Part shown: piece after piece, positions 1 to 64,000 of the stretch
How positions within the stretch are numbered: position 1 is the stretch's first letter
Layout: the number at the start of each line of letters is the position of its first letter
NCBI RefSeq assembly: GCF_013817205.1
Contig: NZ_JACDDD010000005.1
Coordinates: 1-64,000, forward strand
DNA from: Polaromonas sp.
GTDB lineage: Bacteria; Pseudomonadota; Gammaproteobacteria; Burkholderiales; Burkholderiaceae_C
DNA length: 64,000 bases
Direction of reading: 5' to 3'
Translations under genes and position numbers: made by a program
Notes under the pieces: model-generated
The model's input: only the letters and a program-made list of their open reading frames with translations
Told to the model about the DNA's origin: nothing
Databases searched by the model: none

Positions 1-253
1 GTTCTTGCGTACACTTTGGCATTGGCAGTCCCCGGTTGCAATTGACATCGAACACCAATGACAACGCGCTTCGGCACGGGGCTGCCGACTCCTGCTAATG
101 AAATATCCGGGCTAGCAGTCCACTGGCGTTTGCGAGGCGTGGGGTTAAGACTTCACAGGCTACAACTGGGCACATCTCTCCGGTTTCGCCTTCGTAGTTT
201 CCACAAGGGAAAGACGAGACGTCCGCATAGACTCAAAGACCAAGGAGACAGTC

Positions 254-1372
254 ATGAAGAAATTGAATAGGTGGTTTGCGACCTTTGCCCTGACGGCCCT
301 CAGCTTTGGGGCACAAGCGCAGTTGCTGGTCGGGCAAACCGCTGGATTTACCGGCCCTGTGGGCGCGGGCGTGAAGGAAACCACCGACGGCGCCAAGCTT
401 TACATCGAAGCGGTCAATGCCAAAGGCGGCGTCAATGGGCAGAAAATCGAGCTGATCTCGCTCGACGACAAATTCGACCCCAAGCAGGCAGGTGAAAACG
501 CCCGCAAGCTGATCGAAGAGCAGAACGTGCTGGCCTTGTTCCTCACACGCGGAACGCCCCACACGGAAGCCATCCTTCCGCATCTGGACAAACACAACGT
601 GCCGCTGGTCGGCCCGTCCACCGGTGCCATGGTGCTGCACCTGCCGGTCCAAAAGCATGTCTTCAACGTGCGCGCCACCTACCAGCGTGAGGCCGAGAAA
701 GCCGTGGCCCACCTGAACTCCATGGGCATCACGCGCATTGCGATTGTTCATGCCGACGACAGTTTCGGCGCCGACGGCGTGGCCGGTGCGCAAAAAGGCC
801 TGATCGCAGCCAAGCTCCAGCCTTCCGTTCTGGAGAAAATCAACCGCGCCAAGCCTGACTTCGGCCCCATCACGCCCAAGATTGTTCAGACCAACACACA
901 GGCCGTCATCATGGTGGCCTCTGGCCAGGCGGTGGTTGATGGCATCAAGGCTTTCCGGGCCGCCGGTTCTGCCGCGCAGATCGTCACGCTGTCCAACAAC
1001 GCGTCCGGGGGCTTCATCAAAAGCCTGGGCGACAACGCCCGCGGCGTGATCGTGACGCAGGTCTTCCCTTACGAACGCTCCATTGCCTTTGCCTTTGCCA
1101 TGGTCAAGGAAGCCCAGGAAATGGCCAAAGCCAAAGGCGCGAGCGACATCAGCCCGGCCATGCTCGAAGGATTTGCCGCCGCCAAGGTACTGGTAGAAGG
1201 ACTGCGCCGCGCCGGCCCCAAACCCACCCGCGAAAAAATCCAGGCGGCATTGGAAGGCATACGCAAGCTCGATCTGGGTGGGCTGGAAGTGAGCTATTCA
1301 ACGGAAGACCACACCGGGCTGGATTTCGCCGACCTGTCCATCATCGGCACAGACGGCAGGTTCAGGCGTTAA
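254..1372 (+). CDS. ABC transporter substrate-binding protein, branched-chain amino-acid type
   Basis: A 372-residue periplasmic binding protein of the Leu/Ile/Val receptor class (type-I periplasmic fold, Peripla_BP_6). Residues 1-22 form a signal peptide ending in SFGAQAQ, and the mature chain starts LLVGQTAGFTGPVG, the usual first strand and ligand loop. A Shine-Dalgarno aaggaga lies 7 bp before the ATG, so this start is firm. No permease or ATPase gene is beside it: the next gene is convergent and unrelated, so this is an orphan receptor in the window. The ligand cannot be read from sequence; such receptors in Burkholderiales bind amino acids, aromatic acids or amides. The family call is secure, the substrate is not. 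Confidence 0.9.
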   Translation: MKKLNRWFATFALTALSFGAQAQLLVGQTAGFTGPVGAGVKETTDGAKLYIEAVNAKGGVNGQKIELISLDDKFDPKQAGENARKLIEEQNVLALFLTRGTPHTEAILPHLDKHNVPLVGPSTGAMVLHLPVQKHVFNVRATYQREAEKAVAHLNSMGITRIAIVHADDSFGADGVAGAQKGLIAAKLQPSVLEKINRAKPDFGPITPKIVQTNTQAVIMVASGQAVVDGIKAFRAAGSAAQIVTLSNNASGGFIKSLGDNARGVIVTQVFPYERSIAFAFAMVKEAQEMAKAKGASDISPAMLEGFAAAKVLVEGLRRAGPKPTREKIQAALEGIRKLDLGGLEVSYSTEDHTGLDFADLSIIGTDGRFRR

Positions 1373-1380
1373 AAAAATAG

Positions 1381-2067
1381 CTACTTCCGGCGTTGAACAC
1401 CCGGCAACTGCGCTGCAGCGTCCCAGGCGGCGCCGTCAAACCAGGCGTCACCCAGAAGGAAAGCCCGCAGCATGGGCAAGGCGTCGAGGCCCCAGAAGAG
1501 CTTGCCGTCCACCGCTAGCGCAGGCACCCCAAACACACCCTGCGCAATGGCCTCGTCGCTGTTCGCCTTCAGCTGCGCCTTGACGTCTGCGCCGTCCGGA
1601 TCGCGCTGCGGCGCCAGTTGCGCCGAGAGCGCGGCCACACGCTGCGGGTCCACGGCCTCAGCCCCCCCCTGCCAGACATGACGAAACAGCGTCTCGCAGA
1701 CATAACGGTTGGGTGAGCCATGCGCCGGGCAGGCAACGGCCAGGCGCAGCAGGGCCAGCGGATTGAAAGGGTGGCTTGCAGGCAGTTGCAGCGAAACGCC
1801 TTGCTGGTGCGCCAGCCACACTACTTGCCGATAGGTCCATTCGCGCTTGCCGGTAAGTTCTGCGGGGCCGAGCTGGCCATGGTGCTTGAGCAGGCCGGCA
1901 AACAGTAGCGGCTTGTAGCACACGCTGTAACTGAGGCCTTTCAGGGCTTCAGGCAGTTTCTCGAACGCCAGGTAGGCGTAAGGCGAAATGAAATCCAGGT
2001 AGAAGGTGATGTGTTTCATCGGTCTGGCCAGCGCTGGGGCCTGCTGTGGATGACTGACGGGTATCAC
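1381..2067 (-). CDS. 2-hydroxychromene-2-carboxylate isomerase / DsbA-family (GST kappa-like) protein
   Basis: A 228-residue thioredoxin-fold protein. The DFISPYAYLAFEKL stretch carries the Ser-Pro that replaces the CxxC of DsbA in this isomerase family, and FGVPALAVDGKLFWGLDAL is the C-terminal cis-Pro and substrate-loop region. The GTG start used here overlaps the upstream stop as GTGA and has aaggc before it; an ATG at 2019 would give 212 residues beginning directly at the first beta strand and is a real alternative. Family members isomerise naphthalene-pathway chromenes using glutathione, but no aromatic-ring genes are nearby, so the actual substrate is unknown. It is the last gene of leucine operon I. 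Confidence 0.82.
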   Translation of the reverse strand: MIPVSHPQQAPALARPMKHITFYLDFISPYAYLAFEKLPEALKGLSYSVCYKPLLFAGLLKHHGQLGPAELTGKREWTYRQVVWLAHQQGVSLQLPASHPFNPLALLRLAVACPAHGSPNRYVCETLFRHVWQGGAEAVDPQRVAALSAQLAPQRDPDGADVKAQLKANSDEAIAQGVFGVPALAVDGKLFWGLDALPMLRAFLLGDAWFDGAAWDAAAQLPGVQRRK

Positions 2068-2825
2068 GGCTGCGCCTTCAGCGCTGCGGTGCGCTGCTCG
2101 ATCAGGGTCCAGACCTCACGCTTGCCGGCATCGCTGCACTGGGCCCAGGCAGCGATTTCTTCGCGCGTGCGAAAGCAGCCTTCACACCAGCCGGTGAGCG
2201 TGCTCATGCGGCACACCGAGTTGCAGGGAGAGGGAATGTTTTCGGTCTCAGCCCTTATCTGACAAGCGCGGATAGCTATCAAGTTGATAGCATGTTGCTG
2301 CGAAACCTGCTCCTGCACCACATCCACCGCCACATTGCTGACCGGGGCGCCGGTCAGATCCACCAGTTGCTGCGGGCTCAGTTTGAACACGCCATGCGGG
2401 TGGCCGGCCGCCGCCCAGATTTCGTCAAAGCGCAGCAGGCTCTGGTCGATCAGCGTGACAGGTGGTGTGGTGTGCGCCAGCGGCGACACCCCGCCTATCG
2501 AAAACCCGGTGCGCGCTTTGACGAATTCCGCGTCGGCCCGGCCCAGGCGCTTGCCGTCAGGGCAGACCAGCGCCTCGACCTTTCGCTCATCGACGCGCTG
2601 GTCACCGGCCGTGATGACCAGCACCGCCATATCGTCCGACTTGCGGCGGAAAATAATGCTCTTGGCAATCTGGCCGAGGGCGATACCCAGCGCATCGGCG
2701 GCCTGCTGCGCGGTTCGTGCCGCGTCGTTGAGCATCACGGGCATGTGCGGATGGCCTTTCGCCTCCAGCACAGCCGCGACACGCTGCACGCCTTCTGGCA
2801 ACACTGTCAGCTCTCCACCGCACAT
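2064..2825 (-). CDS. YbaK/EbsC-family aminoacyl-tRNA deacylase fused to DUF1289
   Basis: A 253-residue two-domain protein. Residues about 8-165 are a YbaK/ProX-type editing domain (motifs AKSIIFRRKSDDMAVLVITAG, FSIGGVSPLAH and LSPQQLVDLTGAPV), a family that hydrolyses mischarged aminoacyl-tRNA. Residues about 198-245 are a DUF1289 Cys-rich module (SPCNSVCRM...WCEGCFRTREEIAAW). The two are usually separate proteins. The linker (about 179-196) is encoded by a copy of repeat family A at 2239-2291, read in frame. Inside the linker the only plausible re-initiation codon is a TTG with no Shine-Dalgarno, so one fused chain is the likeliest product. The start overlaps the liuE stop. Confidence 0.82.
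   Translation of the reverse strand: MCGGELTVLPEGVQRVAAVLEAKGHPHMPVMLNDAARTAQQAADALGIALGQIAKSIIFRRKSDDMAVLVITAGDQRVDERKVEALVCPDGKRLGRADAEFVKARTGFSIGGVSPLAHTTPPVTLIDQSLLRFDEIWAAAGHPHGVFKLSPQQLVDLTGAPVSNVAVDVVQEQVSQQHAINLIAIRACQIRAETENIPSPCNSVCRMSTLTGWCEGCFRTREEIAAWAQCSDAGKREVWTLIEQRTAALKAQP
2239..2291 (-). repeat. Repeat family A copy 1, inside YbaK-DUF1289 gene
   Basis: About 53 bp. Read on the minus strand it begins with the palindromic head GCTATCAACTTGATAGC, then a variable middle containing CGCGCTTG, then AAGGGCTGAGACCGAA, the family tail (consensus AGGGCTGgAGGCcgATTT). It lies in frame between two protein domains. Confidence 0.8.
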
Positions 2826-3733
2826 CACCCTGCCCTCTTGTTGAGCAAGGCGGTCGAAGCCCGGGAATTGGGCTTGCGCTCCAGGAAGTCGCTGATGAAC
2901 TTGCCGGCGTCGATCAGCTTGTCAAGGTCGATGCCGGTCTCTATGCCCATGCCCTGCAGCATGTAGACCACGTCTTCGGTCGCGACATTACCGGTGGCCC
3001 CCTTCGCATAAGGGCAGCCACCGAGGCCGGCCGACGAGGTGTCGTACTGCCAGATGCCCATCTGCAGGCTGGCCAGGGTGTTGCCCAGGGCCTGGCCGTA
3101 GGTGTCATGGAAATGGCCCGAAATATCGTCCACGCCGTAATGCTGCAGCGCAGCCTCCATCGCGCGTTCAACCTTGACCGGTGTGCCAACGCCAATGGTG
3201 TCGGCAACGCCGATGTGCTGCACGCCAATTTCCTTCAGCAGGCGCGCGACCATGGCCACCCGTTCCGGCGCGATCTCGCCTTCGTAGGGGCAGCCGACGG
3301 CGCAGGAGATGGCGCCGCGCACATGAATGTTGCTCGCGCGCGCCGCCTCGGCGACCGGGCGAAAACGCTCAATGCTTTCTTCAATTGAACAGTTGATGTT
3401 GCGCTGGCTGAAAGCCTCGCTCGCCGCAGCAAACACCACAATCTCGTCCGGCTTCGACAGCACCGCCGCCTCGAAACCCTTCATGTTGGGCGTCAGCACC
3501 GAATAACGCACACCCGGCTTGCGTGTAATGCCGGCCATGACGTCGGCCGCGTCGGCCATCTGCGGCACCCACTTGGGCGATACAAAACTGGTGACCTCGA
3601 TCTCGGTCAGGCCGGCGTCCTGCAGGCGGTGCACCAGCTCGATCTTGACGGATGCAGGCACCGGCGCCTTTTCGTTCTGGAGCCCGTCGCGCGGCCCGAC
3701 ATCGACGATTTTGACTTTGGAGGGGTACTTCAT
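2825..3733 (-). CDS. liuE: Hydroxymethylglutaryl-CoA lyase
   Basis: A 302-residue HMGL-like TIM-barrel enzyme that cleaves 3-hydroxy-3-methylglutaryl-CoA to acetyl-CoA and acetoacetate, the last step of leucine degradation. N-terminal VDVGPRDGLQNEK holds the metal and substrate Asp and Arg. SAGLGGCPYAKGATGNVATED contains the family signature with the active-site Cys. GHFHDTYGQALGN supplies metal-binding His residues. I chose the ATG at 3733 (aaagag upstream) over a longer frame, because homology begins at once. It lies in leucine operon I, separated from the upstream reductase gene by 182 bp containing a family B repeat. Confidence 0.95.
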   Translation of the reverse strand: MKYPSKVKIVDVGPRDGLQNEKAPVPASVKIELVHRLQDAGLTEIEVTSFVSPKWVPQMADAADVMAGITRKPGVRYSVLTPNMKGFEAAVLSKPDEIVVFAAASEAFSQRNINCSIEESIERFRPVAEAARASNIHVRGAISCAVGCPYEGEIAPERVAMVARLLKEIGVQHIGVADTIGVGTPVKVERAMEAALQHYGVDDISGHFHDTYGQALGNTLASLQMGIWQYDTSSAGLGGCPYAKGATGNVATEDVVYMLQGMGIETGIDLDKLIDAGKFISDFLERKPNSRASTALLNKRAG

Positions 3734-3796
3734 AAAGACTCTTTCACGAGATGCGGGCGGGAACTGCAGGGAGTGAACGACCACGGAGCTCATCAG

Positions 3797-3909
3797 GCAA
3801 GCAGGGGCCGCGAGTCTGGCTTTGCCAGCCTGCAGGCGCAGCGGCCCCTTTCGTGGTGAAAGGGGCAGGGAGACGCCGTAGGCAACACGCAGTGAGTGAC
3901 CGTGGGGGC
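3797..3909 (+). repeat. Repeat family B copy 1
   Basis: GC-rich element running from gcaagcaggggccgcg through ctttgccagcctgcaggcgcagcggcccc to the tail cacgcagtgagtgaccgtgggggc. The middle hairpin is degenerate (cccctttcgtggtgaaagggg). The tail lies about 6 bp beyond the stop of the minus-strand reductase gene ending at 3916. Confidence 0.8.
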
Positions 3910-3915
3910 AACATT

Positions 3916-4845
3916 TCAGTATCCTCTGTTGGGATCAACCACACCGGCCAGGCTGGTGATCGGCGTACCGCCCTCGACAGCCCGGATCTTGCCGGCAATC
4001 TGCGCAATGGTTTCCTCGCGCAGCGTGCGTGCTGAGGTATGCGGCGTGATATTGATTTTCGGGTGTTTCCAGAAAGCGTGATCTGTCGACAGCGGCTCGT
4101 TGCGAAACACGTCAAGGGTGGCGCCAGCGATGTGCCCACCGTCGATCAGCGCAATCAGGTCCTCGTCGACCAGGTGCGCACCGCGCGCGACATTGATGAC
4201 ATAAGCGCCCGGCTGCAGTTTCGAGAGTGTCTCCCGGTTCATGATGTTGGTGGTCTCAGGCGTGAGCGGCAGCAGGCACACCAGCACGCGCGAGGCCGCC
4301 AGAAAGTCCGCCATGCCCGCCTCGCCCGAAAAACACTGGACACCTTCAATCGTCTTGGGCGAGCGGCTCCAGCCCTTGACCGGAAAATCAAACTGCGTCA
4401 GCGTGCGTGCTACGCGCTCGCCCAGCACACCCAGGCCCATGATTCCCACCGGAAAATTGGCGCGCATGAGCGGCTTGCGGTAAGACCATTTGCCGCTGCG
4501 GATGTCGGCCTCGTAACCGTCAAATTCGCGGAAGTGCCGGATCACCGCATGGCTCACGTATTCGGCCATCTGCACTGACATGCCGGCATCGTCCAGTCGC
4601 ACCACCGATGCGGCAGGCGGCAGCCTGAGCTTGAGCAGGGCATCGACCCCAGCGCCGATGTTGAACAGGGCTTTGAGCTGCGGCTGCTCGTCGAGGAACT
4701 GCTGTGGCGGGGCCCAGACCACCCCGTAGTCCGCCGGCAGCGCGCCCGGGGTCCAGTCCTGCACGTTCGCCTCGGGAAGCTCGGCGCGCAGTCCGGCCAC
4801 CCAGGGTTCGGGCTTGGCGCCGACGCAACAAAAAAGAAGGTTCAT
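3916..4845 (-). CDS. Glyoxylate/hydroxypyruvate reductase A-like D-2-hydroxyacid dehydrogenase
   Basis: A 309-residue NAD(P)-dependent 2-hydroxyacid dehydrogenase of the GhrA branch, which reduces glyoxylate or hydroxypyruvate in the cytoplasm. The Rossmann motif is GIMGLGVLGERVA. The catalytic Arg lies in VINVARGAHLVDEDL, the Glu in DVFRNEPL and the His in ITPHTSARTL. I used the ATG at 4845 (MNLLFCCVG), because upstream residues are low-complexity and homology starts here; aagaagg is actually just inside the coding side, so the ribosome site is weak. It is embedded in leucine operon I, 43 bp after liuD; a link to glyoxylate handling during growth on acetyl-CoA sources is inference. Confidence 0.88.
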   Translation of the reverse strand: MNLLFCCVGAKPEPWVAGLRAELPEANVQDWTPGALPADYGVVWAPPQQFLDEQPQLKALFNIGAGVDALLKLRLPPAASVVRLDDAGMSVQMAEYVSHAVIRHFREFDGYEADIRSGKWSYRKPLMRANFPVGIMGLGVLGERVARTLTQFDFPVKGWSRSPKTIEGVQCFSGEAGMADFLAASRVLVCLLPLTPETTNIMNRETLSKLQPGAYVINVARGAHLVDEDLIALIDGGHIAGATLDVFRNEPLSTDHAFWKHPKINITPHTSARTLREETIAQIAGKIRAVEGGTPITSLAGVVDPNRGY

Positions 4846-4888
4846 AAGCTTGATTGTGCCGTCACCGCGGCCTGCACGTGTGTTGCGC

Positions 4889-6880
4889 TCAGCTTGAGAT
4901 TTTGAGCAGCTCCGCCCCCTCGGTGACCTGGTCACCGGGTGCGTAAAGCAGCTCCTGCACCACGCCGTCGGCCGGGGCGGCAATCGTGTGCTCCATCTTC
5001 ATGGCCTCCATCACAGCCAACGCCTGGCCCTTGCTCACCTTGTCCCCAGCCTTCACCGCAAACGACACCACCTTGCCCGGCATCGGTGCCGTCAGGCGGC
5101 CGGCTTCGCCGTGGGCCTCGCCAGCATGAGCCAGCGGGTCGATCACGGCGATCTGGGTGGCGCCCTGGCGCGCAAACACGTGGACGGTTTCCCCACGGCG
5201 GTACAGTCGCGCGGTGAGGCGCTGGCCGCCGAAAGTCAGCGTGACCGCTTCACCTTCGCGGGTAAAGACCAGCAAGCCTTCCTCGCCGCCCGTTGCCAGC
5301 CGCAGCGCTCCGTCATGCAGGTAAGTCAGTTCGGCTTTCGCCGGCTCGCCGTGAAACTCGAATTCGAAGCGGCGCGTCGCGACGCCGTGTGAGCGCCAGC
5401 CGTCGCGCCGACTGAAAGGATCTGAGGTTTCCAGCGCTTTTTCTTCCAGCAGGCTCAAGGCCACGGCGGCGGCAGCGGCCAGGGGCAGGCCTATTTTTTC
5501 CTGCTTGAACAGCACCGCCTCCTCGCGCGGAATCAGCGCGGTGTCCAGATCGGCCTGGGCAAACGAACGGCTGCCCACCACATGGCGCAGGAACTGAACA
5601 TTGGTGCTCAGGCCTACGATATGCACTTGCGCCAGCGCCTCGTCCAGACGCGCCAGCGCCTGCTCGCGCGTGTCGCCGTGCACGATCAGCTTGGCAATCA
5701 TGGAGTCATAAAACGGCGAGATTACATCGCCCTCGCGCACCCCGGCGTCTACACGCACCAGGCCGCGTTCAAAGGAAACTGAAGGCGGCAGGCCGTAGAC
5801 ATGCAAGGTGCCGGTCGCGGGCAGGAAGTTGTTGTCCGGGCTTTCGGCGCAAATACGCGCTTCGATGGCATGGCCGTGGATGCGCAGCTCATCCTGCGCC
5901 AGCGGCAGTTCTTCGCCGGAGGCCACGCGCAATTGCCACTCCACCAGGTCGAGGCCGGTGATGGCTTCGGTGACGGGATGTTCAACCTGCAAGCGCGTAT
6001 TCATCTCCATAAAGAAAAAGTTCATCGTGCCGTCGGTACGCTGTTCCACAATAAATTCGACAGTCCCGGCGCCGACGTAATTGACAGCGCGCGCGGCAGC
6101 CACTGCCGCCTCGCCCATCTGCCGGCGCATCGCTTCTGTCATGCCAGGCGCGGGGGCTTCTTCCAGCACTTTCTGGTGGCGGCGCTGCACCGAACAGTCG
6201 CGCTCGAACAGGTAAACGTAATTGCCATGGCTGTCGCCAAAGACCTGAATCTCGATATGGCGTGGGCGCTGCGCGTACTTTTCGACCAGCACCGCGTCGT
6301 CGCCGAAGCTGTTGATGGCCTCGCGCTTGCAGGACGCCAGCGCCGCGTCGAAGTCTTCAGACTTCTCGACGGCACGCATGCCTTTGCCGCCACCGCCGGC
6401 GCTGGCCTTGATCAGCACCGGGTAACCGATACGGTCAGCTTCGCGTTTCAGCAAGGCTGGATCCTGGTCGCTGCCGTGGTAACCGGGCACCAGCGGCACG
6501 CCAGCTTTTTCCATGAGTTGCTTGGACTCGGCCTTCAAACCCATGGCCTTGATGGCCGAGGCCGGCGGGCCGATGAAGACCAGCCCGGCATCGCCACAGG
6601 CCTGGGCGAACTCCTCGTTTTCGCTCAGGAATCCGTAGCCCGGGTGGATGGCCTCGGCGCCGGCGGCCTTGGCAGCAGCAATGATTTTTTCCCAGCGCAG
6701 GTAACTGTCTTTGGGCGCACTGCCACCGATGTGAACTGCCTCATTGCAAGCACGCACGTGTTGGGCATCCGCGTCGGCGTCCGAGTACACGGCGACAGTC
6801 TGGATGGCCATGCGGCTAGCCGTAGCTGCGACCCTGCAAGCTATCTCTCCGCGATTCGCGATCAGTATTTTCTTAAACAT
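4889..6880 (-). CDS. liuD: Methylcrotonoyl-CoA carboxylase, biotin-carrying alpha subunit
   Basis: A 663-residue biotin-dependent carboxylase subunit, which forms 3-methylglutaconyl-CoA with the LiuB beta subunit. Order: biotin carboxylase N-lobe (MFKKILIANRGEIACRV), ATP-grasp with glycine loop KASAGGGGKGM (about 160-170), EMNTRLQVEHPVTE (about 290), carboxylase C domain, linker domain, and a C-terminal biotinyl domain with AVMEAMKMEH, where the second-Met-flanked Lys is biotinylated. Length matches the family. Its start lies 1 bp after the DUF4126 stop. The assignment to methylcrotonoyl rather than propionyl-CoA rests on the liuB-liuC-liuE context. Confidence 0.94.
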   Translation of the reverse strand: MFKKILIANRGEIACRVAATASRMAIQTVAVYSDADADAQHVRACNEAVHIGGSAPKDSYLRWEKIIAAAKAAGAEAIHPGYGFLSENEEFAQACGDAGLVFIGPPASAIKAMGLKAESKQLMEKAGVPLVPGYHGSDQDPALLKREADRIGYPVLIKASAGGGGKGMRAVEKSEDFDAALASCKREAINSFGDDAVLVEKYAQRPRHIEIQVFGDSHGNYVYLFERDCSVQRRHQKVLEEAPAPGMTEAMRRQMGEAAVAAARAVNYVGAGTVEFIVEQRTDGTMNFFFMEMNTRLQVEHPVTEAITGLDLVEWQLRVASGEELPLAQDELRIHGHAIEARICAESPDNNFLPATGTLHVYGLPPSVSFERGLVRVDAGVREGDVISPFYDSMIAKLIVHGDTREQALARLDEALAQVHIVGLSTNVQFLRHVVGSRSFAQADLDTALIPREEAVLFKQEKIGLPLAAAAAVALSLLEEKALETSDPFSRRDGWRSHGVATRRFEFEFHGEPAKAELTYLHDGALRLATGGEEGLLVFTREGEAVTLTFGGQRLTARLYRRGETVHVFARQGATQIAVIDPLAHAGEAHGEAGRLTAPMPGKVVSFAVKAGDKVSKGQALAVMEAMKMEHTIAAPADGVVQELLYAPGDQVTEGAELLKISS

Positions 6881-6881
6881 G

Positions 6882-7547
6882 TCAGTCGTTCTTTTTTGAA
6901 AAGGGAGATTTCAGGGTAAACGCCGGCGCCGGGCCGCTGTCCGATTGGCCGCTAAAGATGCGGGCCACACGCGCAAACAGTTGCCGCAGAAAGCGCCAGC
7001 AGGTGCGGATCAGCCAAATGCTGAAGACAAGCACCACCACCAGTACCGCGATAAACACCAGTGGATGGGCAACCGCCAGCCACAGGCCGGCCGGCACCAG
7101 GCCATCTTCCACCAGCGAGGCGCCTACATTGCTGAAGGGTTCGGGCGAGGTGTTGATGGCCGCTCGGGTTGTGGCCTTGGCCGCGTGGCTGGTGGCCGCC
7201 AGTGAGCCGCCCGCCAGGGCTGCCAGCAAAGCCATCACGCCGCTGTCGGCGCCAAACACCCCGGCCGCGAGTGCCGCGCCAGCCGGAATGCGAATGACGG
7301 TGTGTACCACGTCCCACAGCGAATCCAGCCCGGGGATTTTGTCGGCAAAAAACTCGACGAACACCAAGAAGCCACTGGCACCCAACACCACCGGGTTGGC
7401 CAGCAGGTGCAGGCCTTGCGGCAACTGGATCCAGCCCATGAAGCCGGCCAAGCCCGTGAGTAGCACAACCAGGTACAGCCGCACGCCGCTGGCCCAGCCG
7501 AGCGCGCCGGCAAGGGCGATCAGTTGCGCGGTGTCCATGGTTTGCAT
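6882..7547 (-). CDS. DUF4126 membrane protein
   Basis: A 221-residue inner-membrane protein with several hydrophobic helices. The N-terminal TAQLIALAGALGWASGVRLYLVVLLTGLAG, the EFFADKIPGLDSLWDVVHTVIRIPAGA motif and the TKAT-like ATSHAAKATTRAAINTSPEPFSN segment are typical of DUF4126, a family without known function. The cytoplasmic tail after about 195 is basic and poorly conserved. It is packed between the hydrolase gene (its start abuts that stop) and liuD (1 bp gap), so it is surely co-transcribed with leucine-degradation genes. A role in that pathway is not evident from sequence. An ATG at 7538 is an alternative start. Confidence 0.85.
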   Translation of the reverse strand: MQTMDTAQLIALAGALGWASGVRLYLVVLLTGLAGFMGWIQLPQGLHLLANPVVLGASGFLVFVEFFADKIPGLDSLWDVVHTVIRIPAGAALAAGVFGADSGVMALLAALAGGSLAATSHAAKATTRAAINTSPEPFSNVGASLVEDGLVPAGLWLAVAHPLVFIAVLVVVLVFSIWLIRTCWRFLRQLFARVARIFSGQSDSGPAPAFTLKSPFSKKND

Positions 7548-8693
7548 CTACATGCCCTCCGTCCACACCACGTCGTCATCGACCGAGTAGAGCTTGCAGT
7601 CTGCCTTTGCGAAACGCTTGCAGTTGTCCAGCGCCCGCCTGAGCGGGTCTTCGCCGCCATCGGCCCAGGCCCAGGCTCCGCTGGGGCCAATCGCAAACGC
7701 CCTGGGGACCAGCTTGGCAAGGTAGATCTTGTACCCGTTGCGGCCCGACTCCTTGACGTGGGGCAACCGGGTTTCGTCCTCCAGCGGTGCAAAAGATGTC
7801 TTCGGCGGGATGGGTGTCAACCCGGAAATCCTGTACTTCGAAAATTCCGCTTGTGGCTCGCTGGGCAGCCCCACCGCAGCCAGCAATCGGGTGACTTCCG
7901 GCTGCCAGATCGGTGCGCCAGCCCGGGAACCAAACATCGAATGAGCGTCCGAACCAAACTTGCCAAAGGCGACCAGTTTCGCTTTGCCCCCGGCAGCGTT
8001 GTAGCGCGCAAACATCGCCTGGAATGTATCGGTGTTGAAGTAGCTGTCGTTATCGCCATAAAACCATAGCGACGGCAAGCTGGTCTCTTTTCCATAGTCG
8101 GCCGCGGCACGGGCCAGCCCGCCCTCCCATCCAGTACAGGTTTCCTGGCGCAGGCCGCCGGCAAAGTTGATCAGCGCCCTCACGCCGGGATAGTTTTGCG
8201 GTCCAAAGGCGAGCGTGGTCCAACCCCCGTGCGACTGGCCCAGTACGACAATGCGCTGTTTGTCGGCCCATGGCTGGGCCGTCACGTGATCCAGCAGCGC
8301 TTTCACATCAGATGCCTGAACCCTGCCGTTGCTTTCGACATTGCAGCCGCCACCGATGTAGCTGCCACCTGATTTGGAGAACCCCTGCCGCATGGGCACC
8401 ACCACCGCGTAACCGCGCTGCATGAAATAGCGGGCGGCCAGGGCGGGCCGGTAGCGCGACTGGAAACGGGGGTCGCCCGAGGCTTTTCCGTGATTAATCA
8501 CTGCTATCGGGAAAGGGCCGGGGCCGTCAGGTTTGTAGAGCGTGGTCTCCAGCTCTATCGTGAACAGCCCCGCCTTCGGCACCTGAATCACCACTTCATT
8601 GATTGACTCGTTAAGCTCCGCGGGCTGTGCCCGCAGATGGAGCGGAGCGCCAACCAGCAGGACAACAAGCAGGGTCAGTGTGTTTTTATTCAT
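7548..8693 (-). CDS. Exported alpha/beta hydrolase (dienelactone hydrolase-like)
   Basis: A 381-residue protein with an N-terminal signal peptide (MNKNTLTLLVVLLVGAPLHLRAQ) followed by an alpha/beta hydrolase fold. The nucleophile elbow is VVLGQSHGGWT (Gly-Gln-Ser-His-Gly), the acid is probably in FYGDNDSYF, and the His in GSDAHSMFG. About 90 residues after the last hydrolase motif form a Cys-containing C-terminal region (DNCKRFAKADCKLYSVDD) that looks like a DUF4189/peptidoglycan-adjacent tail rather than a catalytic part. Its substrate is unknown; an exported esterase inside a leucine operon is unusual. It abuts the DUF4126 gene. Confidence 0.82.
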   Translation of the reverse strand: MNKNTLTLLVVLLVGAPLHLRAQPAELNESINEVVIQVPKAGLFTIELETTLYKPDGPGPFPIAVINHGKASGDPRFQSRYRPALAARYFMQRGYAVVVPMRQGFSKSGGSYIGGGCNVESNGRVQASDVKALLDHVTAQPWADKQRIVVLGQSHGGWTTLAFGPQNYPGVRALINFAGGLRQETCTGWEGGLARAAADYGKETSLPSLWFYGDNDSYFNTDTFQAMFARYNAAGGKAKLVAFGKFGSDAHSMFGSRAGAPIWQPEVTRLLAAVGLPSEPQAEFSKYRISGLTPIPPKTSFAPLEDETRLPHVKESGRNGYKIYLAKLVPRAFAIGPSGAWAWADGGEDPLRRALDNCKRFAKADCKLYSVDDDVVWTEGM

Positions 8694-8711
8694 GACGTGC
8701 GAGTTGGATGA

Positions 8712-9497
8712 TCAGGCAGACATCAACCAGGCAGGCTTGCGCTTCTGAAGGAAAGACTGCACACCCTCGCGGCCTTCGGGGCTCACACGGATGTCGGCAA
8801 TGCCTTCGACCGTCATCTGGATCAACGACGGCGTGATTTCCTGATCGGCCACGTCCTGCACCAGCTTCTTGCACAGCTTGACCGCTTCGGGGCCGGCATT
8901 GACCAGCGTTTTTGCGAGTTCTGCGACCTTGCCATCCAGTTCGGCGGCTGCCACCACTTCATGCACAAAACCGATGCGCAGGGCCTCTGCCGCATCAAAC
9001 CGTTCCGCAGTCAAAAAGTAGCGGTGCGCCGCACGTGCACCCATGGCGCGGATTACATACGGGCTGATGGTGGCGGGGATCAGGCCCAGCTTCACCTCGC
9101 TGAGGCAATAGCCGGCACTGTCCACCGACACCGCGATGTCGCAGGCCGCCACCAGGCCGGTACCGCCGGCATACACATCACCCTGCACTTTTGCAATTGT
9201 CGGTTTGGGGCAGCTGTAGACCACGCGCAGCATTTCGGCCAGAGCGCCGGCATCGGCGACGTTTTCATCGCGCGTGTAGTCGGCCATGCGCTTCATCCAG
9301 TTCAGGTCGGCGCCGGCACAGAAAGCCGTGCCATGGGCGGCCAGCACGATGCAGCGCACCTCCTCGCGTTTGGCCAGTTCAATGAACACTGCCGTCAGTT
9401 CACTGATGACTTCATCGTTGAAGGCATTGCGGACCTCGGGCCGGTTGAGGGTGACGGTGGAAACGCCACCGCCAAAATTGAGTTCAAGATGTTTCAT
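8712..9497 (-). CDS. liuC: Methylglutaconyl-CoA hydratase (enoyl-CoA hydratase family)
   Basis: A 261-residue crotonase-fold enzyme, expected to hydrate 3-methylglutaconyl-CoA to HMG-CoA. FCAGADLNWMKRM carries the first oxyanion-hole region and the DLNWM motif found in LiuC/AUH proteins; VQGDVYAGGTGLVAACDIAV gives the second; SEVKLGLIPATISPYV is the following active-site helix. Its start lies 3 bp after the liuB stop, so the two are translationally linked. The position between liuB and liuD is the classic liu order and supports the specific name over a generic hydratase. Confidence 0.92.
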   Translation of the reverse strand: MKHLELNFGGGVSTVTLNRPEVRNAFNDEVISELTAVFIELAKREEVRCIVLAAHGTAFCAGADLNWMKRMADYTRDENVADAGALAEMLRVVYSCPKPTIAKVQGDVYAGGTGLVAACDIAVSVDSAGYCLSEVKLGLIPATISPYVIRAMGARAAHRYFLTAERFDAAEALRIGFVHEVVAAAELDGKVAELAKTLVNAGPEAVKLCKKLVQDVADQEITPSLIQMTVEGIADIRVSPEGREGVQSFLQKRKPAWLMSA

Positions 9498-9500
9498 GGC

Positions 9501-11123
9501 TTACATCCGGAACAAACCGAACTTCGTTTCGGGAATCGGTGCGTTCAGCGAAGCCCGCAAGCCCAGCGCCAGCATGCGGCGCGTGTCGGCCGGATCAATC
9601 ACGCCGTCGTCCCAGAGCCGTGCGGTGGCGTAATAGGGATGGCCCTGGTCTTCGTACTGCCGACGTATGGGTGCCTTGAAGGCTTCTTCTTCCTCAGCGC
9701 TCCAGCTGCCGCCCTTGCCTTCAATACCGTCGCGCTTAACCGTGGCGAGCACACCGGCAGCCTGCTCGCCGCCCATGACGCTGATGCGCGCGTTCGGCCA
9801 CATCCACAAAAAGCGCGGGCTGTAGGCGCGCCCGCACATGCCGTAGTTGCCGGCACCAAAACTGCCGCCGATGATGATGGTGAACTTGGGCACCTGGGCA
9901 GTGGCCACAGCCGTCACCATCTTGGCGCCGTTGCGGGCAATGCCTTCGTTTTCGTACTTGCGGCCCACCATGAAGCCGGTGATGTTCTGCAAGAACACCA
10001 GTGGAATCTTGCGCTGGCAACACAGCTCGATGAAATGAGTGGCCTTCAGGGCCGACTCGCTGAACAGAATGCCGTTGTTGGCGATGATGCCCACCGGCAT
10101 GCCTTCAATATGCGCAAAACCACAGATCAGCGTGGTGCCATACCGCGCCTTGAACTCGTCAAACTCGCTGCCATCCACGATGCGGGCAATGATCTCGCGC
10201 ACGTCAAAGGGTTTTCGGGTGTCCACCGGAATCACGCCGTACAGCTCTTCTGCTATAAATTCAGGAGCTACTGGCGCACGTGGGATAAGGGCTGGAGCCG
10301 TATTTTTATTCAAATTCTTGACGCAGTTGCGTGCCAGCGCCAGTGCGTGCAGGTCGTCCTGCGCCAGATGATCCGCCACACCCGAAAGACGGGTATGGAC
10401 GTCGCCACCGCCCAGGTCTTCGGCCGTGACCACTTCGCCCGTGGCCGCCTTGACCAGCGGCGGCCCACCCAGAAAAATCGTGCCCTGGTTCTTGACGATG
10501 ATGCTTTCATCGCTCATGGCCGGCACGTAAGCGCCCCCCGCAGTGCAACTGCCCATGACCACAGCGATCTGCGCAATGCCCTGCGCGCTCATGTTGGCCT
10601 GGTTGTAGAAGATGCGGCCGAAATGGTCGCGGTCGGGAAAGACCTCGTCCTGGTTCGGCAAATTGGCGCCGCCCGAATCGACCAGGTAAATACAGGGCAG
10701 GCGATTCTGCTGCGCCACTTCCTGCGCACGCAAATGTTTCTTCACCGTCATCGGGTAGTAGGTGCCGCCCTTCACCGTCGCGTCGTTGCACACAATCATG
10801 CAGTCCACCCCGTTGACGCGGCCAATGCCGGTGATCACGCCGGCGCAGGGCGCGCTGTCGCTGCCGTCACGGTCCGGGTACATGGCCAGCGCGGCCAGCG
10901 GCGCCAGCTCGAGGAAGGGCGTGCCCGGGTCCAGCAGCATCTGCACCCGCTCGCGCGGTGGCAGCTTGCCGCGCGCCACGTGTTTGGCCCGGGCGGCTTC
11001 ACCGCCGCCGGCAGCGGCCTTGGCCACCTGCAGCTTCAAGTCATCAACCAGCGCGCGCATGGCGGCTGCGTTGGCCTGAAAGTCGGCCGAGCGGGCGTTG
11101 AGTTTGGTTTCCAGAACTGGCAT
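9501..11123 (-). CDS. liuB: Methylcrotonoyl-CoA carboxylase, carboxyltransferase beta subunit
   Basis: A 540-residue acyl-CoA carboxyltransferase that moves carboxyl from biotin on LiuD to 3-methylcrotonyl-CoA. N-half: [41 protein letters not shown] and [17 protein letters not shown] (oxyanion Gly-Gly). C-half: [38 protein letters not shown] and [17 protein letters not shown] chose the ATG at 11123, preceded by agaggaga, instead of a longer frame. Residues about 271-290, the linker between the halves, are encoded by a family A repeat (10254-10310) in frame. First gene of operon I, with an AraC gene divergent from it. Confidence 0.95.
10254..10310 (+). repeat. Repeat family A copy 2, inside liuB
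   Basis: About 57 bp: GCTATAAATTCAGGAGCTAC, then ATAAGGGCTGGAGCCGTATT. The head and tail match the intergenic copies closely. It lies wholly within liuB, on the opposite strand to the gene, and is translated in frame. Confidence 0.78.
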
Positions 11124-11278
11124 GTGTCTCCTCTGTGCGGCGGGGTGCGTGGGGTGGGTCTGCGGCTGGGCCAATTCCTTGCACACCATAACGCGAAATC
11201 GCTCAGCTTAGGCGCTAATGCGGCCCGACAGTCGCCACACAGGTTGCAAATCGTGCCATTTTTTGAGAAACTGGCGCC

Positions 11279-12328
11279 ATGTCTGTCCGACCCGTACCCG
11301 AGACCCTAGGCTCGCCCGTGGCCGTCACGCCCATGGCCTTTGCACGGGTGATTGCTGCCGCTTACCCGCTGTACGGCCAGAGCCCCGCCAACGCACTCAG
11401 GATGGCACAGATCACGCCAACCAGGCTTCAGCAAGCCGACGGCCGTATTACCTCGCGCCAGATGGAGGTCTTGTCCGGCACCGCCATGCAGGAGCTGGAC
11501 GACGAAGCACTGGGCGCTTTCAGCCGACGCCTGCCCTGGGGCAGCTACGGCATGCTGGCCCGCGCATCACTGAGTGCGCCGGATCTGGGTGTGGCGCTCA
11601 AGCGCTGGTGCCGGCACCACAGCCTGCTGGCCGACGACATCCGGCTGCGACTGGTGATAAGCGGCGACAGTGCCGCCATCAACATCGAGGAACGCAGTGA
11701 CTTGGGCCGCCATGGCGAGGATGCGCGCGCCTTCTGCCTGGTGCACGTGCTGCGCAACATCCACGGCTTGGCCTGTTGGTACATCGATTCACGCATCCCG
11801 CTGCAGGGCGCGCGTTTCCCATTTGCCGCGCCGCCGCATGCTGACGCTTATGCGCTGATGTTTCCCGGCGCGCTGCACTTCGGCGAGGCGCAGGCATCCA
11901 TTCGCTTCGATGCGCGTTACCTGGCGCTGCCGCTGCGTCGCGACGAAAAGGCCCTGACCCAGATGCTGCAGCGCGCCCTGCCGCTCACGGTGTTGCAGTA
12001 CCGGCGCGACCGCCTGTTGGTGCAGCAGGTGCGCCAGGCGCTGGCCGCGTACCCAGAGCAGGCGCACAAGGCCGACGGCCTCGCGGCGCTGCTCAATATC
12101 TCGACACGCACCCTGCACCGGCAACTGAAGGAAGAAGGCGCATCGCTGCAGGCGCTGAAAGACGAGGTGCGGTTTGAACGCGCAAAGGATTTGCTGAACC
12201 GCAGCGACAAACCGGTCAAGCAGGTGGCCACGGCTGCAGGATTCAAAAACGAAAAAAGTTTTATCCGGGCTTTCCGCACGGCCACCGGCCTCAGCCCAGG
12301 CGACTTCCGCAAAGGCCTGCCGGGTTGA
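11279..12328 (+). CDS. AraC-family transcriptional regulator
   Basis: A 349-residue regulator. Residues about 20-205 match the AraC-type arabinose-binding-like N-domain (PF12625 type). Residues about 245-345 carry the two helix-turn-helix units: LAALLNISTRTLHRQLKEEG and VKQVATAAGFKNEKSFIRAFRTATG, followed by LSPGDFR. It is divergent from liuB with a 155-bp shared intergenic region, so it may control operon I, which has no visible LiuR palindrome. That regulatory link is inference from position only. Start: the ATG at 11279 leads straight into the conserved domain. Confidence 0.9.
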   Translation: MSVRPVPETLGSPVAVTPMAFARVIAAAYPLYGQSPANALRMAQITPTRLQQADGRITSRQMEVLSGTAMQELDDEALGAFSRRLPWGSYGMLARASLSAPDLGVALKRWCRHHSLLADDIRLRLVISGDSAAINIEERSDLGRHGEDARAFCLVHVLRNIHGLACWYIDSRIPLQGARFPFAAPPHADAYALMFPGALHFGEAQASIRFDARYLALPLRRDEKALTQMLQRALPLTVLQYRRDRLLVQQVRQALAAYPEQAHKADGLAALLNISTRTLHRQLKEEGASLQALKDEVRFERAKDLLNRSDKPVKQVATAAGFKNEKSFIRAFRTATGLSPGDFRKGLPG

Positions 12329-12340
12329 TCTGCACCCGCG

Positions 12341-13003
12341 TCAGTTCACAGCCCGCGGTTTGCCCGCCGCCTGCCGCCTGGGCCGTTGCACCGCCCGGAT
12401 AACCGCGCGGCCACCACCACCACAGTAAAAGCGGTCAGCGCCATCACACTCCAGCCCCGAAATGTTGGTGCCGGCCGGCATATCAAGCGCCTCCAGCGTT
12501 TCACCGGTCTGCGGATCAATGCGGCGCAGCTCGCTCTCCTCACCTTCCCAGGTGGCATGCCACAAGTCGCCGTCAACCCAGCTCACGCCGGTGACAAACC
12601 GATTCGATTCGATGGTGCGCAGCACAGCACCCGTTTGCGGATCGATTTGAACAATCTTGCGCTCGCGGTGCTGGCCCACCCACAAGGTGCCTTCAGCCCA
12701 CGCCATGCCCGAGCATCCACCGCCAGGGGCGGGAATGGTGCCAAGCACGCGGCCACTGGCGGGATCTATCTTCTGGATTTGGTCTTCCGCGATCTGGAAC
12801 AGGTGCTGACCATCGAAGGCCGTGCCCGCATGGGCAGGCAAATCGAAGCTGCGCGCTAGCTTGCCACTGTCCGGGTCCAGCGCATTGAGCTGCTTGCCCG
12901 ATGCAAACCAGATGTGGCTGCCGTCATGGGTGACACCCGCGACATGTTCGATGCCGGGGAAGGGGCCGTATTCCCGAACGATGGTGGCTTTGTTGCGTTT
13001 CAT
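12341..13003 (-). CDS. Beta-propeller protein, glutamine cyclotransferase / Vgb-like
   Basis: A 220-residue protein built of short repeats of about 40 residues, each with a strand ending in IDP-x-(S/T)-G and a following Trp: LNALDPDSGKL, IQKIDPASGRVLG, IVQIDPQTGAVLR and LRRIDPQTGETLE. This is the pattern of WD40/NHL-like propellers and of the glutamine cyclotransferase family, although five or so blades would make an incomplete propeller unless it dimerises. There is no signal peptide. It starts 9 bp after the end of the HTH/TPR gene upstream and is convergent with the AraC gene. Its function is unknown. Confidence 0.72.
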   Translation of the reverse strand: MKRNKATIVREYGPFPGIEHVAGVTHDGSHIWFASGKQLNALDPDSGKLARSFDLPAHAGTAFDGQHLFQIAEDQIQKIDPASGRVLGTIPAPGGGCSGMAWAEGTLWVGQHRERKIVQIDPQTGAVLRTIESNRFVTGVSWVDGDLWHATWEGEESELRRIDPQTGETLEALDMPAGTNISGLECDGADRFYCGGGGRAVIRAVQRPRRQAAGKPRAVN

Positions 13004-13012
13004 GCCGCCATC

Positions 13013-14236
13013 CTACCCAGCCGGAAGCGAAGCAGGGAGTAACAAGATTGTCGTGAATCCTGCGACCACCGGCGTTGCCAGCCAGCGCCGTGACCGGCCC
13101 TGCCCCAGCGACAACACCTTGCCCACCAGCACCAGCGCTTCCAGCGCCCGCTGCACCGTGCGCTGGCTGGCGCCCAGGGCCAGCGCCAGGTCCGAGCTCG
13201 ACCAGGACTCGCCGTCTGCAAGCAGGGCCAGGACCTCGCCATGGGAGCCCTCCATCGGTGGCGCCAGCACCGCCACCCCACCGTCATGATGCGGCGCCAG
13301 CACAAAGCCGCGCGGCGTGGCATTCACACTGGCCAGCGGCTTCAACAGTCTGCGAAGCCGCCCCATCTCGACCCGCAGCCGCGCGCGGTAGGACTCGTCC
13401 GCCTCCTTGCCGCGAAAGGCACGCGCAACCAGTGTCTCGCGCGGCACATCGGCAGGCCAGGCTTCGGCCAACGCACGGACCAGCGCAAACAGCACCGGCC
13501 GGCTGGTCAGAGGCACGGCGCTGCCCGACTGGCGCACGGCATAACGGCAGGCATCCACGACCAAGGTGTCGGTAGCGAACAGCGCCTCCACTTCTTCCAG
13601 CCGCAATGCGCGCTCCTCGCCGCGCGTGATCAGGCGCGCCGCGGGCGCGTCGAGTGCGAGCGAGGCAGATTTGACTTCTTCCAGCAGCGCGGCAATGCCG
13701 GCCTGGCGCGCGGCACGCTCGGCACCTGCAAGTGCAGACCGCGCCTCAGTGATGCGCAGGCGCCGCACCGCCAGGCCCGCGACCGCCAGCGCGTGCGCAG
13801 CGGCAGATGCGGGTGGCAGCGGCGTCGGATCCAGCCCAGCGAGTGTGTGTTCAGCGTCATCGAGCTTGCCGATCAGCAGCAGGCGCCGTGCCTGCAGATG
13901 CCCGGCATGGGCGGCGTTGGCCCGGTCACCGTGGGCTTCCAGCGTCGCGCGGGCCGCATCCAGCGCCGTGGCCGGCCAGCCCAGGTCGCGCGATACCAAT
14001 GCAATCTCGGCTTCGGCCACCACACAACGCGCGCGGGCCACCGCTTCTTTCGCACCGAAAGCGCGCGCCGCACTGCGCAGCAGCAGCTTGGCGCGCACCA
14101 GGTCGCCCAGCCGTGCCATCGCAATGCCGCGCAGCGCAAGCGCGGGCGCGTCGTTGCGCAGGGCCACGCGCTTGAGTGCGCCCAGCACATCGCCGGCGGC
14201 CAGTGCCAGCGCGGCAGCCGTGATCAGTGCGTCCAT
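13013..14236 (-). CDS. TPR-like and winged-helix transcriptional regulator
   Basis: A 407-residue, Ala- and Arg-rich protein. Residues about 1-190 are helical repeats of TPR/SARP style. Residues about 230-315 (VDACRYAVRQSG...RLRVEMGRLRRLLKPL) resemble an OmpR/SARP winged helix, and about 340-390 (ALLADGESWSSSDLALALGASQRTVQRALEAL) are a second helix-turn-helix. Such proteins recur in Burkholderiales beside DUF899 genes. Here the DUF899-DUF2182 pair is divergent across 94 bp, so it probably regulates that pair and the propeller gene behind it. Family-level call only; the ligand, if any, is unknown. Confidence 0.72.
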   Translation of the reverse strand: MDALITAAALALAAGDVLGALKRVALRNDAPALALRGIAMARLGDLVRAKLLLRSAARAFGAKEAVARARCVVAEAEIALVSRDLGWPATALDAARATLEAHGDRANAAHAGHLQARRLLLIGKLDDAEHTLAGLDPTPLPPASAAAHALAVAGLAVRRLRITEARSALAGAERAARQAGIAALLEEVKSASLALDAPAARLITRGEERALRLEEVEALFATDTLVVDACRYAVRQSGSAVPLTSRPVLFALVRALAEAWPADVPRETLVARAFRGKEADESYRARLRVEMGRLRRLLKPLASVNATPRGFVLAPHHDGGVAVLAPPMEGSHGEVLALLADGESWSSSDLALALGASQRTVQRALEALVLVGKVLSLGQGRSRRWLATPVVAGFTTILLLPASLPAG

Positions 14237-14330
14237 TCGAATCCCGCCACATTTGTCACTCTCACATCTCCCTGTTTTATTTTTACTATAAGCCCGCGCT
14301 TGATCAACAACCCACGAAAGGAACTCAGCG

Positions 14331-15137
14331 ATGACAACTCACAACACAGCAACCCGCGATGAATGGATGGCTGCACGCCTCGAACTGCTTGCCGCCGAAA
14401 AGGAATTCACACGCCGCAGCGACGCACTCGCGCAGCAACGCCAGCAACTGCCCTGGGTGCGGCTGGACAAGGCCTATCACTTCGACACCGACGCAGGCAA
14501 AGCCACACTCGACGACCTGTTTCAGGGCCGCTCGCAACTGATGATCTATCACTTCATGTTCGGGCCCGACTACACCATGGGCTGCCCCTCGTGCTCGATG
14601 ATTGCCGACGGCTTCAACGGTTTTGCGGTGCACCTTGCCAACCACGACGTGACGCTGCACGCGGTATCACGCGCGCCGCTGGCCAAGCTGCAGGCTTTCA
14701 AAAAGCGCATGGGCTGGACCTTTCCCTGGGCCTCGTCCTCTGGCAGCGACTTCAACTTCGACTTCAATGTCTCGTTCACCGAGGACCAGCAGCGGAACAA
14801 GGGCATAGCCTACAACTTCAGCACGGAGCCGAAGTTTGTCTGGCGCAGCGGACAGGAAGGCGACAGCGCCGGCCCGGTGGCCGACCTCGCACGGGGCACC
14901 GGCACCGACCCGGCCACCTACACGCGCGAGCGGCCGGGCATGAGCACCTTTGTGCGCGAGGGCGGCGAGATTTACCACTGCTACTCGACCTATGCGCGCG
15001 GTGTGGACGGTCTGTGGGGTTCGTACCAGTGGCTGGACCGCGCGCCGCTGGGCCGCAACGAAACCGGCATTTGGTGGCGACGCCACGACGAGTACAAGCA
15101 AACGCCGGCGCCCGCGGCCCATGCCTGCTGCGTCTGA
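14331..15137 (+). CDS. DUF899 thioredoxin-like protein
   Basis: A 268-residue DUF899/COG4312 protein, a predicted thioredoxin-fold family of unknown reaction. Typical motifs are present: NTATRDEWMAARLELLAAEKEFTRRSDAL at the N-terminus, LPWVRLDKAYHFDT, FMFGPDYTMGCPSCSMIADGFNG (with a CPSC redox-like pair near residue 85), and SGSDFNFDFNVSF. The C-terminus ends in AHACCV. The preceding aaaggaactcagcg supplies a good Shine-Dalgarno. It overlaps the DUF2182 gene by 17 bp, so the two are co-expressed. A redox role is inferred from the CxxC only. Confidence 0.88.
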   Translation: MTTHNTATRDEWMAARLELLAAEKEFTRRSDALAQQRQQLPWVRLDKAYHFDTDAGKATLDDLFQGRSQLMIYHFMFGPDYTMGCPSCSMIADGFNGFAVHLANHDVTLHAVSRAPLAKLQAFKKRMGWTFPWASSSGSDFNFDFNVSFTEDQQRNKGIAYNFSTEPKFVWRSGQEGDSAGPVADLARGTGTDPATYTRERPGMSTFVREGGEIYHCYSTYARGVDGLWGSYQWLDRAPLGRNETGIWWRRHDEYKQTPAPAAHACCV

Positions 15138-15879
15138 GTTGCTTCGCCGGCTGCCGGCCCTGGGCAACCCCGGCCCGTTGCTGTGGGTTGCCGCGACGCT
15201 GGCAACCATCGCGGGCAGCCTGTCCATGCAGGACATGGGCGAGGTGCCCATGCCCGGTGGCTGGACGCTTTCTACCACCTGGATGCCGATGTGCGGGCAA
15301 AGCTGGGCCGGCGCCGCAGCGTCCTTCACCGGCATGTGGGTGGTGATGATGGTGGCGATGATGCTGCCGGCAGTGTTACCTCAACTGCGGTACCGCAGGC
15401 CCGCATCCGCCATGGCGGCGGGGGCGGGCTACTTCTTCGTGTGGACCGTGTTGGGAGTGATCATCTTCGCGCTCGGTGCGGTGCTCACACAAGCCCTGCT
15501 GCAGTTAAATACGGTGGCGCGAACAGTGCCCGTGTTGTCAGGGCTGGTGGTGCTGCTGGCTGGTGTGTTCCAGTTCACCCGCTGGAAGGCGCGTCATCTC
15601 GCCTGTTGCCGGCAACCAATCACCCGATTGCCCACACAGGCCATGGCCGCCTGGCACCACGGCCTGCAGTTGGGCATCCATTGCATGTGCTCCTGCGCCG
15701 GGCTGACGACGCTGCTGCTGGTTCTGGGTGTGATGAATCTGCATGTCATGGCCATCGTGACGGCAGCGATCACTGCAGAACGCTGGGCCAAAGACGGTGA
15801 ACGTGTGGCGCGTGCCGTCGGCGCCGTGATGGTTGTGACCAGCTTGCTTCTGATCGGGCGGGCCGTTGGGGCCGGCTGA
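15121..15879 (+). CDS. DUF2182 integral membrane protein
   Basis: A 252-residue multi-helix membrane protein of the DUF2182 (COG5486) family, described as predicted metal-binding. The family hallmark MWVVMMVAMMLPAVLPQLRYRR is at about residues 77-98, followed by four or more further helices. A His/Cys/Met-rich segment GLQLGIHCMCSCAGLT near residue 190 is a possible metal site. I chose the ATG at 15121, inside the end of the DUF899 gene, because upstream in-frame sequence is a shadow of that gene. The DUF899-DUF2182 overlap implies a functional pair of unknown role. Confidence 0.85.
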   Translation: MPAASELLRRLPALGNPGPLLWVAATLATIAGSLSMQDMGEVPMPGGWTLSTTWMPMCGQSWAGAAASFTGMWVVMMVAMMLPAVLPQLRYRRPASAMAAGAGYFFVWTVLGVIIFALGAVLTQALLQLNTVARTVPVLSGLVVLLAGVFQFTRWKARHLACCRQPITRLPTQAMAAWHHGLQLGIHCMCSCAGLTTLLLVLGVMNLHVMAIVTAAITAERWAKDGERVARAVGAVMVVTSLLLIGRAVGAG

Positions 15880-16068
15880 TTCGCCAGCCGCTGGCCCGGT
15901 GTGCGCAATCACCCGGCACATAAAAGGCATTGGCCTACAAGCCGAGGCCCCCACTGACGACGCCGCGCGCCCTGCCATCTTCTTAAGGTTGTTGCCAAGT
16001 TCCGGTCTTCATGACGGAGCCAGGAAGCATTTTTAACCCCATGCCCCCCGGGCCACAAAGGAAACACC

Positions 16069-16527
16069 ATGTCTGACAACAAACAAGTTGTAAGCGTTCT
16101 TAACGATCTTCTGGAAAACTCGCGCGACGGCGAATACGGCTTCAAGACCTGCGCCGAGCAGGTCGAAACGGCGAGCGCCAAAGCGCTGTTCACTTCGCGC
16201 GCGGCCGGCTGCGCCGAAGCGGCCCGTGCACTCGAAGCCATGATTCGCCAGTACGGCGGCGAGCCGGCTGACGGCGGCACCGCATCGGGCGCACTGCACC
16301 GCGGATGGGTCCAGGTCAAGGGCGCGGTGGGCTTTGACAGTGAACTGTCCATCCTCGAATCCTGCGAAAAGGGCGAAGACGCGGCTATTGCGCGTTATCG
16401 CTCAGCCCTGAAAGAAGAAGGCCTGCCCGCCGACGTACGCAGCCTTATCGAACGCCAGGCCGCCGGCGCCCAGAAAAATCACGACCAGATCCGTGACCTG
16501 CGTGACGCAGCGCGTGCCCGCAGCTGA
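16069..16527 (+). CDS. PA2169-family four-helix-bundle protein (DUF2383)
   Basis: A 152-residue soluble, helical, ferritin-like protein of the DUF2383/PA2169 family. It starts SDNKQVVSVLNDLLENSRDGEYGFKTCAEQ, the standard first helix. ALHRGWVQVKGAV and SILESCEKGEDAAIARYRSAL mark the third and fourth helices. The function of the family is unknown; members are often stress-induced and lie beside DUF883 or CsbD-like genes, which I do not see here. The gene stands alone, preceded by 189 bp without a gene, and is followed 22 bp later by a strong intrinsic terminator. Confidence 0.85.
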   Translation: MSDNKQVVSVLNDLLENSRDGEYGFKTCAEQVETASAKALFTSRAAGCAEAARALEAMIRQYGGEPADGGTASGALHRGWVQVKGAVGFDSELSILESCEKGEDAAIARYRSALKEEGLPADVRSLIERQAAGAQKNHDQIRDLRDAARARS

Positions 16528-16549
16528 AGCTCTGCGTGCCCAAAAGAAG

Positions 16550-16572
16550 AGCCCCCCTCGGGGGCTTTTTTT
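16550..16572 (+). terminator. Rho-independent terminator after the DUF2383 gene
   Basis: The sequence agccccc-ctc-gggggct forms a 7-bp GC stem with a 3-nt loop, followed by a run of seven T. It ends transcription of the DUF2383 gene. The remaining bases to 16756 hold nothing I can name. Confidence 0.92.
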
Positions 16573-16756
16573 GCGTCTTGCCGACGTGGCCAAGAACAGG
16601 TTTTTTGTGACCCACGGAGGGATGACCTGCCTCTTTATTGAGGCCACAGATGTGCGCGACGGTAAGCGCCACGACCCACGAGGGGAGACATCACATGCGG
16701 AAACCCGGCTGGCATGCTGCGGGATAACGGGTGCCGCACCCAAACAGAAGCCGGCG

Positions 16757-17131
16757 CTATTTCTTCACCGAACAAATCCCAATTGGGTGCACCTCAATCC
16801 CCCAGCCGATGTGTTCACCCAGCGTGGCGGCGGGATGCAGCGAAGCGATACGTATCGCCTCTTCCTTGTCGGCCGCTTCGATGACAAAAAAGCCGCCGAC
16901 CAGCTCCTTGGCTTCGGCATAGGGGCCATCGGTCACTTGCGGTTTGCCGCCGCGCGGGCGCATGCCGAAGGTGGCTTTGGGGCCTTCGAGTGAGCCGCTC
17001 CAGACCAGCTTGCCCGTCTGTGCGAGGGCGGCGTCCTTGGCGGGCAAGGCCTCCACCAGCGTTTTCATGTCGGCGGGTGCCATGACGTCCATTTTTTCGG
17101 GGTCGTAGTAGGCAAGGCAAAGGTATTGCAT
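16757..17131 (-). CDS. YCII-related (DGPF) domain protein
   Basis: A 124-residue protein of the YCII/DGPF family. It starts MQYLCLAYYDPEKM, contains VTDGPYAEAKELVGGFFVIEAADKEEA (the family signature around the DGPF-like VTDGPYAE) and ends HPIGICSVKK. Such proteins are ferredoxin-like-fold enzymes or binding modules, often encoded next to ECF sigma factors; none is visible here. It appears monocistronic, and the 115 bp upstream of it contain no other gene. The biochemical role is unknown. Confidence 0.85.
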   Translation of the reverse strand: MQYLCLAYYDPEKMDVMAPADMKTLVEALPAKDAALAQTGKLVWSGSLEGPKATFGMRPRGGKPQVTDGPYAEAKELVGGFFVIEAADKEEAIRIASLHPAATLGEHIGWGIEVHPIGICSVKK

Positions 17132-17247
17132 GGCTTTTCTTTCTTCAGGTGTTGAACATTACACCTTGACGACGAATGACATGCCCGCATTTCGACAATC
17201 GATCCGTCAACCTTGAAAGAAAAGACGATGCGCTGCCAATGGGTCTC

Positions 17248-17925
17248 CTAAACCGCCAGCACGGCAGCCATTCGCCCCGACAGCGCTGACCTGCGCTGCT
17301 GCAGAAAAGTACTCAGCAGTTCCGGGTAGTCGGCCCCCACAGCCGTGCGCACCGAATCGCGTTGCGCCAGCGCCTGCCGCCAGGCATTGACCTTTGGCAT
17401 ATCGGCAAAGACACCAAAATCACCAATGGTGTCAAACACATCGAAGTACCGAAAGACCGGACCGAAAGCCGCATCGACCATGCTGAAATGGCTGCCGGCA
17501 AAGTAAGGGCCCGCTCCAAGCGCAGCCTCGATCTGCTGAACCTTTGCACGCAGCTCGGCGGCACGGGCAGCCAGAGCCTGCTCATCAGGTGCGTTGTAAA
17601 AGGCGCCAATGTTGTTGAGCACTGCGGAGCCAAACTCCATCCAGCCACGGTGGCGGGCGCGCTGCAGCGCGTCTTGTGGGTGCAGGCGCGGGGCGGCGGT
17701 GTCATCCAGGTACTCACAAATGACGGTGGATTCAAACACTGCTTCACCGTCCACCAGCAGCAACGGCGTCTTGCCCAGCGGCGAGAGTTTTAGAAACCAG
17801 TCGGGCTTGTTGGCCAGGTCAATGTCTTTGCGTTCGAAGGAGATGCCTTTTTCAGCCAGCACGATCGCGGCGCGCTGCACGTAGGGGCATAACTTGTGGC
17901 TGATTAATGTGAGGTGGGGTCTCAT
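17248..17925 (-). CDS. Glutathione S-transferase
   Basis: A 225-residue two-domain GST. Residues 1-80 form the thioredoxin-like domain: LISHKLCPYVQRAAIVLAEKG carries a CPYV motif with the Cys of omega/beta-type enzymes, and VDGEAVFESTVICEYLDD has the conserved Glu-Ser that binds glutathione. Residues about 90-220 form the helical domain. I took the ATG at 17925 (MRPHLTLISHK), because the 52 upstream codons lie inside the preceding DoxX gene in another frame. It starts 13 bp after the DoxX stop, so the two form a small operon divergent from a LysR gene. Confidence 0.9.
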   Translation of the reverse strand: MRPHLTLISHKLCPYVQRAAIVLAEKGISFERKDIDLANKPDWFLKLSPLGKTPLLLVDGEAVFESTVICEYLDDTAAPRLHPQDALQRARHRGWMEFGSAVLNNIGAFYNAPDEQALAARAAELRAKVQQIEAALGAGPYFAGSHFSMVDAAFGPVFRYFDVFDTIGDFGVFADMPKVNAWRQALAQRDSVRTAVGADYPELLSTFLQQRRSALSGRMAAVLAV

Positions 17926-17938
17926 GGCTTGCCCTTGG

Positions 17939-18361
17939 TCAAACAGTGGGCACAAAGCGCTGGCTGCGGCGCAGCGCCAGGGCGCCGTCCCCTGCAAGCC
18001 ACAGCGCAAGCGATGCGACCACGAGAAAAACCGGGTACTCCCAGCCGCCGCCCTTGTTGGTAAACAGCCAGCCGTTGGCAAAGTGCACCGATGCAGCCAC
18101 AGCCATGACAGGCGTCAGCGCCAGCGACACCTGACGCGCGTAAACACCAAACAGAATCGCCGCACCACCCAGCAGCTCTACGGAAAACACAGGATAGGCC
18201 AGGAAGCCGGGAATGCCCACGCTCTCAAAAAACTGTGCGGTACCCGGCAGCGTGAAGACGAATAGCTTCAACAAGGCGTGGGCAATCCACATCACGCCCA
18301 GGCTGATGCGGAGCAGGGTCACGCCGTGGTCGGTAGCGTTGCTGTGTGGGGTTGGGTTCAT
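17939..18361 (-). CDS. DoxX family membrane protein
   Basis: A 140-residue protein with four predicted membrane helices. LLRISLGVMWIAHALLKLFVFTLPGTAQFFESVGIPGFLAYPVF is the typical DoxX N-terminal half, and the second half has GGAAILFGVYARQVSLALTPVM and VFLVVASLALWLAGDGALAL. DoxX proteins are small inner-membrane proteins linked loosely to redox and thiol stress; pairing with a GST gene fits that theme. It is the first gene of the DoxX-GST operon, and a LysR-family regulator is divergent across 70 bp. Confidence 0.88.
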   Translation of the reverse strand: MNPTPHSNATDHGVTLLRISLGVMWIAHALLKLFVFTLPGTAQFFESVGIPGFLAYPVFSVELLGGAAILFGVYARQVSLALTPVMAVAASVHFANGWLFTNKGGGWEYPVFLVVASLALWLAGDGALALRRSQRFVPTV

Positions 18362-18401
18362 TGCGTTTCTCCATGGGTTAAGTTGATGGAGCTAATGTAG
18401 T

Positions 18402-18417
18402 ATTGCAATAACGCAAT
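18402..18417. promoter_or_regulatory. Candidate LysR operator between DoxX and LysR genes
   Basis: ATTGC-AATAAC-GCAAT, an inverted repeat with 5-bp arms and a 6-bp spacer, in an AT-rich stretch just 14 bp before the LysR start. It has the symmetry and size expected of a LysR-type box in a divergent promoter. The role is inferred from position. Confidence 0.55.
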
Positions 18418-18431
18418 GAAAATAGGCGCAA

Positions 18432-19325
18432 ATGCAAACCATGACTGCACAAACGCAATACAAACTCAGCGCCCCGGATCTGGAGGTGGTGCTGGCTCTG
18501 GTACGAACCCAAACGCTGGCAGAGGCGGGTGAGCGGCTTGCAGTGGATGCGTCTACCGTGTTCCGCTCACTGCAACGCATTGAGAAGGGGCTGGGCCAGC
18601 GCTTGTTTGAGAGATCACGTACAGGCTATCAGCCGCTGGAGCTGGCACAGATACTGGCCACCCATGGCGAGCAACTGGAGGTACAACTGGAGTCCGCCCG
18701 TTCTGCCGCGCAGGCTGAGCCGGAGCAGGTGTCGGGCAGTGTGCGCATCACCACCACCGACACCATCCTGCACGGGCTGGTGGCACCGGCACTGAAACTT
18801 CTGCAGTCAAGCCACCCGCTTCTGAGCTACGACCTCCATGCCGGCAATGAGTTGGCCAGCCTGACGCGGCGTGATGCCGACATTGCCGTGCGCGCCACCC
18901 GGCGACCACCGCAACACCTGGTGGGCAAACATGTGGGGCCGATCCGCATGGCCGTGTTCGGCTCCAAAAAAGGCGGGCCAAAAAGCTTTGACGCCGGCGT
19001 GGCGTCAAAAACCGGCTGGGTGGCGCCCGACGACGCCCTGCCTGACCACCCCTCGGTCACCTGGCGCAAAAAGCATTTCCCGAAAGTTTTGCCGCGCTAC
19101 CGGGTCAACAGCATCCTCACCGTGGCGGAGCTGGTGGGCCAAGGGATGGGCATCGGCCTGCTTCCTGTCTTTCTGGCGCAAGGGCGAGGTGATTTGCGCG
19201 CCCTGACGGACACGCTGGATGAATGCCAGACAGAGCTCTGGCTGCTGACGCACACAGAATCAAGGCATTTGCGGCGAGTCTCGACGGTGTTCACGCATCT
19301 GGCCCGCCACATGGCTCTGGGCTAA
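18432..19325 (+). CDS. LysR-family transcriptional regulator
   Basis: A 297-residue LTTR. The N-terminal winged helix is DLEVVLALVRTQTLAEAGERLAVDASTVFRSLQRIEKGLGQRLFERS (about 14-62), followed by a linker helix and a periplasmic-binding-like effector domain from about 95. It is divergent from the DoxX-GST operon, the usual target arrangement. The effector domain lacks the cysteines of OxyR. It overlaps the convergent aminotransferase gene by 4 bp at the stop codons. Confidence 0.92.
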   Translation: MQTMTAQTQYKLSAPDLEVVLALVRTQTLAEAGERLAVDASTVFRSLQRIEKGLGQRLFERSRTGYQPLELAQILATHGEQLEVQLESARSAAQAEPEQVSGSVRITTTDTILHGLVAPALKLLQSSHPLLSYDLHAGNELASLTRRDADIAVRATRRPPQHLVGKHVGPIRMAVFGSKKGGPKSFDAGVASKTGWVAPDDALPDHPSVTWRKKHFPKVLPRYRVNSILTVAELVGQGMGIGLLPVFLAQGRGDLRALTDTLDECQTELWLLTHTESRHLRRVSTVFTHLARHMALG

Positions 19326-20482
19326 CCGGCGGCAGTCTCCACCACCCGCTCCGTCAGACCGATACGATCCAACGCATCCGCCAGGTTGGCAACCGTCTTG
19401 TCCACGTTGTGCCATTTGTCCAAACCGAACAGGCCGATGCGGAAGGTCTTGAAGTCGGGGCCTTCGTCGCACTGCAGCGGCACGCCGGCGGCGGTCTGCA
19501 GGCCTTCGGCCAGAAACTTCTTGCTGGACTGGATCTCGGGGTCGGTGGTGTAGCTGACCACGACGCCAGGCGCCTTGAAGCCTTCGGCGGCAACGCTGGG
19601 CAGGCCCCGGCCTTCAAATAACTTGCGCACCTTGCTGCCCAGGTCCACCTGCTCGGCCTTGACTTTGGCAAAACCATAAGCCTTGGTCTCCTGCATGGCG
19701 GCGCGCAGGCGCGTGAGGGCGTCGGTCGGCAGGGTGGCGTGGTAGGCGTGGCCGCCGCCTTCATAGGTTTCCATGATCTGCAGCCACTTCTTCAGGTCGC
19801 AGGCAAAACTGGAGCTGGTGGTGCCGTCGATGGCCGTGCGGGCGCGCTCGCTGAGCATGACCATGGCGCAGCAGGGTGAGCTGCTCCAGCCTTTTTGCGG
19901 GGCCGAGATCAGGATGTCCACGCCGGTGGCTTTCATGTCCACCCACATGGCGCCGGAGGCGATGCAGTCGAGCACAAACAAACCGCCCACCGCATGCACG
20001 GCGTCGGCCACGGCTTTCAGGTAGTTGTCGGGCAGGATCATGCCGGCGGCGGTTTCGACGTGGGGTGCAAACACGACGGCGGGTTTTTCTTTGGCAATCG
20101 CGGCCTGCACCTCGGCGATCGGCGCCGGAATCCACGGGGCTTGCGCGCCCTTGACAGTCTGCCGGGCCTTGAGCACGGTGTGCGAAGCGGGGATGCTGCC
20201 CATGTCGAAGATCTGCGTCCAGCGGTAGCTGAACCAGCCGTTGCGGATGACCATGACGTGTTTGCCGTGGGCGAACTGGCGGGCGACGGATTCCATGCCG
20301 TAGGTGCCGCTGCCGGGCACCAGCACCGCGGAATGCGCGCCATAGACTTCTTTGAGGATGCCGGAGATGTCCGTCATCACGCCCTGGAAGCTTTTGGACA
20401 TATGGTTGAGCGCGCGGTCGGTGTAGACCACCGAGAATTCGAGCAGGCCGTCGGGGTCCACGTTGGGCAGCAATCCGGGCAT
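19322..20482 (-). CDS. PLP-dependent alanine-glyoxylate / serine-pyruvate aminotransferase family protein
   Basis: A 386-residue class-V aminotransferase fold. The PLP Lys is in LISAPQKGWSSSPCC (about residue 212), the Asp that contacts the pyridine nitrogen is in GLFVLDCIASGAMWVDM, and the N-terminal VLVPGSGTYGMESVARQF forms part of the cofactor phosphate loop. TYEGGGHAYHATLPT is the conserved substrate segment. Family members transaminate glyoxylate, serine or alanine; which one is used here is not evident. The gene stands alone on the minus strand, convergent with the LysR gene. Confidence 0.9.
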   Translation of the reverse strand: MPGLLPNVDPDGLLEFSVVYTDRALNHMSKSFQGVMTDISGILKEVYGAHSAVLVPGSGTYGMESVARQFAHGKHVMVIRNGWFSYRWTQIFDMGSIPASHTVLKARQTVKGAQAPWIPAPIAEVQAAIAKEKPAVVFAPHVETAAGMILPDNYLKAVADAVHAVGGLFVLDCIASGAMWVDMKATGVDILISAPQKGWSSSPCCAMVMLSERARTAIDGTTSSSFACDLKKWLQIMETYEGGGHAYHATLPTDALTRLRAAMQETKAYGFAKVKAEQVDLGSKVRKLFEGRGLPSVAAEGFKAPGVVVSYTTDPEIQSSKKFLAEGLQTAAGVPLQCDEGPDFKTFRIGLFGLDKWHNVDKTVANLADALDRIGLTERVVETAAG

Positions 20483-20606
20483 AGGGTTTACTCAGGGTAG
20501 GTGAAAAACATCGGCTTGGCAGCTTAGCACGGTGGGCCTGGCGCTGCAGGGGCGCCCGGCAGGGACCCTGGATCCGGTCCGGCGTGACCGGCCCAGCGCC
20601 TCAGCC

Positions 20607-20662
20607 GCTATTAATTCAATAGCTGCTTGCGCCCGCCAGACGGGGGCTAGAGGCCGATTTAA
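20607..20662 (+). repeat. Repeat family A copy 3
   Basis: A near-consensus intergenic copy: GCTATTAATTCAATAGCTGC, then TTGCGCCCGCCAGACG, then GGGGCTAGAGGCCGATTTAA. It lies downstream of the SDR gene, in a 211-bp interval that holds nothing else I recognise. Confidence 0.85.
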
Positions 20663-20694
20663 TGCATGAACCGCGCGCGCAGCGTGCTCGCGGC

Positions 20695-21507
20695 TTACGC
20701 CGGGAAGCCGTTGAACTTGCGCAGCGCCTTGTCGACCATGCTTTCGGGCATGTAACGGCGCAGCGTCCGCACCTGGCTGGACTGCTTGCCGGCCGAGTAA
20801 CGCAACTTCGGTTTGGCGGCTGTGGCGGCCTTGACGACGACATCGGCAACGACCTGCGGGGCGTCGCCGGCCTCCATCAACGTGCGCATGAGCGCCTCGC
20901 TGCGTGCGCGGTCTTCGGCGTAGGTGGGCATGGGCTGGTCGGCGCGGGTCAGGTTCTCCTCAAAGGCGGTGCGTGTCACGCCGGGTTCGACCAGCACCAC
21001 CCGGATGCCGAAGCGGCGCACCTCATGGTCCAGCGACTCGGTGTAGCCCTCGATCGCATGTTTGGTCGAGGCATAAAAGGCATTGAAGGGCGACGGGATC
21101 AGGCCCAGGATGGAGCTCATGTTGATGATGCGGCCGCCCTGCTGGGCGCGCATGACCGGCAGCACCGCGTTGACCACGCGGGCGACGCCGAAAACGTTGA
21201 CGTCGAACAGGCGCTGCGCCTGGGCGATGGACGATTCCTCGGCCGCGCCGAGCAGGCCCACGCCGGCGTTGTTGACGACCAGGTCGATGCGCCCGGCCGG
21301 CCTGATAACTTCTTCCACCAGGCTTTTGACCGACGCCTCGTCGGTCACGTCGCAGACCAGCATGGTGATGCCCTGGGAGCTGGCGACCGTCTTGCGGCTG
21401 GTGCCGAACACCCGGTAGCCGGCTTGGGCCAGGGACCGGGCCGTGACCAGCCCGATGCCTGAAGACGCACCCGTCACGAGTGCGATACCCTTGTTTGTGT
21501 TGCTCAT
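20695..21507 (-). CDS. SDR-family oxidoreductase
   Basis: A 270-residue classical short-chain dehydrogenase/reductase. The cofactor motif ALVTGASSGIGLVTARSL is at the N-terminus. NNAGVGLLG is the NNAG motif, and the catalytic Ser (SSILG) and Tyr-Lys (YASTKHA) are all present. Aaggaaat precedes the ATG. It is divergent from an HxlR-family regulator across a shared promoter with a repeated operator-like motif, so it is the probable target of that regulator; HxlR regulators often answer electrophile or quinone stress, which suggests (inference) a carbonyl-reducing role. Confidence 0.92.
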   Translation of the reverse strand: MSNTNKGIALVTGASSGIGLVTARSLAQAGYRVFGTSRKTVASSQGITMLVCDVTDEASVKSLVEEVIRPAGRIDLVVNNAGVGLLGAAEESSIAQAQRLFDVNVFGVARVVNAVLPVMRAQQGGRIINMSSILGLIPSPFNAFYASTKHAIEGYTESLDHEVRRFGIRVVLVEPGVTRTAFEENLTRADQPMPTYAEDRARSEALMRTLMEAGDAPQVVADVVVKAATAAKPKLRYSAGKQSSQVRTLRRYMPESMVDKALRKFNGFPA

Positions 21508-21551
21508 GTGATTTCCTTCAAAACAGGCTGGATTGCCGTTGAAAAGGATGT

Positions 21552-21585
21552 TACTATCAAAACAGTACTAAGTCACTATCAAAAC
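21552..21585. promoter_or_regulatory. Candidate HxlR operator (direct repeat plus palindrome)
   Basis: ACTATCAAAAC occurs at 21553-21563 and again at 21575-21585, a 22-bp period or two helical turns. The first copy is part of TACT-N8-AGTA, an inverted repeat resembling the boxes of YodB/HypR-type HxlR regulators. It lies between the SDR and HxlR starts. Confidence 0.65.
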
Positions 21586-21588
21586 GAT

Positions 21589-22035
21589 ATGATCGAAGAA
21601 AATAATTCGATGCCGGGCTGCCCGGTCGCCCGGGGCCTTGAATCCGTCGGCGACGCGTGGAGCATGCTGATCCTGCGCGACGCGCACGCCGGCATGGCCC
21701 GCTTCGACCAGTTCAGGAAGAACTTGGGGATTGCGCCCACCATGCTCACCAAGCGGCTGGCCGCGCTGACCGATGCGGGCTTGCTGGAAAAGCGCAGCTA
21801 CTCCGAGCGCCCGCCGCGCGATGAGTATGTACTGACTGACGCCGGGCGCGACTTCCTGCCGGTGCTGATGATGATTGGGGCCTGGGCCCAGCGCAATTGC
21901 AGCGGCGACAGGCTGGCGCGGTATATCGACGACGAGACCGGCCAGGAAATCCAGCCCATGGCCATTGACGCGGTGACGGGCGCCCAACTTGGCAGCCGGC
22001 CGATGCACATGGGCTTGCCTCCTGAAGCGTCCTGA
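21589..22035 (+). CDS. HxlR-family transcriptional regulator
   Basis: A 148-residue winged-helix regulator. CPVARGLESVGDAWSMLILRDAHAGMARFDQF is the HxlR signature, with a Cys near the N-terminus in the place where YodB-type sensors carry their redox Cys. APTMLTKRLAALTDAGLLEKRSYSERPPRDEYVLTDAG is the recognition helix and wing. I preferred the ATG at 21589 to a longer frame whose upstream codons run through the operator-like repeats. It is divergent from an SDR gene, its likely target. Confidence 0.88.
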   Translation: MIEENNSMPGCPVARGLESVGDAWSMLILRDAHAGMARFDQFRKNLGIAPTMLTKRLAALTDAGLLEKRSYSERPPRDEYVLTDAGRDFLPVLMMIGAWAQRNCSGDRLARYIDDETGQEIQPMAIDAVTGAQLGSRPMHMGLPPEAS

Positions 22036-22061
22036 CCGGGCAGGCTGGAGGGCGGGCATGG

Positions 22062-22083
22062 ATCCCGGATCGATGTCCGGGAT
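22062..22083. other. Hairpin downstream of the HxlR gene
   Basis: ATCCCGGA-TCGATG-TCCGGGAT is a perfect 8-bp inverted repeat with a 6-nt loop. There is no T-run, so it may be a repeat remnant or a weak terminator rather than a standard intrinsic one. Confidence 0.6.
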
Positions 22084-22103
22084 GACAAAACCGGGATTGA
22101 TTC

Positions 22104-22158
22104 GCTATCAATTCAATAGCTGCTTATGCATACCAGTAAAGGGCTGAAGGCCGATTTG
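22104..22158 (+). repeat. Repeat family A copy 4
   Basis: GCTATCAATTCAATAGCTGC, then TTATGCATACCAGTAA, then AGGGCTGAAGGCCGATTTGA. Intergenic between the convergent HxlR and DUF2868-type genes. Like copy 3 it is followed by atgcatgaa, so the conserved block may extend some 10 bp further. Confidence 0.85.
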
Positions 22159-22219
22159 ATGCATGAATTTCACCCCGGAACTCAAAACCCACCGAAGCGG
22201 GCTCGCGCGCACAGCCCGC

Positions 22220-24259
22220 TCAGGAAAGCTGTGCGCCCGGACCAACAACCTCCACGGGCGTGCTGGGCGGGTAAAGGGTGGCCAACACCGCCTGCACGGT
22301 GGCCATGAGCACAGGCGCCGCCTCGGACGCGATGGCGTCTGTGACTGCACCCCCGCCGGCGGACCAGAGCCGCGACAGCGCTGCCTTTCGATGCTGGATC
22401 TCTTTGGCCATCTCCTTTTCCCAGGCATCGCGAAGTCCGCTCGTTTCGGCATGCACCCTGACGGAATTGGAAATCTCCAGATAAAGCAGGAGGGCAGCTC
22501 CCGTCAGACGCTGCATCACGTCGGCGTCAACACCCTTTTTGTGCCGCTGCGCGGTCACCCAGCCGATGCCGGCACCCAGCAGCGCACCCAGGGCAGTGGC
22601 CGTGCCCAGGGTTAAAAATCCCGTTGATGCATCCACTGCAGCACCCACGCTGGCGCCGGTGGCCGCGCTGGCCGCCGTGACCGACTTTTTCCCCAGGGTG
22701 GCGGCAGGGGCGGTGTACTTCACCAACTGTCCCGCGAGTGCCAGACCGGTCGCCGGATCCAGGCGATGTATTTGCTGCAGGGCAAGAAACAGTTCGTCCC
22801 GCGCTTTTTCGATGGCGGTGACCGAGGCGTCGCCGTTGATGTGGACCGCGATGCCGGACAGGCAGGTCGCCACCGCTGCCATGCTGCGTTCAAGGCGCTG
22901 TTGTTGCTCGTGTTGCAGCTTGCTCTCTAGGCGATCCCACCCCGCCTGGGACCCAGAACCCGTCGCAAGCGCCAGCGCCCGGGTCAGCACCGGCGACTGT
23001 GGCCAGCTGTTCGCCAATTGATGGGCCGGGACAAGCACGGTTGGCAGACCGGACCAGGCCGATGGCAGGGGCTTGTCAGGCGGTTCCCCGGTATCGATGG
23101 ACAACACGCAGTCCACCGGCGAACCAGCGCCGGGCTCCACCCACTGCAGCCAGTCACCCTCCGGCGTCGATATCACAAGCTGCTGCCCCAGCGGATCGTC
23201 TGCCACCAGCCGCGCCAAGCTGACAAACTGCCCATGTGTCGCGGCATTGGCGAAGGCCAGACCGATCTTCAGGCGGACGCGGCGCATGGCGGCCAGCACG
23301 GCCTGAAAGTAGGGCGCAGAAAGATCCAGTTGCAGCTGATGGCTGGCTGTGCGGGCGCGCACGGCGGACCAGGCGGCGAGCAGCAGGCGCGGCAGGATGA
23401 CCAACAAGGCCGTCAAACCCACGTACATCCAGACCCATCTATCACCCGCCACGCTGTCGTTCTGGAAATTGCGCAAGGCCGTCACTTCGGCGAGGGTCAG
23501 CGGCGTGAGATTGAACACCCGGGTCGGCAGCCAGAAAATCAGTTCCAGCAGGCGGTGCACGCTTTCTGCACTCAAAAACGTGCTTTCCCAGCCGACCTTG
23601 TACTGAACAAACAGCCCGCGCCCCGCCAGGGACAGCGCGACGCCGGCGCCCCAGGCCGCCGCCGACAGATGCAGCACAGTTTTCCAGCGGTCAACGAGGA
23701 GGTGGCCGGCTACAAGCTGCCAACGCTGATAAAAACCAGCCATCACCCGGGCGCTGGTCCCGCGCTGACGCGAACGCCAGGCATCGAGCTGCCGGAGCAG
23801 CGACGGCAGCCAAGGCACGCGGGCCACGGGTTTCCGCCGCACCGCCAGAATGGCCAGCACGCAGTAAACCACCAGATTGAAGCCGATGATGATCAACAAG
23901 GGCGCAGACAGCAGATCGACCCGGTGGGGATTGCCGATCCGGTCGGTGGCGATGCCTGCCAGCAAAGCCAGCACCGGACACGCCAGCGCCAGCCCGGACC
24001 AGAGGGCGCCCGGGCGTTGCAATGCGCCCAGGGCCGGATGCTTTGCCGCCAGCAGGTCCACCAGGTGTCTGGCACGCGTGGCAAGCAGCTGATCATCGGG
24101 AACAACACGACCATCGGCCGCAGTCTCGCCCAGCTCATTCAGGGCCGCCAATGCAGCCGCCTTGCGCTCGGCTAGGCCGACCAGATCACCCCGGGGATCG
24201 TCATTCTCCAGCGCCTGCGCCAGCACGACTGTGCGGGCCCGATGCTCAGTGTCAGTCAT
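22220..24259 (-). CDS. DUF2868 membrane protein with a DUF3482-like C-terminus
   Basis: A 679-residue protein. Residues about 1-440 look like DUF2868: an N-terminal helical part (RTVVLAQALENDDPRGDLV), two hydrophobic segments (ALACPVLALLAGI and APLLIIIGFNLVVYCVLAILAV), then LLVILPRLLLAAWSAV and LDLSAPYFQAVLAAMRRV. The C-terminal 220 residues, with a glycine/alanine stretch (ASTGFLTLGTATALGALLGAGIGWVTA), resemble the tail of DUF3482 proteins. Those normally carry an N-terminal GTPase and are encoded as a separate gene after DUF2868. I see no Walker A motif here, so the G domain seems absent. The function is unknown. The fusion reading is tentative. Confidence 0.68.
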   Translation of the reverse strand: MTDTEHRARTVVLAQALENDDPRGDLVGLAERKAAALAALNELGETAADGRVVPDDQLLATRARHLVDLLAAKHPALGALQRPGALWSGLALACPVLALLAGIATDRIGNPHRVDLLSAPLLIIIGFNLVVYCVLAILAVRRKPVARVPWLPSLLRQLDAWRSRQRGTSARVMAGFYQRWQLVAGHLLVDRWKTVLHLSAAAWGAGVALSLAGRGLFVQYKVGWESTFLSAESVHRLLELIFWLPTRVFNLTPLTLAEVTALRNFQNDSVAGDRWVWMYVGLTALLVILPRLLLAAWSAVRARTASHQLQLDLSAPYFQAVLAAMRRVRLKIGLAFANAATHGQFVSLARLVADDPLGQQLVISTPEGDWLQWVEPGAGSPVDCVLSIDTGEPPDKPLPSAWSGLPTVLVPAHQLANSWPQSPVLTRALALATGSGSQAGWDRLESKLQHEQQQRLERSMAAVATCLSGIAVHINGDASVTAIEKARDELFLALQQIHRLDPATGLALAGQLVKYTAPAATLGKKSVTAASAATGASVGAAVDASTGFLTLGTATALGALLGAGIGWVTAQRHKKGVDADVMQRLTGAALLLYLEISNSVRVHAETSGLRDAWEKEMAKEIQHRKAALSRLWSAGGGAVTDAIASEAAPVLMATVQAVLATLYPPSTPVEVVGPGAQLS

Positions 24260-24301
24260 CGGAAAACGCCCGTTGGCGGGCGCTCGACGTGAAGCAAGTG
24301 C

Positions 24302-24967
24302 TCACAACATGTCCGGCAGGGCTGCCATGTCGGTGAAGATGAGGGCCGCGCCTGCGGCCTTCAACGCCGCCGGCGCGTCATGCCCGGCGGCCGGGCTGTA
24401 GCCGAAAACCGTGGCGCCGGCAGCCACGCCGGCCATCACACCGGTCTCGGTATCTTCAATCACCGCGCAGCGTTTGGGGTCCACACCCAGCGCGGCAGCG
24501 GCTGCCAGATACACATCGGGCGCGGGTTTGGAGCGCGGCATTTCGTGGCCGCTGAAGATGCGGCCCTTGAAGTAGGGCATGAGCCCGCACTTGTCCATCT
24601 GCAACTCGACCTTGAAGCGGTCGGCGCCGGACGCGCAGGCGATGCGGCCGCCGTAAAGCGCGTGAATGGCGGCGGCAGCCCCGACTGCGCCGCGAATCGG
24701 CTTGACGCGCGCGACCAGCCCCTCGTTGCGGCGCTCACGGAAGCGCTGCATCCAGTCCTCGGTGATGGCCTGGCCGGTCTTGGCCTCGATCAGCGCGACC
24801 TCGTCCTTGACCGCCTTGCCGATGAACAGGCGCATACATTCGTCGCTGCTCAGCGTCCAGCCCAGCTCTTCGAGCATGTCGCGCAACACCCCGTTCGTGA
24901 TGGGTTCGCTGTCCACCAGCACGCCGTCACAGTCGAACAACACCGCATCGAATTTCAGCACAACCAT
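24302..24967 (-). CDS. HAD-superfamily phosphatase (phosphoglycolate phosphatase / beta-PGM-like)
   Basis: A 221-residue HAD hydrolase of subfamily IA. Motif I is AVLFDCDGVLVDSEPI with the nucleophilic Asp and the DxD acid. A helical cap lies between about 18 and 90. Motif II is the Ser of ACASGADRFK, motif III the Lys-Pro of PRSKPAPDVYLAAA, and motif IV CAVIEDTETGVMAG with the acidic pair. All catalytic residues are present. The family acts on small phosphorylated sugars or glycolates; no pathway partner is near. A family A repeat lies just upstream, at 24975-25028. Confidence 0.88.
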   Translation of the reverse strand: MVVLKFDAVLFDCDGVLVDSEPITNGVLRDMLEELGWTLSSDECMRLFIGKAVKDEVALIEAKTGQAITEDWMQRFRERRNEGLVARVKPIRGAVGAAAAIHALYGGRIACASGADRFKVELQMDKCGLMPYFKGRIFSGHEMPRSKPAPDVYLAAAAALGVDPKRCAVIEDTETGVMAGVAAGATVFGYSPAAGHDAPAALKAAGAALIFTDMAALPDML

Positions 24968-24974
24968 CCTTTTT

Positions 24975-25028
24975 GCTACATATTTAATAGCTGCCTGCGC
25001 CCGTCATTCTTGGGCTGATGGCATATTT
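24975..25028 (+). repeat. Repeat family A copy 5
   Basis: GCTACATATTTAATAGCTGC, then CTGCGCCCGTCATTCTT, then GGGCTGATGGCATATTTTG. Intergenic, between the YchJ-like gene and the HAD gene (both minus strand). Confidence 0.82.
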
Positions 25029-25038
25029 TGCTTGAGAC

Positions 25039-25470
25039 TTAAAGCTGGTCACCGTCAATATAGTACCAACGGCCTGCGCCCTCGCCTTCGCGCACAAAAC
25101 GGCTGCGCTCATGCAGGCGCAGGGCCGGACTGCCGGGGCTTTTCTGGCGTGCGACAAATTCGACCTCGGCGTGGCAGGCGTCCAGCACGCGATGCTGCCG
25201 CACCTCCAGGCCCAGCCATTTCACGCCGGCGTCGAAGCTGATGGACGGCGGGCGATGGCTGGCGTGCCAGGTGGCCAGCAGGTAGTCATCCCGCTCCAGC
25301 ACAAAGGCGCTGTAACGCGAGCGCATCAGCGACTCGGCATCGGGCGCCGGGGTGATCTCGAAATTGTTGATGAAGCGGCCGCAGCAAGCGTCTAGATTCA
25401 GGGGCTTGCCCAACGGCCCCGAACGGCCGCAGGGGCAAGCTGCCGAAACGGGTGGGGAAGAATGCGGCAT
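25039..25470 (-). CDS. YchJ-family protein (SEC-C / NTF2-like)
   Basis: A 143-residue protein. The N-terminal CPCGRSG...LDACCGRFI holds Cys residues of a degenerate SEC-C zinc site. It is followed by the UPF0225/YchJ NTF2-like domain: ESLMRSRYSAFVLERDDYLLATWHASHRP and FVARQKSPGSPALRLHERSRFVREGEGAGRWYYIDGD. I took the ATG at 25470, which overlaps the rhodanese stop as ATGA, rather than a longer frame. Function unknown; coupling to a rhodanese gene suggests, weakly, sulfur or zinc chemistry. Confidence 0.88.
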   Translation of the reverse strand: MPHSSPPVSAACPCGRSGPLGKPLNLDACCGRFINNFEITPAPDAESLMRSRYSAFVLERDDYLLATWHASHRPPSISFDAGVKWLGLEVRQHRVLDACHAEVEFVARQKSPGSPALRLHERSRFVREGEGAGRWYYIDGDQL

Positions 25471-25892
25471 CAGCCGCCGCTGGTGGAACGGGCCTTGCGC
25501 TCTTCCAGCGTCTCGGTCGGTGCGCCCTGCTTGACCCATTCGGCATAACCACCGTCAATGTGCGCGACATTCGTCATGCCCATGTCCTGCAGGGTTTTGG
25601 CGGCCAGCGCGCTGCGCCAGCCGGCGCCGCAGAACAGGATGAACTCCTTGCCCTCGTCGGCGAACAGCGGCTTGAAGTAGGGCGACGCCGGATCCACCCA
25701 GAATTCGAGCATGCCGCGCGGCGCGTGCAGGCTGCCGACCAGGGTGCCGGGGCCAAGCTCGCGCACGTCGCGGATGTCCACGATCTGCGTGTTCGGGTCC
25801 TGCATTTTGGCCCTGGCCTCTTCGACGCTGTAGGTCCTGACCTGCGCCATGGCCTCGTCGACGAGGGCGCGGAATCCTTTGGTGATGGGCAT
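25470..25892 (-). CDS. Rhodanese-like domain protein
   Basis: A 140-residue single-domain rhodanese. The active-site loop LFCGAGWRSALAAKTL has the catalytic Cys. VDIRDVRELGPGTLVGSLHAPRGML is the conserved CH2A-like region, and HIDGGYAEWVKQG the C-terminal signature. It is predicted to move sulfane sulfur in the cytoplasm. I chose the ATG at 25892, preceded by ggag, over a longer frame extending into the divergent promoter. It is coupled by ATGA overlap to the YchJ-like gene and divergent from the halogenase-like flavoprotein gene. Confidence 0.9.
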   Translation of the reverse strand: MPITKGFRALVDEAMAQVRTYSVEEARAKMQDPNTQIVDIRDVRELGPGTLVGSLHAPRGMLEFWVDPASPYFKPLFADEGKEFILFCGAGWRSALAAKTLQDMGMTNVAHIDGGYAEWVKQGAPTETLEERKARSTSGG

Positions 25893-26023
25893 GGGGCTCT
25901 CCTGCGGAGGTAAGCTGGTTGGCCGTGTGATTGACGCAGCAATTCTTGCGGGTATTGCCGTCATTTTAAGGTCTGCTCGGGTTAAGCTTGCGCAGCCATT
26001 CCGTCCACCCATCGCCCATCCCC

Positions 26024-27697
26024 ATGACCGAAGCTATCCCCCTGCCGCATTCCCGCGCCGACCAGCGCATCCTGATCCTGGGCGGCGGCCTGGCCGGCTT
26101 GTCGCTAGCGCTGCAGTTGCGCCAGCGTTTTGCCGAACTTGACATCGTGGTACTGGAGCGGCGCAGCCACCCGGTGCCGGTGGCGGCGCACAAGGTTGGC
26201 GAATCGACGGTGGAGATCGGTGCGCACTATTTCGCCAACGTGCTGGGCCTGAAGCCGCACCTCGAGGCCGCGCAGCTCAAAAAGTTCGGCTTTCGGTTTT
26301 TCTTCAACGACGGGCGGAAAGACATCGACGCGGTGACCGAACTCGGCGCCAGCACCTTCCTCCCCACGCCGACCTACCAGCTGGACCGCGGCATTTTCGA
26401 AAATGAGCTGGGCCGGCTGGCGCTGGAGCGCGGCATCCGTTTTGCAGACAGTGCCATGGTCAAAACCGTCCAGCTGGCCGATGCCGCGCAACCGGACAGC
26501 CTGCACCAGGTGCGCTACAGCCATGAAGGTGCCGAGCATGAGCTGCAGGCGCGCTGGCTGGTGGACGCCAGCGGCCGTGCCGGCCTGCTCAAACGCAAAC
26601 TCGGGCTGGCCGAAGCCAACGATCACCATGCCAACGCGGTCTGGTTCCGCATGGCCGGCAAGGTCGATGTGGACGACTGGTCGGGCGACAGCAACTGGCT
26701 GACCCGCTGCGACCCGCCCAAACGCTGGCTCTCCACCAACCACCTGTGCGGCGACGGCTACTGGACATGGCTGATTCCGCTGGCCTCCGGCTCGCACTCG
26801 GTGGGCATCGTCTGCGACGCCGACACGCACCCGATCGAGGGCATGAACACTTTCGACAAGGCCATGGACTGGTTTGCCGTGCACCAGCCGCAGCTGCATG
26901 CCGAGCTCGACAGCCGCCGCGACCAGCTGCAGGACTTTGCCTTCTTCAAGAATTTTTCTTACGGCTGCAAGCAGGTCTGGGACGGCCATGGTCGCTGGGC
27001 GCTGACTGGCGAGGCTGGGCTGTTCCTGGATCCGTTTTATTCACCCGGCAGCGACTTCATCGCGATTTCCAACACCTTCATCACCGAGATGGTGGCGCAA
27101 GACATCGCGGGACAGCCGGTGGCCATGTATGCCGAGATCTACCAGTCGGTGTATTTCTCGCTGTACCGCAACATGCTGCCGATGTACACCGGACAGTATG
27201 CGATCTTCGGCAATGCCGAGGTGATGCCCATCAAGGTGCTGTGGGACTACACCTATTACTGGGGCGTGATGTGCCAGCTCTACTTCCAGAACAAGTGGGT
27301 CGACATCAGCGCCATGGGCCGGCTGAAAAAAACGCTGGAGGCCGTGGAGCAACTCAATGTGGCGATGCAGGCCTTCCTGCGCGCCTGGGACACGGGCGGC
27401 CGCACGCCCGACGTGACACGCATGCTGGACCAGGCCACCATGCCCTGGTTTGCCGAGCTGAACCGCAGCCTGACTGACACGCTGGACAACGCTCAGTTCA
27501 AGGAGCGGCTGCGCCTGAACCTCGCGCAGCTCGATGCACTGGCGCTGCAGATCGTGACCCATGCGCACACCACACAACCCGGCCTGGACGACAGCGCGGT
27601 GCGCGCCAGCCTGAGCAACACTGCGATGGAAGGCGACGCGGAACAAGGCCACCTGTTGTTCCCGCAGATGCAGGAGCGTGCTGCGCAAATGGCCTAG
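26024..27697 (+). CDS. Flavin-dependent halogenase-like monooxygenase
   Basis: A 557-residue FAD enzyme of the tryptophan-halogenase superfamily (PF04820 type). ILILGGGLAGLSLALQL is the dinucleotide fold. HKVGESTVEIGAHYF corresponds to the GEAT/GES loop. GYWTWLIPLASGSHSVGI contains W-x-W-x-I-P, the motif used to tell flavin halogenases from ordinary monooxygenases. GLFLDPFYSPGSDFIAISN parallels the later FAD-contact segment. Whether the catalytic Lys exists is uncertain; the LKKFGFRFFF stretch is a candidate. The start is the ATG at 26024. No biosynthetic cluster or flavin reductase is beside it, so substrate and true halogenating activity are open. Confidence 0.8.
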   Translation: MTEAIPLPHSRADQRILILGGGLAGLSLALQLRQRFAELDIVVLERRSHPVPVAAHKVGESTVEIGAHYFANVLGLKPHLEAAQLKKFGFRFFFNDGRKDIDAVTELGASTFLPTPTYQLDRGIFENELGRLALERGIRFADSAMVKTVQLADAAQPDSLHQVRYSHEGAEHELQARWLVDASGRAGLLKRKLGLAEANDHHANAVWFRMAGKVDVDDWSGDSNWLTRCDPPKRWLSTNHLCGDGYWTWLIPLASGSHSVGIVCDADTHPIEGMNTFDKAMDWFAVHQPQLHAELDSRRDQLQDFAFFKNFSYGCKQVWDGHGRWALTGEAGLFLDPFYSPGSDFIAISNTFITEMVAQDIAGQPVAMYAEIYQSVYFSLYRNMLPMYTGQYAIFGNAEVMPIKVLWDYTYYWGVMCQLYFQNKWVDISAMGRLKKTLEAVEQLNVAMQAFLRAWDTGGRTPDVTRMLDQATMPWFAELNRSLTDTLDNAQFKERLRLNLAQLDALALQIVTHAHTTQPGLDDSAVRASLSNTAMEGDAEQGHLLFPQMQERAAQMA

Positions 27698-27726
27698 CCA
27701 AGCCGGACAGCGCGCGGGCTCGTTGC

Positions 27727-27787
27727 GCAAGCAGGGGCCGCCCCCTGCATGGGGAAGGAGACTACATGCAGTGAGCCTCAACGGGGG
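27727..27787 (+). repeat. Repeat family B copy 2 (degenerate)
   Basis: Gcaagcaggggccgccccctgc, then a shortened tail aggagactacatgcagtgagcctcaacggggg. It lies between the convergent halogenase-like and acyl-CoA dehydrogenase genes, with the tail next to the stop of the latter. Confidence 0.72.
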
Positions 27788-27792
27788 TTTGC

Positions 27793-28920
27793 CTAGATCT
27801 GTCTTTGAATGATGATTTTCTGCACGTCGCTCGTGCCTTCATAAATCTGGCACACCCGCACGTCGCGGTAAATCCGCTCCACTGGGAAGTCGTTGACATA
27901 ACCATAACCGCCCAGAGTCTGGATCGCGGCGCTGCAGACTTTTTCGGCCATCTCGCTGGCAAACAGCTTGGCCATGGCCGCCTCCTTCAGGCAGGGCAGG
28001 CCGGCATCGCGCAAACTGGCGGCGTGCCAGATCAGCTGCCGCGCGGCTTCGAGCTGGGTGGCACAGTCGGCCAGACGGAAGCCCACTGCCTGGTGGTTGA
28101 AGATGGCGGTGCCAAAACTTTGCCGCTCCTTGGCGTAAGCCAGCGCAAACTCGAAGGCGCTACGCGCCATGCCCACACTCTGTGCCGCAATGCCGATGCG
28201 TCCGCCTTCGAGCGCGCCCAGGGCAATGCGATAGCCTTCACCCTCCGCGCCAATCAGGTTCTCGGCAGGGATGCGGCAGTTGTCAAAGTTGATTTGTGCC
28301 GTGTCACTGCTGTGCTGACCGAGTTTTTCTTCCAGCCGCGCCACCATATAACCCGGCGCATCGGTCGGCACCAGAAACGCGCTCATGCCTTTTTTCCCAG
28401 CACCCTTGTCGGTGACCGCAATCACGATGGCGAGCTGGCCGTTTTTGCCGCTGGTGATGAACTGCTTGACGCCGTTGATGACGTAGCCGTCGCCCTCTTT
28501 CACTGCGGTGGTACGCAAGCCCGACGCGTCGCTGCCGACATGCGGCTCGGTCAGGCAGAACACGCCCAGCATCTGCCCCTGCGCCAGCGGTGTGAGCCAC
28601 TGCTTTTTCTGCTGCGCATTGCCATAACGCAGCAGGATGGCGTTGACCGGGCAATTGGTGACAGAAATCGCCGTGCTGGTGCCGCCGTCGCCGGCCGCGA
28701 TTTCTTCCAGCACCAGCGCCAGCGTCAGGTAGTCAAGGTTCGCACCGCCAAACTCTTCGGGCACGCAGATGCCGTAGGCGCCGAGCGCGGCCAGGCCCTG
28801 GTGCGCTTCTTTAGGAAAGTGGCGCTCCCGGTCCCACCTTGCGGCGTGGGGCCAGAGTTCGGCCTGCGCGAAGTCACGCACCGCATCACGGATCTGTTCT
28901 TGCTCGGAGTTAAGTATCAA
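27793..28920 (-). CDS. Acyl-CoA dehydrogenase
   Basis: A 375-residue flavoprotein that oxidises acyl-CoA thioesters and passes electrons to ETF. AFCLTEPHVGSDASGLRTTA-type FAD/substrate motif is seen as VFCLTEPHVGSDASG. VNDFPVERIYRDVRVCQIYEGTSDVQKI carries the standard catalytic Glu in YEGT, unlike the LiuA protein in this operon. It is a short-chain type by length. The start is TTG within the edge of repeat A copy 6, whose GGAGG provides the ribosome site 5 bp upstream; no ATG or GTG fits better. Last gene of operon II. Confidence 0.92.
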   Translation of the reverse strand: MILNSEQEQIRDAVRDFAQAELWPHAARWDRERHFPKEAHQGLAALGAYGICVPEEFGGANLDYLTLALVLEEIAAGDGGTSTAISVTNCPVNAILLRYGNAQQKKQWLTPLAQGQMLGVFCLTEPHVGSDASGLRTTAVKEGDGYVINGVKQFITSGKNGQLAIVIAVTDKGAGKKGMSAFLVPTDAPGYMVARLEEKLGQHSSDTAQINFDNCRIPAENLIGAEGEGYRIALGALEGGRIGIAAQSVGMARSAFEFALAYAKERQSFGTAIFNHQAVGFRLADCATQLEAARQLIWHAASLRDAGLPCLKEAAMAKLFASEMAEKVCSAAIQTLGGYGYVNDFPVERIYRDVRVCQIYEGTSDVQKIIIQRQI

Positions 28921-28972
28921 ATCGGCCTCCAGCCCTTATGAAATATGCGTCAACAGCTATTGTATTTATAGC
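28919..28972 (-). repeat. Repeat family A copy 6, supplying start/SD and a stop codon
   Basis: On the minus strand: GCTATAAATACAATAGCTG, then TTGACGCATATTTCATA, then AGGGCTGGAGGCCGATTT. The head contains the TAA stop of the thiolase gene (28966-28968). The tail contains GGAGG just before, and two bases of, the TTG start of the acyl-CoA dehydrogenase gene. Confidence 0.85.
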
Positions 28973-30153
28973 AACTCAATAGCCAGCGCCGTGCCTTCGC
29001 CGCCGCCAATGCACAAGGTGGCGACGCCTTTCTTCAGCCCGCGCGCCTGCAGCGCATGGATCAACGTGACGATGATGCGCGCGCCGCTGGCGCCAATCGG
29101 GTGGCCCAGCGCACAGGCGCCGCCGTTGACGATGTCGTGGCTGATGCCGAGCTCCTTCATCGCAGCCATGGGCACCACGGCGAAAGCCTCGTTGACTTCC
29201 CACAAGTCCACGTCTTTCACGCTCCAGCCGATTTTCTTGAGCAGCTTGCTGACGGCGCCGACTGGCGCGGTGGTAAACCATTCCGGCTCTTGCGCAAAGG
29301 TGGCGTGGCCGACGATGCGGGCGATGGGCTTGGCGCCCAGTTCTTTCGCGGTTGATGCACGTGCCAGCACCAGCGCGGCGGCGCCGTCGTTGATGGACGA
29401 GCTGGAGGCGGCGGTGATGGTGCCGTCTTTTTTGAACGCGGGTTTGAGCGTGGGAATTTTGTCGAGCTTGACTTTGCCCGGGCCCTCATCGATGGAAATC
29501 ACGGTCTCGCCGCTGCGGCCCTTGACAGTCACCGGCGTGATCTCGGCCTTGAAGGCGCCCGACTCGGTGGCGGCCTTGGCACGGTTGACGCTGGTGGTGG
29601 CAAAAGCGTCCTGCGCTTCACGCGTGAATTTGTATTTGTCAGCGCACTGCTCGCCGAAGGTGCCCATGGCACGGCCCGGCTCATAAGCGTCTTCCAGGCC
29701 GTCGAGCATCATGTGGTCGAAGATGCGGTCATGGCCGATGCGCACGCCGCTGCGGCCCTTGAGCAACAGATGCGGCGCATTGGTCATGCTTTCCATGCCC
29801 CCAGCCACCATGACGTCGCGGCTGCCGACCAGCAACTGGTCGTGCGCAAGCATCGTGGCTTCCATGCCGGAGCCACACATCTTCGACAGCGTCACCGCGC
29901 CGGTGCTGGCCGGCAGGCCGCCCTTGAAGCCGGCCTGGCGCGCAGGCGCTTGGCCCTGGCCGGCCATCAGGCAGTTGCCGAAAAGTACTTCGTCCACTTT
30001 TTCAGGCGCAATGCCGGAGCGCTCAATGGCCGCCTTGATGGCGGCGCCGCCGAGATCATGCGCAGACAAGCTGGAAAAATCGCCCTGGAAGCCACCCATG
30101 GGGGTGCGGGCCGCGCCGAGGATGACGATGGTGTCAAGAATGGATGGGGACAT
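28966..30153 (-). CDS. Acetyl-CoA C-acyltransferase (thiolase)
   Basis: A 395-residue degradative/biosynthetic type thiolase. The acyl-accepting Cys is in LSKMCGSGMEATMLA (about residue 91). The catalytic His is in GGACALGHPIGASGARI, and the second Cys is in VATLCIGGGEGTALAIE. All catalytic residues are present, and length is normal. Together with the acyl-CoA dehydrogenase 45 bp downstream it could handle acetoacetyl-CoA formed from leucine, or short-chain 3-ketoacyl-CoA. Its stop codon is contributed by repeat A copy 6. The preceding 11-bp gap contains its ribosome site (aaggagaa). Confidence 0.93.
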   Translation of the reverse strand: MSPSILDTIVILGAARTPMGGFQGDFSSLSAHDLGGAAIKAAIERSGIAPEKVDEVLFGNCLMAGQGQAPARQAGFKGGLPASTGAVTLSKMCGSGMEATMLAHDQLLVGSRDVMVAGGMESMTNAPHLLLKGRSGVRIGHDRIFDHMMLDGLEDAYEPGRAMGTFGEQCADKYKFTREAQDAFATTSVNRAKAATESGAFKAEITPVTVKGRSGETVISIDEGPGKVKLDKIPTLKPAFKKDGTITAASSSSINDGAAALVLARASTAKELGAKPIARIVGHATFAQEPEWFTTAPVGAVSKLLKKIGWSVKDVDLWEVNEAFAVVPMAAMKELGISHDIVNGGACALGHPIGASGARIIVTLIHALQARGLKKGVATLCIGGGEGTALAIELL

Positions 30154-30164
30154 GGTTTTCTCCT

Positions 30165-30647
30165 TTAGTTAAGTTGAATGACGACGCCGCGTTCTTCTTC
30201 GGCGATGCGCTGGATGTAGTGCTGGAAGCCCGGGTCTTCCCCGCGTAGCAGCAGCGGCAGGGCATTGAAAAAATTCTCGCGCCGGCACCACTCGCGCATG
30301 TAGTCGTCCCAGCTGTTCCAGCGGCGCGCCTCGACCTCGCTCATGTGCTCGTTCCAGGCCACGATGTAGGCACGCTCGAACAGGGAGATGAGCATCTCGT
30401 AGATGATCATGGTGCGCTCGTTCTGGTCAGGCGTGGGATGCTCCAGTGCCTCGCTGGTGCGCAGGTGCAGGTCAGGGTTGGCCAGCACCACCTTGAGGAA
30501 GTCGTTGTAGGCATTCGACAGCAACTGATAAGCCTCTTCTTCCTCGTTGTTGCGCTCCTTGCGCTGCTCGAGCATGAAGAAAAAGATTGCCACCGGCAGC
30601 GCCAGGGCTGTGACCACAAAACTCGCGTATTCCCAGAAGTCGCGCAT
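30165..30647 (-). CDS. Small membrane-anchored protein of unknown function, next to aceK
   Basis: A 160-residue protein that I do not recognise. One N-terminal membrane helix (FVVTALALPVAIFFFML, about 9-27) is followed by a very charged segment (EQRKERNNEEEEA) and a mainly helical cytoplasmic domain rich in Trp and acidic residues (AYIVAWNEHMSEVEARRWNSWDDYMREWCRRENFF). It lies 8 bp after aceK and 11 bp before the thiolase gene, so it belongs to operon II. Topology (short N-terminus out, domain in) is a prediction. No catalytic motif is visible. Confidence 0.75.
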   Translation of the reverse strand: MRDFWEYASFVVTALALPVAIFFFMLEQRKERNNEEEEAYQLLSNAYNDFLKVVLANPDLHLRTSEALEHPTPDQNERTMIIYEMLISLFERAYIVAWNEHMSEVEARRWNSWDDYMREWCRRENFFNALPLLLRGEDPGFQHYIQRIAEEERGVVIQLN

Positions 30648-30655
30648 GGGCTGCC

Positions 30656-32521
30656 TCAGGCCTGCTGCGCGCTGTACTTGCGCACAAAGCGGCGGTCCTG
30701 CTCGTAGGGAAACACGTCATACACGTGGCCAGCGGCAATGCGCTCCTTGTGGCTCTGCCAGAAGGCGGCGTCCAGCAGGTCGGCGTGGTGCTTCATGAAC
30801 ACCTCACGCACCGCGCTGTTGCCCAGCAGGAAAGGGGCGAAGGTTTCGGGGAACACATCGCGCGGCCCGACCGAATACCAGACCTCGCCGCTCATCTCTT
30901 CTTCCTCATTGCGCGGCAGTGGCACCTTGCGGAAGTTGCAGTCGGTGATGTATTCAATCTCGTCGTAGTCGTAAAACACCACCTTGCCGTGGCGCGTGAT
31001 GCCGAAGTTTTTGAACAGCATGTCGCCAGGGAAGATGTTGGCCGCGACCAGGTCTTTGATGGCGTTGCCGTACTCGATCACCGCGCGTTCGATCTGGCCT
31101 TTGGCGAAAGGCTCTTCCACACCGGTGTCAAACGCTTCCTGCAGGTAGATATTGAGCGGGATCATGCGGCGCTCGATGTAGACATGCTTGATGATGACTT
31201 CCTGCTGGCCATCGCCGTCGCGGTCGCTGATCTCGAGCTGGCTGGGCGCAAACTTCTCGATCTCGGCGATCAGGCTGTCGTCGAAACGCGCGCGCGGGAA
31301 GGCCACCTCGCTGTACTCCTGGGTGTCGGCCATGCGGCCGACGCGGTCGTGCTGTTTGACCAGCAAATACTTTCCCTTGATCTGCTCTCGCGTGGTGTCC
31401 TTAGGCGGCGGATAAAAGTCCTTGATCACCTTGAACACATAGGGAAACGACGGCAGATCAAACACCAGCATGACCATGCCCTTGATGCCGGGCGCGATGC
31501 GGAACTTGTCGGTGCTGTGGCGCAGGTGGTAGAGGAAGTCGCGGTAGAACAGCGTCTTGCCCTGCTTGGCCAGACCCAGCGCGTTGTAGATCTCGGCGCG
31601 CGGCATGCGCGGCATCATGCTGCGCAGAAACTGCACATAGGCCGACGGGATGCCGATGTCCACCATGAAGTAGGCGCGTGCAAAACTGAACAGGATGAGC
31701 AGGTCGTCCTCGCCGATCAGCATGGCGTCGATCACCAGCTTGCCGGGTGTGGATTGCCCGAAAATGCCTTCGCCGGCCGGTTGCGGCGCGTCTCCACGCA
31801 ATTGGGTGTGCAGCAGCGGCAGCGCAAACGGAAGCTCGTTGAAGCCGTTGATCAGCTTGCCAACGACGTAGGCGCCCTTGTTGCGGAAAAACAGGCTGGA
31901 CAACACCTGGATCTGGAAGTTGGCGCGCAGTTTGACCTCACCGATGCGCGCGCTGAGCTCTTTCACCACATGGGCGACGTCGCGCTCCAGGTCCTCGAAC
32001 TCCAGTCGCAGGTCGAAATCCTTCACCATGGCAACCAGGTTCTCCTGCAGGCTGTCACGCTGCGGATAGTAGGCGCGATAGGTCGGCCGCGCTGCCGGTT
32101 CGTCGTTCTCGATGTATTCGGTGCTGACGGCCGGCCGCACAAAAATGAAGTCGTTCTGGAAGTAACTGCGGTGCAGGATCTTGGTGGTGACCGAGTTGAA
32201 AAAGGTCTCGGCCAGCTCCGGCTGATGGTGGTTCACCAGCAGGCCGATGTAATGCAGCTTGATCTGCTGCCAGACGTCCATGGGCAAGTCGCCAGCCTTG
32301 AATTCGCGCTCCAGCCGCGTCGAGGCCTCGCGCACGCGCAGGTCGTAAAACTCAATGCGCTCACGCTGCGCGCGCTGCTGGCCGTGCCAGTCGGCGGTTT
32401 CAAAGCGGTGTTTGGCACGTGCCGACTCGCTGCGGAACAGCTGGTAGTGCCGGTTGAAGCCGTCCATCATCGCCTTGGCGATGTCGTAGGCTAGCGGCGA
32501 GTCGAGGCGCTGCGGGAACAT
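30656..32521 (-). CDS. aceK: Isocitrate dehydrogenase kinase/phosphatase
   Basis: A 621-residue AceK, the bifunctional enzyme that phosphorylates and dephosphorylates isocitrate dehydrogenase and so diverts carbon into the glyoxylate shunt. The N-terminal regulatory domain begins [20 protein letters not shown]. The kinase part has [26 protein letters not shown] with the ATP-loop and Lys, [16 protein letters not shown], and [25 protein letters not shown] holding the catalytic Asp residues. Length matches the family. It sits in the LiuR-controlled operon II rather than beside aceA/aceB, fitting growth on leucine-derived acetyl-CoA. Confidence 0.97.
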
Positions 32522-32530
32522 GGTCCTGTG

Positions 32531-33193
32531 TTACGAAGCGCGACGGCTGTCCCAGACACGTTCAACCGCCGCGCGGTACAGGTCGTCGAGCTCGGCGGGG
32601 CTGGAGATGGTCATCTTCAGGTCCTGCAGCAGGCCGTCGTGCACGCCAAAAGCCCAACCGTGGATGCTGACGTTCTGGCCCTTGGCCCAGGCATCAACCA
32701 TGACGGTGCTGACGCAGACGTTGACCACCTGCTCGATCACATTGAGGTCGCACAGTGCATCGGCGCGCACCGCATCGGACAAGCTGTCGAGCAGCTGACG
32801 GTGGCGATGCCGCACGTCCTGGATGTGGCGTATCCAGTTGTCGGCCAGACCGATGCGCGCGCCATCCAGCGCCGCCTGCACGCCGCCGCAGCCGTAGTGC
32901 CCGACCACCATGATGTGTTCGACCTTGAGCATTTCCACCGCAAACTGGATGGCCGACAGGGCATTGAGGTCGGAGTGCACCACGATATTGGCCACGTTGC
33001 GATGCACAAACACCTCGCCGGGCTCCAACCCGGTGATCTGATTCGCCGGCACACGGCTGTCGGAGCAGCCTATCCACATGTATTTGGGCTTTTGCTGCTT
33101 GACCAGGCTGGTGAAAAAACCGGGGCGCTCGCGCTCCATTTGCCCGGCCCAGGCGCGGTTGTGGCTGAAAAGATCGGTGATGGAAGAAGTCAT
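32531..33193 (-). CDS. can: Beta-class carbonic anhydrase
   Basis: A 220-residue beta-carbonic anhydrase that interconverts CO2 and bicarbonate. The zinc ligands are visible: Cys and Asp in MWIGCSDSRVPANQITG and His plus Cys in VVGHYGCGGVQAAL. The N-terminal SHNRAWAGQMERERPGFF is typical of the Can type. It starts 27 bp after liuA and ends 9 bp before aceK. Bicarbonate is the co-substrate of the methylcrotonoyl-CoA carboxylase encoded in operon I, so supply of that enzyme is a reasonable inference for its placement. Confidence 0.95.
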   Translation of the reverse strand: MTSSITDLFSHNRAWAGQMERERPGFFTSLVKQQKPKYMWIGCSDSRVPANQITGLEPGEVFVHRNVANIVVHSDLNALSAIQFAVEMLKVEHIMVVGHYGCGGVQAALDGARIGLADNWIRHIQDVRHRHRQLLDSLSDAVRADALCDLNVIEQVVNVCVSTVMVDAWAKGQNVSIHGWAFGVHDGLLQDLKMTISSPAELDDLYRAAVERVWDSRRAS

Positions 33194-33220
33194 GGTGCTA
33201 TTGTGGCTTGTGCCGCCTCC

Positions 33221-34402
33221 TTACATGGTTTCTGCAAACAGTTCGCGGCCGATCAGCATGCGGCGGATCTCACTGGTCCCCGCCCCAATTTCATACAGCT
33301 TGGCGTCGCGCCAAAGCCGGCCCAGCGGGTAGTCGTTGATATAGCCGTTGCCGCCGTAGATCTGCACGCCCTCGCCTGCCATCCAGGTGGCTTTTTCAGC
33401 GCACCACAAAATGACTGATGCGCAGTCCTTGCGCACCTGGCGCACATGGTCGGTACCCAGCATGTCGAGGTTTTTGGCAACGGTGTAGGCAAAAGAGCGG
33501 CCGGCTTGCAGCACGGTGTACATGTCAGCCACCTTGCCCTGAATCAGCTGAAACTCGCCAATGCTCTGGCCAAACTGTTTGCGGTCGTGGATGTAAGGGA
33601 TGACGTTGTCCATGACGGACTGCATGATGCCCAGCGGCCCACCGGTGAGCACCGCGCGCTCATAGTCCAGGCCACTCATCAGCACTTTAGCGCCGCCGTT
33701 GAGATTGCCCAGGACGTTTTGCGCCGGGACCTCTACGTTGTTGAACACCAGCTCGCCCGTGTGTGAACCCCGCATGCCCAGTTTGTCGAGCTTTTGCGCG
33801 ACAGAAAAACCTTTCATGCCTTTTTCAATCAGGAAAGCAGTCACGCCGCGCGCGCCCAGCTCGGGCTCGGTCTTGGCGTAGACAACCAGGGTGTCGGCAT
33901 CGGGGCCGTTGGTGATCCACATCTTGCTGCCGTTGAGAACGTAGAAACCCCCCTTGTCTTCTGCCTTGAGCTTCATGCTGATCACGTCGCTGCCCGCGCC
34001 GGGTTCGCTCATGGCCAACGCGCCCACATGCTCACCGCTGATCAGTTTGGGCAGGTATTTTTTGCGCTGCTCTTCGCTGCCGTTGCGCTTGATCTGATTC
34101 ACGCATAGATTGCTGTGCGCGCCGTAACTCAGGCCGACCGAGGCGGACGCGCGGGAGATCTCTTCCATGGCGATCATGTGCGCCAGGTAGCCCATGTTGG
34201 CGCCGCCGTATTCCTCGCCGACGGTAATGCCCAGCACGCCGAGGCTGCCCATCTTTTGCCAGAGGTCCATGGGAAACTGGTCGTTGCGGTCGATTTCGCC
34301 AGCACGCGGGGCGATTTCGGCCTGCGCAAATTCGCGCACCGCATCGCGCAGCGCGTCAATGTCTTCACCGAGCTGAAAGTTGAGTCCGGGCAGATTGTTC
34401 AT
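33221..34402 (-). CDS. liuA: Isovaleryl-CoA dehydrogenase
   Basis: A 393-residue acyl-CoA dehydrogenase. [19 protein letters not shown] lacks the Glu of the usual YEGT site. The base is instead placed as in isovaleryl-CoA dehydrogenases, in [18 protein letters not shown], which is diagnostic for this enzyme. [19 protein letters not shown] is the FAD/substrate motif, and [19 protein letters not shown] the C-terminal signature. It converts isovaleryl-CoA to 3-methylcrotonyl-CoA, the step before LiuB/LiuD. It is third in operon II, 18 bp after a thioesterase gene. Confidence 0.96.
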
Positions 34403-34420
34403 GGGGTCTCCTTGGGGGGG

Positions 34421-34882
34421 TCAGTTCTTGACGTCGTCGCGCCCGGTGATGGTCATCAGCGTGGCGCCCAGGGTGGCGATCAGCTTTTCACTGCCGCCGT
34501 CAATGGCGTAGGCACGGCCTTCGGTCACGGTGATGGTGCGGCCGGGCTTGACGACCTGGCCGACCATGCGAAAACGCTGGCCTTTGGCCGGGGCCAGCAG
34601 GTTGATCTTGAATTCGATGGTCAGCACACCGGCGCCTTCCGGCATCAGTGTGAAGCCGGCATAGCCGCAGGCCGTGTCCAGCGCCGTGGCCACCATGCCG
34701 GCATGCAAAAAGCCGTGCTGCTGGCTCAGGCCGGCAGCCCAGGGCAGCTCGATCACGACACGGCCGGGGGCGATGTCGGCGAGCGACGCACCCAGCGTAC
34801 CCATGGCGCCCTGCATTGCAAAGCTGCCCCGCACCCTGGCCACATAGCCTGGATCACGGGGATCAAAATGAGGTTGATCCAT
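34421..34882 (-). CDS. PaaI-family hotdog thioesterase
   Basis: A 153-residue single hotdog domain. LSQQHGFLHAGMVATALDTACGYAGF carries the PaaI-type motif, with His-Gly and the Asp of the HGG...D helix, and TIEFKINLLAPAKGQRFRMVGQVVKPGRTITV the following strands. It is predicted to hydrolyse acyl-CoA or aryl-CoA thioesters, perhaps to rescue CoA during leucine catabolism. It begins 6 bp after the stop of the enoyl-CoA hydratase gene and precedes liuA. Confidence 0.9.
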   Translation of the reverse strand: MDQPHFDPRDPGYVARVRGSFAMQGAMGTLGASLADIAPGRVVIELPWAAGLSQQHGFLHAGMVATALDTACGYAGFTLMPEGAGVLTIEFKINLLAPAKGQRFRMVGQVVKPGRTITVTEGRAYAIDGGSEKLIATLGATLMTITGRDDVKN

Positions 34883-34888
34883 AGCTCG

Positions 34889-35680
34889 TCACTGGCCGCC
34901 AAACGCAGGTCTGCGCTTTTCGACGAAGGCCCTGGCACCCTCCAGCCCATCGCGTGACATGGCAAGTTCGGCAATCTGACGGGTTTCGCGTTCCATTTGC
35001 GACTCAAGACTGTCATTGAACGACATCATTACCAATTTCTTCGCTCCGCCATAAGCACGGGTGGGACCACTGGCCAACTGGCCAGCGAGTTTATCAATCT
35101 CGTTCTCAAAATCTGCCTGAGCGACCACGCGGTTGATCAAACCCCATTCCAGCGCCTCTGCTGCATCCAGGATCCGCGGTGTCAGGTACAGCTCCATCGT
35201 GCGCCGACGGCCAAGCAAGCGTGGCAGAAACCAGCTGGAGCTGCCGTCAGGGGACAAGCCCACGTTGGCATAGGCGCTGGTAAAAGTCGCATGATCGGCA
35301 GCCACCGCCAGATCACAGGCCGCCGCCAGACTCAAGCCGGCACCCGCAGCCACGCCGTTTATCGCTGCCAACACGGGGGCCTCCATCCATGCGAGCCGCG
35401 AGATCGCCATATGAAAGAGGCCAGTCATTTCCTTGATGAGCAGGTCCACGGTCTCAGCGTTGGTCGCAAAGGAGGCCACATCGCCACCTGCACAAAAAGC
35501 CTTGACCCCACTGCCAGTGATCACCACAGCGCGCACGCGCCGGTCACTGCCGCAACGGTTCACGATGTCGCACAGTTCCTTCATGGCATCGAGATTAAGC
35601 GCGTTGTAGGCGGTGGGCCGCTCAATGGTGATACGGGCCACATGCGCCTGCACGTCAAAGCTGAAATTGCTGTACGCCAT
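34889..35680 (-). CDS. Enoyl-CoA hydratase/isomerase family protein
   Basis: A 263-residue crotonase-fold protein. AFCAGGDVASFATNAE supplies the first oxyanion segment, INGVAAGAGLSLAAACDLAVA the second, and AYANVGLSPDGSSSWFLPRLLG the next helix. In the latter the residue pattern SPDGSSSW is that of PaaG-like isomerases, with Asp rather than the paired Glu of true hydratases. The start at 35680 follows ccggag. It is the first gene of operon II, 75 bp downstream of the 22-bp LiuR-type palindrome. Substrate unknown. Confidence 0.9.
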   Translation of the reverse strand: MAYSNFSFDVQAHVARITIERPTAYNALNLDAMKELCDIVNRCGSDRRVRAVVITGSGVKAFCAGGDVASFATNAETVDLLIKEMTGLFHMAISRLAWMEAPVLAAINGVAAGAGLSLAAACDLAVAADHATFTSAYANVGLSPDGSSSWFLPRLLGRRRTMELYLTPRILDAAEALEWGLINRVVAQADFENEIDKLAGQLASGPTRAYGGAKKLVMMSFNDSLESQMERETRQIAELAMSRDGLEGARAFVEKRRPAFGGQ

Positions 35681-35754
35681 GTTGCTGCTCCGGAAATTTC
35701 TCAAGACCATCTGGCGCCCCCTCTGCGAGTCGCGCCGTACAGCGCGGCATCGAG

Positions 35755-35776
35755 TTGACGTTTACGTAAACGTCAA
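35755..35776. promoter_or_regulatory. LiuR-type operator before operon II
   Basis: A perfect 22-bp palindrome with half-site TTGACGTTTAC and its mirror GTAAACGTCAA. It lies 75 bp before the enoyl-CoA hydratase start and 8 bp beyond the liuR stop. It differs from the palindrome at 36263-36284 at only two positions. Binding by the adjacent MerR-family LiuR is inferred. Confidence 0.85.
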
Positions 35777-35783
35777 TTATGGC

Positions 35784-36203
35784 CTACTTCGCGCTTTTCG
35801 GCGTTTTACCGGCCTTGACCGTTTTGGCCAGCAAGGTGCGGGCCTCCTTCTCATGCAGCTTGACCTCTTCCAGATTGGCCTGCAGGTCGGCCATCTGCTC
35901 CTCTAGCTGCTTTCGGTGCTGGGCCAGCACGGCAAGAAACTTGGTCAGTTGCGGGCCGGTGTCGCGCGGGCTGTCGTAGGTTTCGATAATTTCCCGCGCC
36001 TCGGTCAGGCTCAGGCCCAAACGCTTGGCGCGCAAGGTCAATTTAAGCCGGGTACGGTCGCGCGCGCTGTAGACCCGGCTGCGCCCGCCCGGGCCTTCGC
36101 GCAGCGGCTGCAGCAGGCCCATGTCTTCGTAAAAGCGGATGGCACGCGTCGTCAGGTCGAACTCCCTGGCCAGATCGCTGATGGAATACGTGGTGCTTGC
36201 CAT
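35784..36203 (-). CDS. liuR: MerR-family regulator of branched-chain catabolism
   Basis: A 139-residue MerR-type regulator. YSISDLAREFDLTTRAIRFYEDMGLLQPLREG is the helix-turn-helix, with GGRSRVYSARDRTRLKLTLRAKRLGLSL as the wing. The C-terminus (about 80-125) is a coiled coil (LTKFLAVLAQHRKQLEEQMADLQANLEEVKLHEKEA) and lacks metal-binding Cys. This is the arrangement of LiuR, which responds to leucine-pathway intermediates in proteobacteria. Palindromic sites flank the gene on both sides. The gene is divergent from an MBL-fold hydrolase and upstream of operon II. Confidence 0.92.
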   Translation of the reverse strand: MASTTYSISDLAREFDLTTRAIRFYEDMGLLQPLREGPGGRSRVYSARDRTRLKLTLRAKRLGLSLTEAREIIETYDSPRDTGPQLTKFLAVLAQHRKQLEEQMADLQANLEEVKLHEKEARTLLAKTVKAGKTPKSAK

Positions 36204-36262
36204 GTGTGTGAAACCCGGGTGACAGAGACTGGGACGCCAAATCAGGTGTAATGAGGTTCTAG

Positions 36263-36284
36263 TTTACGTTAACGTAAACGTCAA
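36263..36284. promoter_or_regulatory. LiuR-type operator in the liuR / MBL-hydrolase divergent promoter
   Basis: A 22-bp site with halves TTTACGTTAAC and GTAAACGTCAA. It matches the 35755-35776 site at 20 of 22 positions and contains a perfect 18-bp palindrome at 36262-36279. It lies between the liuR and hydrolase starts, suggesting autoregulation plus control of the hydrolase. Confidence 0.85.
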
Positions 36285-36304
36285 CCGACAGGGGATCTTA
36301 CAAG

Positions 36305-37360
36305 ATGAATGCACAGGAAGCAGAACTTCTCTACCCGCTGGGGGACGCCCTGCCGATGGGCGGAGGCACGCTGGCCGTGGCTCCCGGCGTCAAATGGATA
36401 CGCATGGTGCTGCCGTTTGCGTTGGACCACATCAATCTGTGGCTGCTGGAGGACGACATAGGCGGGCAGCGCGGCTGGACCGTGGTCGACTGTTGCGTCA
36501 GCCGCGACGAAGCCAAGGCGTCATGGGAACAGATTTTCGCCGGCGAGCTGGACGGCCTGCCCATCCTGCGGGTGATCGTCACCCACATGCACCCTGACCA
36601 CATCGGCCTTGCGCACTGGCTGTGTGAGCGCTGGAAGGCCCCGCTGTGGATCAGCGCGACCGACTACAACACGGCCAGCCTCAGCATACGCAGCAGCACC
36701 GGTTTCGGTGGTGAAAACTCGGCGGACTTTTTTGCGTCACACGGTTTGGCCAACCCGGAGCACCTCGCACAAATCCGCGGCCGCAGCAACTACTACCCCG
36801 GGCTGGTTCCGGCCGTACCCCGCAGCTTTCACCGCATGATGGACGGGCAGGTGATCCGCATCGGCGGGCGCGACTGGACCTGCATCAGCGGTTATGGCCA
36901 TGCGCCAGAACACATCGCGCTGTCCTGCCCGGAGGTCAAGCTGCTGATCAGCGGCGACATGGTGCTGCCGCGCATCTCGACCAATGTCAGTGTGTACGAC
37001 GTGGAGCCCGAGTCCAACCCGCTGACACTGTTTCTGCAGTCCATCGACAAGTTTCGCGCGCTGGATACCGACACGCTGGTGCTGCCCTCACACGGCAAAC
37101 CCTTCCGCGGCCTGCACATACGCATCGCGCAGTTGCATGCGCACCACCACGACCGGCTGGCCGAGGTCATGCAAGCCTGCGCCGCCAGCCCCTGTAGCGG
37201 TGCCGACATCCTGCCGGTGATGTTCAAACGCCCGCTGGATTTGCACCAGACCACGTTTGCCATGGGTGAAGCGGTGGCCCACCTCCACACCCTGTGGTTT
37301 GAAGGCCGGCTGCTGCGCCTGCGCGGCAGCGACGGCATCTACCGGTTTTACCCAGCCTGA
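36305..37360 (+). CDS. MBL-fold metallo-hydrolase
   Basis: A 351-residue metallo-beta-lactamase-fold hydrolase. The metal motif HxHxDH appears as VTHMHPDHIGLAHWL near residue 96. Later ligands are in ISGYGHAPEHIAL and LISGDMVLPRI, then VLPSHGKPFRGLHIRI. The C-terminal helical extension (about 265-350) is common in this clade. It is divergent from liuR across a LiuR-type operator, so it probably belongs to the leucine regulon; a thioesterase-like role is speculation. It overlaps the convergent histidine kinase gene by 13 bp. Confidence 0.9.
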   Translation: MNAQEAELLYPLGDALPMGGGTLAVAPGVKWIRMVLPFALDHINLWLLEDDIGGQRGWTVVDCCVSRDEAKASWEQIFAGELDGLPILRVIVTHMHPDHIGLAHWLCERWKAPLWISATDYNTASLSIRSSTGFGGENSADFFASHGLANPEHLAQIRGRSNYYPGLVPAVPRSFHRMMDGQVIRIGGRDWTCISGYGHAPEHIALSCPEVKLLISGDMVLPRISTNVSVYDVEPESNPLTLFLQSIDKFRALDTDTLVLPSHGKPFRGLHIRIAQLHAHHHDRLAEVMQACAASPCSGADILPVMFKRPLDLHQTTFAMGEAVAHLHTLWFEGRLLRLRGSDGIYRFYPA

Positions 37361-38955
37361 TGGGGCGGCGAGGGTTGCGGCGCTTCGGGGGCCGCACTGT
37401 CCTGTGGCAGCGCCATGAAAAAGCTGGCGCCGCCGCTGTCTGCGGTGGTGGCCCAGACCCTGCCGCCATGGCGCTCGGCCACCCGTTTGACAATCGCCAG
37501 ACCCAGGCCTCCGCCCGGAAAATCGGCAGACGAATGCAGGCGCTGAAAAGCGGTAAACAGTCTGTCGGCATAAGCTGCGTCGAAACCAACGCCGTTGTCG
37601 GCCACCACCAGCACGCTTTCCCGGGGAGCTGCCCCTGGCACCACCGCGACCCGGATCCAGCCCTGCGCCTTGCGGGCGGTGAACTTCCAGGCGTTGTCCA
37701 GCAGGCAGTCCACCGCCGTGAGGAGCAGGTTGCGGTCGCCATACACCGGCAGGGTCTGCGGAATCTCCAGAACCAGGTCGCGCTCCGGTTCGCGCTTGCG
37801 CCAGTCATCAATCAACCGCAGGCACAAGGGCGCCAGGTCCACCGGCGCCGGGCTTAGCGCCATGCCCGGTACATGCGCCAGCATGCGCAGATCATCGATC
37901 AGCTTGGCAAGCTGGCGCGTGCTGGCCCGGATGCGCGACAGGTAGCGCAGGCCCTGTTCGTCGAGTGCGGCCGCATACCGCTCGGCCAGTGTGGCGGCAA
38001 AACCGCTGACCGCATGCAGCGGCGCCTTGAGATCGTCCGACACCGCGTGGATAAAGGTGTCCAGCTCCTGCCGGCTGCGCTGCAGTTCGCAAGCGTGGTA
38101 GGCGAGCCGCTGCTCCAGCGCATCATTGAGGTGCTGGAGCTGACTGTCTGCGAAATGCCGCGCCCCCACGTCCACCACACTGACCAGCACGGCGGGCCGC
38201 TCCAGCCATTGCACGCTGCTGCAAGCCAGCTCCACCAGCACCCGCTCGCCGTTCATCCGGCATTGCGTGCATACCCGCATCTCCTGCTGGAAGGCGCCGG
38301 CGGGCAGGCTGGCCAGCCAAGTCGTCGCTTCACCTTCCGGAAAGAAAGCCTCGACCTGGGGCAGCGCCGCCGGGTCGTCGGCCAGACCGTAGAACACGGC
38401 CGCCATTTTGTTGACTGCAAGCACGGTCCGGGATTCCGCGTCAAACAGCCACATGGCCTGGGTGTTGCCGTCAAACAGGCTCTGGTTGCACAGCTCGCTG
38501 TCCTGCAGCAGCAACAAGGCCTGGCGGGTATCGCTGACGTCGCGCAGGTTGACCACCGCGCCGCCGGCGTGCCGACGCAGGCTGTATTCGGTCCACCGGT
38601 CTTCAAACGAATCATGGACGACAAAAACATGCGCGTCACCGTGACGCATGGCCTGCTCAGATGCACTGCGGTGGCCGTCAGCGAGCTCCTCCGACACGGT
38701 TTCCCAGAACTCCGTGCCTGCCAGACCCTCGCCCGGCGCATGCATCAGCGCGCGCGCCGCGCTGTTGAGTGACACGATGCGCCAGCCGGCATCCAGCACG
38801 ATGATGCCCTGGCTCGCCAGTTCCAGGCCGGCCTGCCAGCCCTCTGTGTCGGCCCCTGCGCTGCCTGCGCCAAGGGTGTCACGCCGGCTCAGTCGCATCC
38901 GTCCAGGCCAGAAGGCTTGCAGCCACGCACGGAACATGGCCAATGGGGATTGCAC
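37348..38955 (-). CDS. PAS-domain histidine kinase with His-to-Asp change at the phospho-acceptor site
   Basis: A 535-residue cytoplasmic kinase-like protein. Two PAS regions (about 45-150 and 160-270) precede a coiled linker and a HisKA-like helix. In it the usual S-H-D-L-R-x-P-L motif reads AVSDDLKAPLHAVSGF: the phospho-acceptor His is Asp (codon GAC). The ATPase part looks intact: DNAWKFT (N box), VVADNGVGFD (G1) and GGGLGLAIVKR (G2). It is therefore probably not an autokinase at the normal site, but could bind ATP, act in heterodimers, or serve as a phosphatase. It follows a response-regulator gene by 39 bp. Confidence 0.88.
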   Translation of the reverse strand: MQSPLAMFRAWLQAFWPGRMRLSRRDTLGAGSAGADTEGWQAGLELASQGIIVLDAGWRIVSLNSAARALMHAPGEGLAGTEFWETVSEELADGHRSASEQAMRHGDAHVFVVHDSFEDRWTEYSLRRHAGGAVVNLRDVSDTRQALLLLQDSELCNQSLFDGNTQAMWLFDAESRTVLAVNKMAAVFYGLADDPAALPQVEAFFPEGEATTWLASLPAGAFQQEMRVCTQCRMNGERVLVELACSSVQWLERPAVLVSVVDVGARHFADSQLQHLNDALEQRLAYHACELQRSRQELDTFIHAVSDDLKAPLHAVSGFAATLAERYAAALDEQGLRYLSRIRASTRQLAKLIDDLRMLAHVPGMALSPAPVDLAPLCLRLIDDWRKREPERDLVLEIPQTLPVYGDRNLLLTAVDCLLDNAWKFTARKAQGWIRVAVVPGAAPRESVLVVADNGVGFDAAYADRLFTAFQRLHSSADFPGGGLGLAIVKRVAERHGGRVWATTADSGGASFFMALPQDSAAPEAPQPSPPHQAG

Positions 38956-38994
38956 GGTAGCCGCTCTTTCCAGGCGCCGTAGTGCGCTGGCGCG

Positions 38995-39636
38995 TCAGCG
39001 CCACTTACGGTTGGCCACCAGCAGGGCGGTCACGTACCCATGGAGCCAGTCAAAGTTGATGGGCTTTTCAAGGTAGTGCGAATTCGGCGGCAAGCCGCCG
39101 CGCTCTGTAATGGCCTCTCTCGGCAGCCCGCTGATCACCAGAATCTGCATGGTCGCCAGGTGCTGGTTGCGCTTGAGTGCGCGCAGCATTTCCATGCCGT
39201 CCACCCCGGGCATGTTCAGGTCGGTGATCAGCAGGTTGGGCCGCATGGTAGCAATGTCCATCAGCGCCTCCAGCGCGGACGGCATGAAACTGCAGTCCAC
39301 CGCCATGTCCCACTCCTCAAACTGGGCCTTGTAGAGTTCGCGCGCATCTTCGTCGTCCTCCACCACCAGCACGCTCAGGCGGCTGCGCGGGTCGGGGTCC
39401 GCAGGTGTCAACTGCGGGCTGTTTTTCTGCAGGTAGGCATTGATGGCCCTGAGCGACAGGCGGCGGTGGCCGCCCAAGGTTTTCCAGGCTTCGATCTCCC
39501 CTTTCTCAACCAGTGACTGCACCGTGGCCACGGACAGGCCCAGCAACTTGGCGGCGTAGGTGGTACCGCAGTAATCGTCACTGGAAAAATCGGTGGAGGT
39601 GATGGCAGTTTCGAAGGGCTGGGGTTCGCGCGGCAT
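38995..39636 (-). CDS. Response regulator with N-terminal excisionase/MerR-like DNA-binding domain
   Basis: A 213-residue protein with reversed domain order. Residues about 20-75 are a helix-turn-helix of the excisionase/MerR type (TTYAAKLLGLSVATVQSLVEKGEIEAWKTLGGHRRLS). Residues about 85-205 are a receiver: VLVVEDDEDARELY gives the acidic pocket, LLITDLNMPGVDG the phosphorylatable Asp, VISG the Thr/Ser position, and LEKPIN the Lys. Most response regulators carry the receiver first. It lies between two histidine-kinase genes on the same strand and is probably the output of one of them. Confidence 0.88.
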   Translation of the reverse strand: MPREPQPFETAITSTDFSSDDYCGTTYAAKLLGLSVATVQSLVEKGEIEAWKTLGGHRRLSLRAINAYLQKNSPQLTPADPDPRSRLSVLVVEDDEDARELYKAQFEEWDMAVDCSFMPSALEALMDIATMRPNLLITDLNMPGVDGMEMLRALKRNQHLATMQILVISGLPREAITERGGLPPNSHYLEKPINFDWLHGYVTALLVANRKWR

Positions 39637-39756
39637 GGGGATGATCCAAAAAGGAAATAAATTGCAATTTAATAGATTTATTGAATTTAATCAACGCAGA
39701 TGACATTCCATCAATTTGACATTTCATCCGGCTCCAGCCCGCGACTGATGATGAAA

Positions 39757-39807
39757 CAAGCCGTCAGCCCTGGTACAGCAAGCGCAAGATGCTATTAAAA
39801 TTATAGC
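39757..39807 (-). repeat. Repeat family A copy 7
   Basis: On the minus strand GCTATAATTTTAATAGCAT, then CTTGCGCTTGCTGTACC, then AGGGCTGACGGCTTG. It lies in the 206-bp interval between the 3' end of the large sensor kinase gene and the response-regulator start; the rest of that interval is AT-rich and may hold the regulator promoter. Confidence 0.78.
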
Positions 39808-39842
39808 GCTGCTGGGCAACCGGGGCGGCGCACTGCAACGCC

Positions 39843-42800
39843 TCAGGTCGATGGCACGCCCGGCAGGGTGAAAAAGAAGGTCGCACCTTTGTCCGGCTCG
39901 GACTCGGCCCACACCTTGCCGTTGTGGCGGCCAATCGCGCGGCTCACTGTCGCCAAGCCCACGCCAGTTCCCGGGAACTCGCTGACTGCATGCAGGCGCT
40001 GGAAGGTGTTGAACAGTTTGTCGGCGTAGGCCATGTCAAAGCCGGCACCGTTGTCCTGCACAAAAAACGCCGTCGCGCCGCCTTCGACCTTGGTCTGCCC
40101 CACATGGATGAAGGCGCGCGGTCGCTGCGACGTGAACTTCCAGGCATTGCCAATCAGGTTTTCCATCACAACGCGCACCAGCCGCCCGTCGCCCTGCACC
40201 TGCAGCCCGTTTTCAATATCGATGTCTGCCATACGCGAGGGGTCACGACCTTGGCATTCCTCGACAATCTCGTGTGCAATCGCACTGAGGTCCACGGCTT
40301 CGTTGCGCATTTGCATCCGAGAGACCTGCGCCAGCGACAGCAGGTCCTCGATCAGGCGCCCCATTTGCGCCACGCCCGCCTGGATGCGAGACAGGTAATG
40401 CTGAATCTTGTCGCTGGACTGGTCCGGGGCGAGCTGTTTGGCCAGCAAGCGGCTGAAGCCGTCCACCGTGTTCAGCGGCGAGCGCAGGTCATGCGATACC
40501 GAATAGGAAAAGGCCTCCAGTTCCTGGTTGGACAGCCGCAGAGCCGCCTCGATGGCCTTGATCTCGGTGACGTCCGCGTCAATGCCCACCCAGAACAGCA
40601 CCTGCCCGGCTTCATCAAGCACCGGCGACGCGCGGTAGGACATGACATGGTAGGTGCCGTCGCTGGCGAGCATGCGGCGCATGCCGGTATAAGGCGATTG
40701 TGTGTCGCGCGCATGCTGCCAGTTGGCCAGCATGTCGGGCAGGTCGTCCGGGTGCACGGCACCCAGCCATTTGTGCCCCATCCAGTCGGCCGGCGTGCCG
40801 CCCATCAGCTCGTACCACTTGCGGTTGGCATAGGTGACACGGCCCCCGGGTTCGGCGTTCCAGATGACCTGCGGCGCCTGTTCAGCCAGGGTGCGAAACA
40901 GGGCTTCCTGGCGCTCCAGCGCGGCCGTGCGTTCAACGACCTTTTCCTCCAGCCCAAGGTTGAGCTGGTGCACCTGCTCAAACAGCCTGGCGTTGTCAAT
41001 GGCGATGGATGCGAGCTGCGCTAGCTCGACCGCCACATACTGGTCCTGCAAGCTGAACTCACCCTCGTATTTTTCGGTCAGTTGCAGCAGCCCGACATTC
41101 TCGCCATGGCGCCCTGTCAGGGGCACGGCCAGCCAGCCACGCATGGGCGGCGGGCCTATGCGGTCGGCCGGGACAGGCTGCCAGCCCGGCTGCGCTTCCA
41201 GCTCGGCCTGCGTCAGCCGCTTCGGACTGTTGGTCCGGCAAACCGCCTGCGAGATGCCGCAGCCATGCGTCTGCCGCACAAAGTCCCGGCAGTTGGCGTA
41301 ATGGTTGGAGAAAGACATGGCATTGATCGCTGCCACGGACCCGTCGCTGGCGGTCAGGCTGACCACCGCCTGGTGCGCCCCCACAACAGCGCGCGTCTGG
41401 TCCACCGTTTCCTGCAGGGTGGCTTCCAGTGTGCGGTGGCTGGTGATGGCCTGGGCCGCGTCGGCGGCGCGCTGCAGGGTGAACAGGTAGGCCTGCAGCT
41501 CGTTTTCCGCCTTGGCTTGGGCGGAAACATTGACTGCCACCACAAAACGCGCAGACTTGTCCAGATACGTGATGCCGCGCGACAGGGTCTCCACCGGAAA
41601 CTGCCGCCCCTGGCTGTCCACATGCTGCCAGCGGTACATCTTGCCGGATGTGCTTTTCTCGACGTGCTGCTGCAGCTGGATACGCTCCACCGGTGCGAGG
41701 ATGTCGGACACCGTCAGCCCAAGAAACTGGTCACGGGTGTAGCCATAGTTATCGAGGGCAATCTGATTGACCGCCAGAAAACCCAGCGTTCCGATATCGA
41801 CAATCCACATCGGCACGGGCGCGGAATCAAACAACGCCGCATAACGCTGCTCGCTCTCAATCAGGTCCTGCTCGGCGCGTTTGCGCGTTGTGATATCACG
41901 CTCCACAGACACGATGTGAGTGAATAAGCCCTTGTCGTCAGCGATCGGGACCATGTCCAGCTCAAGCCATAACGGTTCGCCCGACTTGGAGTAGTTGATC
42001 AGCTCCGCGCGCACCGGCTGCCACTGCCGCAGTGCGGCGCCGATACGATCGAGTTCAGGGCGTTGTGTCAGCGGCCCCTGTAAAAAGCGCGGGGACTTTC
42101 CAAGCACCTCTTCACGGCTGTAGCCAGTTCTGCGCTCGAAAGCGTCATTGACAAACACGATACGCGGACCGGGCTCGTCCTGCGGCTCGGCTTCGGTGAT
42201 AAGAACGATGTCGTTCAAGCGCGAGACTGCCGCCTCCAGCAGCTTGAGCTGCGCCTGGGCGGCCTGCTGCTCGGTGACGTCCTGAAGAGCCCCCACCAGC
42301 CTGACGGTTTTCCCGTCCTTCTGGATGGCCTTCCCCTGCAGCCGCACCTGAATGCGTCGGCCTTTGGAAGTCACAAATGGCAAGATCACGTCCCAGGACT
42401 GGCCTTTCTCGATGCCTGCCATGATGGCGGCCCGCACGACAGGCTGGGCCTCCGGGGCGTAAAAACCGATCGCCTGCTCCAGTGGAGTGGATCGCCCCCT
42501 GAAGTCGCCCTCGTGAATCTGGTAAACCTCGTCCGAGCAGATCAGCACCATGCGGTCCAGCAACAGCTCCCATCCACCGATCTTGGCCATTTCTCCGGTG
42601 CGGTTGAGTAGCTCGGTATTGCGCGCGACCGTCTGTTCAGCCCGCTTGCGATCGGTTATTTCCTGAATCACACCCGAGCGCCGCGCCCTGCCACCCGCAT
42701 CGGCTGTGTCGTGCACCCTGCCAAAAAAGTGCATCCACCGCACTTCGCCCTTTGCGGTAATCACTCGCATCTCCGTGTCTATCGGCAGGCCACCCTGAAG

Positions 42801-44114
42801 AGCCTTCGCGCGCGCCGCCTTGAAGGCCTCCCTGTCGTCAGGGTGAATCAGCTGCAGCAGGCCCGGGATGGTTCCATCAAAGCCCTCACGGTCAACGCCC
42901 AGCACCTCATAGATTTCATCGGACCACCAGCTCTGCGAGGGGTTGGGGTCCAGTTGCCAATAACCAATGCGCCCCAAGCGCTGGGCGTCTTGCAGTTTTT
43001 GCTGGACCGACTCGCTGCGCGACAGCTCCGCTTTGAGCGCATCGCGCTGCCTTAGCAGCGAATCGGCCATCAGGTTAAAAGCCGCCCCCATCTGAGCGAA
43101 CTCGCCACCGCCTTCCAGAAACGCCGCGGGAATCCGCTGTTCAAGATCGCCGTGGCCGATCTTGCGCGTCGCATCGAGAATTTCGCGGGTGGGCTCGACA
43201 ATGGCGCGACGGCCCATCATCCAGGCCAGCCAGCCGCCGAGAAAGGCCACCAGCCCCAGCACAATCAGCTCCAGCTGGAGCTGGTGGCGCGCCGGGCCCA
43301 CAACCAGATCGCGGTCGACGCTCACTGCCACAAAAAAAGGGGCATCGGGCCCTATGCTCACAGGAAGAAAAGAATAGAGCCGGGGATTCCCCTTGCTGTC
43401 CTGACCGTCTGCCGAGCCGGCGCGCATGTTTGTAATCGCGTCCTGAAGCAGGGGGTTGCCTACAGGTTGCCCCACCACGGCAATGGGGTCCGGGCTGGTG
43501 GCCAACACAATGCCCGCGCGATCCGTAATGACAAAACCGCTGCCGTTGGGCAATGCCACACTGGTCATGGACCTTGAAAACTCTGCAAGGTCAATACTTG
43601 CAAAGGCAACCGCCGTGCCCACGCCGCTTCCTTCAATCGGCAGGCCAAAGGTGATGACCTCCTTGCGTGACGCGCGCCCCACCATGTACCCACTGACGGA
43701 AAGGTTTCGGCTGGCCAGTGCGCCTTTGAAGTACTCCCGGTCCCCGGCAAAAATGCTGCTCGGGCTTCCCACCCCATCACAAATGAAATACCCGTCCGGG
43801 CCAATAATTCCCAGGTTGGTGTACATCGGCAATTGCCCATTCAGCGCGGTGAGATAACGCCGGCAATCGTCGCGGTTTTCAGAGATCAGGCCCGGGGCAT
43901 TGGCAACCGCCATGAGGACCTGGCGGGCTGACTCGCCAACACGTTGATGGTTGGCAGCAACCAGCGCAGCGGCGAAGCGCAGGTTTTCAGTAGCGCGGTT
44001 AACGGCTGCGTCTGCATTGACCCAGGCTTTCAGCAAAAACAGGCCCAGCAGCGGAACGATGGCCAGCATCACAACCATGACGAGTCTCGTGCGCAAACCA
44101 ATCCTGAGCCTCAT
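39843..44114 (-). CDS. Large multi-PAS membrane hybrid-type sensor histidine kinase
   Basis: A 1423-residue sensor. Order, roughly: membrane helix (12-32), dCache periplasmic sensor (40-275), membrane helix (285-305), HAMP (305-360), PAS (385-500), PAS (515-625), a LOV-like PAS (635-755), PAS (770-880), GAF (900-1075), PAS (1095-1215), HisKA (SYSVSHDLRSPLNTVDGF, intact His) and HATPase (NAWKFT, DNGAGFD, GTGVGLATV). There is no receiver. The LOV-like PAS reads GKSPRFLQGP, so the photoactive Cys is Pro. I chose the ATG at 44114, preceded by ggaagg. The response-regulator gene upstream (44307-44747) is the probable partner. Confidence 0.92.
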   Translation of the reverse strand: MRLRIGLRTRLVMVVMLAIVPLLGLFLLKAWVNADAAVNRATENLRFAAALVAANHQRVGESARQVLMAVANAPGLISENRDDCRRYLTALNGQLPMYTNLGIIGPDGYFICDGVGSPSSIFAGDREYFKGALASRNLSVSGYMVGRASRKEVITFGLPIEGSGVGTAVAFASIDLAEFSRSMTSVALPNGSGFVITDRAGIVLATSPDPIAVVGQPVGNPLLQDAITNMRAGSADGQDSKGNPRLYSFLPVSIGPDAPFFVAVSVDRDLVVGPARHQLQLELIVLGLVAFLGGWLAWMMGRRAIVEPTREILDATRKIGHGDLEQRIPAAFLEGGGEFAQMGAAFNLMADSLLRQRDALKAELSRSESVQQKLQDAQRLGRIGYWQLDPNPSQSWWSDEIYEVLGVDREGFDGTIPGLLQLIHPDDREAFKAARAKALQGGLPIDTEMRVITAKGEVRWMHFFGRVHDTADAGGRARRSGVIQEITDRKRAEQTVARNTELLNRTGEMAKIGGWELLLDRMVLICSDEVYQIHEGDFRGRSTPLEQAIGFYAPEAQPVVRAAIMAGIEKGQSWDVILPFVTSKGRRIQVRLQGKAIQKDGKTVRLVGALQDVTEQQAAQAQLKLLEAAVSRLNDIVLITEAEPQDEPGPRIVFVNDAFERRTGYSREEVLGKSPRFLQGPLTQRPELDRIGAALRQWQPVRAELINYSKSGEPLWLELDMVPIADDKGLFTHIVSVERDITTRKRAEQDLIESEQRYAALFDSAPVPMWIVDIGTLGFLAVNQIALDNYGYTRDQFLGLTVSDILAPVERIQLQQHVEKSTSGKMYRWQHVDSQGRQFPVETLSRGITYLDKSARFVVAVNVSAQAKAENELQAYLFTLQRAADAAQAITSHRTLEATLQETVDQTRAVVGAHQAVVSLTASDGSVAAINAMSFSNHYANCRDFVRQTHGCGISQAVCRTNSPKRLTQAELEAQPGWQPVPADRIGPPPMRGWLAVPLTGRHGENVGLLQLTEKYEGEFSLQDQYVAVELAQLASIAIDNARLFEQVHQLNLGLEEKVVERTAALERQEALFRTLAEQAPQVIWNAEPGGRVTYANRKWYELMGGTPADWMGHKWLGAVHPDDLPDMLANWQHARDTQSPYTGMRRMLASDGTYHVMSYRASPVLDEAGQVLFWVGIDADVTEIKAIEAALRLSNQELEAFSYSVSHDLRSPLNTVDGFSRLLAKQLAPDQSSDKIQHYLSRIQAGVAQMGRLIEDLLSLAQVSRMQMRNEAVDLSAIAHEIVEECQGRDPSRMADIDIENGLQVQGDGRLVRVVMENLIGNAWKFTSQRPRAFIHVGQTKVEGGATAFFVQDNGAGFDMAYADKLFNTFQRLHAVSEFPGTGVGLATVSRAIGRHNGKVWAESEPDKGATFFFTLPGVPST

Positions 44115-44306
44115 GCTGCCTTCCACTGTTGACCTGACTCCAATGTAAGTCACTCTCCGCAAAGGGGGAAGCACAAACTGGCCCTGGCCGACGCCAGTCG
44201 CCGCGCGGGTCAGTGCAGGTTGAATTCAAATAGGGTCATGCGTCGGCCACGCAATGCCAAGACGTCGCGTGACTGCTTCACGCGTTGATGAGCTTTCGTG
44301 AGGCCG

Positions 44307-44747
44307 TCAGGCCGTTGCGATGGACTCGTTGACGCGCAGCCAGTATTGCTGCAGCCGGCTGAGTTTTTCAGTGAACTCGCCAAAGTCGACCGGCTTGCGG
44401 ACAAATCCGTTGGCGCCGCTCTGGTAACAGGCAATGATGTCGGACTGCTCGCTTGAGGATGTGAGCATGACCACGGGCACGAGCGCAGTCAGCGGATTGG
44501 CGCGCACATTGCGCAAGACATCAAGCCCCGACAGCTTGGGCAGCTTCATGTCCAGCAGGATGAAGGCCGGCTGCTTCTGGGTATCGCGCCCCGCGTGCAC
44601 GCCCTGACCAAACAGGTAGTCGAGTGCTTCGGCGCCGTCGCGCGCAGTCACGATGGGGGTATCTGCACCCTGCTCCTGGAGCGTCAGGACGGTCAACTCC
44701 AGATGGTCGGGATTGTCCTCAACTACAAGAATAGGGTTGTCGTTCAT
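44307..44747 (-). CDS. Single-domain response regulator (Rcp1/CheY-like)
   Basis: A 146-residue lone receiver. ILVVEDNPDHLELTVLTLQEQG gives the acidic pocket, FILLDMKLPKLSGLDVL the phosphorylatable Asp, VVMLTSSSEQSDI the Thr, and FVRKPVDFGEF the Lys. The longer loop between beta2 and beta3 (ALDYLFGQGVHAGRDTQKQP) is typical of Rcp-type regulators that pair with phytochrome-like or multi-PAS kinases. It lies upstream of the large sensor kinase gene on the same strand with 192 bp between, so it probably receives phosphate from it. Confidence 0.92.
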   Translation of the reverse strand: MNDNPILVVEDNPDHLELTVLTLQEQGADTPIVTARDGAEALDYLFGQGVHAGRDTQKQPAFILLDMKLPKLSGLDVLRNVRANPLTALVPVVMLTSSSEQSDIIACYQSGANGFVRKPVDFGEFTEKLSRLQQYWLRVNESIATA

Positions 44748-44890
44748 AAGAACCTTCGTTACCAGTGTGACAGCCGCTTGACTATCAGTTTTATCATCTT
44801 TGTCATATTACAGAAAAACACAAAGTTGTCCAGTCGTATTAGCCCTCATACGATGGCTGCAGCGTCTACATCGCATGTCTTTGATCCACA

Positions 44891-45856
44891 TCACCATCGG
44901 GGCACCACCTCATCCTTCAACTGGCTGCGCAAATGGGCGTAGTCGGGCACCACGGTGCGCACAGTGTCCCAGAAGCGGGGGCTGTGGTCCATCACCCGCA
45001 AATGACTCAACTCGTGCACCACCACATAGTCAATCACCGACGGTTTGAAGTGGATCAACCGCCAGTTCAGCCGTATCGCACCATCGGCGCTGGCACTGCC
45101 CCAACGGGTGCCCGCGCTGCTCAGGCTGAGTTTGCGCCATTGCACACCCAAATGGGGGGCAAAGTGGTCCAGGCGTTCGGTAAAGATCTGTTTGGCCCGC
45201 CGCATCAGCCAGGCCTGCACCGAGTCGCGGATCTGTTCGGCGCTGGCGTCGTGCGCCAGTCCGATGCACAGGGTTTTCGGTGCCCCGGCCGGTCCAGGCT
45301 GGAGTTCGCCACCGACACCGCTGAACGCATGGCGCGGGTCGATCTGCACCGTCACCGTCTCGCCCAGGAAGGGAAGGGTGGTTCCGTCGCGCCACTCGAT
45401 ACGCGCCGCTTCGAGCCGGTCGTGGCGCGCCCGGGTTTCCCGCAGCTTGGCGACAATCCAGCTGGTTTTTTCCTGAACCGCCTTGTCGATCTCATACAGG
45501 GGCACCCACTTGGGCGCGCTGACCACCAGGCCCTCGGCGCCTACCGAAAAGCCGATGGTGCGGCGTTTGCCGCGCCGGAACTGGTACGCCACCACCGTGT
45601 CGCCCAGCAGCGCCTCGCGCGTAGCGGCCGGATGGCGGTAGGTGGCGGGCGCCAGCACCTGCTGCAGGGTCTGCGCCGGGCGACCATCGACCGGGCCGAG
45701 ATCAGCTACTGTTTCAATAGCAGAATTCGCAGGAAGGACGGGGGCTGGCGGGCGATTTGGCTTGATTTTTCCGGCCTTGCGCCGCTTGTCAGGTCCCGGC
45801 GCCGGTATCTCCGTGCCAAACAGGTCAAGCGTGAACTGGAGAAGCCTTTGCATCAT
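44891..45856 (-). CDS. YgjP/SprT-like zinc metallopeptidase (DUF45, M48-like)
   Basis: A 321-residue COG1451-type protein. The zinc motif is in VIDYVVVHELSHLRVMDHSPRFWDTV, an HExxH followed by a His ligand. VSAPKWVPLYEIDKAVQEKTSWIVAKL and WRKLSLSSAGTRWGSASADGAIRLNWRL are family hallmarks. The N-terminal region (about 20-75) is a low-complexity extension; residues about 33-51 are encoded by a family A repeat (45704-45759) in frame. The end of the gene is followed by an AT-rich 143-bp interval. Cellular role unknown. Confidence 0.9.
   Translation of the reverse strand: MMQRLLQFTLDLFGTEIPAPGPDKRRKAGKIKPNRPPAPVLPANSAIETVADLGPVDGRPAQTLQQVLAPATYRHPAATREALLGDTVVAYQFRRGKRRTIGFSVGAEGLVVSAPKWVPLYEIDKAVQEKTSWIVAKLRETRARHDRLEAARIEWRDGTTLPFLGETVTVQIDPRHAFSGVGGELQPGPAGAPKTLCIGLAHDASAEQIRDSVQAWLMRRAKQIFTERLDHFAPHLGVQWRKLSLSSAGTRWGSASADGAIRLNWRLIHFKPSVIDYVVVHELSHLRVMDHSPRFWDTVRTVVPDYAHLRSQLKDEVVPRW
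45704..45759 (+). repeat. Repeat family A copy 8, inside the YgjP-like gene
   Basis: GCTACTGTTTCAATAGCAG, then AATTCGCAGGAAGGACG, then GGGGCTGGCGGGCGATTTGG. It is on the strand opposite to the gene and is translated as part of a Pro/Ala-rich N-terminal segment. Confidence 0.75.
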
Positions 45857-45950
45857 GGCAGTTTAGCGCCGCTCCAGCGGTGGAAGCGGAATCCTTCGAC
45901 AAGCTCCGGGTGAACGAAGTCGAGTGGGCGCATGCGCGGGCATCTTTTGT

Positions 45951-46044
45951 CAAACAGGGGCCGCGGATCTGGCTCTGCCAGTCCGCAGGCGCAGCGGCCC
46001 CCTCGGGGGCAGGGAGCTACACGCAGTGAGCGACCGTGGGGGCC
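45951..46044 (+). repeat. Repeat family B copy 3
   Basis: Caaacaggggccgcgg, then tggctctgccagtccgcaggcgcagcggccccctcgggggc, then agggagctacacgcagtgagcgaccgtgggggcc. The last C is the first base of the reverse-complement stop codon of plsC, so repeat and stop overlap by one base. Confidence 0.85.
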
Positions 46045-46778
46045 TAAAGATAGGCTTCGGGATCCAGTCGCCGCATCTCGGCCTCTATCCACGCCTCGAC
46101 CTCGCGCATCAGCTCCTCGGGCTTGCGGCCCACGCTGCTGATCGGCTTGCCGATGGAAATGTCGACAATGCCCGGCTTCTTGATGAAGGCCTTGCGCGGC
46201 CAGCATTTGGCCGATGTCACGGCCACCGGGATCACCGGCGCGCCGGTTTCAATGGCCAGCCGCGTGCCGCCGGTTTTGTAGACGCCTTTTTGCCCGCGGT
46301 CTATGCGTGTGCCCTCGGGAAACATGATGACCCAGACGCCCTGCCCCATCAGCCGGCGACCCTGCTCCACCACCTTGTTGAAAGCCTGGGTACGCTGGCT
46401 GCGGTCTATGTGGATCATGTCCATGCGGGCCATGGCCCAGCCGAAGAAGGGCACATAGAGCAGCTCTTTCTTGAAAACGTAAGCCAGCGGGTGCGGCATC
46501 AGCGTCGGCATCGAAAAGGTTTCCCAGGTGCTCTGGTGCTTGAGCAGCAGGACCGCGCCGCTGGTGTTGCTGGTGGGAAGGTTTTCCATTCCCGACACCC
46601 GGTTATGGATGCCAAGAATCACTGTGCCGCCGCTGACCGCCAGGCGCAGCCAGCCCGCGCACATCCAGTAGATCTGGGTGCTGCTGCCGAACAGTGAAAA
46701 CACCAGCACGGCCAGCGCCCAGGGAATTACCGTGACAATCATCCACAGCAGGTGCAGTACGGAGCGGATCAGTGGCAT
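46044..46778 (-). CDS. plsC: 1-acyl-sn-glycerol-3-phosphate acyltransferase (PlsC-like)
   Basis: A 244-residue inner-membrane acyltransferase that adds the second acyl chain to lysophosphatidic acid. An N-terminal hydrophobic segment (LHLLWMIVTVIPWALAVLVFSLFG) precedes the catalytic block. Motif I is LLLKHQSTWETFSMP: HX4E in place of the usual HX4D, a variant I recall from beta-proteobacterial members. Motif III is VIMFPEGTRIDRG, and motif IV GAPVIPVAVTSA. It follows gmhB, separated by 86 bp that include a family A repeat. Confidence 0.92.
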   Translation of the reverse strand: MPLIRSVLHLLWMIVTVIPWALAVLVFSLFGSSTQIYWMCAGWLRLAVSGGTVILGIHNRVSGMENLPTSNTSGAVLLLKHQSTWETFSMPTLMPHPLAYVFKKELLYVPFFGWAMARMDMIHIDRSQRTQAFNKVVEQGRRLMGQGVWVIMFPEGTRIDRGQKGVYKTGGTRLAIETGAPVIPVAVTSAKCWPRKAFIKKPGIVDISIGKPISSVGRKPEELMREVEAWIEAEMRRLDPEAYL

Positions 46779-46815
46779 GTGAAGTCTCTTGTCTCGTTTT
46801 CTATTAACGTTTTGT

Positions 46816-46863
46816 GCCTCCAGCCCTTTAAATACAAGGGCTGATAGCTACTATTTTCATAGC
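46816..46863 (-). repeat. Repeat family A copy 9
   Basis: On the minus strand GCTATGAAAATAGTAGCTATC, then AGCCCTTGTATTTAAAGGGCT, then GGAGGC. The middle of this copy forms an additional AGCCCTT/AAGGGCT hairpin. It lies between gmhB and plsC, and the end of gmhB is 2 bp away. Confidence 0.8.
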
Positions 46864-46864
46864 A

Positions 46865-47422
46865 TCAGGTGGATGCCCCACGGCTTAGCAGATGCTCCAC
46901 AAAAGCTGTCAGGTCGGCATGCAGGCGCGTGCCGGGTGGCAGGCCTTCAGGCTGGCCGCCGCCCTGGTACTGCGCGGATTTTCCGGTCAGCACCAGGTGC
47001 GGCTCGCAGCCGGCGGCAGCGCCGGCCAGCAGGTCGCGCACCGAATCGCCGGCCGTCGGTACCCCTTTGAGCGGCACACCAAAACGCGCGCCTATCTGTT
47101 CAAACAGGCCCGGCAGCGGCTTGCGGCAGGTGCAGCTTTCCTCGGGGCTGTGCGGGCAATAGAACACGGCATCGACGCGCCCGCCAACCGCCGCCAGCAT
47201 CTTGTGCATCTTGGCGTGCATGGCATTGAGCGAAGCCACATCAAACAGGCCGCGGCCCAGCCCCGACTGGTTGGAGGCAATCACCACATGCCAGCCTGCA
47301 TGGTTCAGGCGCGCAATCGCCTCCAGCGATCCTGGCAGCGGCACCCACTCTTCCGGCGACTTGACAAAATCTTCGCTGTCGCTGTTGATGGTGCCGTCGC
47401 GGTCGAGGATGACGAGTTTCAT
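46865..47422 (-). CDS. gmhB: D-glycero-beta-D-manno-heptose-1,7-bisphosphate 7-phosphatase
   Basis: A 185-residue HAD-family phosphatase of LPS heptose synthesis. The nucleophile motif is KLVILDRDGTINSDS. VIASNQSGLGRG provides motif II. The zinc site typical of GmhB is present as FYCPHSPEESCTCRKPLPG. VPTAGDSVRDLLAG holds the last acids. It overlaps the FkbM gene stop by 4 bp (ATGA) and lies in the glyQ-ABM-glyS-FkbM-gmhB operon. Confidence 0.94.
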   Translation of the reverse strand: MKLVILDRDGTINSDSEDFVKSPEEWVPLPGSLEAIARLNHAGWHVVIASNQSGLGRGLFDVASLNAMHAKMHKMLAAVGGRVDAVFYCPHSPEESCTCRKPLPGLFEQIGARFGVPLKGVPTAGDSVRDLLAGAAAGCEPHLVLTGKSAQYQGGGQPEGLPPGTRLHADLTAFVEHLLSRGAST

Positions 47423-48168
47423 GACGCAGCCCCTGTGGGTCGGAAGATGAAGTTGTTGTAGTAATCCTTGGCGCCCCAGAAACGCTCGCCTGCCTGTTTC
47501 TGGTGCAGCGCTTCATCAAACTGCGCTGCCTGCAACTCCCCGATACCGGGCATAGCCAGCGTCGCGCTGTAGCCCAGCGAGGTCACCAGCGTGATGAAGT
47601 CGCGCACGGTCTTGCCGGCCGGCAGGTGGCGCGCTTCACACTCGACCACCAGCAGCGGCCTGTCGCGCCGGATCAGTGCCAACGCGCCCTGCAGAACCGC
47701 CATCTCATGGCCTTCCACGTCGATCTTGATCACGCGCACTGGTGAATGCAATTTTTCTGCTGCATACGCATCCAGCGTGGTGACGCTGACCGTTTCCGTG
47801 TGGCAGGCCGTCTTGTCCGCAATGCTGGCTTCCAGCGAAGCACCGGGCGAATGGCTGTCCCCCGGCACAAACAGCTTTAGCTCCCCTTGCTGATTGGACA
47901 GGGCAAGATTTTCGATGGTGACGTTGCGCAGGCCGGAACGCCGGCAGGCGTGCGTCAGGTAACTCGCCAAACGGCTTTGCGGCTCGAACGCCACCACCGG
48001 CGAGGTGCCGGCCCAGCGCGCCATCGAATACAGGTAACTGCCCTTGTTGGCGCCCACGTCGAGCGCCACGCCGCCATGGCGCAAGGCCTCGCGGATCGCG
48101 CGCAACTCGAACACCTGATCCCGGTAACGTGTCTTCCACGCGCGCCAAGCCAGTTTGAAGTCCATCAT
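47419..48168 (-). CDS. FkbM-family methyltransferase
   Basis: A 249-residue SAM-dependent methyltransferase. The SAM loop is VALDVGANKGSYLYSMARW, followed by VVAFEPQSRLASYL. IKIDVEGHEMAVLQGALALIRRDRPLLVVECEA is the FkbM signature with the VEGxE motif. In this context, between glyS and gmhB, methylation of an outer-surface sugar or lipopolysaccharide part is plausible but unproven. It starts 10 bp after the glyS stop and overlaps gmhB by 4 bp. Confidence 0.92.
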   Translation of the reverse strand: MMDFKLAWRAWKTRYRDQVFELRAIREALRHGGVALDVGANKGSYLYSMARWAGTSPVVAFEPQSRLASYLTHACRRSGLRNVTIENLALSNQQGELKLFVPGDSHSPGASLEASIADKTACHTETVSVTTLDAYAAEKLHSPVRVIKIDVEGHEMAVLQGALALIRRDRPLLVVECEARHLPAGKTVRDFITLVTSLGYSATLAMPGIGELQAAQFDEALHQKQAGERFWGAKDYYNNFIFRPTGAAS

Positions 48169-48178
48169 GGCACGCAGC

Positions 48179-50290
48179 TCAGGCCGCGAGGCGCGACAGG
48201 TCGGCGACGCGGTTCATGGCCTGATGCACGGTGGCGAGCAGGCCGAGGCGGTTCAGCCGCAAATCGGTCTGTTCGGCATTGACCATCACGCCCTCGAAGA
48301 ATGCGTCGACGGGCGCGCGCAACGCGGCCAGGGTTTGCAGCGAAGCCGCGTAGTCGCCCGCCTCGAACTGCGCACTGGCCTGCGGCGCCACCTGCTGCAT
48401 CGCAGCGTGCAGGGCTTTTTCTGCGGGCTCCTGCAGCAGAACTTCGCTCACATGGGCATCGACACCTTCGGTTTTTTTCAGAATGTTGCTGATGCGTTTG
48501 TTGGCCGCGGCCAGCGCGGGCGCTTCGGGCAGGGCCACGAAAGCACGCACGGCGGCCAGGCGGCGTGGAATATCGGCCCAGACCGTCATGCCCGGCGCAT
48601 GTACAGCGGCATCCACCTCGGCTGCAGAGTAGCCGCCCTCACGCAGGTAACCCTTGAGACGGTCCAGAATAAAAAGGCTCAGGTCTGTTTGGGCATCGCC
48701 CAACATGCCGTCTGGAAACGCCTTGAAGCCTGCACCGGTCAGCTGAAGGATCTCGAGAGGAAGATTCTTTTCCATGAGCATGCGCACCACGCCCAGCGCA
48801 TGGCGGCGCAATGCAAACGGGTCCTTGTCGCCGGTGGGCAGGTTGCCGATGCCGAACATGCCGACCAGAGTTTCCAGCTTGTCAGCCAAGGCGACGATCA
48901 CACCCACCTGATGACGCGGCAATTCATCGCCGGCAAAGCGAGGTTTGTAGTGGTCTTCGATAGCGTCGGCAATATCAGAGGACAAGCCGTCGTTGAGCGC
49001 GTAATAGCGGCCCATAATTCCCTGCAGTTCAGGGAACTCGCCGACCATGTCGGTCACTAGATCGGTTTTGGCCAGTTGCGCAGCCTGGTCGGCCTGTTGC
49101 GCCAGCGCGTCGCCGCCGAGTTGCTGGCCAATCGCTTTGGCAATCGCGCGCACCCGCTCCACCCGTTCGCCTTGCGAGCCCAGTCTGTTGTGATACACCA
49201 CCTTGCCCAGCCCTGCCACGCGCGAAGCCAGTGTCTTCTTGCGGTCCTGGTCGAAGAAGAACTTGGCGTCGGCCAGGCGCGGCCGCACCACCCGCTCGTT
49301 GCCACCGATCACCGCGCTGGCATCGGCCGGGCTGATGTTGCTGACCACCAAAAACTTGTTGCTGAGCTTGCCCGACGCCTCTAGCAACGGAAAGTACTTC
49401 TGATTGGCCTTCATCGTGAGGATCAGGCACTCCTGCGGCACGTCGAGAAATTCCTTCTCGAATTCACACACCAGCACGTTGGGGCGCTCAACCAGCGCGG
49501 TCACTTCGTCGAGCAGCGCGTCGTCTTCAATCGCCTTGACGCCGCCGCCGACCTTGGCCGCCGCTGCTGCGAGCTGTCTGGCTATCTCGGCTTTGCGTTC
49601 AGCAAAGCTGGCGATCACCGCCCCGTCCTTTTTTAACGTGGCCGCATAACTGTCGGCGTCTTTCAACACCACGGGGTCCACAGAGGCCTCGAAGCGATGA
49701 CCGTGTGTGCTGTTGCCGGCTTTCAGGCCCAGCGCCTCGATGGCCACCACTTCACTGCCGTGCAGCGCTACCAAGCCATGGGCGGGACGCACAAACTTCA
49801 CGTCGCTCCAGCCATCGGCGAGCTGGTAGGTCATAACCTTGGGAATCGGCAATTTCGTGATGGCTTCCTGCAGCGCTTTCTGCAGGCCTTCGACCAATGT
49901 GGCGCCCTTGACATTGCTGTCATAAAACAGCGCCTCCGCTTTGCCGTCGGGCGCGCGCTTGAGACCAGCAACAGCCGACGCGTCGGCGCCGAGTGCCTGC
50001 AGCTTTTTCAGCAACGCTGGCGTAGCGCTGCCTGACGCGTCAAGTCCCACCGTCACGGGCATGAGTTTTTGCGAGACGGCCCTGTCAGCGCCTTGCGCAC
50101 CGACGTCCGTCACGTGTGCGGCAAGACGGCGCGGCGAAGCAAAGGAAGTCAGCGTGGAATCAGCACCAGCCAGCCCTTGGGCCTTGAGCTGCTCGAACAA
50201 CACGCCGGCAAATGCATCGCCCAACTTTTTGAGTGCCTTGGGCGGCAACTCTTCCACAAACAGTTCAACGAGAAGGTTCTTGCTAGTCAT
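48179..50290 (-). CDS. glyS: Glycine-tRNA ligase, beta subunit
   Basis: A 703-residue GlyRS beta chain of the bacterial alpha2beta2 enzyme. The N-terminus LLVELFVEELPPKALKKLGDAF is the family start. ECLILTMKANQKYFPLLEASGKLSNKFLVVSN is in the B3/4-like editing region, and the C-terminal half holds the HD-like LADKLETLVGMFGIGNLPTGDKDPFALRR and the tRNA-binding helical end. Length is standard. It overlaps the ABM-domain gene by 4 bp, which in turn overlaps glyQ. Confidence 0.97.
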   Translation of the reverse strand: MTSKNLLVELFVEELPPKALKKLGDAFAGVLFEQLKAQGLAGADSTLTSFASPRRLAAHVTDVGAQGADRAVSQKLMPVTVGLDASGSATPALLKKLQALGADASAVAGLKRAPDGKAEALFYDSNVKGATLVEGLQKALQEAITKLPIPKVMTYQLADGWSDVKFVRPAHGLVALHGSEVVAIEALGLKAGNSTHGHRFEASVDPVVLKDADSYAATLKKDGAVIASFAERKAEIARQLAAAAAKVGGGVKAIEDDALLDEVTALVERPNVLVCEFEKEFLDVPQECLILTMKANQKYFPLLEASGKLSNKFLVVSNISPADASAVIGGNERVVRPRLADAKFFFDQDRKKTLASRVAGLGKVVYHNRLGSQGERVERVRAIAKAIGQQLGGDALAQQADQAAQLAKTDLVTDMVGEFPELQGIMGRYYALNDGLSSDIADAIEDHYKPRFAGDELPRHQVGVIVALADKLETLVGMFGIGNLPTGDKDPFALRRHALGVVRMLMEKNLPLEILQLTGAGFKAFPDGMLGDAQTDLSLFILDRLKGYLREGGYSAAEVDAAVHAPGMTVWADIPRRLAAVRAFVALPEAPALAAANKRISNILKKTEGVDAHVSEVLLQEPAEKALHAAMQQVAPQASAQFEAGDYAASLQTLAALRAPVDAFFEGVMVNAEQTDLRLNRLGLLATVHQAMNRVADLSRLAA

Positions 50291-50601
50291 GGCTTGTTCT
50301 GATTCTTCGATTCAATGGCGCTGTAGTGCAGCACTGTTGGAAACGGATCGTAAAAATGGTGAAGCAGCTTGCGCCACGCTTGGTAAGGCTCCGATTGCCG
50401 AAAACCGACGGTGTGGTCTTCAAGCGTGGCCCAGCGCACCAGCAGCATGTAGTGATGATCGTTTTCCAGGCAACGCTGCAGTTCGTGCCCCTGATAACCG
50501 CCCATGGACGCAATGATGGACTGGGCTTGGGCAAAAGCGGCTTCAAAGGCATCGGCTTCGCCGGGCTTGACCTGCAACTGAGCGATTTCCAGAATCATCA
50601 A
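50287..50601 (-). CDS. Antibiotic biosynthesis monooxygenase (ABM)-domain protein between glyQ and glyS
   Basis: A 104-residue ferredoxin-like ABM protein. [42 protein letters not shown] is the first half, and [43 protein letters not shown] the second, ending in the family HFYDPFP pattern. It is encoded by a gene that overlaps both glyQ (50598-50601) and glyS (50287-50290), so it is translated in step with the two tRNA-ligase subunits. Enzymatic role unknown; possible heme or quinol chemistry by family. Confidence 0.9.
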
Positions 50602-51503
50602 GCAGCCTTCTTCGTCATCTGGTCAACCCATTCGCGCGGCGCCATTGGAAAACCCAGGCGCTCGCGGCTTTCGTAATAACTTTGCGCCACGGCGCGGGCC
50701 AGGTTGCGAATGCGGCCAATGTAGGCGGCGCGTTCGGTCACGCTGATTGCGCCCCGCGCGTCCAGCAAGTTGAAGCTGTGTGCGGCCTTGAGCACTTGCT
50801 CGTAGGCTGGCAAAGCCAATTGCACTGCGATCAGGTGCTTGGCCTGCTTTTCATAGGCGGTGAAGGCCGTGAACAGGAAGTCGGCATCGCTGTGTTCGAA
50901 GTTATACGTCGACTGCTCCACCTCGTTTTGGTGAAATACGTCGCCATAAGTGATGCCGTCTGTCCATTTGAGGTCAAACATGCTGTCCACACCTTGCAGG
51001 TACATGGCCAGCCGCTCAAGGCCGTATGTGATTTCGCCGGTGATGGGTTTGCAGTCAATGCCGCCAACTTGTTGAAAATAGGTGAACTGGGTGACTTCCA
51101 TGCCGTTAAGCCAAACCTCCCAGCCCAAACCCCAGGCGCCGAGGGTCGGGTTCTCCCAGTCGTCTTCCACAAAACGGATGTCGTTTTTTTTCAGGTCAAA
51201 GCCCAACGCCTCAAGCGAGCCCAGGTACAACTCCAGGATGTTGGCAGGCGCTGGCTTGAGCACCACCTGGTACTGGTAGTAGTGCTGGCCGCGATTGGGG
51301 TTGTCGCCGTAGCGCCCGTCTTTCGGCCGGCGGCTGGGCTGCACGTAGGCGGCTTTCCAGGGCTCAGGGCCCAGCGCTCTCAAAAACGTAGCAGTGTGCG
51401 ACGTACCGGCGCCGACTTCCATGTCATAAGGCTGCAAGAGTGCACAGCCCTGGGCATCCCAGTAGGACTGCAACTTCAAGATGATTTGCTGAAAGGTCAA
51501 CAT
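50598..51503 (-). CDS. glyQ: Glycine-tRNA ligase, alpha subunit
   Basis: A 301-residue GlyRS alpha chain, the class-II catalytic subunit. [27 protein letters not shown] is the standard N-terminus; [39 protein letters not shown] is motif 2, [22 protein letters not shown] follows, and [16 protein letters not shown] is motif 3. I chose the ATG at 51503 since homology starts exactly there. First gene of the glyQ-ABM-glyS-FkbM-gmhB operon. A plus-strand symporter operon is divergent upstream. Confidence 0.97.
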
Positions 51504-51632
51504 AGGTAGGGTGTGCCGCAGCAGCGTGGCTGCAGGTAAGCGCAAGTAAAGGACCGCACGGGCCTGAACCCGCGAAAACCCTTGATTTTACGGAGCTTTT
51601 TCCGGTTTACCCTCAGGCACGAGGAAAGCTTC

Positions 51633-52508
51633 ATGACAACCCAACAACTGATCCTCACCCTGGTGCTGGCGACCATGGTTTTTTCGGTCGCGCTTGAGCT
51701 GCGCATCGAGGACTTCAAACGCGTGGCGCAGACGCCGCGTGCGGTGATCTGCGGGCTGATCCCGCAGTTCATCCTGCTGCCGGTAGCCACCTGGGCCGCC
51801 ACCCTGCTGCTGGACTTGCCGCCCAACGTCGAGGCCGCGATGATCCTGGTCGCCGCCTGCCCGGGCGGCAGCCTGAGTAACGTGATCACCCACCTGGGAC
51901 GCGGCAACACCGCACTGTCGGTCAGCGTATCGGCGGTCGCCAGCGTGATCGCGCTGGTGGCCACGCCGTTCAACTTCAGCTGGATGATCGCCACCAACCC
52001 GGCCACGGCGGCCTGGATGCGCGAACTCAGCATCGATCCTTCGGGCATCTGGCTGAGCCTGCTGCTGTTGCTGGCTGTGCCCATGACGCTGGGCCTGCTG
52101 TTTTCGCACAAGCTGCCAATGCTGACGGCGCGCATCCGCAAGCCGCTAGGAAACTTTGCCGTGGCCTGCCTGCTGCTGTTCATCGTGGCCGGCCTGATCA
52201 AGGAGCGCCAGTTGCTGACGCTGGGCCTGCTGCCGACGCTGCTGATCGTGGTGATACACAACGCCTGCGGGCTGTTCTTCGGCTGGCTCACCAGCGTCGT
52301 CATGCGGGTCAGCGAGAAAGACCGCCGCGCCGTGATGATCGAGGGCGGCATGCAGAATTCCGGGCTGGCGCTGGGCATCATCGGCGTGCAGTTTGGCAGC
52401 GACCTGGGTATGGTCACGGTGGCCAGCCTGTGGGGCATCTGGCACATCGTGAGCGGCCTGGTCATGGTTTACTGGTGGAGGAAACAGGATGCTCGATCTT
52501 CTGGTTAA
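51633..52508 (+). CDS. Bile acid:sodium symporter family (BASS) transporter
   Basis: A 291-residue membrane protein with about 9-10 helices. VFSVALELRIEDFKRVAQTPRAVICGLIPQFILLPVATW begins the fold. AAMILVAACPGGSLSNVITHLGRGNTALSVSVSAVAS is the sodium-site signature, and GGMQNSGLALGIIGVQFG the second inverted-repeat crossover. I used the ATG at 51633 preceded by gaggaaag. Substrate unknown; its overlap of 20 bp with the D-aminoacylase gene suggests uptake of an N-acyl or organic-anion substrate for that enzyme (inference). Confidence 0.9.
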   Translation: MTTQQLILTLVLATMVFSVALELRIEDFKRVAQTPRAVICGLIPQFILLPVATWAATLLLDLPPNVEAAMILVAACPGGSLSNVITHLGRGNTALSVSVSAVASVIALVATPFNFSWMIATNPATAAWMRELSIDPSGIWLSLLLLLAVPMTLGLLFSHKLPMLTARIRKPLGNFAVACLLLFIVAGLIKERQLLTLGLLPTLLIVVIHNACGLFFGWLTSVVMRVSEKDRRAVMIEGGMQNSGLALGIIGVQFGSDLGMVTVASLWGIWHIVSGLVMVYWWRKQDARSSG

Positions 52509-54321
52509 GGGTGCCACCGTGGTGGATGGACGCGGAGGCGAGCCTTTTGTCGCCGACGTCGGCGTGCGGGACGGCCGCATCGTGGAAGTCGGTACCCTCA
52601 GCGAAGCCGCGCACGAAACGGTGGACGCCAGCGGCCTGTGGCTGACCCCCGGTTTTGTCGACATCCACACCCACTACGACGGCCAGGTGACCTGGGACGA
52701 AAACTTCGCACCTAGCATTTACCACGGCGTGACCACGCTGGTGATGGGCAACTGCGGCGTTGGTTTTGCGCCTGTTCGTCCCGGCCATCAGGACGACCTG
52801 ATCAAGCTCATGGAGGGGGTGGAAGACATTCCCGGTGCGGCGCTGCACGAGGGCATACGCTGGGACTGGGAGAGTTTCCCGCAGTACATGGACGCGCTGG
52901 AGAAGACGCCGCGCAGCCTGGACTACCTGGTGCAGGTGCCACACGACCCGCTGCGCATGTATGTGATGGGTGAGCGCGCGGTGGCCAAACAAACCGCCGC
53001 GCCGCATGAGATCGCCGCCATGCGTGCGCTGCTGCACGAGGCACTGCTGGCCGGCGCCGCCGGTTTCAGCACTGGCCGCAGCGACAACCACCGCACCTCC
53101 GAAGGCAAGGACACGCCGGCCGCCGAGGCCACGGCGGCAGAACTGGTGGGACTGGCCGGCGCGTTTAAAGGCATCGCGCACGGCGTGTTGCAGGTGGTCA
53201 GCGACTTCGACCTGTTGCAAGATCTTGCTGCCCCCCGGCCCTTGCAGGACCGGCCCCCCGAGGGGGCGCTCCCCGCTAGGGGCGGCCCGTCGCCGGGGCC
53301 GCGCTTCGACGCCGAATTCGACCTGGTCGAACAGATGGCGCAAGCCAGCGGCAAGCCGCTGTCCATGACCTGGTTGCAGCGCGACCCGGGCGGCGAGCAG
53401 TATGAAGCGATACGCAGTCGCGTCGACAGCGCGGTGGCCTCTGGCCTGCCATTGTTTCTGCAGGCTGCCGTGCGCGGCATCGGCGTGATCAACGGGCTGG
53501 ACGCGAGTTTTCATCCCTTCATGGGCTTCCCCGGTTACAAGGAAGTCGCGCACCTGCCGCTGGCCGAACGCGCCGCCGCACTGCGCGAGCCGGCCCGCAA
53601 GGCACGCATCCTGGGCGAGAAGTCGGAACGCCTGGCGGGCGACGGCACGGCCATCCCGCCACTGGTGGATATTTTGCTGGCGCGTATCGACATGATCAGC
53701 GGGCGCATGTTCCCGCTCGACGACCAGCTCAACTACGAGCCATCGGTCATGCAGAGTTTTCTGGTGCAGGCCAGGCAGCGCGGCGCCACACCGCTGGAAG
53801 CGCTGTACGACCACCTGGCCGGGGGCGACGGCAGCCACCTCATCTACTTCCCGATCTTCAACTACAACAGCGGCTCGCTGGACGCGGTGCGGCAGATGCT
53901 GGACCATCCGCGTGTGCTCTCCAGCCTCAGCGATGCCGGCGCCCACGTCGGCACGGTTTGCGACGCAAGTTTCACCACCTTCATGCTGACGCACTGGGTG
54001 TTGGGCCGCGAGCAGGGCAAGCTGCCGCTGGGGCGCGCGGTGGAGATGCTGACGCGGCGCAACGCGCGTTACCTGGGCCTGACAGACCGCGGCGAGATCG
54101 CACCCGGTCAACGCGCCGACCTGAACCTCATCGACCCGCAACGCCTGAGCGTGGGCACACCGGCGCTGGTGCGCGACCTGCCGGCCGGGGGCAAACGTTT
54201 TCTGCAGAAGGCCGAGGGTTATGTGGCGACCTGGGTCGCCGGCGTGGCCGTACAGCGCGAAGGCGAGATCACCGCAGGGCGTCCCGGGCGGCTGGTTCGG
54301 ATGGGAAGAGTCGCGTCCTGA
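52489..54321 (+). CDS. N-acyl-D-amino-acid deacylase family amidohydrolase, with in-frame repeat insertion
   Basis: A 610-residue metal-dependent amidohydrolase (D-aminoacylase family, amidohydro_3). GFVDIHTHYDGQVTWD has the HxH metal pair, VMGNCGVGFAP the conserved Cys-containing loop, SLSDAGAHVG the Asp-Ala-Gly-His, and APGQRADLNLIDP the C-terminal strand. Residues about 247-272 (APRPLQDRPPEGALPARGG...) are Pro/Gly-rich, encoded by a family B-like repeat, and interrupt DFDLLQ...AEFDLVEQM. Without them the flanks join naturally. Start overlaps the transporter gene. Substrate unknown. Confidence 0.9.
   Translation: MLDLLVKGATVVDGRGGEPFVADVGVRDGRIVEVGTLSEAAHETVDASGLWLTPGFVDIHTHYDGQVTWDENFAPSIYHGVTTLVMGNCGVGFAPVRPGHQDDLIKLMEGVEDIPGAALHEGIRWDWESFPQYMDALEKTPRSLDYLVQVPHDPLRMYVMGERAVAKQTAAPHEIAAMRALLHEALLAGAAGFSTGRSDNHRTSEGKDTPAAEATAAELVGLAGAFKGIAHGVLQVVSDFDLLQDLAAPRPLQDRPPEGALPARGGPSPGPRFDAEFDLVEQMAQASGKPLSMTWLQRDPGGEQYEAIRSRVDSAVASGLPLFLQAAVRGIGVINGLDASFHPFMGFPGYKEVAHLPLAERAAALREPARKARILGEKSERLAGDGTAIPPLVDILLARIDMISGRMFPLDDQLNYEPSVMQSFLVQARQRGATPLEALYDHLAGGDGSHLIYFPIFNYNSGSLDAVRQMLDHPRVLSSLSDAGAHVGTVCDASFTTFMLTHWVLGREQGKLPLGRAVEMLTRRNARYLGLTDRGEIAPGQRADLNLIDPQRLSVGTPALVRDLPAGGKRFLQKAEGYVATWVAGVAVQREGEITAGRPGRLVRMGRVAS
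53229..53310 (-). repeat. Repeat family B-like copy 4, inside the D-aminoacylase gene
   Basis: GC-rich palindromic stretch gccccccggcccttgcaggaccgg, ccccccgagggggcg, ctccccgctaggggcggcccg. It keeps the CCCCCGAGGGGG hairpin of family B but not the cacgcagtgagcgaccg tail. It has no stop in the frame used and adds about 26 residues. Confidence 0.7.
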
Positions 54322-54330
54322 TTTTTAGAC

Positions 54331-54384
54331 AAATCGGCCTTCAGCCCTTATCCAACGGGCGTGAGAAGCTACTATTTTGATAGC
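54331..54384 (-). repeat. Repeat family A copy 10
   Basis: On the minus strand GCTATCAAAATAGTAGC, then TTCTCACGCCCGTTGGATA, then AGGGCTGAAGGCCGATTT. It lies between the convergent D-aminoacylase and lnt genes, 9 bp from the former stop. Confidence 0.85.
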
Positions 54385-54398
54385 GCCACCGGTGCGTA

Positions 54399-56027
54399 TC
54401 AACGACGACGCCGCGCCAGCCAGGCCAGCAACACCAGCACGCCGGCCCCGCCCCAGAAGGGCCAGAGCCCATACCGCGACACCCACGAGACGTATGGCGT
54501 GATGCCGGTGCGCCCCTCAACCTCACCCACCAACGCGCCGCGTGTATGCCGCGGCAACTCGTGCGTGACCTTGCCGCGGTGGTCAATGATCACCGTGGCG
54601 CCAGTGTTGGTGGCGCGGATCATCGGGCGCTCAAACTCCAGCGCGCGCATGCGCGAGATCGCCAGATGCTGGTCGATGGCAATGCTGTTGCCGAACCAGG
54701 CGATGTTGCTGACGTTGACCAGGATAGTCGGCGCCATCGCCGCATTGGAAAAGGCCACCGCCAGCTCTTCGCCAAACAGATCCTCATAACAAATGTTGGG
54801 CGCCAGCCGATGGCCCTGCCAGTCAAACGAGGGCTGGCCGAGCGGGCCGCGGTTGAAGTCACCGAGCGGGATGTTCATCAGGTTGATGAACCAACGAAAG
54901 CCCGGCGGTACAAATTCGCCAAAAGGCACCAGATGGTGTTTGTCGAACCGGTAACTCTGTGCCGTGCCTGCGCCTGAGGCCGGTTTGAGCCCGACGACGG
55001 AGTTGGCGTAGCTTGCGCTGTAGCTGCCCAGCGGCGTGCCAATCAGCGCGGCCTGCCCTCCCGTAGCAAAACGCGACTGCAAAGCGCCCCAGTAGCCTTC
55101 GGGCATTTGTTGGGGCAGCAACGGCAAAGCGGTCTCGGGCGCCACCACCAGCGCGGTTTTCGCGCCCTGCAACTGCTCAGCGTACCAGCGCAGGGCGGTC
55201 GGCAAGCCGCTGCCCGGCTGGAATTTTTCGTTCTGCGGAATATTGCCCTGCAGCAGGGTGACCTGCAGGTTGCCGGCTGAGGTGGAAGTCTGGCGCCCGG
55301 CCAGCACGGCTACCGCCACAATCACCAGCGCCGTCAGCGGAAACAGCAGGACCTGGCGCCGCGACTGGTTCCAGCCGGCCAGGCCGGCGGCCAGGAAAGC
55401 CGCCAGGAAGGTGATGCCGTGCACACCGATCCAGCGGGCGTAGTCGTCCAGCCAGCCGCTCACATGGGCGTAGCCAGCCTCGCCCCATGGAAAGCCGGTG
55501 AACAACTGGACCCGCGCCAACTCGGCCATCAACCACAACGCGGCAAACACCAGCGCGCGCCGTGTTCGGCCGGCCGGCCCGACGGCCACAAACACAGCGC
55601 TGGCCAGCGCGTAGTAGGTGGACAGAAAAATAGCCAGCCCCAGCACCGCCAATACAGCGAGCGGCGAAGCCAGCCCGCCGTAGATGTGCAGCGAAATGAA
55701 CAGCCACCAGAAAATACCGCTCAACCACGCGGTGGCAAACACCCAACCCAAGGTCAGCCCCTGGCGGAAAGTCCTGCAGCGGTCCAGTTGCCAGACCAGC
55801 CCCGCCAGCGCCAGCAACTGCAGCCACCAGACCGGCTGGCCCTGCGGCAAACCCACGGCGAAGGGCCAGGCAATGCTGGCGGCGTGGGCGCCACCGGCGA
55901 GCAACATCCCCAGCAGTTGCAGCACCCACGCGCCTTGGTTCTTCTGTCTGGGGTAGCCAATGTGCTCAAGCAGCGCCGGCAGGGTCGGCGGCGCAGGCAT
56001 CATGCTGTCGATGGTCTGCCGTCCCAT
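54399..56027 (-). CDS. lnt: Apolipoprotein N-acyltransferase
   Basis: A 542-residue Lnt. The N-terminal half has at least six membrane helices (for example LLGMLLAGGAHAASIAWPFAVG and FLAAFLAAGLAGW), and the C-terminal half is a periplasmic nitrilase domain: VVAPETALPLLPQQMPE (Glu), a Lys in SYRFDKHHLVPFGEFVP, and NICYEDLFGEE (nucleophilic Cys). It attaches the third acyl chain to lipoproteins. It starts 11 bp after the corC stop, the usual corC-lnt pair. Confidence 0.96.
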   Translation of the reverse strand: MGRQTIDSMMPAPPTLPALLEHIGYPRQKNQGAWVLQLLGMLLAGGAHAASIAWPFAVGLPQGQPVWWLQLLALAGLVWQLDRCRTFRQGLTLGWVFATAWLSGIFWWLFISLHIYGGLASPLAVLAVLGLAIFLSTYYALASAVFVAVGPAGRTRRALVFAALWLMAELARVQLFTGFPWGEAGYAHVSGWLDDYARWIGVHGITFLAAFLAAGLAGWNQSRRQVLLFPLTALVIVAVAVLAGRQTSTSAGNLQVTLLQGNIPQNEKFQPGSGLPTALRWYAEQLQGAKTALVVAPETALPLLPQQMPEGYWGALQSRFATGGQAALIGTPLGSYSASYANSVVGLKPASGAGTAQSYRFDKHHLVPFGEFVPPGFRWFINLMNIPLGDFNRGPLGQPSFDWQGHRLAPNICYEDLFGEELAVAFSNAAMAPTILVNVSNIAWFGNSIAIDQHLAISRMRALEFERPMIRATNTGATVIIDHRGKVTHELPRHTRGALVGEVEGRTGITPYVSWVSRYGLWPFWGGAGVLVLLAWLARRRR

Positions 56028-56038
56028 GCCGCGTGTCT

Positions 56039-56905
56039 TTATGGCGCCGGGGTGCCGGCAGCGGCGACTGGGGAGACCTTGAACCAGCGCACCGCGCCGC
56101 CCTTGGTATGCAGCACGGTGAACTGCAGGCCATCCAGCACATACACTTCGCCGCGTTTGGGCACATGACCCATCTCGTGCGCGACCAGGCCGCCTATGGT
56201 TTCGAAGTCGGCGTCCAGCAGCTTCACGCCGAAGGCCTCGCTGACCCGCTCGATGGAGGTGTCGCCGCTGACGCGGTAGGTGTGGTCGCTCAGGCCGAAA
56301 ATGTCGCCGTCGTCTTCCGCGATGTCAAATTCGTCTTCGATCTCGCCAACGATTTGCTCAAGCACGTCTTCAATCGTGATCAGGCCGGCAACACGGCCAA
56401 ACTCGTCGATCACGATGGCCAGGTGGTTGCGGTTGCCGCGAAACTCGCGCAGCAAATCATTCAGGCCCTTGCTCTCGGGCACAAACACCGCCGGGCGCAG
56501 CAACGCGCGAATGTTGAGCTCAGGCGCGCGCTGCAGCTTGAGCAAGTCCTTGGCCATCAGGATGCCAAGAATGTTTTCTTTTTCGTTTTCGTAAACAGGA
56601 AAGCGTGAGTGCGCGGTGTCTATCACCAGGTGCAGCAGCTCGTCAAAGGGCGCATCGATGTTGATGGCGTCCATGCGCGGCGCGGCCACCATCACATCGC
56701 CCGCCGTCATGTCGGCCATGCGGATCACGCCCTCGAGCATCTCGCGGCTTTGCGCGCCGATGACGTCGTTGTCCTGCGCCTCGACCAGGGTTTCGATCAG
56801 CTCGTCTTTGGAGTCGGGCCCCGGGTGGAGCATTTCAGCAAGCTTTTGCAAAAAGCCGCGTTTGTCTTCCGGCTTGGTCGATCTACTGGGGGGGGCGTCG
56901 GACAC
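56039..56905 (-). CDS. corC: HlyC/CorC-family CBS-domain protein
   Basis: A 288-residue cytoplasmic protein with two CBS domains (about 65-185; motifs VMVAAPRMDAINIDAPFDELLHLVI and FVPESKGLNDLLREFRGNRNHLAIVIDEFG), followed by a CorC_HlyC transporter-associated domain (about 205-280, TYRVSGDTSIERVSEAF...). The N-terminal EELIETLVEAQDNDVI-like stretch (SKDELIETLVEAQDNDVIGAQ) is typical of CorC. There is no membrane domain. Role proposed: magnesium/cobalt efflux or membrane-lipoprotein support. The start is GTG. Forms an operon with lnt. Confidence 0.93.
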   Translation of the reverse strand: MSDAPPSRSTKPEDKRGFLQKLAEMLHPGPDSKDELIETLVEAQDNDVIGAQSREMLEGVIRMADMTAGDVMVAAPRMDAINIDAPFDELLHLVIDTAHSRFPVYENEKENILGILMAKDLLKLQRAPELNIRALLRPAVFVPESKGLNDLLREFRGNRNHLAIVIDEFGRVAGLITIEDVLEQIVGEIEDEFDIAEDDGDIFGLSDHTYRVSGDTSIERVSEAFGVKLLDADFETIGGLVAHEMGHVPKRGEVYVLDGLQFTVLHTKGGAVRWFKVSPVAAAGTPAP

Positions 56906-56978
56906 AAGGGTGTTCGGTAGTGGAGGAGCGCCAAGGATAACTTACTTCGATGGCTGTAAGCCCGCGGCTATCTCCATT

Positions 56979-57073
56979 CAAGCCGGGGCCGCGGGCCCGG
57001 CTTTGCCGGCCCGCAGGCGCAGCGGCCCCCTCGGGGGGCAGAGAGCTACACGCAGTGAGCGACCGTGGGGGCC
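56979..57073 (+). repeat. Repeat family B copy 5
   Basis: Caagccggggccgcgggcccgg, ctttgccggcccgcaggcgcagcggccccctcggggggc, agagagctacacgcagtgagcgaccgtgggggcc. A near-consensus copy; its tail ends 7 bp before the reverse-complement stop codon of the sulfatase gene. Confidence 0.88.
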
Positions 57074-57079
57074 GACATC

Positions 57080-58414
57080 TTAGCGCTGTGGCATATCCTT
57101 GAGCGAATAACCCAGGCTGACCGTGGCATCGGCCGGAATAGCCGGCATGCTGTCGTTCCAGCGGACCCATGCCTCGCGCATGGCCGCCAGGCGGGCGGGT
57201 TGCTGATGGGCCAGATTGGCGCGTTCGCGTTCGTCGGACGCGATATGAAACAGATACTCGTTGCCATCGACCACCAGGTATTTCCATTCGCCGTCGCGCA
57301 GGGCCCGCTGGCCGCGATGGTTCATGCGCCAGTAAAGCGGGCGTGCAAAACGGTGGCCCGGCCGCGCGAGCACCGGCAGCAGCGATACGCCGTCCAGCGG
57401 GTAGTCGGCATCAGCCGATACCCCGGCAGCGGCTAGCATGGTGGCCGACCAGTCCATCGTCATGCAGGGCTGATCACTGAGCCTGCCGGTCGCAATCACT
57501 GCCGGCCAGTGTGCAATCCATGGCACACGAATGCCGCCTTCGGTGAGGTCCATCTTGCCGCCGACCAGGGGCCAGTTGTCTGAAAAGCGCTCGCCGCCGT
57601 TGTCGCTGGTAAAAACCACCAGCGTGTTGTCGGACAGGCCGTTTTCCTGCACCGCCCGCATCAGCTGGCCGATGCCTTCGTCCATGTGGTGAATCATGCG
57701 CCGGTAAGTGTGGATGTTGCCGCCGTGAAGATGAAACAGCTTGCCTTCAAGCTGCGGCGCCAGCGCCGCATCGTCGCGGCTCTCCCAAGGCCAGTGCGGC
57801 GCGGTGTAGTGCAGGCTCAGGAAAAATGGCCTGTCCTCTCTGGCGCCGCTTGCCATGCGGTGCACATAGTCCACCGCACGTTGTGAAATCAGGTCTGTCA
57901 AGTAGCCGGTTTCCTGGTGCACCTGCTCACCCAGCCAGAGATCCTTGCGTCCGGTCGAGTCGCAATGACTGAAGTAGTCCACCCCGCCCGACATCGGTCC
58001 ATAAAACTCCTCGTACCCGGAGCGCTGGGGCCCGAAGTAAGGCGGATAGCCCAGATGCCATTTGCCAATCAGGGCCGTGCGATAACCGCTTTGCCCAAGC
58101 AGCGACGGCAGCGTCGGATGATCGGGCGGCAGCCCCAGCGTGCTGCTGCCACGGCTTTTGCTGTTGATCGGCTCTTCGGCGGCACCGCGCAGGCGGTACT
58201 GGTAGCGCGCAGTCATGAGCGCAAAACGTGTGGGCGAACACACCGGCGAATTCGAATACCCCTGCGTGAACCTGATACCCGCTGCAGCCAGGCTGTCGAG
58301 CACGGGCGACACCGGCGCCCGGCCGCCATAACACCCGAGGTCGGCGTAGCCGAGGTCATCGGCCACGATAAAAATGATGTTGGGGCGTGGCGAGGCGGTC
58401 AAGGCTGCGCTCAC
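57080..58414 (-). CDS. Sulfatase (formylglycine-type)
   Basis: A 444-residue arylsulfatase-fold hydrolase. PNIIFIVADDLGYADLGCYGG has the metal-binding Asp pair. NSPVCSPTRFALMTARYQYR is the C-x-P-x-R motif whose Cys is oxidised to formylglycine by a maturase. IGKWHLGY, PHWPWESRD and VVFTSDNGGERFSD supply further metal and substrate ligands. I propose the GTG at 58414, 4 bp after the TctC stop; a longer frame overlaps that gene by 53 bp. No signal peptide is visible. Natural sulfate ester unknown; partner TctC receptor suggests carboxylate-bearing substrates (inference). Confidence 0.9.
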   Translation of the reverse strand: MSAALTASPRPNIIFIVADDLGYADLGCYGGRAPVSPVLDSLAAAGIRFTQGYSNSPVCSPTRFALMTARYQYRLRGAAEEPINSKSRGSSTLGLPPDHPTLPSLLGQSGYRTALIGKWHLGYPPYFGPQRSGYEEFYGPMSGGVDYFSHCDSTGRKDLWLGEQVHQETGYLTDLISQRAVDYVHRMASGAREDRPFFLSLHYTAPHWPWESRDDAALAPQLEGKLFHLHGGNIHTYRRMIHHMDEGIGQLMRAVQENGLSDNTLVVFTSDNGGERFSDNWPLVGGKMDLTEGGIRVPWIAHWPAVIATGRLSDQPCMTMDWSATMLAAAGVSADADYPLDGVSLLPVLARPGHRFARPLYWRMNHRGQRALRDGEWKYLVVDGNEYLFHIASDERERANLAHQQPARLAAMREAWVRWNDSMPAIPADATVSLGYSLKDMPQR

Positions 58415-58418
58415 TCGC

Positions 58419-59420
58419 TCAGGATTCGGGCTTGAAGCCGGAGCGCCGGATAACGGGGCTCCACTGTGCATTGAAGGCTTGGAGTGCAGCCGCAGTCTGG
58501 GACTGGCTCATGGCCACAGGCACCATTTTGCCGGCCTCGAACTTGGCGCGTGTCTCCGGCTCCTGCATGATCTGCAGCAAGGTTTTTGCCAGCAAATCCA
58601 CCGTGGCTTTGGGCGTGGTGGCCGGCGCAAACATGGTGTTCCAACCGGTGGCCACGAGAGGCAGGCCCTGCTCCCTGAATGTGGGTACGGTGGGGGAAAA
58701 AGGCGAGCGTTTGGCCCCGGAGGTTGCCAAGATACGCAGCTTGCCGCCTTCATGTTGCGACAGCAGGGAGTCCAGCGTATCGAAGGCGATGGGTATCTGC
58801 CCCCCGATCAGGTCATTGAGCAGCGGGGCCGAGCCCCGATAGCCAACTACCTCCAGTCGCGCCTGCGCCATGTGGCTGACCATCAGTGCAAAAAAGTGCG
58901 GCAAGCTGCCCGTGGCGGGCACACCGGCGTTGGCCTTGTCAGGGTTGGCACGTATCCAGGCCAGCATGTGCGAGACCTCGCGCACCGGCAGGCCCGAGCT
59001 GACAGCCACGCCAAAATCGTAGTCGGTCACTGCGCCCAAGGGGACAAAATCGGTCAGCGGATCGAACTTGAGGTCTTTGTAGATCAGCGGCGCCACACTC
59101 ATGACCGCCGGGTTGCCAATCATCATCACGGTCTGGTCGGGGGGCGTGTTGACCAGCTGCTGCGCAGCCAGGCGACCGCCCGCGCCCACACGGTTGTCAA
59201 CAATCACCGGGCGCTTGAGTAGTTGCTGCATGCGCTCACCCACCATGCGGGCGGCCCGGTCAGACGCGCCGCCTGGCGGATAACCCACCACAATACGGAT
59301 GGGTCCCGTCTGGGCAAGGGCCCGTCGTGGCAGTGAAAGGCCCGCCGCCAAGGTGCAGGCGGCGGTCCCGAGCAAGACTTTGCGCCGATTGGGCGCAGCA
59401 GGAAACAGAGGCTGTGGCAT
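58419..59420 (-). CDS. Tripartite tricarboxylate transporter-type receptor (Bug/TctC family)
   Basis: A 333-residue periplasmic binding protein. The N-terminus NRRKVLLGTAACTLAAGLSLPRRALAQ has twin Arg and a hydrophobic core, a probable Tat signal. IRIVVGYPPGGASDRAARMVGERM and VIVDNRVGAGGRLAAQQL are the typical Bug-family ligand motifs, and ATGWNTMFAPATTPKATVDLL the late conserved block. The ATG at 59420, preceded by cggaga, was chosen over a very long upstream frame that crosses the marR gene. The TctA/TctB partners are absent here. It is paired with the sulfatase gene and divergent from marR. Confidence 0.92.
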   Translation of the reverse strand: MPQPLFPAAPNRRKVLLGTAACTLAAGLSLPRRALAQTGPIRIVVGYPPGGASDRAARMVGERMQQLLKRPVIVDNRVGAGGRLAAQQLVNTPPDQTVMMIGNPAVMSVAPLIYKDLKFDPLTDFVPLGAVTDYDFGVAVSSGLPVREVSHMLAWIRANPDKANAGVPATGSLPHFFALMVSHMAQARLEVVGYRGSAPLLNDLIGGQIPIAFDTLDSLLSQHEGGKLRILATSGAKRSPFSPTVPTFREQGLPLVATGWNTMFAPATTPKATVDLLAKTLLQIMQEPETRAKFEAGKMVPVAMSQSQTAAALQAFNAQWSPVIRRSGFKPES

Positions 59421-59462
59421 GATAAATCTCCGGTTGGTGCGGCGATTGTCCTGGCCCGACCC

Positions 59463-59479
59463 TTGATTGCGGAAATCAA
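59463..59479. promoter_or_regulatory. Candidate MarR operator in the tctC/marR divergent promoter
   Basis: TTGATT-GCGGA-AATCAA, a perfect 6-bp inverted repeat with a 5-bp spacer, 43 bp before the tctC-type start and just before the marR start. Its arms fit the common TTG...CAA shape of MarR sites. Confidence 0.6.
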
Positions 59480-59525
59480 TCATCCCCGGGAGTAACCCTG
59501 ATGCCCGACCCTGGTGCCCGCCCCC

Positions 59526-60071
59526 ATGACCGTTACCTCTGAAGCCACCTCCCGCCTCTTCTCGCCTGAGGTTCTGGACGACCTTCTGCTCTACCGCCTC
59601 AGCCGCTTGCAGGCCACCGCCGGCCGCATGGTGGTGCGGTACTGCGAGGGCCAGTTTGGTATCACCCGACGCGAATGGCGCATTCTGGCGCAGCTGGCTT
59701 CGCGCGGCCCCATGGGCTCTTCGGAACTGGCCGAACACGCGCACCTGGACCGCCCGCGCACCTCCAAGGCGGTCACCACATTGGCTGAGAAAAAACTGGT
59801 CAGCCGCAGCGGCCGCCCGGGTGATGCCCGGCAGATCCGCGTGGAACTGACAGCGGCTGGCATCGCCCTGCATGCGCGGCTGTTTCCGCTGGTTAGACAG
59901 ATCAACCGCGATGTGCTGCAAGTCCTGCAGCCGCAAGAGATTGAACTGCTCGCAGGCATGCTGACGCGCTTGCAGGCAAGCGCGGACGCCCTGGCCGCTG
60001 AGGGGGATTTGCCGCTGGCCGACAGGCGCCATGGCAGCAGCGCGCGCCGCTACAAGCCCGATGTGGATTGA
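59526..60071 (+). CDS. MarR-family transcriptional regulator
   Basis: A 181-residue winged-helix regulator. FGITRREWRILAQLASRGPMGSSELAEHAHLDRPRTSKAVTTLAEKKLVSRSGRPGDARQIRVELTAAG covers the helix-turn-helix and wing. N- and C-terminal helices form the dimer region. The ATG at 59526 is used; an in-frame GTG at 59514 would add four residues. A 13-codon open frame (59501-59542), with gggag upstream, overlaps this start in another frame. It is divergent from the TctC-sulfatase operon, its likely target, with a palindrome between. Confidence 0.9.
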   Translation: MTVTSEATSRLFSPEVLDDLLLYRLSRLQATAGRMVVRYCEGQFGITRREWRILAQLASRGPMGSSELAEHAHLDRPRTSKAVTTLAEKKLVSRSGRPGDARQIRVELTAAGIALHARLFPLVRQINRDVLQVLQPQEIELLAGMLTRLQASADALAAEGDLPLADRRHGSSARRYKPDVD

Positions 60072-60076
60072 GTTTT

Positions 60077-60173
60077 GCCGTGGGGGCCATCGGCCGCAGC
60101 GCAGGGCCGCCCCAAGCAAGGCCAGCCCCCTCGGGGGGCAGGGAGCTACACGCAGTGAGCGACCGTGGGGGCC
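60077..60173 (+). repeat. Repeat family B copy 6
   Basis: It begins with an extra partial tail (gccgtgggggccatcggccgcagcgcagggccgcc), then caagcaaggccagccccctcggggggc, agggagctacacgcagtgagcgaccgtgggggcc. It lies between the convergent marR and GNAT genes; the tail ends 4 bp before the GNAT stop codon. Confidence 0.85.
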
Positions 60174-60177
60174 ATAT

Positions 60178-60906
60178 TCACATCGGCATGCGGTCGCGGC
60201 TGTCACGCACGCCGCGACGCACTTCCTGCACCAGTCCCAGCAGGTCCCAGAACTGCATGGCCTGCACTTTCAGACGATAGTCGGTCTGGGCAATCTGCTC
60301 TTCCACCAGCTCGGTCATGCGCGAGTCCAGGTCGGCCGGCGGCAGCTTGAGGTAGGCCTCACTCTCCGAGCCGTCGCGCTCAATCACCGCACCGGCTTTG
60401 CGGGCGATGTTGAGCATGGCGGTGTTTTCGCTGAGCGCGTGGATGAACATCATGCGCACGCCTTCGTTGCGCGCGTGGATCACGGCTCGGTCAAATAGCC
60501 GCGCGCCGTAGCCGCGGCCGCGTGCGTGCGGCAACACCGACACGCCAAATTCGGCGCAACTGGTCAGATCCGGATCCACCGACAGCGCCAGGTGCGCCAT
60601 GGCGATCAGTTCAAGCCGGCGGTTGTAGATGCCAAAAATTTCGTCGCGCTGGTAGTTGAGGCTGGCCGAGTAACGGCGGATCTGCTCGTCGCTGGCGGCG
60701 TAGCCGAAACGCAGGTAGCGGTCGTGCGCGTCCAGCGCCAGCAAGTGCTTTTCAATCCGCTCGCTGTGGCTGGGGCCGATGGAACGGATAGGCACCATCA
60801 CCGGCACCCGGTAAGGCGCAGGCTCGCCGTCCTCCACCACGGGTGGGCGGAAGAACTCCCTGCCTGCGTTCAGGGATGCCTTTAAAAATATGCCGGGACT
60901 GACCAT
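60178..60906 (-). CDS. GNAT-family N-acetyltransferase
   Basis: A 242-residue protein with one GNAT domain, about residues 35-190. LDAHDRYLRFGYAASDEQIRRYSASL is a typical N-terminal segment of the RimI-like bacterial acyltransferases next to a GGDEF-free tail. ELIAMAHLALS and AEFGVSVLPHARGRGYGARLFDRAVIHARNEG provide the acetyl-CoA motif (R-x-x-G-x-G). It lies alone on the minus strand, downstream of a 272-bp interval with a family A repeat. Substrate unknown. Confidence 0.88.
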   Translation of the reverse strand: MVSPGIFLKASLNAGREFFRPPVVEDGEPAPYRVPVMVPIRSIGPSHSERIEKHLLALDAHDRYLRFGYAASDEQIRRYSASLNYQRDEIFGIYNRRLELIAMAHLALSVDPDLTSCAEFGVSVLPHARGRGYGARLFDRAVIHARNEGVRMMFIHALSENTAMLNIARKAGAVIERDGSESEAYLKLPPADLDSRMTELVEEQIAQTDYRLKVQAMQFWDLLGLVQEVRRGVRDSRDRMPM

Positions 60907-60994
60907 GTACCCAATATAAGGGTATTCCCGCAGAAATCCAGCCTGCAGGGGCTTTTTCCGTACTGACCGGGGTCAGACACCTCAATTACAAGCC

Positions 60995-61048
60995 AAATTG
61001 GCCTCCAGCCCTCGTCCAGAAAGCGCAAGTAGCTATCAAAACAGGAGC
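60995..61048 (-). repeat. Repeat family A copy 11
   Basis: On the minus strand GCTCCTGTTTTGATAGC, then TACTTGCGCTTTCTGGACG, then AGGGCTGGAGGCCAATTT. It lies within the 272-bp interval between the GNAT and asnC-type genes; I see no gene or RNA in the rest of that interval. Confidence 0.82.
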
Positions 61049-61178
61049 AAATGTCCCCTCTGCACTGACGCCGGTCCGGCATTACTCGACACCTGAACCG
61101 GCTCCTTCCCCTAATTCATCCGGAATCAGGTGCCCCGACCAGCCCCCCCAAACGGCCCAGATATCCGTCCCGGCACGT

Positions 61179-61652
61179 TCAAACTGGCACTGCGGTTGTG
61201 GCCTTCACCCGATCCAGTACAAAGCTGGTCTTGCAGTCCTGCACGCTGGGGTGCTTGAGCAGGGTGTCCATGATGAAACGGCTGTAATGCGCCATGTCGG
61301 CGACCACCACACGCAGCAAATAGTCCATCTCGCCGGTCAGCGCCGCACACTCCACCACCTCGGGCCAGGTCTGCACACTCGCACGGAATAGGTCCATGGG
61401 GTTGCGCTTGTGGGATTCGGTGTGTTTTTCCAGCCGCACATTGATATAGGCCGTCAGCCCCAGCCCGACGGATTCGGGCCTGACCAGGGCCACATACCGG
61501 GCGATCACGCCGCTTTCCTCCAGCCGCTTGACGCGGCGCAACACAGCACTCGGCGACAGGCGGACCTCCTCGGCGATCTGGTCGTAGGTGGCCCTTCCGT
61601 CTGCCTGAAGGCTGCGCAATATAAGTCTGTCCAGCTTGTCTAATGCTTCCAT
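61179..61652 (-). CDS. Lrp/AsnC-family transcriptional regulator
   Basis: A 157-residue feast/famine regulator. LDKLDRLILRSLQADGRATYDQIAEEVRLSPSAVLRRVKRLEESGVIARYVALV is the helix-turn-helix. VRLEKHTESHKRNPMDLFRASVQTWPEVVECAALTGEMDYLLRVVVADMAHYSRF is the RAM ligand-binding domain. Such regulators divergent from hpd commonly answer aromatic amino acids. It is divergent from hpd across 128 bp. A TGCAG/CTGCA inverted repeat lies 11 bp before its start. Confidence 0.93.
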   Translation of the reverse strand: MEALDKLDRLILRSLQADGRATYDQIAEEVRLSPSAVLRRVKRLEESGVIARYVALVRPESVGLGLTAYINVRLEKHTESHKRNPMDLFRASVQTWPEVVECAALTGEMDYLLRVVVADMAHYSRFIMDTLLKHPSVQDCKTSFVLDRVKATTAVPV

Positions 61653-61663
61653 GCGGCCTATTT

Positions 61664-61678
61664 TGCAGGTTTACTGCA
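61664..61678. promoter_or_regulatory. Candidate AsnC/Lrp operator before hpd
   Basis: TGCAG-GTTTA-CTGCA, a perfect inverted repeat with a 5-bp AT-rich centre, close to the asnC-type start and about 100 bp before hpd. The 15-bp length and AT centre fit Lrp-family sites. Assignment is from position and symmetry. Confidence 0.6.
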
Positions 61679-61780
61679 CGATTGCCAAGATCAGCGCCTC
61701 AATTTGCATAAAACGTGAGAGGGCGCGCCGGTACATTAAGGGATCTGTTGCCCGCAAAACGCCTATCGTCTGGAGACACC

Positions 61781-62902
61781 ATGACTTCCACAAGCACCCC
61801 GACCGCCACAGCCACCACCGCATGGGACAACCCCATGGGCACTGACGGTTTCGAATTCATTGAATATGCGGCGCCCGACCCGGCTGCCATGGGGGCACTG
61901 TTCAAACGCATGGGCTTCAAGCCGATCGCGAAGCACCGCCACAAAAACGTGACGCTCTACCGTCAGGGCGGCATCAACTTCATCATCAATGCCGAGCCCG
62001 ATTCTTTTGCCCAGCGTTTTGCACGCCAGCACGGCCCCAGCGTCTGCGCCATCGCCTTCCGCGTGCAGGATGCCAAGGCGGCCTATGAGCGCGCGATCAG
62101 CCTGGGCGCCTGGGGTTATGCCCACACGGCAGGCCCGGGCGAGCTGAACATCCCGGCCATCAAGGGCATCGGCGACTCCATCATTTATTTCATCGACCGC
62201 TGGCGCGGCAAAAATGGCGCGAAAGACGGCGACATCGGCAACATCGGCTTCTTCGACGTGGACTTTGAACCCCTGCCCGGCGCAGAGCTGAACCCGGCCG
62301 GCCACGGCCTGACCTACATCGACCACCTCACCCACAACGTGCACCGCGGCCGCATGGCCGAGTGGTCGGGCTTTTACGAGCGCCTGTTCAACTTCCGCGA
62401 GGTGCGCTACTTCGACATCGAAGGCCAGGCCACCGGCGTCAAGAGCAAGGCCATGACCAGCCCCTGCGGCAAGATCCGCATCCCGATCAATGAAGAAGGC
62501 AACGAAAAAGCCGGCCAGATCCAGGAGTACCTCGACAAGTACCAGGGCGAAGGCATCCAGCACATCGCCATGGGCTCCAACGACCTGTATGCCACCGTGG
62601 ACTCGCTGCAAATGAGCGGCATGAAGCTGCTGAACACCGGTGAGACCTATTACGAGCTGCTCGACAAACGCATTCCCGGCCACGGCGAAAACGTGGCCGA
62701 GCTGCAGGCCCGCAACATCCTGGTGGACGGCACGCCGGGTGAGCTGCTGCTGCAGATCTTCAGCGAGAACCAGCTCGGCCCCATCTTCTTCGAGTTCATC
62801 CAGCGCAAGGGCAACCAGGGTTTTGGCGAGGGCAACTTCAAGGCGCTGTTCGAAAGTATTGAGCTGGATCAGATGCGCCGCGGCGTCCTGCAAAAAGCAT
62901 GA
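61781..62902 (+). CDS. hpd: 4-hydroxyphenylpyruvate dioxygenase
   Basis: A 373-residue non-heme iron enzyme that turns 4-hydroxyphenylpyruvate into homogentisate in tyrosine degradation. Two vicinal-oxygen-chelate domains: FEFIEYAAPDPAAMGALFKRMGF starts the first, and LTYIDHLTHNVHRGRMAEWSGFYERLFNFREVRYFDIEG the second, with the first iron His. GIQHIAMGSNDLY provides the second His, and LLLQIFSENQLGPIFFEFIQRKGNQGFGEGNFKALFESIE the Glu and C-terminal helix. ATG at 61781 with tggagac upstream. Stop overlaps the phhA frame (ATGA). Confidence 0.96.
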   Translation: MTSTSTPTATATTAWDNPMGTDGFEFIEYAAPDPAAMGALFKRMGFKPIAKHRHKNVTLYRQGGINFIINAEPDSFAQRFARQHGPSVCAIAFRVQDAKAAYERAISLGAWGYAHTAGPGELNIPAIKGIGDSIIYFIDRWRGKNGAKDGDIGNIGFFDVDFEPLPGAELNPAGHGLTYIDHLTHNVHRGRMAEWSGFYERLFNFREVRYFDIEGQATGVKSKAMTSPCGKIRIPINEEGNEKAGQIQEYLDKYQGEGIQHIAMGSNDLYATVDSLQMSGMKLLNTGETYYELLDKRIPGHGENVAELQARNILVDGTPGELLLQIFSENQLGPIFFEFIQRKGNQGFGEGNFKALFESIELDQMRRGVLQKA

Positions 62903-63834
62903 GGACCGGCGCGCCTCAGGAAGATGGAAGTGCCGGGGCACGCGCCGCGAAGGGCCGCCCCGAGCAAGCGACGGCCCCCTCGGGGGGCAGCGAACCACAC
63001 GCAGTGGGGAGGGTGGGGGTCACATCCTACGGCGCGAGTGAACGCCCCCCTCGCGGCGACTACACCCGCGCGGGCGCCGACTACACCTGTCCGCAGGATT
63101 ACGACAGCTACACGGCGGCCGACCACGACACCTACCGGCGCCTGTACGAACGACAGGCCGCGCTGTTGCCGGGCCTGGCCTGCGACGAGTTCATCACCGC
63201 CCTGCCCTCACTGGGCGCGAGCGACCACATTCCGCGCTTTGAAGACATCAACCAGCGCCTGCGCCAAGCCACCGGCTGGGAAATCGTCACCGTGCCGGGG
63301 CTGATTCCGGAGGTGCCGTTTTTCACCCTGCTGGCGAACCGCCAATTTCCGGTGACCGATTGGATACGCAAGCCTCAAGAGTTCGACTACATCGTCGAGC
63401 CCGACGTGTTTCACGACCTGTTCGGCCATGTACCCTTGCTGTTCAACCCCATCTTTGCCGACCACATGCAGGAGTACGGCAAGGGCGGCCTCAAGGCCCA
63501 CGGCCTGGGCGCCTGCGAGCAACTGAGCCGGCTCTACTGGTACACCATCGAGTTCGGGCTGATCCAGCAAAAGGACGGACTGCGCGCTTACGGCGCGGGC
63601 ATTCTCAGTTCTTCGGGCGAACTGCAGCACTCGGCTCAAAGCCCCGAGCCCCAGCGCCTGCCGCTGGACATTGAGCGCGTGATGCGCACCCGCTACAAGA
63701 TCGACAGCTACCAGCAGACCTACTTTGTCATCAACAGTTTCAAGGAACTGTTCGACAAAACCGCGCCGGATTTCACGCCGATTTATGAAAAGCTGAAAGG
63801 AATGCCGGAATTGGCGGCGGGCCCGGTGGCCTGA
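62899..63834 (+). CDS. phhA: Phenylalanine 4-monooxygenase
   Basis: Up to 311 residues; a pterin-dependent iron hydroxylase converting phenylalanine to tyrosine. VPGLIPEVPFFTLLANRQFPVTDWIRKPQEFDYIVEPDVFHDLFGHVPLLFNP has the two iron His in HDLFGH, and YWYTIEFGLIQ the iron Glu. Homology begins around PRGDYTRAGADYTCP (about residue 50). The first 40 codons run through family B copy 7, so the start is unsure: ATG 62899 overlaps the hpd stop as ATGA, but GTG 63004 or 63013, inside the repeat tail, are possible. In operon with hpd. Confidence 0.92.
   Translation: MRTGAPQEDGSAGARAAKGRPEQATAPSGGSEPHAVGRVGVTSYGASERPPRGDYTRAGADYTCPQDYDSYTAADHDTYRRLYERQAALLPGLACDEFITALPSLGASDHIPRFEDINQRLRQATGWEIVTVPGLIPEVPFFTLLANRQFPVTDWIRKPQEFDYIVEPDVFHDLFGHVPLLFNPIFADHMQEYGKGGLKAHGLGACEQLSRLYWYTIEFGLIQQKDGLRAYGAGILSSSGELQHSAQSPEPQRLPLDIERVMRTRYKIDSYQQTYFVINSFKELFDKTAPDFTPIYEKLKGMPELAAGPVA
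62948..63021 (+). repeat. Repeat family B copy 7, across the phhA start region
   Basis: Cgaagggccgccccgagcaagcgacggccccctcggggggc, then agcgaaccacacgcagtggggagggtgggggtc. The tail differs from consensus (ggggaggg for gagcgacc). It lies between hpd and the first conserved codons of phhA. Confidence 0.85.
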
Positions 63835-63836
63835 GC

Positions 63837-64000
63837 TCAAGCGGCCAGCTTGAGCCTGGGAGAAAATCCGGCCCGTGCGGCCAGGCGGACAAGTAAGTCA
63901 AGGCTAAAGCTGTTGATTTTTCCCCGTTTGATGTCACTGACTCTGGCTTGAGTCACACCCAACTGCACGGCCGCTTTTGCTTGAGTCAGGCCACTTTCCG
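63837..64000 (-). CDS. XRE-family helix-turn-helix protein (partial at window edge)
   Basis: The last about 53 residues of a Cro/C1-type DNA-binding protein; the 5' end lies beyond the window. The visible chain reads ESGLTQAKAAVQLGVTQARVSDIKRGKINSFSLDLLVRLAARAGFSPRLKLAA then stop: an intact helix-turn-helix (LTQAKAAVQLGVTQARVSDIKRG) plus the LDLLVRLAARAG helix seen in HigA/XRE antitoxins. Whether a toxin gene accompanies it cannot be seen. It is convergent with phhA with a 2-bp gap. Confidence 0.82.
   Translation of the reverse strand, partial: ESGLTQAKAAVQLGVTQARVSDIKRGKINSFSLDLLVRLAARAGFSPRLKLAA

Follow-up and report, generated by a model that had tools for sequence, protein, structure and literature searches.

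In a 64,000-nucleotide stretch of a Polaromonas genome (hereafter the window), a dispersed repeat lies across the boundary between a thiolase gene and an acyl-CoA dehydrogenase (ACAD) gene, where it gives the thiolase its stop codon and, judged by its sequence, the ACAD its likely ribosome site and TTG start codon. We consider it probable (at roughly three in four) that the repeat was present first, that loss of a short-chain dehydrogenase (SDR) gene lying between the two genes then fused the repeat tail to the ACAD gene, and that the tail now serves as its putative initiation site. Three direct observations underlie this reading: the sequence of the junction with the register of the repeat in it, the association between TTG starts and repeat tails that abut the gene, and the failure to find the SDR gene in any of the TTG-type genomes searched.

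Structure of the junction

Both genes are on the minus strand, the thiolase at 30153-28966, followed by 45 bp and then by the ACAD at 28920-27793, and the minus-strand junction, read directly as GCTATAAATACAATAGC...AGGGCTGGAGGCCGATTTG, spans 28972 to 28918. The repeat opens at 28972 with GCTATAA, and the TAA within it is the thiolase stop; its tail AGGGCTGGAGGCCGATTTG ends at 28918 and holds GGAGG, the 5-nt spacer CCGAT and TTG. The first-pass annotation, made from the sequence alone, had placed GGAGG 5 nt before the TTG of the ACAD and had derived the TAA of the thiolase from TATAA in the repeat head, and both statements were borne out (GGAGG at 28930-28926 and TTG at 28920-28918; TAA at 28968-28966, ending ORF 28966-30153). 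Its coordinates, 28919-28972, were right to within one base, the low end being one short (the G of TTG is 28918). Within the 375-aa ACAD ORF this TTG comes first among the start codons; it is also the first start after the in-frame stop (open frame of 380 residues, protein of 375), with no ATG, GTG or TTG earlier in frame. It aligns with the ATG of relatives, and the residues after it are conserved. The features of the junction are as follows.

28966..30153, minus strand: thiolase (acetyl-CoA C-acyltransferase) gene, 395 aa (Pfam PF00108, PF02803; TIGR01930 above cut-off)
28908..28972, minus strand: repeat copy forming the junction, ~65 bp (core 28918-28972, weaker A-rich end to ~28908; profile match E 9e-17, column profile)
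28966..28968, minus strand: thiolase TAA stop, repeat columns 4-6 (sequence and ORF)
28926..28930, minus strand: GGAGG, putative Shine-Dalgarno, repeat columns 42-46 (sequence; GGAGG in 18/24 and GGAG in 23/24 window-type junctions)
28918..28920, minus strand: putative TTG start codon of the ACAD, repeat columns 52-54 (sequence, ORF; TTG in 25/27 tail-abutting junctions)
27793..28920, minus strand: ACAD gene, 375 aa (Pfam PF02771, PF02770, PF00441)

The repeat family

The tail recurs far beyond this junction, with 6 matches to a 19-mer of it in the window against 0.04 expected (up to 3 mismatches) and 116 matches to a 17-mer in the 3.77-Mb genome against none for the reversed pattern (up to 2 mismatches). 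A profile of the whole element, built from 38 seeds, retrieved 144 copies at E<1e-3 in 862,743 bp of the window's genome, window included (0.167 per kb), and the same search of reversed sequence returned no copy at that threshold (best E 0.37). Besides the junction copy, the window holds the following members of the family.

2227..2291, minus strand: copy inside a predicted gene (E 2e-09)
10252..10316, plus strand: copy inside a predicted gene on the opposite strand (E 1e-15)
20607..20671, plus strand: copy (E 9e-19)
22104..22168, plus strand: copy (E 4e-17)
24975..25039, plus strand: copy (E 3e-09)
39743..39807, minus strand: copy (E 1e-07)
45705..45769, plus strand: copy (E 1e-08)
46799..46863, minus strand: copy (E 7e-10)
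54320..54384, minus strand: copy (E 1e-16)
60984..61048, minus strand: copy (E 1e-15)

The column profile of 129 copies describes an element of ~65 bp that opens with a near-invariant palindrome (GCTAT...ATAGC) as its head; a variable stretch leads on to GGGCTGGAGGCC and ATTTG, and the end is A-rich. The consensus extends about 10 columns beyond TTTG, so that the element may, by its sequence, cover codons 2-4 of the ACAD as well. Many copies lie just downstream of stop codons, and in 7 of the 144 the stop of a same-strand upstream gene falls within the repeat head.

Only the head palindrome is evident as an inverted repeat in the column profile. Over the 129 copies the head stem showed no compensatory changes and a paired fraction not above that of shuffles, no second stem was supported, and the window gave no Rfam 15 match at gathering scores; a hairpin role of the repeat was rejected on the lack of covariation and of an Rfam match. 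When six junctions were folded, GGAGG was 0.44-0.86 unpaired, values that point clearly neither way.

Of 61 genus genomes, 59 contained the tail 17-mer; the number of matches per genome ranged from 0 to 116 and was often low. A core motif of the repeat was present in 102 of the 250 genomes examined from the same family of bacteria, with a maximum of 392 in one and with single matches near control level. No description of the repeat family was found in the open-licence literature searched.

Start codons and repeat tails in relatives

The comparison with relatives lacking the repeat, which the first-pass annotation had proposed as a way of seeing which start they use, was run on 139 loci. These comprised 80 named loci and 59 from the genus, where 87 genomes were searched, 62 gave an ACAD match, and G053, G012 and G069 were left out. 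L148 was dropped (N-terminus unmatched), and the remaining 138 were reduced to 126 distinct junctions; the junction of L009 (P. eurypsychrophila) is identical to that of L093 and that of L022 (P. glacialis) to that of L113, which suggests that the genus compared is Polaromonas. A tail was scored as abutting when repeat columns 51-53 fell at the ACAD start, with profile E up to 0.12.

The tail abuts the ACAD in 27 of the 126 junctions, with TTG in 25, TTT in one (L123) and ATG in one (L056), whereas the other 99 comprise 98 with ATG and a single TTG (L129, no repeat detected). The association between TTG and an abutting tail is strong (Fisher p 5.5e-23), the rows being phylogenetically non-independent. 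Six junctions (L013, L017, L025, L064, L065, L075) combine ATG with a repeat farther upstream. A further locus with ATG, L082, lies outside the set of 27. TTG is retained in L058 and L129 despite erosion of the tail.

Conservation was calculated on 24 window-type junctions, a set that omits three of the 27 (L012, L056 and L058). Of the 24, 18 retain GGAGG and 23 retain GGAG. The mean majority share is 0.99 for TTG, 0.95 for GGAGG and 0.57 for columns 17-36; head columns 12-16, at 0.92, come close to GGAGG. Of 11 SDR-type junctions, in which the tail mostly lies at a greater distance from a start, 7 retain GGAGG, and because this compares with 18 of 24, the contrast between the two types is weak. 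The second codon of the ACAD is ATA in 22 of the 24 window-type junctions, as against 2 of the 787 predicted genes of the window's genome.

The SDR gene between thiolase and ACAD

Among 38 loci with a gap of 420-1200 bp between thiolase and ACAD, a repeat was detected in the gap in 17 (E<=0.05). In 12 of these 17 it has the register seen in the window, with the thiolase stop at repeat columns 4-6, and is followed by another gene and then by an ATG-started ACAD. The intervening gene is mostly an SDR (the L103 protein scores above the NCBIfam PRK06953 cut-off); in L019 and L037 of the 38 gap loci it is not an SDR by the listed sequence. One genome with the SDR order and the repeat in the same register, G056, is the sister of the window in the ACAD tree.

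The SDR gene was then sought in 30 hand-chosen genomes, some of them incomplete, namely 17 of the 23 window-type genus genomes, G003 (which holds L129, the eroded junction) and 12 with the SDR order. It was found at E<=1e-40 in 12, adjoining the ACAD in all 12, and was not found in the other 18, which are the 17 window-type genomes and G003. Loci with an ATG start and neither SDR nor repeat also exist (e.g., L038, L050, L055), so the SDR can be absent without the repeat.

To the eye, the SDR gene of L029, L087 and G056 itself seems to start downstream of GGAGG, at an ATG that lies within or next to the tail. Inspection by eye of the thiolase-SDR junction of L099, L103, L105, L106 and L011 showed the tail followed by a short frame, ATG CAT GAA ... 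TGA; its stop codon and the start of the SDR gene overlap in the four bases ATGA, an arrangement in which translational coupling is possible.

Origin of the junction

In the origin that we favour, a repeat copy would have come to lie across the 3' end of the thiolase gene, the TATAA of its head providing the stop codon, in a gene order like that of genus relatives (thiolase, SDR, ACAD with its own ATG). A deletion of the SDR gene would then have ended in the repeat tail and removed the native ribosome site and ATG of the ACAD, whereupon the tail's GGAGG would become the partner of the 16S rRNA anti-Shine-Dalgarno, with TTG as the start codon 5 nt downstream. The simplest and most likely order would place the repeat before the SDR loss. 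We infer that TTG is the codon actually used, that the repeat is older than the deletion and that selection keeps the tail; the exact break points of the deletion are likewise deduced, and a shared TGAT is a guess. Several observations count against this account: the weak GGAGG contrast between junction types and the similar conservation of the head, the exceptions L123, L056, L058 and L129, the SDR-free loci with ATG and no repeat, the 121 of 122 tail-covered copies of the window's genome with no clear use as a start, and the rejection of a single window-type clade described below.

One alternative is that the repeat was inserted between thiolase and ACAD genes that were already adjacent and overwrote the ATG, with no later gene deletion. 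Loci outside the genus in which both genes are adjacent, with ATG and without the repeat (L038, L050, L055 and others), speak for it, as do L013, L017 and L075, in which a repeat in the same register precedes an ATG 82-93 bp downstream with no gene intervening. Within the genus, however, the same-register repeat coexists with the SDR, also in the sister of the window (G056), and the SDR is absent from 18 of 18 TTG-type genomes searched, and we regard direct insertion as improbable. The first-pass annotation had one mobile-looking element become the whole junction between the two genes; this stands insofar as the repeat fills the junction and TTG tracks the abutting tail, but the repeat was probably not inserted between existing neighbours.

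Two further alternatives concern what the tail does now. The repeat might be kept mainly for another role (as a terminator, in RNA processing or in protein binding by the head), with its position at the start incidental; the near-invariant inverted repeat of the head, conserved in both junction types, and the many copies directly after stop codons fit such a role, yet the compensatory changes and second stem sought over 129 copies and the Rfam match sought in the window were all lacking, and we think this explanation unlikely. That the ACAD starts at a downstream codon or an uncommon start, the conserved tail being merely inherited, appears highly improbable: although L123 has TTT at the TTG position and TTG is uncommon (22 of 787 predicted starts, from a gene finder that disfavours it), the TTG stands where relatives have ATG with the next residues conserved, lacks an earlier in-frame alternative and is preceded by GGAG in 23 of 24 window-type junctions.

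Within the favoured order of events, repeat first and SDR loss second, the number of fusions was considered on gene trees. The ACAD tree used for this was based on 39 hand-chosen rows, 24 of them window-type (including L058 and L129); in the remaining 15, some of which lack the repeat, a further gene separates thiolase and ACAD. A single clade for the window-type rows was rejected on it (lnL difference 191, AU p 8.5e-60). The junction type required 10 changes on the tree of the thiolase 3' end, 7 on that of the ACAD 5' part and 8 on that of the ACAD 3' part, and hence gave no local sign of exchange. Either the fusion happened once, spread and was subsequently displaced through exchange, or it happened repeatedly; the rare ATA second codon held in common suggests the former, a single origin followed by exchange between lineages, while several changes are required by the gene tree.

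Possible other recruitments of the tail

In L012 the repeat lies downstream of a different gene, the end of which resembles that of a metallopeptidase, and the ACAD again has TTG at the tail; L063, L072, L081 and L128 have similar upstream gene ends, no repeat and ATG. The first-pass annotation had called the tail of other copies a ready-made Shine-Dalgarno. As far as the motif goes this holds in part, GGAGG being present in 25 of the 122 tail-covered copies of the window's genome and a 4-base piece of it in 60; TTG occurs in columns 51-55 of 64 copies, and 16 have both GGAGG and TTG. A clear gene start at the tail was found in only one of the 122, that of the ACAD, and besides it a single doubtful one (C23:39789) lies within 10 nt; a general Shine-Dalgarno role of the tail was rejected for this genome.

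A broader proposal is that the family doubles as a coding insert and a portable initiation module. The tail would have been recruited more than once, as ribosome site and start region, by whatever gene is downstream, giving the ACAD its TTG in Polaromonas-type loci and, separately, in L012, and the SDR its ATG in G056, L029 and L087, and gene loss beside a copy would be buffered because the repeat brings a new start. We put this forward tentatively, as somewhat doubtful. In another gene of the window's genome (G000:C142, 2849-4162, minus strand) a copy occupies residues 2-23 of a predicted protein of 437 residues and may form its N-terminus.

Copies inside genes

Against the 787 genes predicted by a purpose-made gene finder, 56 of the 144 copies lie inside genes, as in-frame inserts of about 22 residues; since 87% of the sample is coding, copies still avoid genes. 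One frame is preferred, by 21 of the 27 copies on the strand of the gene and by 23 of the 29 on the other strand, a bias that probably stems from the stop codons of the element in the other frames.

In PurL (PRK05297; L169:8718-12767) residues 1067-1088 are a clear, polymorphic insert common to 4 of 23 aligned relatives, and for residues 282-303 a shorter version is found in 5 of 23. For PutA (PRK11904; L163:9404-12484) corresponding stretches occur in 8 of 8 aligned relatives with no empty site seen, so these copies are old or doubtful. The PurL of L223, L226 and L227 carries in the same loop a different insert ending in GRGEG; it looks like the translation of another repeat family, and the loop seems to accept several kinds of repeat.

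Comparison with known repeat systems

If the favoured origin is right, a dispersed repeat seems to have replaced the native initiation site of a gene, by a testable route for rejoining operons after gene loss. Two natural comparisons are at hand, relatives with the same repeat and the extra gene and relatives without the repeat. There is also a warning in it, that annotated start codons beside this repeat family may be wrong.

REP elements with RAYT transposases are short, high-copy and partly palindromic and often follow stop codons. The present repeat is likewise high-copy, short, part-palindromic and often just after stops, but unlike them it is without a covariation-supported hairpin and has no copy beside a Y1_Tnp gene. 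No significant copy lies in the 3.3 kb around the sole Y1_Tnp match of the window's genome (G000:C109:20255-20575, open frame of ~240 aa), and a Y1_Tnp gene occurs in 84 of 87 genus genomes whatever their repeat count, including G057 without a tail 17-mer match. With no copy nearby and the gene near-universal regardless of repeat count, mobilisation by a Y1_Tnp/RAYT gene found no support.

The Beta-proteobacterial repeat element (BRE) is described, in the available part of its source, from Bordetella, Polaromonas, Rhodoferax and other Betaproteobacteria as usually intergenic with some copies in genes, 75-91 bp at full length in Bordetella, 63.7-78.9% GC, often tandem and with up to 29 copies per genome, and partial BREs of 40-60 bp are reported (PMC3110155). 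By description the repeat studied here differs in its ~65 bp, its AT-rich head and its 144 copies in 863 kb, and it may nevertheless belong with BRE.

Stop codons and in-frame peptides supplied by dispersed bacterial repeats are already known from the available texts on Coxiella and Rickettsia (PMC5896051, PMC10969869). For Coxiella burnetii the accessible text lists QMITE1 as the source of the ubiB stop codon and describes enhC as lengthened in frame by a copy of QMITE2; the words 'start codon' are absent from it (PMC5896051). Like these MITEs, the repeat described here is short and overlaps gene ends (7 of 144 copies hold the upstream stop); it differs in that terminal inverted repeats and target duplications are not established and only the head palindrome is evident. 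Rickettsia palindromic elements (RPEs) are dispersed elements of ~150 bp, from Rickettsia, that form in-frame peptide inserts, nearly half of them in genes, and the words 'start codon' and 'ribosome' are absent from the available portion of the review (PMC10969869). By description, our repeat resembles RPEs in having copies in genes (here 56 of 144) and preferring one frame, and differs in its length (~65 bp) and its betaproteobacterial host. A repeat acting as ribosome site and start was not found in the available texts on RPEs and QMITEs (PMC10969869, PMC5896051). By analogy, the repeat at the thiolase-ACAD junction would work like a MITE or a Rickettsia palindromic element put to use.
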